NCBI GenBank assembly: GCA_018061265.1 | Contig: JAGOUM010000016.1 | Location: 1-47,029 of the forward strand | Reading direction: 5' to 3' | Length of the DNA: 47,029 nucleotides | Source: Rhodoferax sp. | Lineage (GTDB): Bacteria > Pseudomonadota > Gammaproteobacteria > Burkholderiales > Burkholderiaceae_C | Part shown: in pieces, positions 1 to 47,029 of the stretch | Numbering within the stretch: the stretch's first letter is position 1 | How the letters are laid out: each line of letters opens with the position of its first letter | Program-made: the position numbers and the translations under genes | The notes under the pieces: generated by a model | Databases searched by the model: none | What the model saw: only the letters and a program-made list of their open reading frames with translations | Told to the model about the DNA's origin: nothing

Positions 1-279
1 GTCAAAGTGAGCGGCAGCATGGGCTCCAACCAGAGCGACATCGTGCACCAGTGGGCCATTGCCGGGCTAGGCATCATTCCGCTGGCCAGCTGGGACGTGG
101 CCGGGCTGCTGCGCGAGGGCCAACTGGTACGCGTGCTGCCGCAGTACCACCAAAGCGCCGATGTCTGGGCCGTCACCGCAACCCGGCTCGATCAGTCCGC
201 CAAATTGCGCATGTGCATGGAGATGTTGATTCGCCACTTGCAAACGGGCCCCCACGCGCTTGATACCTCCGTGCGCTAA
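1..279 (+). CDS. LysR-type regulator, C-terminal fragment (cut by window edge)
   Basis: Only the last 92 residues are in the window; the frame is open from base 1 and stops at 277-279. The segment carries the pattern of the second effector-binding subdomain of LysR regulators: an isoleucine/valine stretch, then a short GLGIIPLASWDV motif, then a 'LREGQLVRVLP' strand that in this family closes the substrate-binding domain. The DNA-binding helix-turn-helix would lie upstream and cannot be seen. The gene points toward the aroE-like/tct cluster, 160 bp away, and may regulate it, although LysR genes are more often divergent from their targets. The family call rests on the C-terminal pattern alone. 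Confidence 0.75.
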   Translation, partial: VKVSGSMGSNQSDIVHQWAIAGLGIIPLASWDVAGLLREGQLVRVLPQYHQSADVWAVTATRLDQSAKLRMCMEMLIRHLQTGPHALDTSVR

Positions 280-336
280 AGCGCCTCGAACGCAGGCAAT
301 GAACCTTCAAGCCCACTAAGTAGATACCCGAGAATC

Positions 337-368
337 GTACGTTTAACGCTCATTTAAGTACGATAAAC
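337..368 (+). promoter_or_regulatory. Two 11-bp direct repeats, 21 bp apart, upstream of the aroE-like gene
   Basis: GTACGTTTAAC (337-347) and GTACGATAAAC (358-368) match at 9 of 11 positions and start exactly 21 bp apart, about two helical turns. They lie in the AT-rich gap between the LysR fragment and the aroE-like gene, about 70 bp before its start. The phase and place fit a regulator binding region. I could not assign a convincing -35/-10 pair, so the regulator and promoter remain inference. Confidence 0.35.
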
Positions 369-438
369 AAACTTTTCTGCGATTTTTATCTTTTGATTTG
401 ATGTTGATTTAGATAAAGTGACGTGAAAAGAACAGCGT

Positions 439-1398
439 ATGAACGATCAACGAAACAAAACTCTGACCGACGCGGTCGATATGCCACCGGTAAGCGGCAG
501 CACCGATGTCTACCTGATTTTGGGAGACCCGGTCGAGCAGGTGCTGGCACCGGAGACCTTTAATCCCCTGTTTGCGCGTTTTGGCTACGACGCCGTACTG
601 GTGCCGGTGCAGGTGTCGCCTAAGCATCTCCAGACCTTTGTCAAGGCCGTGTTTCTGGCCAAAAGCATCAAGGGACTCTGGATCACCATTCCCCACAAAG
701 TGCCGATCATGGCGGCGCTTGACCACTGCAGCACATTGGGTCAGCGCGCAGGGGCTGTCAATGCCGTGCGCCGCAACCCTGACGGCACACTGGAGGGTGG
801 GCTGTTTGACGGCGAAGGCTTGGTCAACGCGCTGAACTACTTCGGCATGGCGCACGTTGGCAAGAAGGTCCTGGTACTCGGTGCGGGTGGCGCGGCCGCG
901 GCGATTGGCGCTTCGCTCGCAGCAGGCGCCAACGCCGTCAGCGAACTGGCTTTTTATGACCCTGCAGCCAACCGGGCCGCTGATGTGGCAGCGCGCTTTG
1001 CCGCGAGCACCACGACGCGCGTTTTCGCGACCACCAGCAACGACCCGGCCGGCTTTGACCTGGTGATCAACGCCTCACCACTGGGCATGCACGCCAGCGA
1101 TGCGCTGCCACTGGATGTGTCGCGTCTGGCCCCTCATGCCGCGGTGATGGACATTGTGATGAAAAACCAGCCCACCCCGCTGGTACAGGCGGCGCGTGCC
1201 CGCGGACTCAACGCCCAGCCGGGCTTTGAGATGTTGATCCAGCAAGCGCACCTGTACCTTGATTTTTTTGGCATGACCGATGCCGCCCGAGCCGTTGCGC
1301 AAGATGCCACCCTGCTGCGCGAACACATTTACCCGGCCCGCTTGCAAGGCGAGATCCGCCCTGCCGCAGCCGCCACCAGCGCCTCAACATCCCGGTAA
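439..1398 (+). CDS. Shikimate/quinate dehydrogenase family protein with altered substrate pocket
   Basis: 319 aa, slightly longer than AroE (about 270). The N-terminal substrate domain is followed by a Rossmann domain with GAGGA (148-152). The catalytic lysine (ITIPHK, K87), the asparagine of AGAVN (N108) and the catalytic aspartate (FDGEG, D124) are retained, as is the late glutamine in MLIQQA. However, the S-x-S motif that binds the shikimate carboxylate in AroE (HSxSP) reads QVLAP here, with V35 and A37 in place of both serines. An NAD(P)-dependent oxidoreductase acting on a substrate other than shikimate is therefore likely. The gene heads a same-strand run with a TTT transporter and aromatic-catabolism homologues, so a housekeeping aroE role is unlikely. 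The ATG at 439 has only a weak ribosome site. Confidence 0.8.
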   Translation: MNDQRNKTLTDAVDMPPVSGSTDVYLILGDPVEQVLAPETFNPLFARFGYDAVLVPVQVSPKHLQTFVKAVFLAKSIKGLWITIPHKVPIMAALDHCSTLGQRAGAVNAVRRNPDGTLEGGLFDGEGLVNALNYFGMAHVGKKVLVLGAGGAAAAIGASLAAGANAVSELAFYDPAANRAADVAARFAASTTTRVFATTSNDPAGFDLVINASPLGMHASDALPLDVSRLAPHAAVMDIVMKNQPTPLVQAARARGLNAQPGFEMLIQQAHLYLDFFGMTDAARAVAQDATLLREHIYPARLQGEIRPAAAATSASTSR

Positions 1399-1442
1399 AC
1401 GAGGCGATTCAAACCCATTTTTCAACCCAAAGGAGACTCACC

Positions 1443-2432
1443 ATGAATGTTCGTCGTCAAATCCTCGGTGCCGCCGCACTGGCCCTGTTTGCATGCAGCG
1501 GTTTTGCCCAAACTTACCCCGACCGTGAAGTGTCGGGCGTCATCCAGTGGGGTGCCGGTGGTGCCACCGATGTGGTGATGCGCTCGCTCATCCCTTACGC
1601 TGAAGAAGCGCTGGGCAAAAAAATCGTGCTGCAAAACAAGGCCGGTGGTGTGGGTGCCATCGCCACCAACTTTGTGTACCAGCAAGCCGCTGACGGCTAC
1701 ACCCTGCTGCTGGGCGCCGAAAACCCGCAATTGCACCCTGTGCTGGGACTGAGCGACCTGGACTACAGCAAGTTTTACCCGGTGAACGTGGTTGGTCGCG
1801 CCAGCGTGCTGGTGGTGGCACACCCCGACAAGCCCTGGAAAACCTTCAAAGACCTGTTGAACGACGTACAAGCCAACCCCGGCAAGGTCAAACAAGGCTC
1901 CACCGGAACCGGCGGCTTGCCATTTACCGTCAGCTCCATGGTGGCCACCGTGGCCAAGTTCCCCGCCACCTCGGTGCCGTTTGACGGTGACGGCCCGGGT
2001 GTGACCGCCTTGCTGGGCGGCCACGTGGACTTCATGTTTGTCGGCATTGGCGCTGCGGCAGAGCACATCAAGGCCGGTCGCCTGAAGGCCCTGGCGGTGC
2101 TGAGTACCGAAGCCTATGACAACATTCCGCCCATCACCAACGACCTGCCAGGCATCGCCAAGTACCTGCCCTGGGGACCGTTTTATGGCGTGTTTGTCAA
2201 AAAAGACGTGCCCGATGCCGCCAAGGCCAAACTCACCGCGGCCTTCAAGACGGCCGCCAGCAACCCGAAGTTTCTGGAGTTCATGAAGGGCCGTGGCAAC
2301 GTGACCATGAATCTGTCTGGTGCCGAAGCAGAAACCTTCCTGAAGAAATGGCAGTCGGTCACCGCCTGGACCTACCAGGAAGTGGGCGTGGCCAAGAAGA
2401 ACCCGGCTGACCTGGGCATTCCAAAGCCCTGA
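1443..2432 (+). CDS. tctC: Tripartite tricarboxylate transporter substrate-binding protein (Bug/TctC family)
   Basis: 329 aa periplasmic binding protein. An N-terminal signal peptide (basic MNVRRQ, hydrophobic stretch, cleavage near GFAQ-TYP) is followed by the Bug-family start 'YPDREVSGVIQWGAGGATDVVMR', whose loop after the first strand contacts a ligand carboxylate. Length is typical of the family (320-330). A strong ribosome site, AAAGGAG, lies upstream of the ATG. TctB and TctA follow on the same strand after a gap of about 100 bp, so the complete three-part, ion-driven importer is present. Bug proteins bind carboxylates (citrate, amino acids, aromatic acids). The ligand cannot be read from sequence; neighbouring genes suggest a cyclic or aromatic carboxylate. 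Confidence 0.92.
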   Translation: MNVRRQILGAAALALFACSGFAQTYPDREVSGVIQWGAGGATDVVMRSLIPYAEEALGKKIVLQNKAGGVGAIATNFVYQQAADGYTLLLGAENPQLHPVLGLSDLDYSKFYPVNVVGRASVLVVAHPDKPWKTFKDLLNDVQANPGKVKQGSTGTGGLPFTVSSMVATVAKFPATSVPFDGDGPGVTALLGGHVDFMFVGIGAAAEHIKAGRLKALAVLSTEAYDNIPPITNDLPGIAKYLPWGPFYGVFVKKDVPDAAKAKLTAAFKTAASNPKFLEFMKGRGNVTMNLSGAEAETFLKKWQSVTAWTYQEVGVAKKNPADLGIPKP

Positions 2433-2536
2433 ACTGCTGCACAGTCGTGCTAAAGTTCTTGCCGTTTTATGGCTCCAGCCCAGACGGCAAGGGCTTTGAC
2501 AGCTACAACAACTGTATCGTTTGATTGGAGACCTCC

Positions 2537-3037
2537 ATGCCCTTGCGCCGTCGCCGACTCCCCGGAGAGTTGATCTTTGCCCTGTTACTCGTCGGTCTTA
2601 GCCTGTTCCTGCTGTGGCAAGCCTACGGAATCTCGGGCTTCGAGTCGCTCACTTCGGCCGGCGCATTTCCCATGGTGGCCTCTGCAATCATGCTGGTTAC
2701 AGCAGTGCTTGCATTGCGTGACACCACCCGCTATCCGCGGATCGATCGTGAAGACGGGCAGTCGCTGTGGGCACAGTTTGTGCACAAAGTGTCGCCCGCG
2801 GTGCTGGTGCAGTTTGTGGCGTGTATTGCCGTCTACATGCTGGCACTGGAAAAAATTGGTTTCATTCTGTCTTCCTATGTTTTCCTGCTGGTGTCGATGC
2901 GGGTGCTTGGCAGCCGCAAGTGGGTCCTCAACCTGTGGGTCAGCGCACTGTGTCTGGCCGTGGTTTACCTGATTTTTCAGACTGTTTTCTCGGTGGTTCT
3001 GCCGACCGGCTCACTGCTGCAAGGGGTGCTGAAATGA
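2537..3037 (+). CDS. tctB: Tripartite tricarboxylate transporter small membrane subunit TctB
   Basis: 166 aa with four hydrophobic segments, near residues 12-30, 40-60, 85-115 and 125-160, the usual TctB topology. Together with TctA it forms the membrane part of a tripartite tricarboxylate transporter. The chosen start is the ATG at 2537, because GGAG lies seven bases upstream; an in-frame TTG at 2525 would place this Shine-Dalgarno inside the gene. The stop overlaps the start of tctA by four bases (ATGA), a sign of translational coupling and equal subunit production. Confidence 0.9.
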   Translation: MPLRRRRLPGELIFALLLVGLSLFLLWQAYGISGFESLTSAGAFPMVASAIMLVTAVLALRDTTRYPRIDREDGQSLWAQFVHKVSPAVLVQFVACIAVYMLALEKIGFILSSYVFLLVSMRVLGSRKWVLNLWVSALCLAVVYLIFQTVFSVVLPTGSLLQGVLK

Positions 3038-4533
3038 GTGAGGCACTCGGTTACTTTTTTATGTCCTGGGTGGACCCCAAGTTGTTGTTTTTGATCGCCA
3101 GCGGCACCTTTTGCGGCATCTACATCGGCGCCATTCCGGGACTGTCGGTCACCATGGCGGTGTCGATCCTGATCTCATTCACCTTCAAGTGGGACATGAA
3201 CTCGGCGCTGGCGGTGATCGCCGGCATATACCTGGGCGGTGTGTATGGGGGCTCGCGCAGCTCTATTTTGCTCAACATACCCGGCGCGCCTTCGGCCATT
3301 GCCACCGGGCTGGACGGCTACCCGCTGGCCAAACGGGGCGAAGCGGGAAAAGCCATCGGCCTGACCACCATCATGAGTGTGTATGGCGGTTTTGTCGGCA
3401 TCCTGGTGTTGGCCGTTGCCGCACCTGCAGTGGCCAGCCTGGCGCTGAAGTTTGCTCCGCGCGACTATTTGATGCTGGCCATCTGGGGCATTTTGCTGGT
3501 AGGTAGCCTCTCGGGTGGATCACTGGCCAAAGGAATTTTTGCCGGTGCCTTTGGTGTCATCATTGGCTCGGTGGGCCTTGACCCCATGACGGCCGAGCCG
3601 CGTTTTACGTTCGGTAACCTGCAACTCACCGCCGGTATTTCCTATGTGGCGGCCATGATCGGTTTTTTTGGTGTCGCCGAGGTGCTGGTGCAATTGCATG
3701 AGATGCACCTCAAAGCGGTCAAACAGAACGTGGCCAAAATCATTCCCCCGTGGAGCCTGGTGCGCAAATACCTGCCACTGGCCACCCGTACATCGGGCAT
3801 TGGTGTGGTCGTGGGTGCCCTGCCCGGTGCCGGGGGTGATATTGCCGCGCTGATGGCTTATGACCATGCCAAACGCAGCGTCAAGCATCCATCCGCGCCG
3901 TTTGGCGAAGGAGCTTACGAAGGTCTGGTGGCGCCAGAGTCCTCCAACAACGCTGCCGTGCCCGGTGCTTATATCCCGATGCTCACCCTGGGCATCCCAG
4001 GGGATGCGGTGACGGCGGTGATCATCGGCGCAATGTACATCCACGGACTCAAGCCCGGCCCGATGTTGATGATCGAAACCCCACACCTGTTCTGGTTCCA
4101 GGTAGGTGCCCTGGTTTTGGCCAACATTTTCTTACTGATTTTTGGCATGACCGGAATCAAGCTGTTCGCCAGGATTGTGGAAACTCCCAAACCCATCCTG
4201 CTGCCATTAATTTTGCTGCTGTCGGCCGTGGGTGCATACGCCATCAACAACAACCCCAGCGACGTCTATTGGATGCTGGGTTTTGGTGTGGTGGGCTACT
4301 TTTTCAAGATGTATGGCTTTCAGGTCGGCCCCATCATTCTGGGCATGATCCTCGGCCCGCTGATGGACAAGTCGTACCGTCAGGCGATGATTTCTTCGGA
4401 AGGCAATATCACCCAGTTTGCCGGTGAGTTTTTCACGTCACCACTTTCGGCCATCATCCTGGCCGCGCTGACGCTCACGATTCTCAGCCAAACCAGCTGG
4501 TGGAAGCGCATGCGGGGGATTGCAAAGGTGTAA
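3034..4533 (+). CDS. tctA: Tripartite tricarboxylate transporter large membrane subunit TctA
   Basis: 499 aa, standard TctA length, with about ten to twelve hydrophobic helices. The conserved glycine-rich family signatures are visible: 'GIYIGAIPGLSVTMAV' near residue 30, 'GIYLGGVYGGSRSSILLNIPG' near 65-85, and a second inverted-repeat copy, 'GALPGAGGDIAALMAYDHAKR', near 270, followed by 'PMLTLGIPGDAVTAVIIGA'. This subunit forms the translocation path. The start is the ATG at 3034 inside the tctB stop; the frame is open a further 267 bases upstream, but that stretch is out-of-frame tctB. Downstream, 56 bp separate it from the VOC gene, so the enzymes and importer are probably co-transcribed. 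Confidence 0.95.
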   Translation: MSEALGYFFMSWVDPKLLFLIASGTFCGIYIGAIPGLSVTMAVSILISFTFKWDMNSALAVIAGIYLGGVYGGSRSSILLNIPGAPSAIATGLDGYPLAKRGEAGKAIGLTTIMSVYGGFVGILVLAVAAPAVASLALKFAPRDYLMLAIWGILLVGSLSGGSLAKGIFAGAFGVIIGSVGLDPMTAEPRFTFGNLQLTAGISYVAAMIGFFGVAEVLVQLHEMHLKAVKQNVAKIIPPWSLVRKYLPLATRTSGIGVVVGALPGAGGDIAALMAYDHAKRSVKHPSAPFGEGAYEGLVAPESSNNAAVPGAYIPMLTLGIPGDAVTAVIIGAMYIHGLKPGPMLMIETPHLFWFQVGALVLANIFLLIFGMTGIKLFARIVETPKPILLPLILLLSAVGAYAINNNPSDVYWMLGFGVVGYFFKMYGFQVGPIILGMILGPLMDKSYRQAMISSEGNITQFAGEFFTSPLSAIILAALTLTILSQTSWWKRMRGIAKV

Positions 4534-4589
4534 GTCCCTCAGCATCGGCATAATGGCCCCGGTTCATTCATGGAAGGTAATCAACCACT

Positions 4590-5486
4590 ATGGCAGCAGT
4601 CGCCCTATCGCCAAACCCGGATCGTGAGGCCATTGCCGATGCGTCCAACCCGATCGGCCTTGATGGCATCGAGTTCATAGAGTACAGCACCGCCCGCCCC
4701 CAGGCGCTTGGCCAGGTGCTGGAAAACATGGGGTTCAAACCCGTGGCGCGCCACCGCTCACGCGAGGTATTACTGTACCGTCAGGGTCCGCTCAACATCA
4801 TCGTCAACGCCCATTTCAAAGGCACCGCTTTGAGTGAGCAACCGGTACTCAACGCGGTGGCGCTTCGGGTGCGTGATGCAGCGGCGGCTTACCGACGTGC
4901 GCTGGACCGGGGTGCATGGGCGGTGCCCGCGCAGGTCGAGGTGATGGAACTCAATATCCCGGCGGTACATGGCGTGGGTACCAGCCGTATCTATTTTGTC
5001 GATCGCCACAAAGAATTCTCCATTTACGATGTGGACTTCACGCCGATACCTGGTGTCGATCAGCACCCGCCTGCCGTGGCCGGGCTACACTTTTTTGGCA
5101 TCGTGCAGTACATCGGTAACGAGCGCACTGAGGACTGGACCGAGTTTTACCGTGAGCTGTTTGGTTTTATCGACCTGCCGGCCGAGCAACGTTTTGGTAT
5201 TTTGCCCAAGGGCCGCATCCTGCGCAGCCCGTGCCCGCCGGTATCGCGCTTTTATATTCAGCTGATCGAGCCAGAGGCGACGGTACTCGATGTCGAAGAC
5301 GACGAGGGACTTCACCGCATTGGCCTGGGCAGCGCCGATGTGCTGGCCACAGTGGCCGAACTGAGCCAACGCGGCGTGGACTTTGTGGAATCTGCCAACG
5401 TGCGCTCTGACGCGCGGGGGGCACTGACCAAAACACAACTCGGCAGTGTGAGTTTTGAGATCGTTCACAACCAGGCGGGCACCTGA
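4590..5486 (+). CDS. HPPD-like VOC-family protein (resembles C-terminal domain of QuiC1)
   Basis: 298 aa with two vicinal-oxygen-chelate halves, as in 4-hydroxyphenylpyruvate dioxygenase (HPPD). The first half starts with 'GLDGIEFIEYST' (23-34). The second carries three potential iron ligands in the HPPD pattern: H167 (GLHFFG), H242 (GLHRIG) and E290 (SFEIV). Unlike the other enzyme homologues in this cluster, its metal site looks intact. HPPD itself is about 350 aa; this length and the 'RHRS' and 'LYRQG' motifs are closer to the HPPD-like C-terminal half of QuiC1, the bacterial 3-dehydroshikimate dehydratase. The next gene, one base downstream, encodes a TIM barrel like the N-terminal half of QuiC1. 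The substrate is unknown; tyrosine catabolism is not supported by the context. Confidence 0.8.
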   Translation: MAAVALSPNPDREAIADASNPIGLDGIEFIEYSTARPQALGQVLENMGFKPVARHRSREVLLYRQGPLNIIVNAHFKGTALSEQPVLNAVALRVRDAAAAYRRALDRGAWAVPAQVEVMELNIPAVHGVGTSRIYFVDRHKEFSIYDVDFTPIPGVDQHPPAVAGLHFFGIVQYIGNERTEDWTEFYRELFGFIDLPAEQRFGILPKGRILRSPCPPVSRFYIQLIEPEATVLDVEDDEGLHRIGLGSADVLATVAELSQRGVDFVESANVRSDARGALTKTQLGSVSFEIVHNQAGT

Positions 5487-5487
5487 C

Positions 5488-6363
5488 ATGGGTCAATACA
5501 GCGCCAATATTGACGACTTTGGCATGGACAGCCGCTGCATGGCTGGACCGTTGCCGCACCGACTACAAGCGGCACGCGAGGCGGGTTTCGCACAGATCAT
5601 GTTGTCGGCATCTGATCTGGCGCAGTATCCGCTAGGTTTTGAGTCTGCGGTTGCCGCAGTGCGAGAGAGTGGCTTACGAGTCACAGGTTTTCGGGCACTG
5701 ACTGACTTTGAAGGTTTGACCGGTGCCATGCAGGATTTCAAGCTGGAGGTGGCGCAAGCCATGTTGAGCATGTGCCACGCACTTGGTTGCCGATTGTTGG
5801 TGCTCGAAGCAAGTGGCGCTTCACAAACCAGCAGCGACAACTCCGAAATCACTCGCAGCCTGCGCCAGTTATCCACCCTGGCGATCCCGAAGAACATTCG
5901 TATTGCCTACCGTGCTCACCCCAGAGCGATCGCGGCGCGGGACTTCGCCCAGGCATGGGATCTGGTCTGCCAGGCTGACATGCCGAATCTGGGCCTGTGT
6001 ATTGACATGCTCGAGGTGTTGTGCAGTGACTCGACCGACAACGACCTGGAAATGCTCGACAGTGAGAAATTGTTTCTGGTGCAACTGGCAGACAGCCTGG
6101 GCGACTGCCAGTCCGGCCTGCGGGTTTTTGCCGGAGCCGGCGAACACACCGCTGCGCTGGTCGAGATGGTCACCACGCTGCACCGGATTGGCTACCGTGG
6201 CAACTATTGCATGACCGCCTCGAATGCCGATTACCAAAGCATGCCGCCGGCGGTTGCGGCGCAGCATGCCTGGAGATCAGCGCTCTGGCTGGGGCAGGAC
6301 GTGCTGCAGCGCTCGGTTCCCATGCCCAACAAGATCAGACTCAAGCGACAGTTCGTTTTGTGA
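5488..6363 (+). CDS. Xylose-isomerase-type TIM-barrel protein, metal site degenerate (DSD-domain-like)
   Basis: 291 aa, sugar phosphate isomerase/AP endonuclease 2 fold. Segments characteristic of the dehydratase domain of QuiC1 are present: 'DFEG' (73-76), 'AWDLVCQADMPNLGLCIDML' (156-175), 'KLFLVQLADS' (194-203) and a final 'HAWRSALWL'. Family members bind a divalent metal through E, D, Q and E, with a nearby H. Here D173 and Q199 remain, but R142 sits where the first glutamate is expected (AYRAH), E176 where the histidine is expected, and T243 where the last glutamate is expected (CMTAS). Normal dehydratase chemistry is thus doubtful. The start follows the VOC stop by one base, which suggests coupling and perhaps a complex. 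The residue equivalences come from alignment by eye. Confidence 0.75.
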   Translation: MGQYSANIDDFGMDSRCMAGPLPHRLQAAREAGFAQIMLSASDLAQYPLGFESAVAAVRESGLRVTGFRALTDFEGLTGAMQDFKLEVAQAMLSMCHALGCRLLVLEASGASQTSSDNSEITRSLRQLSTLAIPKNIRIAYRAHPRAIAARDFAQAWDLVCQADMPNLGLCIDMLEVLCSDSTDNDLEMLDSEKLFLVQLADSLGDCQSGLRVFAGAGEHTAALVEMVTTLHRIGYRGNYCMTASNADYQSMPPAVAAQHAWRSALWLGQDVLQRSVPMPNKIRLKRQFVL

Positions 6364-6390
6364 AACAGCGGCGACAAAGCGCATCAACAC

Positions 6391-7656
6391 ATGAGTGTTT
6401 TAGAGAGTTTCCTGACGACCCCCGAAGTGACCGAGGCGCTGAGCGACCGCCGCTTTGTGGCCGGCATGCTGCTTTTCCATGCGGCACTTTCCCGGGCGCA
6501 AGCCAGCAACGGGGTGATCCCGGCAAGTGCAGCCCAGTCCATCGTCGGCACTTGCAAAGTGGAGCTTTTTGACGTACCCAAACTGACGCGTGAAAGCGGG
6601 CGCGTCCGATGCCTGGCTGATCCGCTGCTACATCACTTGCGGGAAACCGTCGCATTGTTCAACCCTGATGCGGCGAAATTTGTCGGATATGGCTGTACCC
6701 GGCAGAATCTGGTCGACACCGCATTGGCAATGGTGAGTCGTGATGCATTGACCCTGGTGTGCACTGATGTATCTCGTACCCTGACCACGCTGTTGCGCCT
6801 GGCCGGTCTGCACGCTGCAACACCTGTACTTTTGCAGCAACCCGGGGCATCACCTGAATTGAGCAGTTTCGGCCTGCAATGTGTTCAATGGGCCACACCG
6901 CTGGCGCGCAGCCTGCTGCGCCTGAATGCATGCGCCACCCAAGCGCTTGTTGTGCATCTGGGAGATTGGCCCGTCGCATCGGAAGAACGCCACAAAAGTC
7001 TGACCACAACAGCCGCTAAAGTGGCCAGTGAGCTACAACTGACGGGTGAGCCAGCAAGTACTGGTAGTCGCTACGATGAATGGGCAGTGCTTGCCAGCGA
7101 GCTTGGCATACTGATTGCCAGCCACGTCAGGATCACCCGGAACATGGAGGCCCTGATGCGGTCAGGTCTGCTGGACCTGGTGCCAACACATGCGTACGCG
7201 GTGGCCAGCGCATCGGTGAGTGCGCCGCAGCCAGCATTAGCCAGCTGCATGGTGGTTGGGGCAGCGGCGCAATCGGCACCACACAGAGTGGCAGCAATCC
7301 TTGCTGGCCTTTTCGAGGAAGGTACTGCCAATAACAACTGGCAGGCTAGCCTGGGCCAGTGGCATGGTTTGCTGTCATCAGCGCATGGTGCAGCGCGGGC
7401 AACATCCGAGTTGCTATGCGCGATTCAGGTCAAACCTCAGGGTATGCAGGACGATATTGCCCAATACCGTGCCGCCTTGTCCCCGCGTGAGTCAGCGCTG
7501 AGGCTGGGACCCGACGCGCTACAGCAGTTGGCTCGCTTGGCCGTAGAACAGGCTGCGTTGCTGCGTGGGCAAATCGACTTGGCCAGCCCCCCGGAGCCGT
7601 CTGCCCCGCTCAATCCGCCTTTGCGGGAAGAGCCCGGCGCGCTGGCGCTGGCGTGA
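6391..7656 (+). CDS. 3-carboxy-cis,cis-muconate cycloisomerase-like protein, catalytic signature lost
   Basis: 421 aa, length and fold pattern of the fumarase/aspartase superfamily, closest to PcaB: 'TPEVTEALSDRRFVAGMLLFHAALSRAQ' at the N-terminus, then 'GVIPASAA'. The first conserved region survives in weakened form (GYGCTRQNLVDT, 99-110). The superfamily signature GSSxMPxKxNP is absent; the equivalent region (about 271-285) is alanine- and serine-rich, with no lysine. The histidine region expected near 150 reads LLQQPG. The tail (401-421) is proline-rich. It is the last gene before the convergent ligC. A carboxymuconate cycloisomerase belongs to the 3,4-cleavage route, whereas the neighbouring cluster is 4,5-cleavage, so a conventional PcaB role does not fit. 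No clear ribosome site precedes the ATG. Confidence 0.72.
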   Translation: MSVLESFLTTPEVTEALSDRRFVAGMLLFHAALSRAQASNGVIPASAAQSIVGTCKVELFDVPKLTRESGRVRCLADPLLHHLRETVALFNPDAAKFVGYGCTRQNLVDTALAMVSRDALTLVCTDVSRTLTTLLRLAGLHAATPVLLQQPGASPELSSFGLQCVQWATPLARSLLRLNACATQALVVHLGDWPVASEERHKSLTTTAAKVASELQLTGEPASTGSRYDEWAVLASELGILIASHVRITRNMEALMRSGLLDLVPTHAYAVASASVSAPQPALASCMVVGAAAQSAPHRVAAILAGLFEEGTANNNWQASLGQWHGLLSSAHGAARATSELLCAIQVKPQGMQDDIAQYRAALSPRESALRLGPDALQQLARLAVEQAALLRGQIDLASPPEPSAPLNPPLREEPGALALA

Positions 7657-7737
7657 GCGCTGTTCAGAACACATGCGCCCGACCTGTGGCCTTGTCAACA
7701 GTGCGATCCGGGCCAAGTGCCACGCAGTCCCAGCGGC

Positions 7738-8688
7738 TCATTTCAATTGGAGCTGGAGTTGATGTAATACCTGATAACAGGGCAGCACACTGGCCACCGA
7801 GCTGTTGGGTTGTCGGCCTTCAAGAATGGCCGAGAAGAACTCGCGGTCCTGCAACTCGATGCCGTTCATGCTGACGGCCACTGTTGACACGTCAATTTTT
7901 TCTTCCTTGCCGGTAAACAGGTCGTCGTAACGCGCAATGTAGGTGGCGCTGTCACCGATGTAGCGGAAGAAGGTGCCCAGTGGGCCATCGTTGTTGAAGC
8001 TCAGACTCAGTGTACAAATGGCACCGTTGGCGGCCTTGAGCTGGATACTCATGTCCATGGCGATGCCCAGCGTGGGGTGAATGGGGCCTTGAATGGCGTT
8101 GGCCTTGACCACCGGGCTGCCACACTGGTAGGCAAACAGGTCCACCGTGTGGGCCGCGTGGTGCCATAACAAATGGTCGGTCCAACTGCGCGGTTGGCCC
8201 AGGGCGTTCATGTTGGAGCGGCGAAAGAAATAGGTTTGTACGTCCATTTGCTGGATGTTGAACTGACCCGCCCTGATCTGCTGGTTGACATACTGGTGGC
8301 TTGGATTGAAGCGGCGGGTGTGGCCACACATGGCGACCAGGCCCGACTTTTCAGCGACCTGCACCACTTCTTCGCCATCTTTGAGTACATCGCACAGCGG
8401 GATTTCCACCTGCACATGTTTGCCGGCTTTCAGACAGGCCAGGGTCTGGCTGGCGTGCATTTGGGTGGGGGTGCACAAAATGACAGCGTCCACCTCGGGC
8501 AGCGCCAGGCTGTCGGCCAGCTCGGTGGTGACATGCTGGATGCCGTATTGGGCGGCGATTTCTTTGGTCTTGTCGAGTTCACGGCTGATCAGCGAGACCA
8601 CTTCGACGCCGTCGATGTTTCTAATGCCGTCGAGGTGTTTGATGCCAAAGGCACCGGCACCGGCCAGGGCGACTTTGATGGGTTTCAT
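7738..8688 (-). CDS. ligC: 4-carboxy-2-hydroxymuconate-6-semialdehyde dehydrogenase
   Basis: 316 aa, matching LigC/PmdC length. It oxidises the hemiacetal form of the LigAB ring-cleavage product to 2-pyrone-4,6-dicarboxylate with NAD(P)+. It belongs to the GFO/IDH/MocA family: Rossmann motif GAGAFG (10-15), 'CTPTQMHASQTLACLKAGKHV', 'EIPL' in the place of the usual EKP, and the C-terminal-domain motif 'LLWHHAAHTVDLF'. The start is the ATG at 8688, preceded by AGAAGGAAA; the frame is open upstream without a better start. It is the last gene of the protocatechuate gene run and is separated from ligB by 431 bp containing a large inverted repeat, so it may be transcribed separately or processed. 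Confidence 0.92.
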   Translation of the reverse strand: MKPIKVALAGAGAFGIKHLDGIRNIDGVEVVSLISRELDKTKEIAAQYGIQHVTTELADSLALPEVDAVILCTPTQMHASQTLACLKAGKHVQVEIPLCDVLKDGEEVVQVAEKSGLVAMCGHTRRFNPSHQYVNQQIRAGQFNIQQMDVQTYFFRRSNMNALGQPRSWTDHLLWHHAAHTVDLFAYQCGSPVVKANAIQGPIHPTLGIAMDMSIQLKAANGAICTLSLSFNNDGPLGTFFRYIGDSATYIARYDDLFTGKEEKIDVSTVAVSMNGIELQDREFFSAILEGRQPNSSVASVLPCYQVLHQLQLQLK

Positions 8689-8744
8689 GGTGTTTCCTTC
8701 TGAAGATAAAAAGTTTCGGATTGCTTTGAAGTACCTGTGATTTG

Positions 8745-8837
8745 ATCCGCCTGGCGGGCCGGGTATCTGACTCCGCTCATGTCCCCCGGCTTGGGCTTCG
8801 CTCAAGCCTCCTCCTTTACTTCCCTACGCCAGACACC
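8745..8837 (+). repeat. Left arm of a 93-bp imperfect inverted repeat, with inner hairpin
   Basis: This 93-bp stretch matches the reverse complement of 9008-9100 at about 75 of 93 positions by hand count. Blocks GCTCATGTCCCCCGG and AGCCTCCTCCTTTACTTC are identical. Inside the arm, 8788-8808 forms a hairpin of nine pairs around a TTC loop. The arm begins 56 bp upstream of the ligC start. It looks like a dispersed REP-like element. The 170 bp between the arms show no gene I can support. Confidence 0.8.
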
Positions 8838-9007
8838 CAACCCACCCGGCTAAAGTCGCGTTTGAATTGCCAAATTCAGACTGTCTGTGTCCGACCTCAA
8901 TTGCAGTGGACGGGAAACGAATGGTTGAGGCAAACAGGGCTTCATTGAATTGGAATCTGCCCCCAGGGCTGCTCGATTTACCCGAACGGCAATAGCCGTG
9001 TGCGTTA

Positions 9008-9100
9008 GGTATCTGGTGGAGCGAAGTAAAGGAGGAGGCTCGGACGCAGTCCGGGCCGGGGGACATGAGCGCAATCAGGTGCCTGGCGCGCCCGGCGGAT
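9008..9100 (-). repeat. Right arm of the 93-bp inverted repeat, with inner hairpin
   Basis: Partner of 8745-8837 in opposite orientation, ending 19 bp from the ligB stop codon. Its inner hairpin (9037-9057, nine pairs around a GCA loop) differs from the left-arm hairpin at seven positions yet stays paired, while the flanking blocks are identical. The hairpin appears to be conserved as structure. It may also act as a 3' stabiliser or terminator for ligB transcripts. Confidence 0.8.
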
Positions 9101-9119
9101 TGAGCTAGCCAGCTGCAAT

Positions 9120-10491
<1,372 letters not shown>

Positions 10492-10581
10492 GAGACTCCG
10501 TTTTAATTCGCAGCATTTGACTGCATCTTTGCGGTTTTCATAAAAATGTTGCCCTAGCGCAATAGTGGTATAGGTTTTACG

Positions 10582-11508
10582 CTATTGATTCCAGTACAAC
10601 CGCGCAGGGTTATCCACCAGCAGTTTTTGCTGCAACTCGGCCGTTGGCGCAATGTGCGGGATGAAATCGACCAGCAGGCCATCGTCGGGCATGTGGTCTT
10701 TCAGGTTGGGGTGCGGCCAGTCGGTGCCCCACAGCACACGGTCAGGAAACTCTTCAACGATGGCACGGGCGAAAGGAATCACGTCGCGGTAAGCGTTTTG
10801 CTCACCGTTCAAGGCTTTCGGGCCGGTCACACTCAGCCGCTCCGGGCAACTCACCTTGCTCCACACAAGGGGATGCTGACGCATGAACTTGCGGAACAAC
10901 TCGAATTGCGGGCCGTGCACCGGCAGCGACACATCCGGGCGGCCCATGTGGTCCACCACCACGGTCGTTGGCAAGGCAGTGAAAAAATCCCACAGCTCGG
11001 GCAGGTCCACCGCTTCAAAGTAAATCACCACATGCCAGCCAAGCTTGGCAATACGTGCGGCGATTTCCATCAGCTCGTCTTTGGGGGTGAAATCGACCAG
11101 ACGCTTGACAAAGTTGAAGCGCACGCCGCGCACACCGGCTTGGTGCATGGCTTGCAACTCGGCATCACTGACGCTGCGCTTGACCGTGGCCACACCGCGC
11201 GCTTTGCCATTCGAATGCAGCAATGCATCGACCAATGCGCGGTTATCGGCACCATGGCAAGTCGCTTGCACGATCACATTCCTGTCAAAACCCAAATGGT
11301 CACGCAGGGCAAACAATTGCGCTTTGGATGCATCACACGGTGTGTACTTGCGCTCTGGTGCATAGGGGAACTCATCACCCGGGCCAAAAACATGGCAATG
11401 GGCATCGACTGCGCCTGCGGGCAACTGAAAGCGGGGTTTGGCCGGACCGGTAAACCAGTCCATCCAGCCCGGAGTTTTGGTGAAATCCCCTGTGGTGGGT
11501 TTGCTCAT
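10582..11508 (-). CDS. ligI: 2-pyrone-4,6-dicarboxylate lactonase (hydrolase)
   Basis: 308 aa, amidohydrolase superfamily. It opens the pyrone ring made by LigC to give 4-oxalomesaconate. Visible features are the first-strand motif DAHCHVFGP (H37, H39), 'VRGVRFNFVKR' (near 130-140, arginine contacts for the substrate carboxylates), 'VVDHMGRPD' near 185, and the last-strand aspartate in 'LWGTDWPHPN' near 255. LigI works without a metal despite belonging to this superfamily. The start overlaps the stop of the upstream DUF1932 gene (ATGA), which indicates coupling. The gap of 90 bp before ligA shows no gene. Confidence 0.93.
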   Translation of the reverse strand: MSKPTTGDFTKTPGWMDWFTGPAKPRFQLPAGAVDAHCHVFGPGDEFPYAPERKYTPCDASKAQLFALRDHLGFDRNVIVQATCHGADNRALVDALLHSNGKARGVATVKRSVSDAELQAMHQAGVRGVRFNFVKRLVDFTPKDELMEIAARIAKLGWHVVIYFEAVDLPELWDFFTALPTTVVVDHMGRPDVSLPVHGPQFELFRKFMRQHPLVWSKVSCPERLSVTGPKALNGEQNAYRDVIPFARAIVEEFPDRVLWGTDWPHPNLKDHMPDDGLLVDFIPHIAPTAELQQKLLVDNPARLYWNQ

Positions 11509-12449
11509 GGGTGCCTCAACGATGACTCTTGCGGTTTGACATGCGCCAGCATGCGGTCGGCCTCAACCCGCCAATCCGCGCTGCGGGCAAATTCTGGCGT
11601 GCCTTTGGCGCCGAAAACACCGGCATCGGCACAGTCGGCCACCCAGGCTTGCCGTTCGGCCGTGCCGGCGGCCGACCACGGGGTGAGTCCGGCATCACGC
11701 ACGGTAACGGCCACTTCGCGCACCTCTTCGCTGCGCCTGCGGCCATGCTCGATGACGCGTTGAAAGAAATAGGCGGCCTGCTTCTCCCAATCGATACCAG
11801 GAAAAGTTTCAACCAGGCTTGCCACAACCGCGTCTTCCACACCGTAGAAACGGGCGGTGGTGAAACTCTCAATGACCATGGCCTCCAGGCCCTTGATCAT
11901 CACGCTGCGGCACATCTTGGTGGCACTGGCCACACCCAGGCGCTCACTGGCGACTTTGGATGCGAAGCCCAGCGCGTTGATCAGTGGCGAGAGTTCGGCC
12001 GCCGAGGCCCCCCCCAACAGCAGCGGCACCTTGATGCGGTAAGGCGGGATACTGGTCATCACCGCACCTTCCACGTAGCGGCCCCCAGCCCCGTCGATCA
12101 AGGCGGCGGCTCGCTGCTTGGCGCCCGGTGAGGCCGAGTTGAAGTCCAGAAAAAACGCACCCGACTGCACCGCAGCTGCGCAAGCCTGCGCCACCAGCAC
12201 GGTCTGGCTGGCAGTGACCGCGCTGACGATCAAGTCAGACTCGGCAGCCAGCGCAGCACTTGAAGCCATCAAATGCACACCCTGTTGGGCGGCATGCGCC
12301 TGCATTGGCGCAGCAGTGGACTCGTCATCCAGCTTCAGGTCATAGGTGCAGACCGACATGTCTTGCGCACGCAGGTCCTCGGCCAGAATGCGGCCAACCT
12401 CACCATAGCCGACCAGGCCGATGCGCCATTGTTTCGGGTTTGCTTGCAT
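11505..12449 (-). CDS. NAD(P)-binding DUF1932-type oxidoreductase in the protocatechuate run
   Basis: 314 aa, beta-hydroxyacid/6-phosphogluconate dehydrogenase type. The Rossmann motif is GLVGYGEVG (11-19). The 'FLDFNSASPGAKQRAA' segment matches the family's second nucleotide-binding/substrate loop, and 'SATKMCRSVMIKGLEAM' carries the expected catalytic lysine followed by a DUF1932-like helical domain. Members of this architecture are often found near protocatechuate and gallate meta-cleavage genes, but I know of no established reaction. It overlaps ligI by four bases and lies between ligI and ligK, so its substrate is plausibly an oxo- or hydroxy-acid intermediate of the lower pathway. That assignment is inference from context. 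Confidence 0.8.
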   Translation of the reverse strand: MQANPKQWRIGLVGYGEVGRILAEDLRAQDMSVCTYDLKLDDESTAAPMQAHAAQQGVHLMASSAALAAESDLIVSAVTASQTVLVAQACAAAVQSGAFFLDFNSASPGAKQRAAALIDGAGGRYVEGAVMTSIPPYRIKVPLLLGGASAAELSPLINALGFASKVASERLGVASATKMCRSVMIKGLEAMVIESFTTARFYGVEDAVVASLVETFPGIDWEKQAAYFFQRVIEHGRRRSEEVREVAVTVRDAGLTPWSAAGTAERQAWVADCADAGVFGAKGTPEFARSADWRVEADRMLAHVKPQESSLRHP

Positions 12450-12463
12450 GGTTTATAGGTGTT

Positions 12464-12506
12464 TTAGGTCTCCAGCCCATACTGGATAAGTGCTGACCGC
12501 TTCAAT
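12464..12506 (+). repeat. Dispersed ~50-bp repeat copy at the ligK 3' end
   Basis: The stretch contains GGTCTCCAGCCCATAC and AAGTGCTGACCGCTTC, the two blocks of the degenerate repeat seen elsewhere in the window. It fills the 52-bp gap between the ligK stop and the DUF1932 gene start and overlaps the stop codon of ligK. Confidence 0.45.
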
Positions 12507-13185
12507 CAATGTAGCGCAATCCTGCGGCAGCCAGCGGCTCGCGCATTTTGTACATGTCCAGCCCCAGCACGCCTGTGGCCAATTTGTCGCGTTTGGCACC
12601 TTCATTGGCCACACGCGCTTGCGCCGCGGACAAGGTGGCGGCGGCCATGGCGCGCGGCACACACACCACACCGTCGTCATCGGCCACGATCACATCACCC
12701 GGGGTCACCAGCATGCCAGCACACACCACCGGGATGTTGACCGAGCCCAAGGTGGCCTTGATGGTGCCTTTGCTGCTGATGCATTTGCTCCACACCGGAA
12801 AGCGCATCTCGGTGAGAGTCTTCACATCGCGCACACCAGCATCAATGATCAGCGCGCGTGCGCCACGCGCCTGAAAACTGGTGGCCAGCAGGTCGCCAAA
12901 ATAGCCATCGGTGCATTCGGCAGTAAGGGCAGCCACGACCACGTCACCCTCTTTGATTTGCTCGGCTGCCACATGCATCATCCAGTTATCACCGGGGTGC
13001 AGCAGCACGGTCACCGCCGTACCGCTGACCTGAGCGCCGGCGTAAATCGGACGCATATAGGGCTTGAGCAAACCGACACGTCCCATGGCCTCATGCACCG
13101 TGGCCGAACCCAGGTTGGCCAGCGCGTCGGCTGTTGCTCGATCTGCGCGTTCAATATTGCGGTAGACCACACCCAATTCATACAT
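12502..13185 (-). CDS. ligK: 4-carboxy-4-hydroxy-2-oxoadipate aldolase
   Basis: 227 aa, class II pyruvate aldolase of the RraA-like HMG/CHA aldolase family. It cleaves 4-carboxy-4-hydroxy-2-oxoadipate to pyruvate and oxaloacetate, the last step of the pathway. Family features are '[12 protein letters not shown]' (25-36) and the metal/substrate loop, with [21 protein letters not shown] leading to R119-D120. These residues in the family hold pyruvate and the divalent metal. Length equals characterised LigK/PmdF/GalC. RraA itself (about 160 aa) is shorter, which supports the aldolase call. A 46-base gap with a GGGGTCTGACCCC element separates the gene from the hemerythrin gene upstream. Confidence 0.93.
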
Positions 13186-13209
13186 CGCGATTTCTCCAAG
13201 TTCAAAAAT

Positions 13210-13222
13210 GGGGTCTGACCCC
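13210..13222. repeat. GGGGTCTGACCCC palindrome, dispersed-repeat type
   Basis: A near-perfect odd palindrome, GGGGTC-T-GACCCC, preceded by AAAAT and followed by repeated ATT/GATT blocks up to about 13250. Elements with GGGGTCAGACCCC-like cores are widespread short intergenic repeats in proteobacterial genomes. It sits between the hemerythrin gene and ligK, just before the ligK ribosome-binding region. It has no U-tract, so I do not call it a terminator. Confidence 0.55.
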
Positions 13223-13251
13223 GATTGATTCCACCGATTAATTCCGACTGA

Positions 13252-13806
13252 TCAGGTTGCCGATTCGGGAATGTCCACGTGCCGCATATGCAGCGTCAAA
13301 CCCAAGGCGGCCATGTGATTGGGGTTGCGGCTGAGGATGGCGTCTGCCTTGGGCAAAAATTCGTCCTCCTCGTACCGCGCGTGTGCCCCGTACTCGGTGA
13401 TCAGTTTCTCGATGGCAGGCAAGTCCAGGTGGCAGGGCTGGCCCTTGGCCATTTTTTTGAGCTCCGGCTCCAGCTGTTTACACATCGATTCAACCGCCCG
13501 GTGCTCCCTGGTCAGCCGGTCGATGGCGGACTTCATTTGCGCCAGTTCGTCGCCTTCAGCGGCGCTGGCCAACACCGCTTCAAACAGCGCACGCTCTTCT
13601 TCCTGATGGTGTTCAAAAATCACCTCTCGGAAAAACCAGCGGGTCTTTTCTGCCAATTCACGCGCCCGCTCTGCGGCAAGCAGAAGCTCTGGCAATTGCT
13701 TCATCGCATCAAGATGACGCACGATGCCGTCGTGCGAATGCGAAAAGCTGCCAATCGGCGTGTGATCAGTGGTCGACTTTGCGGCGGCAGGCGAGGGTTG
13801 AGTCAT
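13252..13806 (-). CDS. Hemerythrin-like (HHE) cation-binding protein
   Basis: 184 aa, one four-helix hemerythrin/HHE domain. Probable diiron ligands can be read in order: H25 (SHSHDG), H67 with E71 (EHHQEEERALF), H102 (REHRAVE) and H142 with E147 (AHARYEEDEFLP). Such proteins bind a non-haem diiron centre and handle oxygen, nitric oxide or iron. There is no signal peptide, so it is cytoplasmic. It lies between ligJ and ligK in the same orientation with short gaps, which is unusual for a catabolic operon. LigAB needs Fe(II) and O2, so an oxygen- or iron-protective role is possible but unproven. Confidence 0.85.
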   Translation of the reverse strand: MTQPSPAAAKSTTDHTPIGSFSHSHDGIVRHLDAMKQLPELLLAAERARELAEKTRWFFREVIFEHHQEEERALFEAVLASAAEGDELAQMKSAIDRLTREHRAVESMCKQLEPELKKMAKGQPCHLDLPAIEKLITEYGAHARYEEDEFLPKADAILSRNPNHMAALGLTLHMRHVDIPESAT

Positions 13807-13838
13807 GGGCTTCCCGATTTTTGGGGTGGATGGGGGTT

Positions 13839-14870
13839 TCAGGCGTTGGTGCGGGCGGTTAACCGGGCATCCAGGCGTGGGAACACACGGCGCGCGTTGC
13901 CCTCAAAGATCGCCAGGCGATCCGCCTCAGTCAGCTGCGGGCAAGCGTCGATGTAGCGCTTGGTGTCGTCATAGTAGTGACCGGTTTCGGGGTCAATGCC
14001 ACGCACGGCACCGATCATTTCGCTGGCAAACAGCACGTTTTTCACCGGAATCACACGGTTGAGCAGATCGATGCCAGGTTGGTGATAGACGCAGGTGTCA
14101 AAGTAGATGTTGTTCAGCAGGTGCTCGGCCAGCACCGGTTTTTTGAGTTCTTGCGCCAGTCCCCGGTAACGCCCCCAGTGGTAGGGCGCTGCGCCACCGC
14201 CGTGCGGAATGACTAACTTGAGTGCGGGAAAGTCTTTGAACAGATCGCCCTGGATGAGCTGCATCACTGCCGTGGTGTCGGCATTGATGTAATGGGCACC
14301 AGTGGTGTGAAAGTAGGCGTTGCAGCTGGTTGACACATGAATCATGGCGGGGATGTCGTACTCAACCATCTTTTCGTAGATGGGAAACCACCACTTGTCG
14401 GTGAGCGGCGGGCTGGTCCAATGGCCGCCGCTGGGGTCCGGGTTGAGGTTGATGCCGACCGCGCCGTACTCGTTCACACATTTGTCGATCTCTGCCACGC
14501 AGGTGGCGGGGTCTACTCCAGGCGACTGCGGCAACATGGCCACGGGCACAAAGCTGTCCGGAAACAGCTCGCTGACGCGGAAACACAGCTCGTTGCAGAT
14601 GGCCGCCCAGGTGCTCGAGACCTTGAAGTCCCCAATGTGGTGCGCCATAAAGCTGGCGCGCGGTGAAAACAGCGTCAGGTCGCTGCCGCGCTCGCGCATC
14701 AGGCGCAATTGGTTGGCTTCGATGGTCTCGCGCAGGTCGTCATCGCTGATTCTTAAGTCCGCCACTTTGGGCATGACCGAGGGATCTTTGATACCGGCAA
14801 TTTGCTGGTTGCGCCAGATTTCCAGCGCTTTGGGCGCTGTGGTGTAGTGGCCGTGGCAATCGATGATCAT
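13839..14870 (-). CDS. ligJ: 4-oxalomesaconate hydratase
   Basis: 343 aa, amidohydrolase (ACMSD-type) fold, nearly identical in length to LigJ. It adds water to the oxalomesaconate-derived enol acid, giving 4-carboxy-4-hydroxy-2-oxoadipate. Metal-binding features are the N-terminal CHGH (H6, H8), 'AMIHVS' near 177, 'IPHGGGAAPYHWGRYRG' near 220, and a glutamate in 'LFASEMIGAVRGIDP' near 285, where most amidohydrolases have aspartate, a LigJ trait. The gene is 38 bases downstream of the TRAP transporter genes. In the described pathway, its substrate is made from LigI product by a LigU/GalD-type tautomerase, whose gene in this window is split. Confidence 0.93.
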   Translation of the reverse strand: MIIDCHGHYTTAPKALEIWRNQQIAGIKDPSVMPKVADLRISDDDLRETIEANQLRLMRERGSDLTLFSPRASFMAHHIGDFKVSSTWAAICNELCFRVSELFPDSFVPVAMLPQSPGVDPATCVAEIDKCVNEYGAVGINLNPDPSGGHWTSPPLTDKWWFPIYEKMVEYDIPAMIHVSTSCNAYFHTTGAHYINADTTAVMQLIQGDLFKDFPALKLVIPHGGGAAPYHWGRYRGLAQELKKPVLAEHLLNNIYFDTCVYHQPGIDLLNRVIPVKNVLFASEMIGAVRGIDPETGHYYDDTKRYIDACPQLTEADRLAIFEGNARRVFPRLDARLTARTNA

Positions 14871-14908
14871 GGTGAATTTCTTTCAGTCAAGGGCGTGGAT
14901 TCAGCTGC

Positions 14909-16240
14909 CTAGCCACTAAAGGTGCGAACCAGCACCAAGGCGATGGATGGGAAAAACAGCAACAAAGCAATCCGGATGAAGTCGGACGCGAGGAACGGCA
15001 TCACCCCTTTGAAAGTCTCGACCAGCGGCACATCGCGCGCCAGCCGGTTGATGATGAACACATTCATGCCCACCGGCGGGTGCACCAGGCCGATCTCCAC
15101 CACCATCAGGGCCAAAATGCCGAACCAGACACTCTTGTCGGTGTCACTCAGACCATAAAAATCCAGTCCCATGATGACGGGGTAAAAAATCGGGATGGTC
15201 AGCAGAATCATCGCCAGGCTGTCCATGACGCAGCCCAAAAAGATGTAGATCAGCAAAATCGCCACCATCACCACCATCGGGCTAAGCTGGCTGGCTTGCA
15301 CCCAGGCGGCCAACTCCACCGGCATTTGCGACAAGGCCAGCGCGGTATTGAGCATGTCTGCGCCTAGCAGCACCAGGAAAATCATGGCCGTGGCTTGCGC
15401 CGTGCCCAAAGCACTGTCGATCAGACCCTTGGTGCGCATACCACCCGACACCACGGCCAGCACGCCACAAGCGGCAGCACCAATGGCGGCGGCTTCAGTG
15501 GGATTGGCCCAGCCACCATAAATGCCCACAATCACCACCACAAACACCAGCAGAACCGGGGCCACCTGCGCCAGCGCTTTCAGCCGCTTGGCCCAACTGG
15601 CACGCGGACCCGCCGGACCCGCCGCAGGGTTCATCGTGACGATGATCTTGATGACCAGCATGTAGCCGATCATGGCAATGATGCCGGGCAATACTGCCGC
15701 CATGAACAGCTTGCCGATGGACTCCTGCGTCAAGATGGCATAAATGACCAAAGGCACCGAGGGTGGGATCATGATGCCAAGCGTGCCTCCAGCCGCTAAA
15801 GCGCCGGTGGCCAGCGAGCCTGAGTAACCAAAGCGCTTCAATTCTGGCAAAGCCACCTGTCCCATCGTGGCCGCAGTGGCCAGGGAAGATCCACAGATGG
15901 CACCAAACCCGGCGCAGGCACCGATCGATGCCATGGCCACACCGCCCTTGAGATGCCCCATGAAGGCTTCCACAAACCGGAACAGCGCCGCACTCAAGCC
16001 CCCGTGCGTGGCAAATTGCCCCATCAATAAAAACAAGGGGATGACCACAATGTCGTAATTGGACAAACGGGCATAGGCCACATTCTTCAGATTGTTCAGA
16101 AGCAGCGCCGTCTCGCCACCGGTCAAATAGACATAACCAGCCGCACCCATGGTGAACATGGCGATACCAATTGGCACACGCACCATCAGCAAGACCATCA
16201 GGCAGGCAAAAATAATGCCGCCTATCGCAATTCCACTCAT
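14909..16240 (-). CDS. dctM: TRAP transporter large permease (DctM)
   Basis: 443 aa with about twelve hydrophobic segments, typical DctM. Recognisable are 'VPIGIAMFTMGAAGYVYLTGG' near 25-45, 'LFLLMGQFATHGGLSAALFRFVEAFMGHLKGG', 'GAICGSSLATAATMGQVALPELKRFGY', 'GALAAGGTLGIMIPPSVPLVIYAI' and 'GLVHPPVGMNVFIIN' near the C-terminus. It forms the sodium-coupled translocation path with DctQ, to which it is coupled by an ATGA overlap. Its place in the protocatechuate run suggests uptake of a carboxylated aromatic, or of a compound feeding this pathway. Substrate identity is inferred from context only. Confidence 0.93.
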   Translation of the reverse strand: MSGIAIGGIIFACLMVLLMVRVPIGIAMFTMGAAGYVYLTGGETALLLNNLKNVAYARLSNYDIVVIPLFLLMGQFATHGGLSAALFRFVEAFMGHLKGGVAMASIGACAGFGAICGSSLATAATMGQVALPELKRFGYSGSLATGALAAGGTLGIMIPPSVPLVIYAILTQESIGKLFMAAVLPGIIAMIGYMLVIKIIVTMNPAAGPAGPRASWAKRLKALAQVAPVLLVFVVVIVGIYGGWANPTEAAAIGAAACGVLAVVSGGMRTKGLIDSALGTAQATAMIFLVLLGADMLNTALALSQMPVELAAWVQASQLSPMVVMVAILLIYIFLGCVMDSLAMILLTIPIFYPVIMGLDFYGLSDTDKSVWFGILALMVVEIGLVHPPVGMNVFIINRLARDVPLVETFKGVMPFLASDFIRIALLLFFPSIALVLVRTFSG

Positions 16241-16800
16241 GCTTGCACCCCGCTATTGAGTCCGCTTTGCACCGTGCTCAAGCGCAAGTGAATGCCAACC
16301 ATATAAAAACCTGCCAGCGCCATCAGCAGGAACCCGGGCAACATCAGCATCTGTGCGATCCACACGGGCCAGCCCAAAATCATGCTGGTTTCACCCGCCT
16401 CCTTGATGGCCAATGCACCCACGCCGGCACGCCAGGTGATCAAGGCACCGACCAGACCCACCAGCAGCGAGCCAAACGCTTCCAGTCGGTGCACCGTGGC
16501 CGGGCTGGCCTTGGCGGTGAAAAAATCCACCTTCACGTCGCCACCATTCATATGGCAGTAGGCAAAAAAACTCGCCGATGCAAAGGCGGCCGCCATCTGC
16601 AACATCTCGACGTCACCCGGTACCGGCGCTGACCAAAGCTTGCGCCCAACAATGCTGATGATGCTCATCACCACGATCGCCACAAAAATCAGCCCGCCAA
16701 AGATGGCTGCCAACTTTGACGCCTTGAACAACAGGTGACCCAGCGGGCCAAAGGCCAGCGTGGCGGTGCTGGGTGCGGCACCCGGTATCGGCTCTTGCAT
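16237..16800 (-). CDS. dctQ: TRAP transporter small permease (DctQ)
   Basis: 187 aa with four membrane helices near 30-55, 68-88 (the 'DVEMLQMAAAFASASFFAYCHMNGGDVKVDFF' family region), 105-130 and 145-175. The N-terminal 25 residues are cytoplasmic and low-complexity. It is the small membrane subunit joined to DctM; their genes overlap by four bases. The gap of 106 bp to dctP carries a perfect short hairpin. Confidence 0.88.
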   Translation of the reverse strand: MQEPIPGAAPSTATLAFGPLGHLLFKASKLAAIFGGLIFVAIVVMSIISIVGRKLWSAPVPGDVEMLQMAAAFASASFFAYCHMNGGDVKVDFFTAKASPATVHRLEAFGSLLVGLVGALITWRAGVGALAIKEAGETSMILGWPVWIAQMLMLPGFLLMALAGFYMVGIHLRLSTVQSGLNSGVQA

Positions 16801-16869
16801 GGACGAAACTCCTCAAACGCAGCCCTTTAAGGACGCATTGGGTCAATAACTCTGGAAACCGCTTGCCCA

Positions 16870-16886
16870 TGTGGCCTTTGGCCACA
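16870..16886 (-). promoter_or_regulatory. Perfect 7-bp hairpin between dctP and dctQ
   Basis: TGTGGCC-TTT-GGCCACA on the + strand gives a stem of seven perfect pairs with a three-base loop, 20 bases after the dctP stop. It is not followed by a U-tract, so an intrinsic terminator is unlikely. A 3' stabiliser letting the binding protein be made in excess over the membrane subunits is the best reading. Confidence 0.5.
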
Positions 16887-16906
16887 CAGACTCGACGACG
16901 GAGAAC

Positions 16907-17941
16907 TTACTTGGGAGCGTACTTGGTGATCAGTGCCTTTGCATCAGCCAGCAGTTTCTTGCCGTCTGCGCCTTTGGCTGTCACGTCGGCGATCCAATCG
17001 TTGGTAACCTGCTCACCGGCTTTCATCCAGGCTTGCAGTTCGCTGCTCGGAATCACGTTGTGGGCGTTCTTCTCTGTGAGCTTTTTGCCAGCGGCGTCGG
17101 CCGCCAGAAACGCCTTGCCTGCCATGCCAGAGGTCGCCATACCACTGTTGTCATCAATCACCTTCTTCAGATCAGCGGGCAGACTGTCGTACTTCGCCTT
17201 GTTCATGGCAAACATGAAAGTTGAGGTGTAGATGGCAGGTGCCGCCGGATCAGTCTCGGAGTGGAATTTGGCCAGCTCCTGAATCTTCACTGCAGGAACA
17301 ACCTCGTAAGGCACCAATGCACCGTCGATCACCGACTTGGACAGCGCCTCGCTCACCTGTGGCACCGGCATGGCCACCGGTGTGGCACCCAGCGCGGCCA
17401 GGAGCTTGTTGGTCTGGCGAGTCGGTGCGCGCAGCTTCAGACCCTTGAGATCCGCCATGGTGTTAACCGGTTTTTTGGTCATGTGAAACACACCATCACC
17501 GTGCACATGCAACGCAATCAGCTTCACGTCCTTGAACTCGGCAGCCACATTCGGGTTGGTGTGGACGAAGTCCCACAGGGCCTTGCTGGTGCCCTCGGGG
17601 CTTTGCATCATGAAGGGCAGCTCAAACACCTCGGAGAGCGGGAAGCGGCCCGCCATGTAGCCGGGCAGCACCCAGGTGATATCCACCACACCATCCTTGA
17701 CCTGATCAAACAACTGGGGCGGTGTGCCGCCGAGTTGCATGGACGGGTAGATCTGGCACTTCAGCTTGTCACCTGAATCCGCCGCAATCTTGTCGCACCA
17801 GGGTTTGATGAACATGGTCTGCGCAAATGAACCTGCCGGCAGGAAGTGGTGCAGTTTGAGAGTGACTGTCTGAGCCGTTGCGCTCAAGGCTGCCGATGCC
17901 AACGCGGTCAAGGCAAGAATGGATTTGATGGTCTTTTTCAT
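16907..17941 (-). CDS. dctP: TRAP transporter solute-binding protein (DctP)
   Basis: 344 aa periplasmic receptor. The signal peptide is MKKTIKSILALTALASAALSATAQ, cleaved near residue 24. The mature protein begins 'TVTLKLHHFLP', typical of the DctP family. The 'LKGLKLRAPT' motif carries the conserved arginine that binds the ligand carboxylate in TRAP receptors, and 'IDGALVPYEVV' forms part of the pocket. It is the first of the three TRAP genes and is followed by dctQ and dctM after a hairpin-bearing gap. It implies high-affinity uptake of an organic acid, probably aromatic given the neighbouring ligJ and tautomerase genes. Confidence 0.93.
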   Translation of the reverse strand: MKKTIKSILALTALASAALSATAQTVTLKLHHFLPAGSFAQTMFIKPWCDKIAADSGDKLKCQIYPSMQLGGTPPQLFDQVKDGVVDITWVLPGYMAGRFPLSEVFELPFMMQSPEGTSKALWDFVHTNPNVAAEFKDVKLIALHVHGDGVFHMTKKPVNTMADLKGLKLRAPTRQTNKLLAALGATPVAMPVPQVSEALSKSVIDGALVPYEVVPAVKIQELAKFHSETDPAAPAIYTSTFMFAMNKAKYDSLPADLKKVIDDNSGMATSGMAGKAFLAADAAGKKLTEKNAHNVIPSSELQAWMKAGEQVTNDWIADVTAKGADGKKLLADAKALITKYAPK

Positions 17942-17979
17942 GAAGTCTCCAGTTGTTAAAACGAATACCAGTTGGGATC

Positions 17980-18333
17980 TTACTTTTTCTGGGTCATGGG
18001 TGTCATGCCAGACCAGACGACAGCAGGTACCATGACCTCGCCACGCATGATGAGACGAGCGGTACGCAACAACGCCGCTTTGGTGACATTCTGCGGATTG
18101 GCAGGATCCAGTCCTAGGGTCACGCTGAACTCACCCGTGGGATGCTCAACAGACACCGTCGGGTCCACATCCGGCCCCATCACCGCCACACCGTCGCAGA
18201 CAGAGCCCTGTAGAACACACGCTGTGCCCACAGTGACTGCAGCCAGCACTCCGATTGCATCGTGGCAAACATGGGGAATGAAGCTGCGGGTTGTGATGCT
18301 GCCACCGGACCGCGGTGGCGCAATCAAGGTCAT
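17980..18333 (-). CDS. PrpF-family 4-oxalomesaconate tautomerase, C-terminal part of split gene
   Basis: 117 aa, the C-terminal third of a PrpF/GalD-type protein: 'SITTRSFIPHVCHDAIGVLAAVTVGTACVL' is a continuous family segment. Its ATG overlaps the stop of the N-terminal part (ATGA) and lies one frame away. Alone it lacks the N-terminal lobe, so it cannot be a free-standing tautomerase. It could be made by coupling, joined by -1 frameshifting, or be the tail of a broken gene. Together the two parts give about 377 residues, normal for the family (GalD is about 360). Confidence 0.7.
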   Translation of the reverse strand: MTLIAPPRSGGSITTRSFIPHVCHDAIGVLAAVTVGTACVLQGSVCDGVAVMGPDVDPTVSVEHPTGEFSVTLGLDPANPQNVTKAALLRTARLIMRGEVMVPAVVWSGMTPMTQKK

Positions 18334-18339
18334 TTTGGG
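18330..18339 (-). other. -1 frame junction with slippery heptamer C CCA AAA before TGA
   Basis: On the - strand the N-terminal frame ends ACC CCA AAA TGA. The heptamer C CCA AAA (18339-18333) fits the X XXY YYZ pattern of -1 slippery sites and is followed at once by the stop. A slip back of one base reads CCA AAA ATG ACC and continues in the C-terminal frame. A lost A in the run of four A's would have the same effect. Confidence 0.6.
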
Positions 18340-19112
18340 GTAATTTTTTGGCTCACATCGCCAAGACCCATCATGACTGATACCTGCAAGCGAAGGGCCT
18401 CGATCCGCTGCTTCAAGGCTTCATTGGCGTTGAGCTCGGCAACACTTTCGTAACCCGTACAACCAAGGTCAGCCGCCTTGAAAATGACCAGCGGCATGCC
18501 GTTGTCAATACAGGTGACATCCACAGTGAAGGGATCAAAACCTTCGCCCGTGACAGCGACGCTATCTCGCACCTGGCCTGTGGGCAACATGCCAGCACAA
18601 ACTGAACCTGCGGTGTCCAGAAAATTGATGGCAACCGGTGCCGCACTACCCGGCACACCGTCGATATGGGCATCTCCGGTGTAATTAACCCGACCACCCC
18701 GGGTTGACACGGTGACGTCACATTGCATACCGGTATTGAGCGTCAGTACCCGCGCCGTTGTGGTGTCGCCCTGCACTGGCACTAAACCCCGCTCAATGGC
18801 AAACGGCAAGACCGCAGCCAGCATGTTGCCGCAATTGGGTGTGGTGTCCACCGTGTTTTTGTCGGGCTGCAATTGGGCAAACAAAAAATCCACAGCCACT
18901 CCGGGAGTGGAACTCGGACTGACGATGCCAACCTTGCTGGTCAAGGGGTTGGCACCACCCAGGCCGTCGATCTGACGCCGATCAGGTGAGCCCATGACGG
19001 CCAACAACACCCGGTCACGCATGGTGACGTCCGTCGGCAACTCAGAGGCCAAAAAAAACGGCCCGCGCGATGTTCCGCCGCGCATGAAATAACAGGGAAT
19101 CGGGGTTTGCAT
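18330..19112 (-). CDS. PrpF-family 4-oxalomesaconate tautomerase, N-terminal part of split gene
   Basis: 260 aa from the ATG at 19112; a TTG at 19142 would add ten residues. The diaminopimelate-epimerase-like fold of PrpF/GalD/LigU is recognised by 'MRGGTSRGPFF' (10-20), 'GGANPLTSKVGIVS' with the catalytic-type lysine K60, and 'TPNCGNMLAAVLPFA' near 100. LigU-type enzymes shift the double bond of oxalomesaconate to give the substrate of LigJ. The frame stops after 'VSQKITPK', exactly where homologues continue into the segment encoded one frame over at 17980-18333. It is the first gene of the protocatechuate run, divergent from a LysR gene. Confidence 0.75.
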   Translation of the reverse strand: MQTPIPCYFMRGGTSRGPFFLASELPTDVTMRDRVLLAVMGSPDRRQIDGLGGANPLTSKVGIVSPSSTPGVAVDFLFAQLQPDKNTVDTTPNCGNMLAAVLPFAIERGLVPVQGDTTTARVLTLNTGMQCDVTVSTRGGRVNYTGDAHIDGVPGSAAPVAINFLDTAGSVCAGMLPTGQVRDSVAVTGEGFDPFTVDVTCIDNGMPLVIFKAADLGCTGYESVAELNANEALKQRIEALRLQVSVMMGLGDVSQKITPK

Positions 19113-19163
19113 GGCTTTGAGTTTTGACGCGAAATTGGCCAAATGCCATACCCAATCCGCGAC

Positions 19164-19204
19164 TATCAGATATAACAGTTTGGCATAATGATAAGCGGGT
19201 TATC
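19164..19204. promoter_or_regulatory. GATA/TATC inverted repeats in divergent tautomerase-lysR intergenic region
   Basis: TATC-A-GATA (19164-19172) and GATAA-GCGGG-TTATC (19190-19204) lie in the 105-bp gap between the tautomerase ATG and the lysR ATG. Both are dyads built from the same GATA/TATC half-site, about 26-29 bp apart centre to centre. Their position fits LysR autoregulation plus activation of the - strand operon, although neither is a textbook T-N11-A box. Confidence 0.4.
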
Positions 19205-19217
19205 CCTAGGAGCGGCA

Positions 19218-20129
19218 ATGGACCTGAAACAGCTTGAGTACTTTGTGCGAGTCGCCGAACTGGGTAGTTTTACCCGGGCGGCCATCGCACTTGACGTGGC
19301 TCAGCCGGCACTGAGCCGACAGGTGCGCCTGCTTGAGGTTGAGTTGCGCCAGAACCTCCTGATTCGCAATGGTCGCGGTGCCCAACCAACCGAGGCCGGT
19401 AAATTGTTGCTGGCCCACGGACGCGGCATTCTGCACCAGGTGGAACGCGCCTATGAGGAGTTGGGACGCGTTCGTGGGTCCTTGGCTGGCCGAGTTGCAA
19501 TTGGTCTGCCCACCAGCCTGGCCAGAGCACTGACCGTGCCCTTGACCCACACATTCAGAGCCGACCTGCCTGACGCAAGCATTTCGATCAGTGAAGGGTT
19601 ATCAGTCGCACTGCAGGACTCCCTGATCGCCGGGCGCCTGGACATCGCCGTGCTGTACAACGCACAACCCACGGCAGAAACCGAAATCACGCCTTTGCTG
19701 GAAGAGGACCTTCTGCTGGTGCAGCGCCGCCCGGTCGGTATGGGAGATGCAGACACAATCGAACCCATTGCACTGAAAGATGTGGCGCAATTACGAATGG
19801 TCATTCCCAGTCGCCCCAACGCGGTGAGAATGCAGTTGGAGTCAGAGATGGGTAATATTGGCTGCCAACTCAAGATTGCACTGGAGATCGACGGAGTTCC
19901 GGCCATTCTGGACTTGGTCGCCGATGGTGCCGGGAGTGCCGTGTTGACTCGCAATGCGGTCGCCAACGCCCCGCGACCCAGTGCCTATCAGGTTCGCACC
20001 ATCATCAGCCCGGAGTTGCGAACCAAAGTGGCGGTGGCAACGAGTTCCCTGCGGCCTGCGACACTGACGCAGCAGGCTACACTGGAATTACTCAAGCAAA
20101 CAGTGCGGCGGGTGATTCACAACGCCTGA
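19218..20129 (+). CDS. LysR-type regulator, probable regulator of the protocatechuate cluster
   Basis: 303 aa. The N-terminal winged helix-turn-helix (MDLKQLEYFVRVAELGSFTRAAIALDVAQPALSRQVRLLE in family pattern, residues 1-40) is followed by a linker helix and a periplasmic-binding-protein-like effector domain ('GRLDIAVLYNAQP', 'LEEDLLLVQRR', 'GAGSAVLTRNAV'). It resembles the Nac/CynR-like LysR group. The start at 19218 is chosen because CTAGGAGCGGCA precedes it; the frame also opens at 19188. Its divergence from the first gene of the protocatechuate run makes it the likely activator, with a pathway intermediate or protocatechuate as effector. That assignment is inference. Confidence 0.9.
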   Translation: MDLKQLEYFVRVAELGSFTRAAIALDVAQPALSRQVRLLEVELRQNLLIRNGRGAQPTEAGKLLLAHGRGILHQVERAYEELGRVRGSLAGRVAIGLPTSLARALTVPLTHTFRADLPDASISISEGLSVALQDSLIAGRLDIAVLYNAQPTAETEITPLLEEDLLLVQRRPVGMGDADTIEPIALKDVAQLRMVIPSRPNAVRMQLESEMGNIGCQLKIALEIDGVPAILDLVADGAGSAVLTRNAVANAPRPSAYQVRTIISPELRTKVAVATSSLRPATLTQQATLELLKQTVRRVIHNA

Positions 20130-20176
20130 CATCAAAACCTACGTCAAGTACGCAACAACAAGCTGATGGCATAAAC

Positions 20177-20194
20177 TCTTCATCAAACTGTCAT
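20177..20194 (+). promoter_or_regulatory. Possible Pho box upstream of ppx
   Basis: TCTTCAT-CAAA-CTGTCAT: the second half-site is a perfect CTGTCAT and the first matches 4 of 7, with the expected four-base AT-rich spacer. It lies about 145 bp upstream of the ppx start. PhoB control of polyphosphate genes is known in other bacteria; binding here is a prediction. Confidence 0.4.
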
Positions 20195-20337
20195 CATTCA
20201 ATCATATAAACACGGGTTTATCAACGAACCGACGGACCTGATCAAACCTGGCATGGGCCAGTGGCGTTCTCGGGCGGTCTGCAAGCTTCGGCCAAGCGGA
20301 TGCTATGCTGCCATTCTGATCAGTGATTAACTTCAAC

Positions 20338-21846
20338 ATGCAAACAATATCCCGTCTGGCGGCGGTTGACCTGGGCTCCAATAGTTTTCGCCTCGAAATT
20401 GGCCGGGTCGAAGGTGGCCAGTTTTACCGTACCGAATACCTCAAAGAGACCGTTCGCCAGGGTGGTGGGCTCGACGAGACGCGCAATCTCACTCCACAGG
20501 CAATGCAGCGGGGTTGGGACTGTCTGGCCCGGTTTGGCGAGCGCTTGGCAGGTTTTTCACCCGACGAGGTTCGGGCCGTGGCAACACAAACCCTGCGCGA
20601 GGCGCGTAACCGGGACGACTTCCTGCGTCCGGGTGGACAACTGCTGGGTTTCCCGATTGACGTGATTTCCGGCCGCGAAGAGGCGCGTCTGATCTACCAG
20701 GGTGTGGCGCAGGCTCTGCCACGCCAGGAAGAACGCCGGCTGGTGATCGACATTGGCGGGCGCTCCACCGAACTGATCCTGGGCAGTGGCTTGGAGCCGC
20801 TGCAAATGGAATCCTACCGGGTGGGCAGCATTGCATGGTCGATGCGCTATTTCCCAGGTGGGGTCTTTACCAAGCGGACTTTTGAGACCGCAGAAATTGC
20901 TGCAAAGGCTGTCCTCGATGAGGCACTCAACCTCTACACGCCCGACCAGTGGGACGTCGCGTATGGCTCAGCGGGAACGGTCAACGCGGTCGGCGATGTG
21001 CTGGTTGCAGCCGGCTGGCCTGCGGGTTCTATCACCCAGGATGGCCTGGACTGGTTGCTCGAGCGGCTGATCGCTGCCCAAAGTGCTGAGCGTGTGCGCC
21101 TGCTGGGCATGAAGGAGGATCGCAAGGCGATCATTGGTGGGGGGTTGAGCATTCTGCGTGCACTGTTCGACCTTCTGGGCATCAGCACCTTGACACAAAC
21201 CACGGGTGGCTTGCGTCATGGGCTGCTGATGGACATCCTCGGGCAGCATCAGCAACACACCGATTTGCGCGCACATTCGGTCGAACGACTGGCAGCCAAG
21301 TTTGGTGCCGACCCGGTACACGGCAAGCGTGTTGGGAAGGTTGCCACCCATTTGTTCGACCAACTGTGTGTCGACAAGCCCATGGCTGAGCCACAGTTGC
21401 AAAGCCGAATGCGAGAAAAATTGCTGTGGGCGGGGCAGTTGCACGAGATTGGCAGCCACATTTCGCACAGTGATTACCACAAACACGGCGCCTATATTCT
21501 TGACAACACCGATGCCATGGGATTTGCCCTGACCGAGCTGCATCGCCTGAGCCTGCTGGTTTTGGGGCATCGTGGCAAGCTGCGCAAACTTGAAGTCGAG
21601 CTTGACGATCCGACCCTGGTGCAATTGCTGCTGGCCCTGCGTCTGGCCGTGGTTCTGTGCCACGCCCGGCGTGACCCTGACCTGAGTGGTTTGACCATTC
21701 ATCGTGACCGACGCAGTGGCGGCAGTTTTACGCTCAACCTGCGACGTGAGTGGGCTGGCATGTATCCACAGTCAGCCCATTTGCTCAACGAAGAAGTGAT
21801 CGCCTGGCAAAAAACACCCTGGTCGTTAAGGGTGGTGGAAATCTGA
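20338..21846 (+). CDS. ppx: Exopolyphosphatase (Ppx/GppA family)
   Basis: 502 aa, typical for Ppx. It releases phosphate from polyphosphate chains, and GppA-type members also act on pppGpp. The actin-like ATPase-fold motifs are visible: 'AAVDLGSNSFRLEIGR' (near 8-23), 'SGREEARLIYQGV' near 110, 'LVIDIGGRSTELILG' near 135, and 'GSAGTVNAVGDVL' near 208. The C-terminal helical HD-like part contains 'LWAGQLHEIGSHISHSDYHKHGAYIL'. The start is the ATG at 20338; a GTG at 20323 is possible. It stands alone on the + strand between the LysR gene and a convergent membrane-protein gene, with a possible Pho box upstream. Confidence 0.93.
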   Translation: MQTISRLAAVDLGSNSFRLEIGRVEGGQFYRTEYLKETVRQGGGLDETRNLTPQAMQRGWDCLARFGERLAGFSPDEVRAVATQTLREARNRDDFLRPGGQLLGFPIDVISGREEARLIYQGVAQALPRQEERRLVIDIGGRSTELILGSGLEPLQMESYRVGSIAWSMRYFPGGVFTKRTFETAEIAAKAVLDEALNLYTPDQWDVAYGSAGTVNAVGDVLVAAGWPAGSITQDGLDWLLERLIAAQSAERVRLLGMKEDRKAIIGGGLSILRALFDLLGISTLTQTTGGLRHGLLMDILGQHQQHTDLRAHSVERLAAKFGADPVHGKRVGKVATHLFDQLCVDKPMAEPQLQSRMREKLLWAGQLHEIGSHISHSDYHKHGAYILDNTDAMGFALTELHRLSLLVLGHRGKLRKLEVELDDPTLVQLLLALRLAVVLCHARRDPDLSGLTIHRDRRSGGSFTLNLRREWAGMYPQSAHLLNEEVIAWQKTPWSLRVVEI

Positions 21847-21854
21847 GTTCTGGC

Positions 21855-22187
21855 TCATGGTTTGGGGTGCTCGCTGTGGGACACCTCGTAGGCGTCTGCC
21901 ACATAGGCTGGCCCCTTCATGAGCCACACGATGACGCAGGCAATGGCGATGGTCAACACCGCTGTCCATACCAGCACGACGACGCCGATCATGACAAAGT
22001 CAAAGGTCTGGATGCTGCGCTCGAGCTCCGCCAGACTTGACCCGGAAAACCAACTGCGTGCCGCCCACGCCGCCAGCACTGGCAAAAGCGTGCCTGCGAG
22101 CAGCACGTTTGGCATCATCCGCAACAGCCGCAACTCAAAGCCGTAGGGTGTGCGCCGATATCCTGGGAGCTTGTTGAGCCAGTTCAT
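21855..22187 (-). CDS. Small inner-membrane protein of unknown function
   Basis: 110 aa. A conserved-looking N-terminus, 'MNWLNKLPGYRRTPYGFELRLLRMMPNVLLAGTLLP', is followed by two membrane helices near 28-46 and 64-90, with a short charged loop (SLAELERSIQTFD) between them. The tail is hydrophilic and histidine-containing. I do not recognise a named family. It ends eight bases from the convergent ppx stop and lies 44 bases downstream of the GNAT gene, so it may be transcribed with glmM and the acetyltransferase. Confidence 0.7.
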   Translation of the reverse strand: MNWLNKLPGYRRTPYGFELRLLRMMPNVLLAGTLLPVLAAWAARSWFSGSSLAELERSIQTFDFVMIGVVVLVWTAVLTIAIACVIVWLMKGPAYVADAYEVSHSEHPKP

Positions 22188-22231
22188 GGCGACATTGTAG
22201 GAAGCATGAAGCCCAGCCTGATGAATTCAGG

Positions 22232-22756
22232 TCAATCGCTACCCACCAGCCACTTTTGCATAAAACTGGCATGCCCCATGGATGGGTCAAGCTGGTAGTT
22301 TTCAAAACCGATCCTCTGGTAGAGCGCAACCGCCGAGTGGTTACCCGACAACACCTCCAGTGTGAGTTTGCAGGCACCCCGCTGGCGGGCAAGGCGCTCG
22401 ACCTCAAGCAACATCAACACGCCAATACGCAAGCCTCGATGGGATGCCAGCACGACCACATCGTGCACATTGACCAATGGTTTGCAGGCGAAGGTGGAAA
22501 ACCCCTCGACACAGTTGACCAGCCCCACCGGCAACATCTGCTGGCTCCTGTCAAACGCCAGCACGCTGAAAAGTGTGGGCCGCTGGCGCAACGCATCTGC
22601 CAGATGTGTTTTGGCAAAGGCAGACAAACCCTCACCACCACCGGCCGGATCTCGCGCGTAGGCGTCAAGCAAGCCCAGCAGCGCGGCCATGTCTGCCTCA
22701 TCGGAGTAATCCGCCTGGCGAATCTGCAGATCAGCGGCGTCCATCATGGTGCGCAT
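22232..22756 (-). CDS. GNAT-family N-acetyltransferase
   Basis: 174 aa, single acetyltransferase domain. The acetyl-CoA-binding region follows the GNAT pattern: 'VHDVVVLASHRGLRIGVLMLLEVERLARQRGACKLTLEVL' (about 98-137, with the R-G-x-R-I-G form of the Q/R-x-x-G-x-G/A loop), then 'NHSAVALYQRIGFENYQ'. The acceptor substrate is unknown. It starts five bases after the glmM stop; ATGs at 22747 and 22744 are alternative starts, and none has a good ribosome site. Co-transcription with glmM is likely. Confidence 0.82.
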   Translation of the reverse strand: MRTMMDAADLQIRQADYSDEADMAALLGLLDAYARDPAGGGEGLSAFAKTHLADALRQRPTLFSVLAFDRSQQMLPVGLVNCVEGFSTFACKPLVNVHDVVVLASHRGLRIGVLMLLEVERLARQRGACKLTLEVLSGNHSAVALYQRIGFENYQLDPSMGHASFMQKWLVGSD

Positions 22757-22761
22757 CGCGT

Positions 22762-24093
22762 TCAGACCGACAGCGTCTGCGCGATACGCTGGGCACAGTC
22801 CTGCGCCTGCTGTGCACTACGCGCCTCAACCATCACCCGCAGCAGCGGCTCGGTCCCACTGGCACGAATCAGTACTCGCCCGTTGTCGCCCAGTTCTGCT
22901 TCAACGGCGCGTTGTGCTGCGGCCATTTCGGCGCTGGAGCGCCAGTCCTGGCCAGCCAGCAAACGCACATTGATCAGGGTCTGCGGGAACAACTGAACAT
23001 CCGCCAGCAACTCGGCCAGTTGTTTACCACTGCGCACCAGGGTTTGCAACACTTGCAGGGTCGAGATCAGACCATCTCCGGTGGTGTGTTTGTCCAGTGC
23101 CAGCAAATGCCCCGAGCCTTCACCACCGAGTAACCAGCCACGTTGCTCGAGCTCTTCGAGCACGTACCGGTCACCCACCTTGGCCCGCACAAATGCCACC
23201 CCACGCGCCGTGAGTGCAACTTCCACCGCCATGTTGGTCATCAGTGTTCCCACCACACCCGGGACCATCTCACCTCGGCGCAACCGGTCATCGACCATCA
23301 GGTACAACAACTCGTCACCGTTGAACAGCCGACCGTGCGCGTCGACCAATTGCAAGCGGTCGGCGTCACCATCAAGCGCGACACCCAGATCAGCGCGATG
23401 TGTCCTGATGGCCTCCACCAAAGCCTGCGGATGCGTCGCACCAAAGCCTTGATTGATATTCAGGCCATCTGGCGAGCAGCCGATCGAAATCACCTCCGCC
23501 CCGAGTTCGTGGAACACTTTGGGCGCAATATGGTAGGCCGCACCATTCGCTGCGTCGACCACGATGCGCAAACCCTTGAGGGTGAGATTATTGGCAAAGG
23601 TGCTTTTGCAAAACTCGATGTATCGCCCGGCGGCATCGTCGAGTCGACGCGCTTTGCCCAGGCTGGCAGAGTCGGCCCACACCGGATCCTTGGCCAGTGC
23701 GGCCTCGACCTGAATCTCCCATTCATCAGGCAGTTTGGTGCCTTGGGCGCTAAAAAATTTGATACCGTTGTCGTCAAATGGGTTATGACTGGCGCTGATC
23801 ACCACCCCCAGCGAGGCGCGCTGGGCGCGGGTCAGGTAAGCGACCCCAGGTGTTGGCAACGGCCCCAACAGCACCACGTCAACACCGGCCGAGTTGAAGC
23901 CGCTCTCCAGCGCACTCTCCAGCATATACCCCGAAATACGCGTGTCCTTGCCAATCAGGACTGTAGGTCTGGCTTCCGAGCGTTTGAGCACCTGGCCCAC
24001 GGCATGTGCCAGATGCAAGACAAAGTCAGGTGTGATCGGTGGTTTGCCTACCGTGCCGCGGATGCCGTCGGTCCCAAAATACTGCCTGCTCAT
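22762..24093 (-). CDS. glmM: Phosphoglucosamine mutase
   Basis: 443 aa, normal GlmM length. It converts glucosamine-6-phosphate to glucosamine-1-phosphate for UDP-GlcNAc, peptidoglycan and lipid A. Visible are the N-terminal 'YFGTDGIRG' (5-13), the phosphoserine loop 'ISASHNP' (S102), the metal loop 'DGDADR' near 245, the sugar-binding 'GEGSGH' near 327, and the phosphate-binding '[15 protein letters not shown]' near 415. It follows folP by 46 bases, the common ftsH-folP-glmM order in proteobacteria. Confidence 0.96.
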
Positions 24094-24139
24094 ATGGATG
24101 TTCTTTCCCTGTTTTTGTGCGAATGCACACCTTGTGTGA

Positions 24140-25000
24140 TTATCCGGCAGCCTTCAGCACCCGCAAGACCTGCACCGTTTCTTTCACGTCATGCACACGC
24201 ACCACTGACGCACCGCGTTGCACCGCCAGCAACGCGGCCGCCAGACTCGGCGCCAGGCGTTGCTGCGCTGACAAAACTGCCCCACCGTCGCCTGCCAACG
24301 CCATGCCCGCCAAAGACGATTTGCGAGACCAGCCCAGCAGCAAGGGGTAACCCGCCTGCAACAGTTCGCTTTGCCGGGCCAACAGTGCGAAATTCTGCGC
24401 GACAGTCTTTCCAAAACCAATACCCGGATCCAGCAAAATTCGTGACTTTTCGACCCCTAGCGCAGACAATTCAAGCGCTTCATGCTCTAAAAACGAGAGT
24501 ACCTGACCAACGACATCACCCGTCATGGGAGACACCTGCATGGTTTGTGGCTGCAGATGCATGTGCATCAGGCACACGCCGCAATTGGGGTGCCCCGCAA
24601 TCACCTGCGCTGCCGAAGCTGTTTGACTTCCATCGGTCCAGCGCAAGGCCCAGATGTCGTTGATGATGTCCGCCCCAATGTCCAGCACGGCCTGCATCAC
24701 CTGCGGCTTGTACGTGTCCACCGATATCGGTACACCGAGCAAAACCGCTTGGCGCACCACGGGCAGCAGCCGCGCCAGTTCGTCTGACAAACTCAACGGC
24801 GTGGCACCTGGCCGGGTTGACTCACCACCAATATCCAGCAGGTCGGCTCCATCCTGAAGCAACTGTTCACAATGCCGCAAGGCAGCTACGGTGGAACAGT
24901 TTTGCCCGCCATCCGAGAACGAATCCGGAGTGACATTGACAATGCCCATCACTTTCGGAGTGTCGAGCTCAATCTGGAATCGGGAGGTTTGCCAATACAT
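24140..25000 (-). CDS. folP: Dihydropteroate synthase
   Basis: 286 aa. It condenses p-aminobenzoate with 6-hydroxymethyl-dihydropterin diphosphate in folate synthesis. Signatures are '[16 protein letters not shown]' (17-32, diphosphate loop), '[13 protein letters not shown]' near 56-68, '[12 protein letters not shown]' near 190, and 'GWSRKS' near 222. The final helix has the expected '[11 protein letters not shown]'. The ATG at 25000 immediately follows the T-run of the ftsH terminator, so no Shine-Dalgarno lies outside the terminator stem; the position of M18 would cut into the first motif and is unlikely as a start. Confidence 0.95.
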
Positions 25001-25024
25001 AAAAAAGCGGGGCCACAGCCCCGC
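25001..25024 (-). terminator. Intrinsic terminator after ftsH, abutting the folP start codon
   Basis: On the - strand GCGGGGC-TGTG-GCCCCGC forms seven perfect pairs, followed by TTTTTT. The stem begins 20 bases after the ftsH stop, and the last T is the base before the folP ATG. This is a textbook Rho-independent terminator; on read-through RNA it would also hide the folP translation start region. Confidence 0.85.
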
Positions 25025-25044
25025 CGGATTTGAGTCAAAGAATC

Positions 25045-26967
25045 TCAGGCCGCGTGCGGCGCTGCTTCTGTCTTGACAGCCGGTGTCCCACCTCCGCTAC
25101 CACCCTCCGAGCCAGCGGCGGGTACACGCGGGCTCCAGTCTTTGGGCGGACGAGGCTCTTTGCCTGCCATGATGTCGTCAAGCTGATCACTGTCAATGGT
25201 TTCCCACTCCAGCAAGGCTTTGGCCATGGTGTGCATCTTGTCGCTGTGTTCCTCGATCAAACGACGTGCCAGCGCATACTGCTCGTCAATGATGCGGCGC
25301 ACCTCGGCATCCACCTTCTGCATGGTTTCTTCGCTCATGTTGGTGGTTTTTGTCACCGAACGTCCAAGAAAAACCTCACCTTCGTTTTCGGCATAAACCA
25401 TTGGGCCCAGGGCTGCTGTCATGCCGTAGCGCATCACCATATCGCGTGCAATCTGGGTGGCCCGTTCGAAGTCGTTGCTGGCTCCGGTGGTCATCTGGTT
25501 CATGAACACCTCTTCGGCAATACGGCCACCAAACAGCATGCTGATCTGGTTGAGCATGTAGTCCTTGTCATAAGAGTACCTGTCTTGCGCTGGCAGGCTC
25601 ATCGTCACGCCCAATGCGCGCCCGCGGGGAATGATGGTCACCTTGTGTACCGGATCACACTTGGGCAGCAATTTACCGATCAGGGCGTGGCCCGACTCGT
25701 GGTACGCGGTATTGCGGCGCTCTTCCTCGGGCATCACCATGCTCTTGCGCTCCGGACCCATCAGGATCTTGTCTTTGGCTTTCTCGAAATCCTGCATCTC
25801 TACCGTCCGGGCATTGCGCCGGGCTGCCATCAACGCGGCTTCATTACACAGATTGGCCAGGTCCGCACCGCTCATGCCGGGTGTACCGCGTGCGATCACC
25901 GACGCGTTGACATCCTGATTCAGCGGAATTTTGCGCATGTGCACATTGAGGATCTGTTCGCGGCCACGGATATCCGGCAAAGTGACATAAACCTGGCGGT
26001 CAAAGCGACCCGGACGCAACAATGCCGCGTCCAGAATGTCGGGGCGGTTGGTGGCAGCCACCACAATCACACCCAAATTGGTCTCAAAACCGTCCATCTC
26101 GACCAGCATCTGGTTCAAGGTTTGTTCGCGCTCATCATTGCCACCACCCAAACCAGCACCACGCTGACGGCCTACGGCGTCAATTTCGTCAATAAAAATG
26201 ATGCAGGGCGCGTTCTTTTTGGCGTTCTCAAACATGTCGCGTACACGGCTGGCACCAACACCAACAAACATTTCAACAAAGTCCGATCCGGAAATGGAGA
26301 AAAAGGGTACCTTGGCTTCCCCGGCGATACTTTTGGCCAGCAGCGTTTTACCGGTGCCAGGTGGCCCGACCAATAACAGGCCGCGTGGAATACGCCCACC
26401 AAGCTTTTGAAATTTGGCTGGGTCCTTAAGAAAATCGACGACTTCCTTGACTTCTTCTTTGGCCTCATCACAGCCTGCGACGTCGGCAAAGGTCACCGTG
26501 TTGGTGTTTTCGTCCAGCAGCCGAGCCTTGCTCTTGCCAAAGCTGAAGGCACCACCCTTGCCGCCGCCCTGCATCTGGCGCATGAAGTAAATCCACACCC
26601 CAATGAGTAGCAGCATGGGACCCCAGCTGACCAGCAGCGTCATGAGCAAGGAGCCTTCTTCACGCGGGCGCACATCGAACTTCACATCGTTGGCGATCAA
26701 ATCACCGACCAGGCCCCGATCGAGATAGGTGGCGGTGGTGCGCACTTTGCGGTCATCGGTGGTGACAGCAATGATCTCGGTCCCGCTTTGCCCCTCCTGG
26801 ATCACCGCGCTCTTGATACGGTTGTTGCGTACTTCATCAAGAAAATCGGAGTAACCCACATAGCCCGCACCGACGCCAGGACGGGTGTCGAACTGCTTAA
26901 AAACAGTGAACAACACCATCGCAATGACCAGCCAGACCGCTATTTTTGAAAACCAGGGATTGTTCAA
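25045..26967 (-). CDS. ftsH: ATP-dependent zinc metalloprotease FtsH
   Basis: 640 aa. Membrane-anchored AAA+ protease degrading misfolded membrane proteins and regulators such as LpxC and RpoH in other bacteria. Two membrane helices flank a periplasmic domain (about 6-24 and 107-128). The AAA domain shows Walker A GPPGTGKT (201-208), Walker B '[11 protein letters not shown]' near 257, and the SRH with 'LRPGRFDR'. The protease zinc site is HESGH (423-427), with a third ligand expected in the '[13 protein letters not shown]' helix region. The C-terminus is glycine/proline-rich. It lies 124 bases downstream of rlmE, the conserved rlmE-ftsH pair. Confidence 0.97.
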
Positions 26968-27091
26968 GCGAAACTCCGATAAGGACTCTAAACAGACTCA
27001 CACCAAATCTGTGGCCGGATTTTAGGCGCTTCACTCCACCGGAGATGGCAGCATTGGCGTATCAGCCACAGCCTTTTCATGGAATTACCCG

Positions 27092-27760
27092 CTATTTGAC
27101 CCCTTTGCCGACCAAAAACGTCTCGGCAGACTTGTCCCGCGAAGCTTTGGGTTTGATACGCTTGACGGTGGCGAACACCTCATTAAAGCGTTTGAACAGG
27201 GGTTCGTAACTGGCACCATGAAACACCTTGGCCACCAGCGCCCCCTGCGGTTTCAGATGGGTTTGTGCGAACTCCAGAGCCAGTTCCACCAGCAGTTCGA
27301 TTCTTGCAGCGTCACTGGATGCAATGCCAGAGAGGTTGGGCGCCATGTCCGACAACACCACATCAGCCTGCTGCCCTTGCATGTGATGCGTCAGTTGCGC
27401 CAGTACCGCCTCATCGTGGATGTCGCCCTGAACGAACAGCACATCCTCGATCGGCTCCATCGGCAGCATATCCAGCGCGATGATCCGACCGTTCAACGCT
27501 CCCATTGCGGCACCACCACCAGTGGCAGATTTGGGCGCTAGTTTGCGCCTTGCGTACTGGCTCCAGGCACCGGGGGCTGAGCCCAGGTCAACCACCAGTT
27601 GCCCGGCTTGAATGAGGTGCAGGGTTTCGTCTATTTCCTTGAGCTTGTACGCGGCGCGGGCGCGGTAACCATCCTTTTGCGCCAGCTTGACGTAGGTGTC
27701 ATTGACATGGTCATTGAGCCACGCGCGGTTGACCTTGCTGCTTTTGACTGTGGATTTCAT
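27092..27760 (-). CDS. rlmE: 23S rRNA (uridine-2'-O)-methyltransferase RlmE (FtsJ/RrmJ)
   Basis: 222 aa from the ATG at 27760 (a TTG at 27769 is possible). It methylates U2552 of 23S rRNA late in ribosome assembly. The N-terminal 'VNRAWLNDHVNDTYVKLAQKDGYRARAAYKLKEID' is diagnostic, followed by the SAM motif 'VVDLGSAPGAWSQYA' and 'DVVLSDMAPNLSG' with the catalytic aspartate; the lysine in 'GALVAKVFHG' completes the K-D-K-E set with the N-terminal lysine. An insertion of about ten residues after 'RRKLAP' (SATGGGAAMG) lengthens it relative to E. coli (209 aa). It is divergent from yhbY, with 38 bases between the starts. Confidence 0.95.
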   Translation of the reverse strand: MKSTVKSSKVNRAWLNDHVNDTYVKLAQKDGYRARAAYKLKEIDETLHLIQAGQLVVDLGSAPGAWSQYARRKLAPKSATGGGAAMGALNGRIIALDMLPMEPIEDVLFVQGDIHDEAVLAQLTHHMQGQQADVVLSDMAPNLSGIASSDAARIELLVELALEFAQTHLKPQGALVAKVFHGASYEPLFKRFNEVFATVKRIKPKASRDKSAETFLVGKGVK

Positions 27761-27798
27761 TCGGTTCAAATGGTTTGGGTGTCACCGATAATAAGGCC

Positions 27799-28272
27799 AT
27801 GCCTCAAATACAACTTACCCCCGCGCAACGCAAATTGCATCGCGCCGATGCGCACCACCTGGATCCGGTCGTCATGATCGGTGGTGACGGCCTGACCGAT
27901 GCCATCAAGAAGGAAACGGATGCCGCCCTCAACGCGCATGGTCTCATCAAGATACGCGTGTTCTCCGATGATCGAACGGCCCGTGAGGCGATGCTCGCGG
28001 ATCTGGCCAACACGCTCGATGCAGCGCCAATCCAGCACATTGGCAAACTGCTGGTGTTGTGGCGCCCCTTGCCAGAGCGTGAAAAAACCGTGGATGAAGA
28101 CCGCATGCCTGGCCCACGTGACGTCAAGGTGCTCAAGTTCAGCAAACGTGGTGGCCAGCGTCCTGAGGTCAAAACCCTGCGTGTGCTGGGCAATCAGCGC
28201 CTGACAACGGGTGGCCAGATCAAGCGTGCCAAGAAGAAACCGGTCAGCATCAAAAAACGCAATCAGGATTGA
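27799..28272 (+). CDS. yhbY: YhbY-family ribosome-assembly RNA-binding protein
   Basis: 157 aa. The CRS1-YhbY domain (residues 1-95) starts 'LTPAQRKLHRADAHHLDPVVMIGGDGLTDAIKKETDAAL', with the GxxG-like loop in MIGGDGL, and is followed by a basic tail, 'GGQIKRAKKKPVSIKKRNQ'. The domain binds pre-50S ribosomal RNA. The start is the ATG at 27799, preceded by ATAAGG; the frame is open from 27775. The tail makes it longer than E. coli YhbY (97 aa), common in betaproteobacteria. The divergent rlmE also acts on 23S rRNA, so a shared promoter region is likely. Its 3' end overlaps the convergent DUF4149 gene by ten bases. Confidence 0.92.
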   Translation: MPQIQLTPAQRKLHRADAHHLDPVVMIGGDGLTDAIKKETDAALNAHGLIKIRVFSDDRTAREAMLADLANTLDAAPIQHIGKLLVLWRPLPEREKTVDEDRMPGPRDVKVLKFSKRGGQRPEVKTLRVLGNQRLTTGGQIKRAKKKPVSIKKRNQD

Positions 28273-28700
28273 ACCGCCGTGCCAACGCGCCGCTGCAAAC
28301 GAGCAAACACCACGCCGGCGCAAAGCCACTGCAACAGGTACAAACCGGTGCCCACACTGTGCCAGACACGCAGGTTGTCGCGGGCAACGATGCGCGGTGC
28401 CACAGCAAACTCCAATAGCAGAGCCAGCAGCATCCCCAAAGTAATAAAAATAATAGCGCTATTCATCCGACCATATTGGGCTGGAGGCTGATTTTCCCTG
28501 TCATTGAGAAGTAGCAACAAGCCACACACCACCGCCACCCAGGTCTGTGCCGTGAACAGCTTCGCTGCCATATTGCCTGCCAGTGCTGGCGCTGGCAGGT
28601 GGGCAAACAACATCGGCACGACATAAAAACCCACAGTTGACATGCTGCCCCACCACAGCGCAGCGATCCAGACCGAGCCGCGTGCGAGCAAGGCTTTCAC
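28263..28700 (-). CDS. DUF4149-type membrane protein
   Basis: 145 aa with four hydrophobic helices near 8-32, 50-66, 81-102 and 115-135. The N-terminal 'GSVWIAALWWGSMSTVGFYVVPMLFAHL' matches the usual DUF4149 start. No function is established. It follows greA by 14 bases and is probably co-transcribed. Residues 71-87 (QPPAQYGRMNSAIIFIT), the loop and start of the third helix, are encoded by a copy of the dispersed repeat described at 28443-28492, so the reading frame has absorbed that sequence. Confidence 0.8.
   Translation of the reverse strand: MKALLARGSVWIAALWWGSMSTVGFYVVPMLFAHLPAPALAGNMAAKLFTAQTWVAVVCGLLLLLNDRENQPPAQYGRMNSAIIFITLGMLLALLLEFAVAPRIVARDNLRVWHSVGTGLYLLQWLCAGVVFARLQRRVGTAVQS
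28443..28492 (-). repeat. Dispersed ~50-bp repeat copy inside the DUF4149 gene
   Basis: On the - strand it reads AGCCTCCAGCCCAATATGG, then a short spacer, then AATAGCGCTATTATTTTTAT. The block order and spacing are those of the copies at 12464, 30009 and 33376. It lies within the coding frame, which stays open across it. Confidence 0.55.
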
Positions 28701-28714
28701 CGGATTTGGCCCGC

Positions 28715-29191
28715 TTAAATATAGTTGACGCTAACCACCTCGTAGCGGCGCAAACCGCCTGGTGCCTGGAACTCGGCGACGTCGCCCTCTTCCTTGCTGA
28801 TCAGTGCCCGGGCAATCGGGCTGTTGATGTTGAGCCGACCCAGCTTGATGTCGGCCTCGTCTTCGCCAACAATCTGGTAAGTGACCTTGTCACCGCTGTT
28901 TTCGTCTTCAAGTTCCACTGTGGCGCCAAACACCACCCGTCCGCCAGCGTCGAGCGCGGCTGGGTCAATCACTTGCGCGGCAGAGAGCTTACCTTCGAGC
29001 TCCTGGATTCGCCCCTCAACAAACGCCTGTTTGTCTTTGGCAGCATCGTACTCGGCGTTTTCGCTCAAGTCCCCTTGTGCGCGCGCTTCAGAGATGGCGT
29101 TGATGACAGCCGGACGCTCAATGGTCTTGAGCCGATGCAACTCGGCCTTGAGCGCCTCAGCGCCGCGCTTGGTGATGGGAAGAGTCGCCAC
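28715..29191 (-). CDS. greA: Transcription elongation factor GreA
   Basis: 158 aa, exact family length. It rescues backtracked RNA polymerase by stimulating transcript cleavage. The N-terminal coiled coil begins 'LPITKRGAEALKAELHRLKTIERPAVINAISEARAQGDLSENAEYDAAK' in pattern; the tip acidic residues D/E lie in 'GDLSENAEYDA' (near 42-52). The C-terminal domain has 'VTYQIVGEDEADIKLGRLNINSPIARALISKEEGD'. A hairpin lies about 40-65 bases upstream of its start. It is the conserved neighbour of carB in betaproteobacteria, here separated from it by a hydrolase gene. Confidence 0.97.
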   Translation of the reverse strand: MATLPITKRGAEALKAELHRLKTIERPAVINAISEARAQGDLSENAEYDAAKDKQAFVEGRIQELEGKLSAAQVIDPAALDAGGRVVFGATVELEDENSGDKVTYQIVGEDEADIKLGRLNINSPIARALISKEEGDVAEFQAPGGLRRYEVVSVNYI

Positions 29192-29228
29192 TGTCAGCTC
29201 CGTGAATGATCAAATGCTACAAAATGAA

Positions 29229-29254
29229 ACCGCCGAACCTTGCGGCACGGCGGT
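29229..29254 (-). terminator. GC-rich hairpin with T-rich tail between hydrolase gene and greA
   Basis: On the - strand ACCGCCG and CGGCGGT pair perfectly (7 bp) around a 12-base loop, followed by TTCATTTTGT. It starts 28 bases after the hydrolase stop and ends about 38 bases before the greA ATG. It is either a weak terminator of the carB-hydrolase transcript or a leader attenuator for greA, a gene with a terminator-bearing leader in E. coli. Confidence 0.5.
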
Positions 29255-29281
29255 GAGCGCGAATTATGCCGCGAAAAAACT

Positions 29282-30001
29282 CTACCAGGCCGCTGACTGG
29301 TGCAGCAATTCAGACAAGGCAGAGCTGACCTCTGCGCCCTGCTCCATCGTGCTCATGTGACCACAGTGCTCGAGGATAAGCAACCGGGCACCTTTGATGG
29401 CCGCAGCAATGCGTGCATGCTGTTCAGGCGGGCTCCACAGGTCCTGTCGGCCAGTCAGGACCAGCGTCGGGCAAACAATCTGCGCCAACACGTCAGATGC
29501 ATCCGGACGGTGGATCAAGGCATGGGTTTGTGCGGCGAACTGATCCGGACTGCTGCGCTCCAGCATATCCAGCACCGATTCAAACAATGGCGTGGCCAAT
29601 CGGTCAGGATGCACCATGCCTCTGGCCCAATGGGCACCCATGGCGCGCATGCCACGCCGCTGCGCCAATGCCACCAATGCCAGGCGGCCCTCACTTTCCT
29701 TGGCACCGGCCTCTCCGGCAGGCAGGGGGTGCGCCCCCATGTTGAGCAAGGCCAAATGCGAGATACGCTGTGGCACCATGCGAACCAGCTCCAGAGCCAC
29801 GCGGCCACCCATGGAATGCCCGGCAACAGCCAGCGGGCCACTGGGGGCCTGCGCCAGCACGGCGCGTGCCATGTCAGGCAAGTTATTGCAATGGCCATAG
29901 TCCACCACCACCACATCCGCCTGAGCTGCCAGGGTGTGCACCTGTTGCGCCCAGACTTCAGCGTCACACATCAAGCCAGGTAACAACATCAAGGTTTGCA
30001 T
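29282..30001 (-). CDS. Alpha/beta-fold hydrolase
   Basis: 239 aa, compact alpha/beta hydrolase. The nucleophile elbow is 'VAGHSMGGRVALEL' (G-H-S-M-G, serine near 62). The acid is likely in 'LTGRQDLWSPPEQH' near 190, and the histidine in 'LEHCGHMSTMEQ' near 213. The first strand shows 'LLPGLMCDAEVW', which often provides the oxyanion hole. Substrate unknown. It sits between carB and greA, a spot normally without a gene in relatives with adjacent carB-greA, so it could be a lineage-specific insertion. The gap to carB contains a copy of the dispersed repeat. Confidence 0.88.
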   Translation of the reverse strand: MQTLMLLPGLMCDAEVWAQQVHTLAAQADVVVVDYGHCNNLPDMARAVLAQAPSGPLAVAGHSMGGRVALELVRMVPQRISHLALLNMGAHPLPAGEAGAKESEGRLALVALAQRRGMRAMGAHWARGMVHPDRLATPLFESVLDMLERSSPDQFAAQTHALIHRPDASDVLAQIVCPTLVLTGRQDLWSPPEQHARIAAAIKGARLLILEHCGHMSTMEQGAEVSSALSELLHQSAAW

Positions 30002-30008
30002 ACGATTC

Positions 30009-30056
30009 AGGCTCCAGCCCTTTATCTAAATATGTTTAACGCTATAAACTTTGATA
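30009..30056 (+). repeat. Dispersed ~50-bp repeat copy between carB and hydrolase gene
   Basis: It reads AGGCTCCAGCCCTTTATC, then AACGCTATAAACTTTGATAG: the same block order as the other copies (a CTCCAGCCC block, about 15-18 bases, a GCGC/ACGCT block and an AT-rich tail). It fills almost all of the 61-bp gap. Confidence 0.5.
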
Positions 30057-30062
30057 GTTTGT

Positions 30063-33000
30063 TCAGCTTGCAGCCAACTGGGCATGCATTTCCTGGACCG
30101 AAATCACGTCCAGATCATCCATGTAGCGCATGCCCTCCACGGCGGCTTCAGCTCCGGCAATGGTGGTGAAGGTGGTGACTCGCGAAAGCAGCGCGGTGGT
30201 GCGGATCTGGCGTGAGTCAGCAATGGCGTTGCGCCGCTCTTCCACGGTATTGATGACCAGGATGATCTCGTCGTTTTTCATCATGTCCACAATGTGCGGT
30301 CGGCCTTCAGCCACCTTGTACACCGAACCACACGGCACACCGGCAGCGTTGATCGTGGCAGCTGTGCCTTTGGTGGCGATCACCACAAAACCCATGGCCA
30401 CCAAGGATCTAGCCACCTCAATGGCACGCGGTTTGTCACTGCCTTTGACCGAGATAAACACCTTGCCGCTGGACGTGCCGTCCGGCAGGTGCGCGCGAGG
30501 CAGCTTGGTCTGTGCACCCATTTGTGACTTGACAAACGCCTCGCCAAAGGTCTTGCCCACACCCATCACCTCACCGGTCGATTTCATCTCAGGTCCCAGA
30601 ATCGTGTCGACACCCGGGAACTTGACAAACGGGAACACCGCCTCTTTGACACTGAAATAGGGTGGCGTCACCTCAGCCGCAATACCTTGCGCGGCCAGCG
30701 TTTGCCCGACCATACAACGCGCAGCGACCTTGGCCAGTTGAATGCCGGTGGCTTTGGACACAAATGGCACCGTCCGGCTGGCGCGCGGGTTGACCTCCAG
30801 CACAAAAATCACATCCTTGCCATCAATGTTCTGAATGGCAAACTGCACGTTCATCAAGCCCACCACATTGAGCGCCGTGGCCATGGCGCGCGTCTGGCGC
30901 TTGATCTCCGTCACTGTCTCAGTAGTCAGGCTGTAAGGCGGCAGCGAACACGCGGAGTCACCACTGTGTACACCGGCCTGCTCGATGTGCTCCATCACGC
31001 CGCCAATAAAGGTTTGGCCGTCGGCGTCGCGCACGCAGTCCACGTCACATTCAATGGCGTCATTCAAGAAGCGATCCAGCAGCACGGGGGAGTCGTTGGA
31101 CACCTTGACCGCCTCGCGCATGTAGCGCTCCAGATCACGCTGCTCGTGCACAATTTCCATGGCTCGGCCACCCAGCACGTAGCTCGGGCGCACCACCAGC
31201 GGATAGCCCAGCGCTGCGGCCTTTTCCAGAGCTTCTGTCTCGGTACGTGCTGTCGCGTTGGGTGGCTGCAGCAGTAGCAGCTCGTGCAACAGTTTCTGAA
31301 AACGTTCACGGTCTTCGGCCGCGTCGATCATGTCGGGACTGGTGCCGATGATAGGCACCCCGTTGGCTTCCAGGCCAAGTGCCAGTTTCAAAGGCGTCTG
31401 GCCGCCGTATTGCACGATGACGCCGGTGGGTTTTTCTTTCTCGACAATTTCCAGCACGTCTTCAAGGGTCAGCGGCTCAAAGTACAGGCGGTCACTGGTG
31501 TCGTAGTCGGTCGAAACCGTTTCGGGGTTGCAGTTGACCATGATGGTCTCATAACCGTCTTCGCGCATGGCAAGTGCCGCGTGCACACAGCAGTAGTCGA
31601 ACTCGATGCCCTGCCCAATACGGTTGGGGCCACCACCCAGCACCATGATTTTCTTGCGGTCGGTTGGCTGCGCCTCGCATTCGCTGCCCTGTGCCTCGTA
31701 AGTCGAGTACATGTACGCCGTGTTGGTGGCAAATTCTGCGGCGCAGGTGTCGACCCGCTTGTACACCGGGCGCACACCCAGCGCGTGGCGGCGGGCGCGC
31801 ACGGCGGTGTCCGTTGCCTTGAACTGCTTGGCCAGGCGGCGGTCAGAAAAGCCTTTTTGCTTCAAGGCACGCAGCGTGGCTGCGTCGATGCTGTCCAGCG
31901 CGGTGCCGATGGGGGGCTGTGGCAAACGCTCAATTTCGAGTTCGATTTTGACGATCTGTTCGATCTGCACCAGGAACCACTTGTCGATCTTGGTGATGTC
32001 ATGCACCTCATCGAGGCTCCAGCCAGCGGCAAAGGCATCACCCACGTACCAGATCCGGTCGGGCCCGGGCTCGCCGAGCTCTTTCTCAAGCAGTTCGCGG
32101 TCCTGCGTCTTCTCGTTCATGCCGTCCACGCCGACTTCCAGGCCGCGCAGCGCTTTCTGGAACGACTCCTGAAAGGTGCGGCCCATCGCCATCACCTCAC
32201 CCACACTCTTCATCTGGGTGGTCAGGCGGCTGTCGGCAGCCGGAAATTTCTCAAATGCGAAACGCGGAATCTTGGTGACCACATAGTCGATGCTGGGTTC
32301 AAACGATGCAGGCGTGGCGCCCCCGGTGATCTCGTTCTTGAGTTCATCCAGGGTATAGCCCACCGCCAGCTTGGCCGCCACCTTGGCAATCGGGAAACCC
32401 GTGGCTTTGGACGCCAGCGCGCTGGAGCGGCTGACGCGCGGGTTCATCTCGATCACCACCATGCGCCCGTCTGCCGGGTTGATGGAAAACTGCACGTTCG
32501 AGCCGCCGGTGTCCACGCCGATTTCGCGCAGCACCGCCAGGCTGGCGTTACGCAAGATCTGGTATTCCTTGTCGGTCAGTGTCTGCGCCGGGGCGACCGT
32601 GATCGAGTCCCCGGTGTGCACCCCCATCGGGTCGAGGTTTTCAATGGAACAGACGATGATGCAGTTGTCCGCCTTGTCGCGCACCACCTCCATCTCATAC
32701 TCTTTCCAGCCGAGCAACGATTCTTCAATCAGCAGTTCGTTGGTGGGGGATGCTTCCAGCCCGCGTTTGCAGATGATCTCAAACTCTTCGGGGTTGTAGG
32801 CAATGCCGCCACCGGTGCCGCCGAGGGTGAAGCTCGGGCGGATCACCGTCGGAAACCCGACCTTTTTCTGCACAGTCCAGGCTTCATCCATGCTGTGGGC
32901 GATGCCCGACCTGGCTGAGCCCAGACCAATCTTGGTCATCGCGTCTTTAAATTTGAGACGGTCTTCGGCCTTGTCGATGGCCTCGGGCGTGGCACCAATC

Positions 33001-33365
33001 AGCTCCACCGGTTTGCCGGTCGCCGCGCCAGTGTATTTGTCCAGCACACCGTTGTGCCACAAATCCAGCGCACAGTTCAGCGCGGTCTGTCCGCCCATGG
33101 TCGGCAAAATGGCATCGGGGCGTTCTTTGGCAATGATTTTCTCGACCGTTTTCCAGGTGATGGGCTCGATGTAAGTCACGTCGGCCGTGGCCGGGTCGGT
33201 CATGATGGTGGCCGGGTTGCTGTTGATCAAGATGACCTTGTAGCCCTCTTCGCGCAGTGCCTTGCAGGCTTGCACGCCGGAGTAGTCAAACTCGCAGGCC
33301 TGGCCAATGATGATGGGGCCAGCGCCAATGATCAGGATGCTTTGGATGTCGGTACGTTTTGCCAT
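30063..33365 (-). CDS. carB: Carbamoyl-phosphate synthase large subunit
   Basis: 1100 aa (E. coli: 1073). It makes carbamoyl phosphate from bicarbonate, ammonia delivered by CarA and two ATP, for arginine and pyrimidine synthesis. Two homologous ATP-grasp halves are visible, each with a 'GxGPIxIGQxxEFDYxxVxA' start (near 12-32 and 585-605), the glycine-rich ATP loops ('[12 protein letters not shown]', '[11 protein letters not shown]'), and the '[20 protein letters not shown]' / '[20 protein letters not shown]' pair. The C-terminal 140 residues form the MGS-like allosteric domain ('[22 protein letters not shown]'). It is the third gene after carA and a LysE-type gene. Confidence 0.97.
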
Positions 33366-33375
33366 AATTTTGTAT

Positions 33376-33430
33376 TAAAACTGCCTCTAGCCCAATCTCT
33401 ATAAGCGCAAGCAGCTCCTTTATTTATAAC
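33376..33430 (+). repeat. Dispersed ~50-bp repeat copy upstream of carB
   Basis: TAAAACTGCCTCTAGCCC, then AAGCGCAAGCAGCTCC and TTTATTTATAAC. This is the clearest copy (GCCTCTAGC ... GCGC ... AGCT, AT-rich tail). It occupies the 68-bp gap between the LysE-type gene stop and the carB start, so carB expression by read-through passes over it. Confidence 0.55.
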
Positions 33431-33433
33431 TAA

Positions 33434-34108
33434 TCAATTGAGGCTGGCCGTGGCCAATTTGCTGCCAAACCACACAAACAGGCCACCCACCAGGCTTGAC
33501 AAACCACCCGACAGGCGTTTACGCTGGCTGAAGGTTTGCGCCAATCGGGCGCCTGCAAAAATCAGCACCGTGAGGTAGGCCGCGCTGAAGCCCATCAAAA
33601 TGGCGCTCAAAATCAGAAACGGCACCTCGGGCTGGGCGTAGGCCGGATCAATGAACTGCACAAAAAACGACAGCAGAAACAAAATCGCCTTGGGGTTAAG
33701 CAGGCTGATGACCAGCGCGCGACGGAAAGGCCGCTGCAAATGGGCTGCGGTGGGCACCGGGGAAGCGCCCTCAGCGCTGACCACTGGTGCATCAGCCGGG
33801 CGGCGCAGGCCCTTGAGCGCGCCCCACAGCAAATTCAGCCCGATCCAGAACAGATAGGCCGCACCGACATACTTCACCACCATGAACAAGGCCGGATGCG
33901 TGCGCAACAGACTGGCCGCGCCCAGGGCAGTGCACAGCAGCAACACCGTGTCGCCGACAAAAACGCCATAAGCCCCCTGAAACCCGGCGCGCACACCTCG
34001 GGCCGTGGCCACGCTCAACACATACAGCGAGTTTGGCCCGGGCAACAGAATGATGCCAAAGGCCCCGACCACGTAGGTCCCCAGGTCAGTGACGCCATAA
34101 AAACTCAC
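33434..34108 (-). CDS. leuE: LysE/RhtB-family amino-acid exporter (LeuE-like)
   Basis: 224 aa, six hydrophobic helices. The family start '[45 protein letters not shown]' (10-55) has the conserved PGPN followed by the G-R/A-x-G loop; '[20 protein letters not shown]' near 133-152 is the second signature. Such proteins export leucine, homoserine or other amino acids; the exact substrate is not readable. It overlaps the carA stop by four bases (ATGA) and precedes carB by 68, so it is part of the car operon. The symbol follows the usual naming at this locus. Confidence 0.85.
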
Positions 34109-35292
34109 GCACGCGCCTCCATCGAAGCGATGAAACGGTCAAACAGATAGCCGATGTCGTGCGGGCCGGGTGATGCCTCGGGGTGACCTTGAAAACAAAA
34201 CGCCGGCTGGTCAGTACGCTCCAGACCCTGCAGCGTGCCGTCAAACAAACTCACATGGGTGGCGCGCAGGTTGGCGGGCAAGGTTTTTTCGTCCACCGCA
34301 AAACCATGGTTTTGGCTGGTGATGGACACTCGGCCGCTGTCCAGATCTTTGACCGGATGGTTGGCGCCATGGTGGCCAAACTTCATCTTGAAGGTTTTGG
34401 CCCCACTGGCCAGTGCCATGATCTGGTGCCCCAAGCAAATGCCAAAGGTGGGAATGCCAGAGTCGATCAACTGGGCAGCCGCCGCAATGGCGTAGTCGCA
34501 GGGCTCGGGGTCACCTGGGCCGTTGCTCAGGAAGATGCCATCGGGTTGGAGTTGCTGTGCTGCTTGCGCCGAGGTTTGCGCCGGCACCACCGTGACACGG
34601 CAGCCACGTTGCGCCAACATACGCAGGATATTTTTCTTCACACCAAAGTCGTACGCCACGACATGAAACCGTGCATTGGCTTGCTCGCCATAGCCGGGCG
34701 GGCCATTCAATTGCGGGTTGAACAAAGCCCACTCGGTCTGACTCCAAGCATAACTCTCGGGGCTGGAGACCACCTTGGCCAGGTCAGTACCCGCCATCGC
34801 CGGGGCGGATTTGGCCAGCGCTTGGGCTTTGGCAATCACCTGCGGTGTTACCGACTCGCCTGCGCCAAGCGCCAGAATACAACCGTTTTGTGCACCGCCG
34901 CTGCGCAGTTGGCGCGTCAATTGGCGTGTGTCGATGTTGGAAATGGCCACCGTGCCCTCAGCCACCAGGTAGTCGCTCAGGCTCTGAGTCGAGCGGAAGT
35001 TGGAGGCCAGCAAAGGCAGATCGCGAATGATCAGACCCGCCGCATGAACCTTGTCTGACTCCACGTCTTGGGTATTGGTGCCGGTGTTGCCAATGTGCGG
35101 ATAGGTGAGCGTGACGATCTGCTGGCAATAACTGGGGTCGGTGAGGATTTCCTGGTAGCCGGTCATCGAGGTGTTGAATACCACTTCACCAACGGTGGAG
35201 CCGGCTGCGCCAATGGATTGACCGATATAGACCGTGCCGTCTGCGAGCGCCAAAATGGCGTGGGGGGTGTTTCCCTTGAGGGACAAAAGCAC
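34105..35292 (-). CDS. carA: Carbamoyl-phosphate synthase small (glutaminase) subunit
   Basis: 395 aa from the GTG at 35292. It releases ammonia from glutamine for CarB. The N-terminal domain has '[41 protein letters not shown]'. The class I glutaminase nucleophile is the cysteine in '[14 protein letters not shown]', and the late H-x-E is in '[15 protein letters not shown]'. The GTG is preferred because GGAG lies six bases upstream and the protein then begins LLSL-like as in relatives; the frame also allows an ATG at 35325 (406 aa). A TATACT box at 35417-35422 probably marks its promoter. Confidence 0.95.
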
Positions 35293-35416
35293 TGGGATCT
35301 CCGGATAGGTTACGGGTACGCCCATGCCTGCTCAAGAGTTGCCTCTTGGGTGGAATTGGTAAGGGGATGGTGCTTGGGCTGCGAAAGGGCGTACGCGGAC
35401 TGCAAAACTGGCGCAG

Positions 35417-35445
35417 AGTATAGCTGAGGGCTTGGTGTCGTCGGC
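35417..35445 (-). promoter_or_regulatory. Probable carA promoter
   Basis: The - strand carries TATACT (35422-35417), an excellent -10 box, with a weak -35 candidate containing GAC about 17 bases upstream. It lies about 125 bases before the carA start in the 177-bp gap after trmH. No PyrR-, ArgR- or PurR-like site is convincing. Confidence 0.4.
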
Positions 35446-35469
35446 GGTGACGGGCACCTCAAATCAGGG

Positions 35470-36267
35470 TTAACCCGATGACAACCGACAGGCAGCCGTT
35501 GCGCTGGCATGCAGACAAATCGCTGCAGCACTAGCCACGTTAAGTGACTCCTCACCGCCCGGCTGGGCAATACGTACCTGCTTGCTGGCCAGCGCAGCCA
35601 AGGCCGCACTTATACCCTGCCCTTCATGCCCTAGGGCCCAAACACATTTGGTCGGTAGCTCCTTATTCAGAAGCATCTCATGGAGAAACGGACCCTGGTG
35701 AGAACTTGTCACCAACAACGGCAGGGTGAGTTGCTGCACAGCACGGACGTCCATGGACTCCAGCAGTTGCAGGCCCCAGTGCGCCCCCATCCCCGCACGC
35801 AAAACCTTGGGTGACCAAAGCGCCGCAGTTCCCTTCAGGGCGATCACCTGTTTAAAACCAAAGGCAGATGCACTGCGCAAGATCGCACCAACGTTTCCCG
35901 CGTCCTGAACCCGGTCCAGCACAACGCTGGGCATCTGTGATTGAAGCTCTGGGGTGGTCGGCAAATCAAATACAAACCCCATGCGAGAGGGGGATTCGAG
36001 CGCGCTCAAACCGGCGTACAGTGCCTCCGGCAATATGATATTTTTTGTAGCTGCCAGCCCATACTGCTCATGCGCTAAAGGCCAAACTGATTGAGAAAAG
36101 ACACCCAGCGACGGACGCACCCCGCGCGACATCGCAGCTCGAACCAGATGGTCTCCCTCGACCCAGATGCGGCCCTGCTTGCGGTAATCGGTGTTGGCGT
36201 GTGCCAAGCGACGCAGTTCCTTGAGCTGCGCGTTGTCGCGCGACTGGATTACAACGGGTTCATTCAT
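35470..36267 (-). CDS. TrmH/SpoU-family RNA 2'-O-methyltransferase
   Basis: 265 aa. An N-terminal RNA substrate-binding domain (to about 100) is followed by the knotted SPOUT domain: motif 1 '[21 protein letters not shown]' (about 117-137), motif 2 '[13 protein letters not shown]' near 215-225, and motif 3 '[22 protein letters not shown]' near 235-255. The substrate RNA is unknown; RlmB-like rRNA methylation is one option. Its ATG overlaps the rnhB stop (ATGA). Residues 61-79 are encoded by a stretch resembling the dispersed repeat at 36036-36083. Confidence 0.9.
36036..36083 (-). repeat. Dispersed ~50-bp repeat copy inside trmH
   Basis: In + orientation it has an AT-rich lead (ATATTTTTTG), then TAGCTGCCAGCCC and CATGCGCTAAAGGCC, the reverse order of the copy upstream of carB, hence the opposite strand. 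The trmH frame is open across it and encodes [18 protein letters not shown] in the non-catalytic N-terminal domain. Confidence 0.5.
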
Positions 36268-36938
36268 GTGCGCGGGCGGGCCATGTCAAGACACTGGCGC
36301 ACCGGTGCAAAGCTGCGCCGGTGCTGCGTGCAGATCCCATGCGCCGCCAGCGCATCCAGATGCTGCGCTGTGCCGTAACCCTTGTGTTTTGCAAACCCGT
36401 AGTTTGGGAACTGCTGATCGAGTTCCAGACACAAATGGTCTCGTGTCACCTTGGCAAGAATGGACGCCGCAGAGATCGCCGACACCAGCGCATCCCCTTT
36501 GATCACTGCCTCACAACGCATCGGCATGGTCGGCAAACGGTTACCGTCAACCAGGACCAGTTTGGGAACAAGGCGCAGGCCGTCAACCGCGCGGCGCATG
36601 GCAAGCAGGGTTGCCTGCAAGATATTCAGCCGATCAATCTCCTCGACACTGGCCTGCGCCACTGAAAAACACAGGGAGTAGGCGCGAATATCGTCAAACA
36701 GGCGCTCACGTTTCTTTGCTGTCAGAGTCTTTGAATCAGCCAGTCCGGCAATGGGGTGCAGGTCATCCAGAATGACCGCTGCCGCCACCACCGGCCCGGC
36801 CAGTGGGCCCCGGCCAGCCTCGTCGACGCCTGCGATCAAGCCGTTGACACCCCAAGTGAGCGCAAGTTGGCGCATGTTGGGCTGGCGCGCCCGGCGCGGT
36901 TTTTTGCGCTCAGGTCTGGAGGGTTTGGGCAATGGCAT
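36264..36938 (-). CDS. rnhB: Ribonuclease HII
   Basis: 224 aa from the ATG at 36938. It removes ribonucleotides from RNA-DNA hybrids. The core begins '[24 protein letters not shown]', with the first catalytic aspartate and glutamate (DEAGRG). Other signature segments are '[13 protein letters not shown]' and '[23 protein letters not shown]', with the later catalytic aspartates. The N-terminal 20 residues are basic ([12 protein letters not shown]) and overlap the end of lpxB by 29 bases; a shorter start at 36875 is possible, and neither has a clear ribosome site. Confidence 0.93.
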
Positions 36939-38058
36939 GGGCGGCAAGGGTCGGGGTGTCGCGGTGCAGGTCCTGGTGCAGCACGGTAAAGCGTTGTTCA
37001 AGTTGCCGGATTCTCGCAGGTGGACAATTCAACCACTCCAGTACATCCTGCGCCAACGCTTGCGGCGTCGCGGCAGTCTGCAGCAGTTCAGGGACCACAA
37101 ACTCGCCACACAGGATATTGGGCAAGCCCACCCAGGGCTGCAGACGCTTGCGACGCATGATGGCCCACGACAGGGCGGCCATACGGTAGGCAATAACCAT
37201 GGGGCGTTTGAATAGCGCGGCTTCCAGCGTGGCCGTGCCACTGGCAATCAATGTGACATCACACGCGGCCAGCGCGGTGTGTGACTGGCCATCGAGCACC
37301 CGAACTGCATCACCCAATCCACTGGCCGCGGCCATGGCAAGGATGCGCGACTTCAGCTGAGGCACCGCAGGAACGATGAAGCGGACACCTGGCAACGATT
37401 GTCGAACGAGAGATGCCGCCTGAAAGAAAACTTGCGCCAGGTGCTTGACCTCGGACTCCCGACTGCCCGGAAGCAAGGCCACCACCGTGTCGGTGCCGGC
37501 CAGGCCAAGCTGATGACGCGCAGCGACCCGGTCCGGCTGCATGGGGATCACGCTGGCCAGCGGGTGCCCAACGTAGGTGGCTGCAATACCATGCTGCGCC
37601 AGCAGCGCTGGCTCGAACGGAAAAATACACAACACATGGTCAACACTGCGCCTGATCTTTTCCAATCGTTCGGGTCGCCAGGCCCATACCGATGGGCAGA
37701 CAAAGTGCACCGTCTTGATGCCCTGCTGACGCAGGTCGGCTTCCAGGTCGAGATTGAAGTCAGGTGCATCGACACCAATAAATATGCCGGGTGGTTCGGC
37801 CAGCAGACGCCTTTTGAGCTGGTTTCGAATACCTAGGATCTCCCGGTAACGGAGCAACACATCCCAGCCAAAGCCGTGTACCGCCAGTTTCTCGCAGGGC
37901 CACCAGGCGTCAAAGCCGCGCCTGACCATGTGTGGTCCGCCAATTCCCACACTTTGCATCTCGGGCCAACGCTGGCGCATGCCATCCAAAAGCAGCCCTG
38001 CCAACAGATCACCCGAGGTCTCACCGGCAACCAGGGCAGCGTTCAGCACAGCTGGCAC
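36910..38058 (-). CDS. lpxB: Lipid-A-disaccharide synthase
   Basis: 382 aa, normal length. It joins UDP-2,3-diacylglucosamine to lipid X, making the lipid A disaccharide at the inner membrane. GT19 features are '[19 protein letters not shown]' (11-29), '[28 protein letters not shown]' near 125-152, 'YVGHPLAS' near 160, '[13 protein letters not shown]' near 195, and '[20 protein letters not shown]' near 272-291. It follows lpxA by 21 bases in the conserved lpxD-fabZ-lpxA-lpxB order. Confidence 0.96.
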
Positions 38059-38079
38059 AGGGTGGTCCAGTGGCTGGGG

Positions 38080-38874
38080 TCAGCGAACGATGCCGCGCTG
38101 CACCGAAACTTTATCCAGGAACGAGAGCATCATCTGGACATCAGGCGTCCGTTCAGGCTGATCTTTGTCCAGATCAGCAATGCGTGAAATGGCTGCCTGC
38201 AAAGTCAGATCTTCGCGGTACAAAGCCTTGTGCATCGCCTTGATACCTGCCAAGCGCTCGGCCGAGAAGCCGCGCCGACGCAAACCTTCGTAATTCATCG
38301 ACCGCGCGGCAGCGGGTTGACCCTGACACATGACAAAAGGAGGCAAATCAGCCAGCAAGACCGAACTGATCGCTGTCATACAGTGCGCGCCGATCCGTAC
38401 AAACTGGTGCACACCGGTAAACCCACCCAGAATGGCCCAATCACCCACATGCACATGCCCCGCCAGCGTGGCGTTGTTGGCAAAAATCGTGTTGTTACCG
38501 ACCTGGCAGTCGTGCGCCAAATGCACATAGGCCATGATCCAGTTGTCGTTGCCCAAACGCGTTACGCCGGCATCGCCGGGTGAACCAATGTTGAAGCTGC
38601 AAAACTCGCGCACCGTGTTGCGATCACCAATCACCAACTCGCACGGCTCGCCAGCGTATTTTTTGTCCTGCGGAATGGCTCCCAGCGACGTGAATTGAAA
38701 GATCCTGTTGTCACGGCCAATGGTAGTGTGACCCTCGATGACCACATGCGGCCCAACCGCGGTGCCAGCGCCAATCTTGACGTGAGGACCAATGAGACTG
38801 TAAGGGCCCACGCTGACGCTGCTGTCAAGCTCGGCTGCAGGATCCACGATGGCAGTAGGATGGATGGCACTCAT
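38080..38874 (-). CDS. lpxA: Acyl-ACP--UDP-N-acetylglucosamine O-acyltransferase
   Basis: 264 aa from the ATG at 38874, with CGGAG upstream (the frame extends to 38910). First step of lipid A synthesis. The left-handed beta-helix hexapeptide repeats start '[27 protein letters not shown]'; the catalytic histidine is expected in '[13 protein letters not shown]' near 125, and '[13 protein letters not shown]' near 155 completes the core. The C-terminal helices bind acyl carrier protein. It lies 11 bases after fabZ. Confidence 0.96.
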
Positions 38875-38885
38875 GGCACGCTCCG

Positions 38886-39323
38886 TCAGCCGACTTTGCG
38901 CATGGCACAAGTCAGCTCGGCTTCCACCGCCAGATCGCCATCCACCAATGCGCGTACCTTGAACTTGAAAATACCGGCCTTCATCCGCAGCAGTTCCGCC
39001 TCCAGGATCAGCTGGTCGCCAGGTTCAACCGGTCGCTTGAAGCGCGCAGCCTCAATGCCGGCAAAGTAATACACCATGTCGTCGGTGGGTTGGGCATCCA
39101 GTGCGTCAAAAGAGAGTAACGCTGCGGCCTGCGCCAGTGCCTCAAGCATCAGGACACCTGGCATCACCGGGCGGTGAGGAAAATGTCCCTCAAAGAAGGG
39201 TTCGTTGATGGTGATATTTTTCAGAGCCCGGATGGACTTGCCCTTTTCAATGCTCAACACACGGTCGACCAGGAGAAAAGGATAGCGGTGTGGTAGTTTT
39301 TTAAGTATCTTGTGGATGTCCAT
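38886..39323 (-). CDS. fabZ: 3-hydroxyacyl-ACP dehydratase FabZ
   Basis: 145 aa from the ATG at 39323. It dehydrates 3-hydroxyacyl-ACP in fatty acid elongation. The hot-dog fold signature is '[13 protein letters not shown]' (9-21) and '[28 protein letters not shown]' with the catalytic histidine in GHFP and the glutamate in LEALAQ. The start overlaps the lpxD 3' end by 23 bases; an upstream extension to 39392 would run wholly inside lpxD and is not supported. Embedding in the lpx genes links fatty acid and lipid A supply. Confidence 0.96.
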
Positions 39324-40326
39324 CGGCTTTGTCCGGTAAATTGTCTTTGCTTTGGCTTTTGATTTGGGATTCCAGTGTTCGGATGCGTTCACGCAGGCTG
39401 GCCAGTTGTTTCACGACCGCAGCATTTTTTTCCCATGTGGCGTTGTCGTCGATCGGAAACATGCCGGTGTAATGCCCGGGTTTGCGGATCGACCGTGTCA
39501 CAACGCTGGCAGCTGAGATGTTGACACCTTCGGCCAGGCTCAAATGACCAAGCACCACCGCCCCGCCACCCACGGTACAGTGGGCACCAATGTCCGCACT
39601 GCCAGCCACTCCCACGCAGCCCGCCATGGCGCTGTGGGCACCGACTCGTACGTTGTGTCCAATCTGAATCAGGTTGTCGAGCTTGACACCGCTTTCAATC
39701 ACCGTATTGTCAAGCGCTCCCCGATCAATGCAGGTATTGGCGCCAATTTCCACATCGTCGCCAATCACCACAGCACCCAACTGCTCGATCTTTTCCCACT
39801 GGCCATTGTTCGGCGCAAATCCAAAACCATCGGCACCAATCACAACACCGCTGTGCAATAGACAGCGGGCACCAATAGAGCAGTCTTCACCGACGGTCAC
39901 CCGAGACTTGAGCACGGTGTTTGGGCCGATACTTGCCCCGCGCTCAACAACGCACAGGGGACCAACCCATGCACTGGGGTCAACTCGCGCGGCTGGATCA
40001 ATCACTGCACTGGGGTGCACGCCCGTCAACACCGTGCTTTGACGGGAGGTCTTCCAGAGTTGGGTCAAGCGCGCGTAGTAGAGGTAAGGCTGTTCGGTGA
40101 CGATACATGCGCCCCGAACACGCGCTTGTTCCTCAAACTCGGGGCTGACAATCACACACGCCGCAGCACTTGCTGCAAGCTCACTCTGGTACTTGGGGTG
40201 GCTTAAGAAACTGAGTTGTTGCGCCGTCGCCGTTTTCAAAGGCGCCAAGCCTTCGATCACGCGGTCGGGATCGCCGTGGAGATGCCCACCCAACGACCTG
40301 ACAATTAAACCTAAGCGAAGGGACAC
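39301..40326 (-). CDS. lpxD: UDP-3-O-acylglucosamine N-acyltransferase
   Basis: 341 aa. Third step of lipid A synthesis, adding a hydroxyacyl chain to the amino group. An N-terminal uridine-binding domain ('[24 protein letters not shown]', near 26-50) precedes the hexapeptide beta-helix ('[21 protein letters not shown]' onward). The catalytic histidine is expected in '[21 protein letters not shown]' near 240. The C-terminus ends in a helix rich in lysine and glutamine. It lies 20 bases after skp. Confidence 0.96.
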
Positions 40327-40346
40327 ACGCGACCAGCCAAATCGGC

Positions 40347-40865
40347 CTATTTGCCGTTGGACGAGTTCAGTGCCTTGATGACCTTGTCGGTCATGTCATG
40401 TTTTGGATTGACGTACACCGCATCCTGAAAGATAAAGTCATATTTTTCGGCCACCGCGATTTCCTTGATGACCTTGTTGGCACGCTGTATCACCAATTGC
40501 AACTCTTCGTTCTTGCGCGAGTTGAGGTCCTCCTGAAACTCCCGACGCTTGCGCTGGAATTCCCGGTCCTGGTCGACGAGCTGCTTTTGTTTGCTCAAGC
40601 GCTGTGCCTCCGGCAACGTAGGTGCATCTTTCTCGAATTTTTCAGCCATTGACTTGACACTGGCACCAAGCTCGGTCAGCTCTTTCTCGCGCTTGGAAAA
40701 CTCCTGTTCCAGTTTGGTTTGTGCCGCCTTGGCAGTGCTGGCCTCCTTGAGCACACGGTCGGTACTCACAAAACCAAGCTTGACCGCCTGATCTTGCGCC
40801 TGCACCGACAACACCAGACAGCCCCCGAGAAGCGCAACAGCGCACTGGCGTATAAATTGGTTCAT
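40347..40865 (-). CDS. skp: Periplasmic chaperone Skp/OmpH
   Basis: 172 aa. A signal peptide ([24 protein letters not shown], cleaved near 24) is followed by a beta strand '[14 protein letters not shown]' and a long charged coiled-coil pair (about 45-125, E/K/R-rich), then the closing strand '[13 protein letters not shown]'. It holds unfolded outer-membrane proteins in the periplasm. The start codon overlaps the bamA stop by one base (TAATG), so the two are coupled, as expected for partners in outer-membrane assembly. Confidence 0.93.
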
Positions 40866-43165
40866 TAGAAACTGGTCCCGATTTGAAATTGCATGGTTTG
40901 AATTCTATCGTTGTCGTACTTGCGGATCGGCTTGGCAAAGGCCAGGCGCAATGGACCAACGGGCGAAATCCAGCTCAGGCCCACCCCCAGAGAGGCACGC
41001 ACTTGGTCAGCGTCCTTGTTAATCGCCAGTCCCTCAGAGGGTCCGCCAACCATACCCATGTCGAAAAATCCATACATACGCAACGTGCGGTCATTGCCTG
41101 CGCCTGGAAACGGTGCCAACACCTCGGCGTTGACGTTGAACTTGCGGTCACCACCCACTGAACTTCCGCTGATGTCCCGTGGACCCAGACTGCTTTGCTC
41201 GAAACCTCGCACCGAGCCCAGACCACCACCATAGAAGTTCTTGAACACCGGATAAGAGCGCCCGCCAAACGACTTGCCCCAACCCACCTCGGCATTGAAG
41301 GCCGCGGTGTACTTCTTGCTTAGGGCGATGTATTGCTGGTATTGGTAAGTGGTGCGCAGGTAGCGCGCATCGCCCGCGAACGACCATTCGGCGTTGACTC
41401 GCTGGAACTTTCCCTCGGTGGGCGCCAACGCACTATCACGGCTGTCGCGTGCCCAACCGACAGTGAACGGGAACCCGATACTCTTCTCGCCGTACTCGTC
41501 GATGTAATCCTGGTAGGAGGTTGGCAATAGCGTTCCGGGTTTGATCTGTATATGTTCAAACCCGCCACCAAAGTAGACAGTGTCCGTTTCATTGAACGGT
41601 ACGCCAAAACGCATGGTCGCACCGGAGGTGATCAGCTTGTAATAATCCGGGTCTTCGTAAGGACTGCTGGTCTTGTGGTAAACGTCGATCGTCCTGGACA
41701 CCCCATCTTCCGTAAAGTACGGATCGGTCGTGTTCAGCACGAGTACCCGATTGACCTTGCTGGTATTAACCTGGATGCCCAGTGAATTGCCGGACCCGAA
41801 GGCATTGTCCTGCTTTAATCCAAACGACAGGCCCAGACCATCACCACTGGAATATCCTGCGCCAAGGGTCAGGCTTCCGGTGGGCTTTTCGACCACATTG
41901 AGGGTCAGATCCACTTGATCTGGTGCACCAGGAACTTCGTGGGTCTCTACCGACACCTCGCCAAAATAACCCAGGCGGTCGACACGATCGCGCGACAAAC
42001 GAATTTTATCGCCGTCATACCAGGACGACTCCAATTGCCTGAACTCCCGGCGCACAACAACGTCCCGGGTCCTGGTGTTGCCCGCCACATTGATTCGACG
42101 TACATACGCGCGACGCGATGGGTTGGCATTCAAGTTCAGGACCACCCGGTTGTTGGTGCGGTCGATTTCCGGGCGCGCTTCGACGCGGGCAAATGCATAA
42201 CCAAAGTTGCCAAAATAATCGGTGAATGCCTTGGTTGTCTTGGCGACCTCATCTGCGTTGTAGGCTTCGCCTGGCCGGATCGTCACCAGGGTCTTGAACT
42301 CATCGTTTTTTCCCAGATAGTCGCCCTCAAGCCTGATGCTGCTGACGACAAAGCGCTCACCTTCGGTCACGTTGATGATGAGGGAGATATCTGTCTTATT
42401 GGGCGCAATGGCAACCTGTGTGGAATCAATCTTGAACTCCAGATAGCCACGCGACAGGTAATAGGAGCGTAGGCTCTCAATGTCCGCATTGAGTTTCGCG
42501 CGGGAATAGCGGTTGGACTTGGTGTACCAGGTCATCCAGTTACCTGTGTCAAGATCAAACAAGCCGCGTAGCGTGGACTCATCGTAGACCTTGTTGCCCT
42601 CAATACGAATTTCGCTGATGGTGGCGGGGTCCCCCTCGACCACGGTAAAAGTCAAATTGACCCGGTTGCGTTCGATCGGCGTGACCGTGGTGATCACCTG
42701 CGCTGCGTACAGGCTGCGGTTGATATATTGGCGTTTGAGTTCCTGTTCAGCGCGGTCAAGCTGCGCTTTGTCAAAAGGCTTGCCCTCGCCAAGCCCCACA
42801 TCACGCATCGATTTGATCAGGACATCTTTGTCAAACTCTTTGGTGCCAACGAACTCAACCTCTGCCACGGTGGGGCGCTCCTCGACAACAACCACCAGCA
42901 CATCACCATTGACCTCGATGCGCACATCTTTGAACAAACCCAAACTGAACAAACTGCGAATGGCCGCTGACCCTTTGTCATCGCTGTAAGTGTCACCAAC
43001 CTGCACGGGCAGAGAAACAAAAATTGTCCCCGGCTCCACCCGTTGCAGGCCCTCAATGCGAATGTCACGGACTTTGAATGGCTCGACCGCCCACACGGGC
43101 TGCGCACACAGAACAACAGAAACCAAAGCAGAAAGCGTGCTCAGGCGAAAGCGATTTAATTGCAT
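40865..43165 (-). CDS. bamA: Outer membrane protein assembly factor BamA
   Basis: 766 aa from the ATG at 43165. A signal peptide with a cleavage site near 'AVWA-VEPF' is followed by five POTRA domains (about 28-430; 'FKVRDIRIEGLQRVEPGTIF' opens the first) and a 16-strand barrel. The 'YTAAFNAEVGWGKSFGG' strand and the loop with 'GGLGSVRGFEQSSLGPRD' (V/I-R-G-F/Y motif of loop 6) are diagnostic. The last strand ends in phenylalanine ('MQFQIGTSF'), the C-terminal signal of outer-membrane barrels. The frame is open to 43237, but the signal peptide fixes the start. Confidence 0.97.
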   Translation of the reverse strand: MQLNRFRLSTLSALVSVVLCAQPVWAVEPFKVRDIRIEGLQRVEPGTIFVSLPVQVGDTYSDDKGSAAIRSLFSLGLFKDVRIEVNGDVLVVVVEERPTVAEVEFVGTKEFDKDVLIKSMRDVGLGEGKPFDKAQLDRAEQELKRQYINRSLYAAQVITTVTPIERNRVNLTFTVVEGDPATISEIRIEGNKVYDESTLRGLFDLDTGNWMTWYTKSNRYSRAKLNADIESLRSYYLSRGYLEFKIDSTQVAIAPNKTDISLIINVTEGERFVVSSIRLEGDYLGKNDEFKTLVTIRPGEAYNADEVAKTTKAFTDYFGNFGYAFARVEARPEIDRTNNRVVLNLNANPSRRAYVRRINVAGNTRTRDVVVRREFRQLESSWYDGDKIRLSRDRVDRLGYFGEVSVETHEVPGAPDQVDLTLNVVEKPTGSLTLGAGYSSGDGLGLSFGLKQDNAFGSGNSLGIQVNTSKVNRVLVLNTTDPYFTEDGVSRTIDVYHKTSSPYEDPDYYKLITSGATMRFGVPFNETDTVYFGGGFEHIQIKPGTLLPTSYQDYIDEYGEKSIGFPFTVGWARDSRDSALAPTEGKFQRVNAEWSFAGDARYLRTTYQYQQYIALSKKYTAAFNAEVGWGKSFGGRSYPVFKNFYGGGLGSVRGFEQSSLGPRDISGSSVGGDRKFNVNAEVLAPFPGAGNDRTLRMYGFFDMGMVGGPSEGLAINKDADQVRASLGVGLSWISPVGPLRLAFAKPIRKYDNDRIQTMQFQIGTSF

Positions 43166-43214
43166 GTTGTGATTATCAAATAACAGAGATGGTGTCAATT
43201 TCAGCAGACACCGG

Positions 43215-44573
43215 TTAGCCCAATAAGCGGGTGACATCGTTAAAAATAGCCAGCGACATCATTGCCGTCAGCAAGGCGATGCCGCCTCGCTGCAGATACT
43301 CCATCCAGCGTTCCGATACCGGTTTGCCAGTGATGCCCTCCCAAAGATAATACATCAGGTGCCCACCATCGAGCACGGGCAGCGGCAGCAGGTTCAGCAC
43401 ACCCAGGCTGACGCTGATCAAAGCCAGAAAAATGACATATTGGGTTAAGCCCAGCCCAGCGGACTTTCCAGCGTAATCGGCAATGGTCAATGGGCCACTG
43501 ATGTTTTTTAACGATGCCTCGCCGATCAGCATCTTGCCCATCATGCGTAAAGTGAGCTCTGAAATATCCCAGGTTTGCTCAAAACCCCGCCACAGTCCGT
43601 CAAAAACTCCATACCTGACCACGACCATTTCCGGCGGTGATCCAACATAGGCCCCAATACGCGCAAAGGTCTGGGCACCCTCGGTCACTAATTTGGGGGT
43701 CAGGGTGATGTTGAGCTGACGCCCCTCGCGCAAAACGCGCCAACTCTGCGACCTGACGGACCCGGATGCCCCGGACTGACGTATCAGGTGGCGTAACTGC
43801 AACCCGTCTGCAATGGGCCGCCCGTCAATGCTGAGCACCTCGTCACCTCGAAGGAGCCCGGCTTGTACCGCAGCACCATCCGCCATCGTGTCACCAAGCA
43901 CCGGCCGGGTGTACGGCCCGACCATTCCCAGGCGGGCAAAAAGCTGGGCATCGACCTCGCGGCTGTCCACCGTCGCAAGTTTGAACGTGACAACACGCTC
44001 ACGCTGCGATGAATCGGTCAACACCAAGTCGAGGTCTTCCTGCTGCAAAACGCCTCGAGTCACCAACCATCGCACATCCTCATAGGACGCAACTTCCTGC
44101 GCTTCGTTGCCGCCCAAGGCACCACGAAGCACCCGATCCCCCCCCTTCACCCCGGCGTCAAACGCCAGCGTCGCATCGGGTGGTTGCGCCAGAACCGCCG
44201 CTGGTACGTCTACACCCACCCAGTTAACGGCGGCATACAACACAACAGCAAGCAGCAGATTGGCCATTGGGCCCGCAGCGACAATTGATGCCCGGCGCGA
44301 CAATGCTTGTGTATTAAACGCCATGTGTCGCTCAGCCGGATCAACCTCCCCCTCACGTTCGTCCAGCATCTTGACGTATCCCCCAAGGGGTATCATGGCC
44401 ACAACAAACTCAGTCGATGCCCCCTTAACCTTCCATTGGAGTAAAGGTCTTCCAAAACCAATGGAAAATCTGAGCACTTTGACCCCGCAAGCAACAGCCA
44501 TGCGGTAATGCCCATATTCATGGACAGCAATCAGCAATGAGATTGCCAGTACAAAAGCGGCAAATGTCAACAT
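43215..44573 (-). CDS. rseP: Site-2 intramembrane zinc protease RseP
   Basis: 452 aa from the ATG at 44573; upstream frame to 44747 lies inside dxr and is excluded. It cleaves anti-sigma factor RseA within the membrane during the envelope stress response. The first helix carries HEYGH (18-22), the zinc site; the third ligand is in the C-terminal 'NLLPLPVLDGGHLMYYLWE' (D in LDGG). Two PDZ domains occupy the periplasmic region (for example 'AAVQAGLLRGDEVLSIDGRPI'). It follows dxr by 19 bases. Confidence 0.95.
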   Translation of the reverse strand: MLTFAAFVLAISLLIAVHEYGHYRMAVACGVKVLRFSIGFGRPLLQWKVKGASTEFVVAMIPLGGYVKMLDEREGEVDPAERHMAFNTQALSRRASIVAAGPMANLLLAVVLYAAVNWVGVDVPAAVLAQPPDATLAFDAGVKGGDRVLRGALGGNEAQEVASYEDVRWLVTRGVLQQEDLDLVLTDSSQRERVVTFKLATVDSREVDAQLFARLGMVGPYTRPVLGDTMADGAAVQAGLLRGDEVLSIDGRPIADGLQLRHLIRQSGASGSVRSQSWRVLREGRQLNITLTPKLVTEGAQTFARIGAYVGSPPEMVVVRYGVFDGLWRGFEQTWDISELTLRMMGKMLIGEASLKNISGPLTIADYAGKSAGLGLTQYVIFLALISVSLGVLNLLPLPVLDGGHLMYYLWEGITGKPVSERWMEYLQRGGIALLTAMMSLAIFNDVTRLLG

Positions 44574-44592
44574 TTGATCAAAGCCAATCCGG

Positions 44593-45804
44593 TCAGGTAC
44601 CGATACGCGCAACCACGCGTTGCGCTGCCTGTCGAGAAAGCTGGTCCAAAGCCAGTAACTCCTCGAGTGAGCCAGGCGCTGATACAACGACTGACGACAA
44701 GGTTTCCTGATTGACCGCGTGAATCTGGTCGAAACGTATTGCCCCATTTAAAAAACTGGAAACTGCGACCTCGTTGGCGGCATTCAAAACTGCGGGTGAC
44801 CCGGTCGGCCCCCGCAAGACAGACCAGGCCAGCGCCAGACCCGGAAAACGCTGCATATGCCCGTGTGCACTCAAAGGCTCAAAACTCAGGTCTTTCATCG
44901 TTGAGAAATCCAGTGCACTGGCACCCGATGCAATGCGATGTGGCCAAGACAAGCCGTAGGCAATAGGTACTTTCATATCAGGTGTACCGAGCTGAGCAAC
45001 CACCGAGTTGTCGCGGTACTGCACCATCGAGTGAATGACGCTCTGCGGATGAATCACGACCTCGATCTGTTCTGGTCTCACACCGAATAGGTACCTGGCC
45101 TCAATCACTTCAAGCGCCTTGTTCATCATCGTCGCCGAGTCAACTGAAATTTTGCGGCCCATGGTCCAGTTGGGATGTGCACACGCCTGTTCAGGCGTGA
45201 TGCTGGCAAAACCCGCCGGATCGGTTCGACGGAATGGCCCGCCCGACGCAGTCAGTATGATCTTGTCGATCTGAGTTGACCACAAGGTCGATTCATCTGG
45301 CAGAGACTGAAACACTGCCGAGTGCTCGCTGTCGATCGGCAGCAGTTTGGCTCCACCGTCGGTGACCGCTTTCAGGAAAAAATCTCCGCCGACAACCAGC
45401 GCCTCTTTGTTCGCAAGCAGCAACCTTTTGCCAGCGCGTGCCGCAGCCAGGCAGGATGACAGCCCCGCCGCACCGACAATTGCCGCCATCACGGTATCAA
45501 CAAGCGCATGACTTGATATAAAGTCAATAGCATCGTGACCAGACATAACCTGCGTAGATAGACCGTTTTGCCTTACTTTTTCAGCGAGAAGCTGGGCTGC
45601 CTGGGTATCGGCCATCACAGCATATGTGGGCTTGAACTTGGCGCATTGCGACAAGATCTTGTCGACTTGGCTGGCTGCGCTCAAGGCAAATACTTCAAAA
45701 AGATCCGGGTGGGCAGCAATCACTTCCAGCGTACTGACTCCGATCGACCCAGTTGAACCCAGAATTGCAACGCGCTGTTTGCACAAAATGCTGGCTTCTT
45801 GCAT
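44593..45804 (-). CDS. dxr: 1-deoxy-D-xylulose-5-phosphate reductoisomerase
   Basis: 403 aa. It converts DXP to methylerythritol 4-phosphate, the committed step of the non-mevalonate isoprenoid route. The NADPH motif is 'AILGSTGSIGVSTLEV' (13-28). The metal/substrate residues lie in 'LLPIDSEHSAVFQ' (D and E of IDSEH, near 155-160) and 'TASGGPFR' near 190. 'MGRKISVDSATMMNKALEVIEA' near 217-238 is the third signature. It provides precursor for UppS two genes upstream. It starts eight bases after cdsA. Confidence 0.96.
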   Translation of the reverse strand: MQEASILCKQRVAILGSTGSIGVSTLEVIAAHPDLFEVFALSAASQVDKILSQCAKFKPTYAVMADTQAAQLLAEKVRQNGLSTQVMSGHDAIDFISSHALVDTVMAAIVGAAGLSSCLAAARAGKRLLLANKEALVVGGDFFLKAVTDGGAKLLPIDSEHSAVFQSLPDESTLWSTQIDKIILTASGGPFRRTDPAGFASITPEQACAHPNWTMGRKISVDSATMMNKALEVIEARYLFGVRPEQIEVVIHPQSVIHSMVQYRDNSVVAQLGTPDMKVPIAYGLSWPHRIASGASALDFSTMKDLSFEPLSAHGHMQRFPGLALAWSVLRGPTGSPAVLNAANEVAVSSFLNGAIRFDQIHAVNQETLSSVVVSAPGSLEELLALDQLSRQAAQRVVARIGT

Positions 45805-45812
45805 GTGTGATC

Positions 45813-46658
45813 TCAGTAAGTGAATAGCATCATTGCCAGCGGAAGTGTTGGCACAAGAGCATCAATGCGATCGAGTACACCCCCATGACCCGGCAGCAGC
45901 GCACTGCTGTCCTTCACACCGGCGCTGCGCTTGACCAACGATTCCACCAAGTCCCCAACCACACTCATCGCCGTCATGAACACGGCAGCAATGACCAGGA
46001 AGACCCATCCACGCTGCCCTAGCAAGGTATATAGACTCGGTATTTGGGAGGTGTTGACGGTATCAAGGTATTGCCAGCCGAAAGCCAAAACAATGACACC
46101 AACTGCACCGCCCCAAACACCCTCCCAGCTTTTACCCGGACTGATCGAAACAGCCAGTTTGGAATGTGTGAATCGTCCGCCATAAGCCCTGCCGGCAAAA
46201 TATGCACCAATGTCCGCAACCCAAGCCAGGGCCAGGATCGACATCAAAAAATTGACTCCAACCAGCCGCGCCTGAGCCACCGCAAGCCAAGTCAGACACA
46301 AAGCCAAAAGGCCAAAAAACAGGCGCAACCAGCGTGGGTGGGCCGACCACGCGGAGACTCCGGCCCGCAGCACCCAGGCACTCATTAACACCCATAGGCC
46401 ACCTGCTACAAGCCAGAGCTCTGGAATGGACTGCTGAATTAAACCCAACCACCATGAACCGCTACAAATGCCGACACAGAACACTGCACCAAGCAAGGAT
46501 GGAGTACCAGCAAACTGATTCATCCGCGCCCACTCCCAGCCCGCTGCCGCAATAAATGCCAGCATCAGCAACAAAAAAAGCGTGGGATCGGGGTAGAGCA
46601 CCGCCGGTATCAGCACCAGCAACAGGGCAAGCGCGGTAATGACCCGTTGTTTCAGCAT
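45813..46658 (-). CDS. cdsA: Phosphatidate cytidylyltransferase
   Basis: 281 aa with about eight hydrophobic helices. It makes CDP-diacylglycerol, the precursor of membrane phospholipids. The C-terminal CDP-transferase signature is readable as 'AGVKDSSALLPGHGGVLDRIDALV' (about 250-273), with the D-x-x-x-x-x-G-H-G-G-x-x-D-R-x-D core. The mid-region 'WVADIGAYFAGRAYGGRF' near 145-165 carries the other conserved aspartate. Nine bases separate it from uppS. Confidence 0.95.
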   Translation of the reverse strand: MLKQRVITALALLLVLIPAVLYPDPTLFLLLMLAFIAAAGWEWARMNQFAGTPSLLGAVFCVGICSGSWWLGLIQQSIPELWLVAGGLWVLMSAWVLRAGVSAWSAHPRWLRLFFGLLALCLTWLAVAQARLVGVNFLMSILALAWVADIGAYFAGRAYGGRFTHSKLAVSISPGKSWEGVWGGAVGVIVLAFGWQYLDTVNTSQIPSLYTLLGQRGWVFLVIAAVFMTAMSVVGDLVESLVKRSAGVKDSSALLPGHGGVLDRIDALVPTLPLAMMLFTY

Positions 46659-46667
46659 GGGTTTGCT

Positions 46668-47029
46668 TCAGGCAGGCTTGGTCGTCACCGAAGCAGGCAC
46701 ATCAACCTGGTCTGATGTTTTGCCAAAACGCCGCTGACGGCTGGCATAGGCTTCAATCGAAAGATCCAGAGCGGCCTCATCGAAATCCGGCCAAAGCACA
46801 TCAGAGAAAAAGAACTCGGCATAAGCCGACTGCCAAAGCAAAAAATTGCTGATCCGAAGTTCGCCGCCGGTCCGGATCACCAGATCAGGGTCAGACACGT
46901 GTGCCAAGGCCATTGCTTGAGTCAATCGCATTTCGCTCAGCGGCCCGCCCTGCTGGGCGACCTTGGCAGCAGCCTGCACAATGTCCCAGCGACCGCCATA
47001 GTTGAAGCAAATGTTAAGTACCAGACGAT
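46668..47029 (-). CDS. uppS: Undecaprenyl diphosphate synthase, C-terminal part (cut by window edge)
   Basis: About 120 residues are in the window; the frame runs off the right edge, so the start and the N-terminal substrate aspartate are outside. The segment 'NYGGRWDIVQAAAKVA' is the conserved mid-region. 'DLVIRTGGELRISNFLLWQSAYAEFFFSDVLWPDF' is the C-terminal signature of cis-prenyltransferases (R-T-x-G-E-x-R-x-S-N-F). It makes the C55 carrier lipid for peptidoglycan and LPS. Position before cdsA matches the usual order. Confidence 0.95.
   Translation of the reverse strand, partial: RLVLNICFNYGGRWDIVQAAAKVAQQGGPLSEMRLTQAMALAHVSDPDLVIRTGGELRISNFLLWQSAYAEFFFSDVLWPDFDEAALDLSIEAYASRQRRFGKTSDQVDVPASVTTKPA

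Follow-up and report, generated by a model that had tools for sequence, protein, structure and literature searches.

The window analysed here is a 47,029-nt stretch of a Rhodoferax sp. contig. At positions 439–7656 it carries seven tightly spaced genes on the plus strand, all with open frames and separated, in order, by 44, 92, −4, 56, 1 and 27 bases. Upstream lies the 3′ end of a LysR-type regulator gene (1–279, plus strand; Pfam LysR_substrate), truncated by the contig start. The seven genes encode an AroE-like oxidoreductase (439–1398), the solute-binding protein TctC (1443–2432), the small membrane subunit TctB (2525–3037) and the large membrane subunit TctA (3034–4533, start at 3034) of a TTT importer, an HPPD-like VOC protein (4590–5486), a TIM-barrel protein (5488–6363) and a PcaB-like protein (6391–7656). 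Pfam assigned the SDH N-domain, TctC, TctB, TctA, the HPPD N-domain and AP_endonuc_2 to the first six proteins, and Lyase_1, under its gathering score, to the seventh; the NCBIfam models for the QuiC C-part, the QuiC N-part and PcaB matched the last three, each under its cut-off. Residue states, read from MAFFT alignments, together with the frames and gaps, confirm the original prediction that intact, closely packed genes here lack residues that define their families.

Lys and Asp in the TIPHK and FDG motifs form the catalytic pair of AroE, and a motif of the SxS type binds shikimate. The AroE-like protein is homologous over its whole length to AroE and to the shikimate dehydrogenase family protein 4k28 and retains the Lys/Asp pair, but it has QVLAP in place of the shikimate-binding Ser motif and scores 158.9 bits where the aroE model (TIGR00507) requires 200.2. 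As in other TTT (TctCBA/Bug) importers, all three subunits are encoded, each above its Pfam gathering score, and the best solved-structure match of TctC is 25hk, a TTT binding protein. In many relatives the place of TctCBA is occupied by a LivKHMGF-type ABC importer, the fifth gene of which was named LivF by position and the remaining ones typed by profile.

Relatives were sampled by VOC, yielding 89 de-duplicated loci, with the genome scan covering the best 80 among the matches listed and leaving out two same-genus genomes with contig-cut VOC matches (G247 and G277); the frequencies given below thus do not represent TIM or PcaB proteins at large. The operon is widespread in Comamonadaceae, mostly with the ABC importer instead of TctCBA. 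The full order with TctCBA recurs, as anticipated, in five other genomes of the same genus and in one Polaromonas MAG, and the version with the ABC importer in more loci. The TIM gene lies at most 1.5 kb downstream of the VOC gene in 88 of the 89 loci, the exception (L076) being at a contig end. Where the window has the LysR-type gene, many relatives carry a divergent IclR-type regulator that comes close to the PcaR/PcaU/PobR model without reaching its cut-off. The window belongs to a clade of 15 rows from the same genus (support 100/98), which includes the VOC and TIM of Rhodoferax sp. U2-2l (L088). Three members (L068, L069 and L075) have neither AroE nor an importer beside the VOC/TIM/PcaB trio, and a fourth (L070) has no PcaB at the locus and no remnant detectable by tblastn; accordingly, no complex composition is universal. 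Searches of open-access literature, at the level of titles and abstract openings, turned up no account of this operon or of catalytically dead versions of its proteins.

In HPPD, Fe(II) is held by H161, H240 and E322. The VOC protein matches 4-hydroxyphenylpyruvate dioxygenase (1cjx, 9qmf) well in its N-terminal domain, but reaches 85.2 bits versus 277 for TIGR01263, and has I171 and R243 at the positions of H161 and H240, with E290 retained. All 89 loci show I, V, L or A, followed by R and E, at the ligand positions, so that two of the three ligands are replaced throughout. This loss of metal ligands is a family-wide trait of the VOC protein. Joint origin of the three alterations in the window's lineage was rejected, given that the VOC change is found in 89 of 89 loci, the TIM loss in one clade and the PcaB loss in several lineages. 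R243, E290 and Y174 are present in every VOC row, and 103 alignment columns are at least 98% identical over the 89 rows. The Arg substituted for a metal ligand may allow the protein to bind an anionic ligand.

By profiles and residue alignments, the VOC protein is homologous to the C-terminal part of QuiC and the TIM-barrel protein to its N-terminal dehydratase half. As in the two-domain dehydroshikimate dehydratases QuiC1/QsuB (5hmq, NF042435), both halves are encoded and adjacent; the differences are that they form two separate genes in reversed order, whose products score 89.2 and 88.8 bits against a single-chain cut-off of 1200 bits, and that the VOC half lacks two metal ligands. The 12 active-state TIMs examined keep R64, E134, L136, D165, H168, Q191 and E239, as well as R210 (QuiC numbering). 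The window TIM has instead T72, R142, H144, E176 and T243 at R64, E134, L136, H168 and E239, the codon for Arg142 lying at 5911–5913. Of the dehydratase active site (R64, E134, D165, H168, Q191, R210 and E239; list taken from PMC7442255), it thus retains D165, Q191 and R210, plus L97. The seven scored positions are complete in 69 of the 89 loci, including that of Polaromonas sp. JS666 (L105); the catalytic residues are lost in all 14 TIMs read from the window's clade (the TIM of L076, on another contig, is not among these), and partial alterations occur in L081, L082 and L165. At S206, active relatives have Ala as well. We found no other dehydratase-part match above 33 bits in the 15 clade genomes (20 genomes searched, assemblies 69–100% complete), nor, accordingly, any further QuiC-type dehydratase that could render the TIM protein redundant.

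The PcaB-like protein is homologous along most of its chain to PcaB, 3-carboxy-cis,cis-muconate cycloisomerase (1re5, TIGR02426), and relatives in L032 and L083 exceed the PcaB cut-off. The window protein, by contrast, reaches 127.4 of the required 355.75 bits and has lost the catalytic loop with its GSSxMPxKxNP signature: at 7198–7239, AVASASVSAPQPAL replaces GRGGSSxMPHKRNP. The loop is lost in all 13 PcaBs read in the window's clade, being replaced by dissimilar or deleted sequence even among its members, and is lost differently in other lineages, among others through short forms of 271–328 aa. Conserved columns are kept at 0.92 in residues 30–59 versus 0.38 in the loop region, and the short forms retain this N-terminal block. 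In the TIM protein, the best-kept conserved columns are those of the C-terminal tail (0.91). The window's genome encodes a second lyase, near the PcaB cut-off and with an MPQKRNP loop, which is also found in other genomes.

Both altered genes evolve under purifying selection. Because dS above approximately 1.5 is saturated (1.51 for TIM and 3.53 for PcaB between the window and L067), the case was built on the close pairs L072/L073 and L078/L079/L080. Dead TIMs show dN/dS of 0.105–0.342 (27 pairs with dS below 2) and dead PcaBs 0.10–0.21 (7 pairs), compared to 0.005–0.044 for active TIMs (12 pairs); the VOC protein, at 0.048–0.067 in dead pairs, has the lowest values of the trio. For AroE, too, dN/dS points to weaker constraint, with 0.12–0.17 in the three dead-clade pairs versus 0.03–0.11 elsewhere. 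In one dN/dS set, stop signs were stripped from the translations prior to alignment, and its frames are open by construction. Slow decay, with TIM and PcaB useless and their frames persisting as remnants under weakened selection, would be compatible with a TIM dN/dS about tenfold above that of active relatives, with the deletions in the PcaB loop, the disappearance of PcaB from L070, the partly altered L082 and, outside the clade, with L122, whose PcaB is reduced to an N-terminal stretch of 185 aa that does not lie at a contig end. Against this, an omega of 1 was rejected in every pair tested, with the smallest likelihood ratio statistics being 41.5 for TIM (dS below 2) and 72 for PcaB. Furthermore, the 14 TIM and 13 PcaB frames read are open, although the minimum spanning dS among the TIMs is about 16; at a neutral change of 0.3 per site, a rough count already predicts about 9 stop codons for TIM and 11 for PcaB. 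Simple decay does not fit these values, and we regard it as an improbable chief cause. As homologues of enzymes that lack catalytic residues yet are under purifying selection, the TIM and PcaB proteins qualify as putative pseudoenzymes. With dN/dS of the altered genes far below 1 and gene co-occurrence conserved, neither of the outcomes that would speak against the original prediction, an order absent elsewhere or neutral evolution, was found.

Taken together, the residue losses and the selective regime suggest that the clade's operon for uptake and degradation of an aromatic acid keeps former enzymes stripped of their catalytic residues, which now perform a non-catalytic job. Judging from homology, the ancestral route would have comprised the importer, the AroE-like oxidoreductase, a dehydroshikimate dehydratase of the QuiC kind made up of two subunits (VOC plus TIM) and PcaB for 3,4-cleavage, presumably acting on quinate or shikimate. 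The TIM and PcaB of the window's clade would have lost catalysis and been retained as proteins, most likely as structural or allosteric subunits around VOC. We give about even chances to this reading as a whole, namely, a former quinate/shikimate-to-protocatechuate operon in which the clade's TIM and PcaB are pseudoenzymes within a VOC-based assembly. For QsuB, the fused homologue, a role of the HPPD-like domain in favouring oligomerisation has been proposed, and without this domain the type of product inhibition was different (PMC7442255). A related but rather doubtful possibility is that the whole former enzyme assembly of VOC, TIM and PcaB has given up catalysis and, as a complex of these three proteins with an aromatic or cyclic acid as ligand, serves as a sensor, buffer or scaffold for the uptake operon, PcaB having repeatedly turned structural in different genera after its substrate vanished.

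The original prediction had cast the altered enzymes as a divergent catalytic pathway. In its present form, this would make TIM and the PcaB-like protein enzymes with new metal-free chemistry on a compound resembling quinate, shikimate or protocatechuate, which TctCBA would import and AroE would oxidise. Purifying selection on the altered genes, the importer within the operon and the Lys/Asp pair of AroE are in line with such a pathway, as is the partial polar pocket of TIM: D173, R212, N246 and D248 survive at the old site, and Q199 in 11 of the 14 clade TIMs, leaving room for an altered TIM activity. However, replacements held by at least 85% of the clade in the lost TIM columns are S, V, L or Q only (Cys171 reaches 64%), and column conservation revealed no new charged residue set fixed at the site in the clade TIMs; the PcaB loop was lost variously inside the clade, several members do without AroE and importer, and the VOC change is family-wide. 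Since catalytic sites were removed rather than rebuilt, retained non-catalytic proteins fit better than altered specificity, and new chemistry appears unlikely. Alternatively, VOC, with AroE and the importer where present, might be the sole catalyst through a metal-independent activity, with TIM and PcaB as partners for folding or stability. In dead pairs VOC is indeed better conserved than TIM and PcaB, and it shows the invariant columns and residues described above, but we know of no activity for the homologous HPPD-like domain. Moreover, QsuB did not alter protocatechuate in vitro (PMC7442255), and we consider catalysis by VOC rather unlikely.

Annotation by family (HPPD-like, sugar-isomerase-like, PcaB) would predict quinate or protocatechuate steps that the window copies probably cannot perform. 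The loci form a natural series of active, partly altered, dead and shortened states, along which the loss of catalysis under continuing selection can be mapped phylogenetically; this series is suited for testing how metabolic enzymes become structural proteins and bears on the role of the HPPD-like half of QuiC/QsuB.

On the minus strand, convergent with the operon, lie genes for a Gfo/Idh/MocA-type oxidoreductase (7738–8805), which by its position we take to be LigC-like, for LigB, the class III extradiol dioxygenase beta subunit (9120–10148; both by Pfam and NCBIfam profiles), and for LigA, the protocatechuate 4,5-dioxygenase alpha subunit (10015–10491; TIGR02792, 218.8 bits, cut-off 108.6). 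The claimed convergence with an intact 4,5-cleavage cluster holds in part: the lig genes are convergent in the window, but the set is not fully intact, the frame of the oxalomesaconate tautomerase being broken near 18.33 kb, and only one further clade member (L067) shares the arrangement. Neither LigA nor PcaH exceeds thresholds in three clade genomes, nor in 12 of 62 genomes overall, some with incomplete assemblies. Among these 62 genomes, after exclusion of L070, L084 and L086, which have no PcaB at the locus, all 15 PcaH-positive genomes have the canonical PcaB loop, versus 5 of the 44 that are PcaH-negative (Fisher p 4e-10), PcaH being over the cut-off in 13 and scored as positive on partial or split matches in L116 and L103; by the looser criterion of Ser, Lys and Asn, the counts are 15 of 15 versus 9 of 44 (p 3e-8). 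On the tree, the canonical-loop state changes five times and PcaH three times, with two concordant, no discordant and two non-differing independent pairs (median p 0.5). Given that the rows are related and the changes few, the link between loop loss and missing protocatechuate 3,4-dioxygenase (PcaH) is a lead. A PQQ membrane dehydrogenase, presumably of the quinate-dehydrogenase type, is over the cut-off in 7 of the 62 genomes, all with an active TIM, and in none of 14 clade genomes, five of which have weak matches.

The operon comprises seven intact genes (439-7656, forward strand), separated by intergenic distances of -4 to 92 bases and encoding, in order, an AroE-like oxidoreductase, a complete TctC-TctB-TctA (TTT-type) importer, an HPPD-like VOC protein, a TIM-barrel protein and a PcaB-like protein. 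VOC matches the C-terminal half, and TIM the N-terminal half, of QuiC (solved chain 5hmq), a dehydroshikimate dehydratase in which the two are fused. Within the family, the PcaB-like query had matches of any strength in 77 of 200 genomes, and VOC-TIM-PcaB occurred in order at 7 of 29 loci from other genomes (1.5 kb flanks). Within the genus, 40 of 89 genomes contained a VOC match of some kind, and the loci of the 17 genomes, besides the window's own, with a VOC at least 75% identical over most of the protein were analysed. Public genomes yielded at least 403 further matches, of which the best 80 were used; after removal of 19 duplicates, 89 VOC rows remained, including the window. The gene order, originally read as a candidate cluster, does recur: it is found in full, with TctCBA, at L072, L073, L077, L079, L080 and in the Polaromonas MAG L102, and is interrupted by contig ends at L076 and L081.

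In all 89 VOC rows, which stem in part from the best 80 of at least 403 relatives, V, I, L or A stands at the position of HPPD H161 and R at that of H240, and the glutamate of E322 is retained. For TIM, 69 of the 89 rows have all seven scored catalytic positions (E, W, D, H, Q, R, E); another 14 have lost them, four are partly changed or truncated, one is a fragment and in one the gene lies past the contig end. The 14 dead TIMs, together with the contig-cut L076, form a single clade (SH-aLRT 97 in a quick tree and 100/98 in a careful one). Out of ten QuiC active-site residues listed in PMC7442255, the window TIM retains L97, D165, Q191 and R210, and part of the loop following VQLAD is missing. 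Two loci are intermediate: L081, with Q at E239 of TIM and a PcaB loop reading MPHQRKQ, and L082, with S at E134 and the PcaB loop lost. A lineage far from the clade, L165, reads QWGHQGE at the scored positions. The PcaB catalytic loop is missing from all 13 clade proteins read. It was also lost by deletion in L102 and L124, and in L101, L109, L034, L036, L038 and L083 the first residue of its SS pair is no longer Ser. Two further groups (L127, L128, L130, L142, L156 and L163; L140, L147, L150, L155, L157 and L160) encode, downstream of an active TIM, short PcaB-like forms of 271-328 aa which retain the N-terminal SIxxTCKxxLFD block. The PcaB of L106 is ended by the contig end; that of L122, adjoining an active TIM and away from any contig end, is a 185 aa frame with only the first 132 residues matched.

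Selection was assessed by pairwise codon likelihood with our own script, using close pairs for the dead proteins. Where both copies are dead, dN/dS is 0.14-0.20 for TIM, 0.10-0.21 for PcaB, 0.048-0.067 for VOC and 0.12-0.17 for AroE. Twelve active-TIM pairs gave 0.005-0.044 for TIM and 0.003-0.044 for VOC; beside active TIMs, PcaB values were 0.035-0.088 for loop-bearing (six pairs) and 0.057-0.204 for short or loopless forms (six pairs). Thus, constraint on the dead TIM is roughly ten times weaker than on the active one, yet clear. Decay, which the original prediction had dismissed, is indeed improbable: across 27 dead-TIM pairs with dS below 2, dN/dS was 0.105-0.342, with a least LRT against omega 1 of 41.5. 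By a rough count, about 9 stops in TIM and about 11 in PcaB would be expected without selection at 0.3 changes per site.

The remaining constraint is unevenly distributed. The 66 active TIMs share 174 columns with a conservation of 95% or higher, and the 14 dead TIMs preserve 75 of these at a level of at least 90%. The best-kept stretch is LxRSVPxPNxIRL from position 270 onward (mean 0.91), and the worst are 90-119 (0.45) and 180-209 (0.42); at lost columns, the replacements reaching at least 85% are S, V, L or Q. The 29 PcaBs with a loop ending in HKxNP have 189 columns conserved to 90% or more, of which 69 are kept in the 13 dead PcaBs, with residues 30-59 best preserved (0.92) and the loop region, 270-299, worst (0.38). 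Constraint in the tail and the N-terminal block, rather than the catalytic site, is the pattern that a contact-keeping subunit would show. The reading we favour, with about an even chance of being correct, is that VOC, TIM and PcaB assemble together, TIM and PcaB now being non-catalytic subunits. This is backed by analogy with QsuB: PMC7442255 puts forward a role of its HPPD-like half in promoting oligomerisation, and reports that QsuB without it displays another type of inhibition by protocatechuate. New metal-free chemistry, and a VOC enzyme with stabilising partners, are both unlikely alternatives. Pseudoenzymes are an already known kind of protein; in the parts of the open-access literature covered by our search, we found no operon in which the dehydratase and the lyase had both turned into maintained pseudoenzymes, with intermediate forms and with PcaB lost repeatedly.

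As to the metabolic setting, 15 clade genomes, among 20 searched, contained no further dehydratase-part match above 33 bits. For PcaH, 15 of the 62 genomes searched counted as positive (13 above the cut-off, two by partial matches); LigA was above the cut-off in 36, the two co-occurring once. Where PcaB is present at the locus, its canonical loop is found in 15/15 PcaH-positive versus 5/44 PcaH-negative genomes, which suggests that, in genomes lacking the 3,4-route, there was no longer any use for catalysis by PcaB but the protein was kept; given that the association was not significant in a tree-aware test, it counts as a lead only. Neither PcaH nor LigA was found over thresholds in clade genomes L070, L074 and L080, which argues against a role strictly bound to protocatechuate. 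In the window's neighbouring 4,5-cleavage set, the frame of the 4-oxalomesaconate tautomerase (GalD/PrpF-like; 17942-19142, reverse strand) stops early at 18330 and continues open in another frame, reflecting either a frame break or an assembly error. The window's genome encodes a second PcaB/fumarase-type lyase (L002, 1303-2685, reverse strand) with the loop MPQKRNP, and other genomes also show similar scores near the PcaB cut-off.

The importer varies between loci. Beside the 69 active-TIM loci, an ABC importer of the LivKHMGF type, typed by four of its genes, is present in 49 and a TTT importer is nearby in one. The importer was thus swapped while the VOC-TIM core was retained. In L102, where TIM is intact, TctC and TctA are 87% and 89% identical to those of the window (1443-4533); its TTT genes are a case of ABC and TTT importers exchanged at one operon position. 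Upstream of the operon, and divergent from it, there is often a gene for an IclR-type regulator that scores 271.9 bits against the PcaR/PcaU/PobR model, a little below its cut-off of 284.75. A second operon type, AroE2-VOC-TIM, is found at L084-L086, with complete TIM residues and a VOC 56-58% identical to that of the window; at L084, it lies close to ligCBA.
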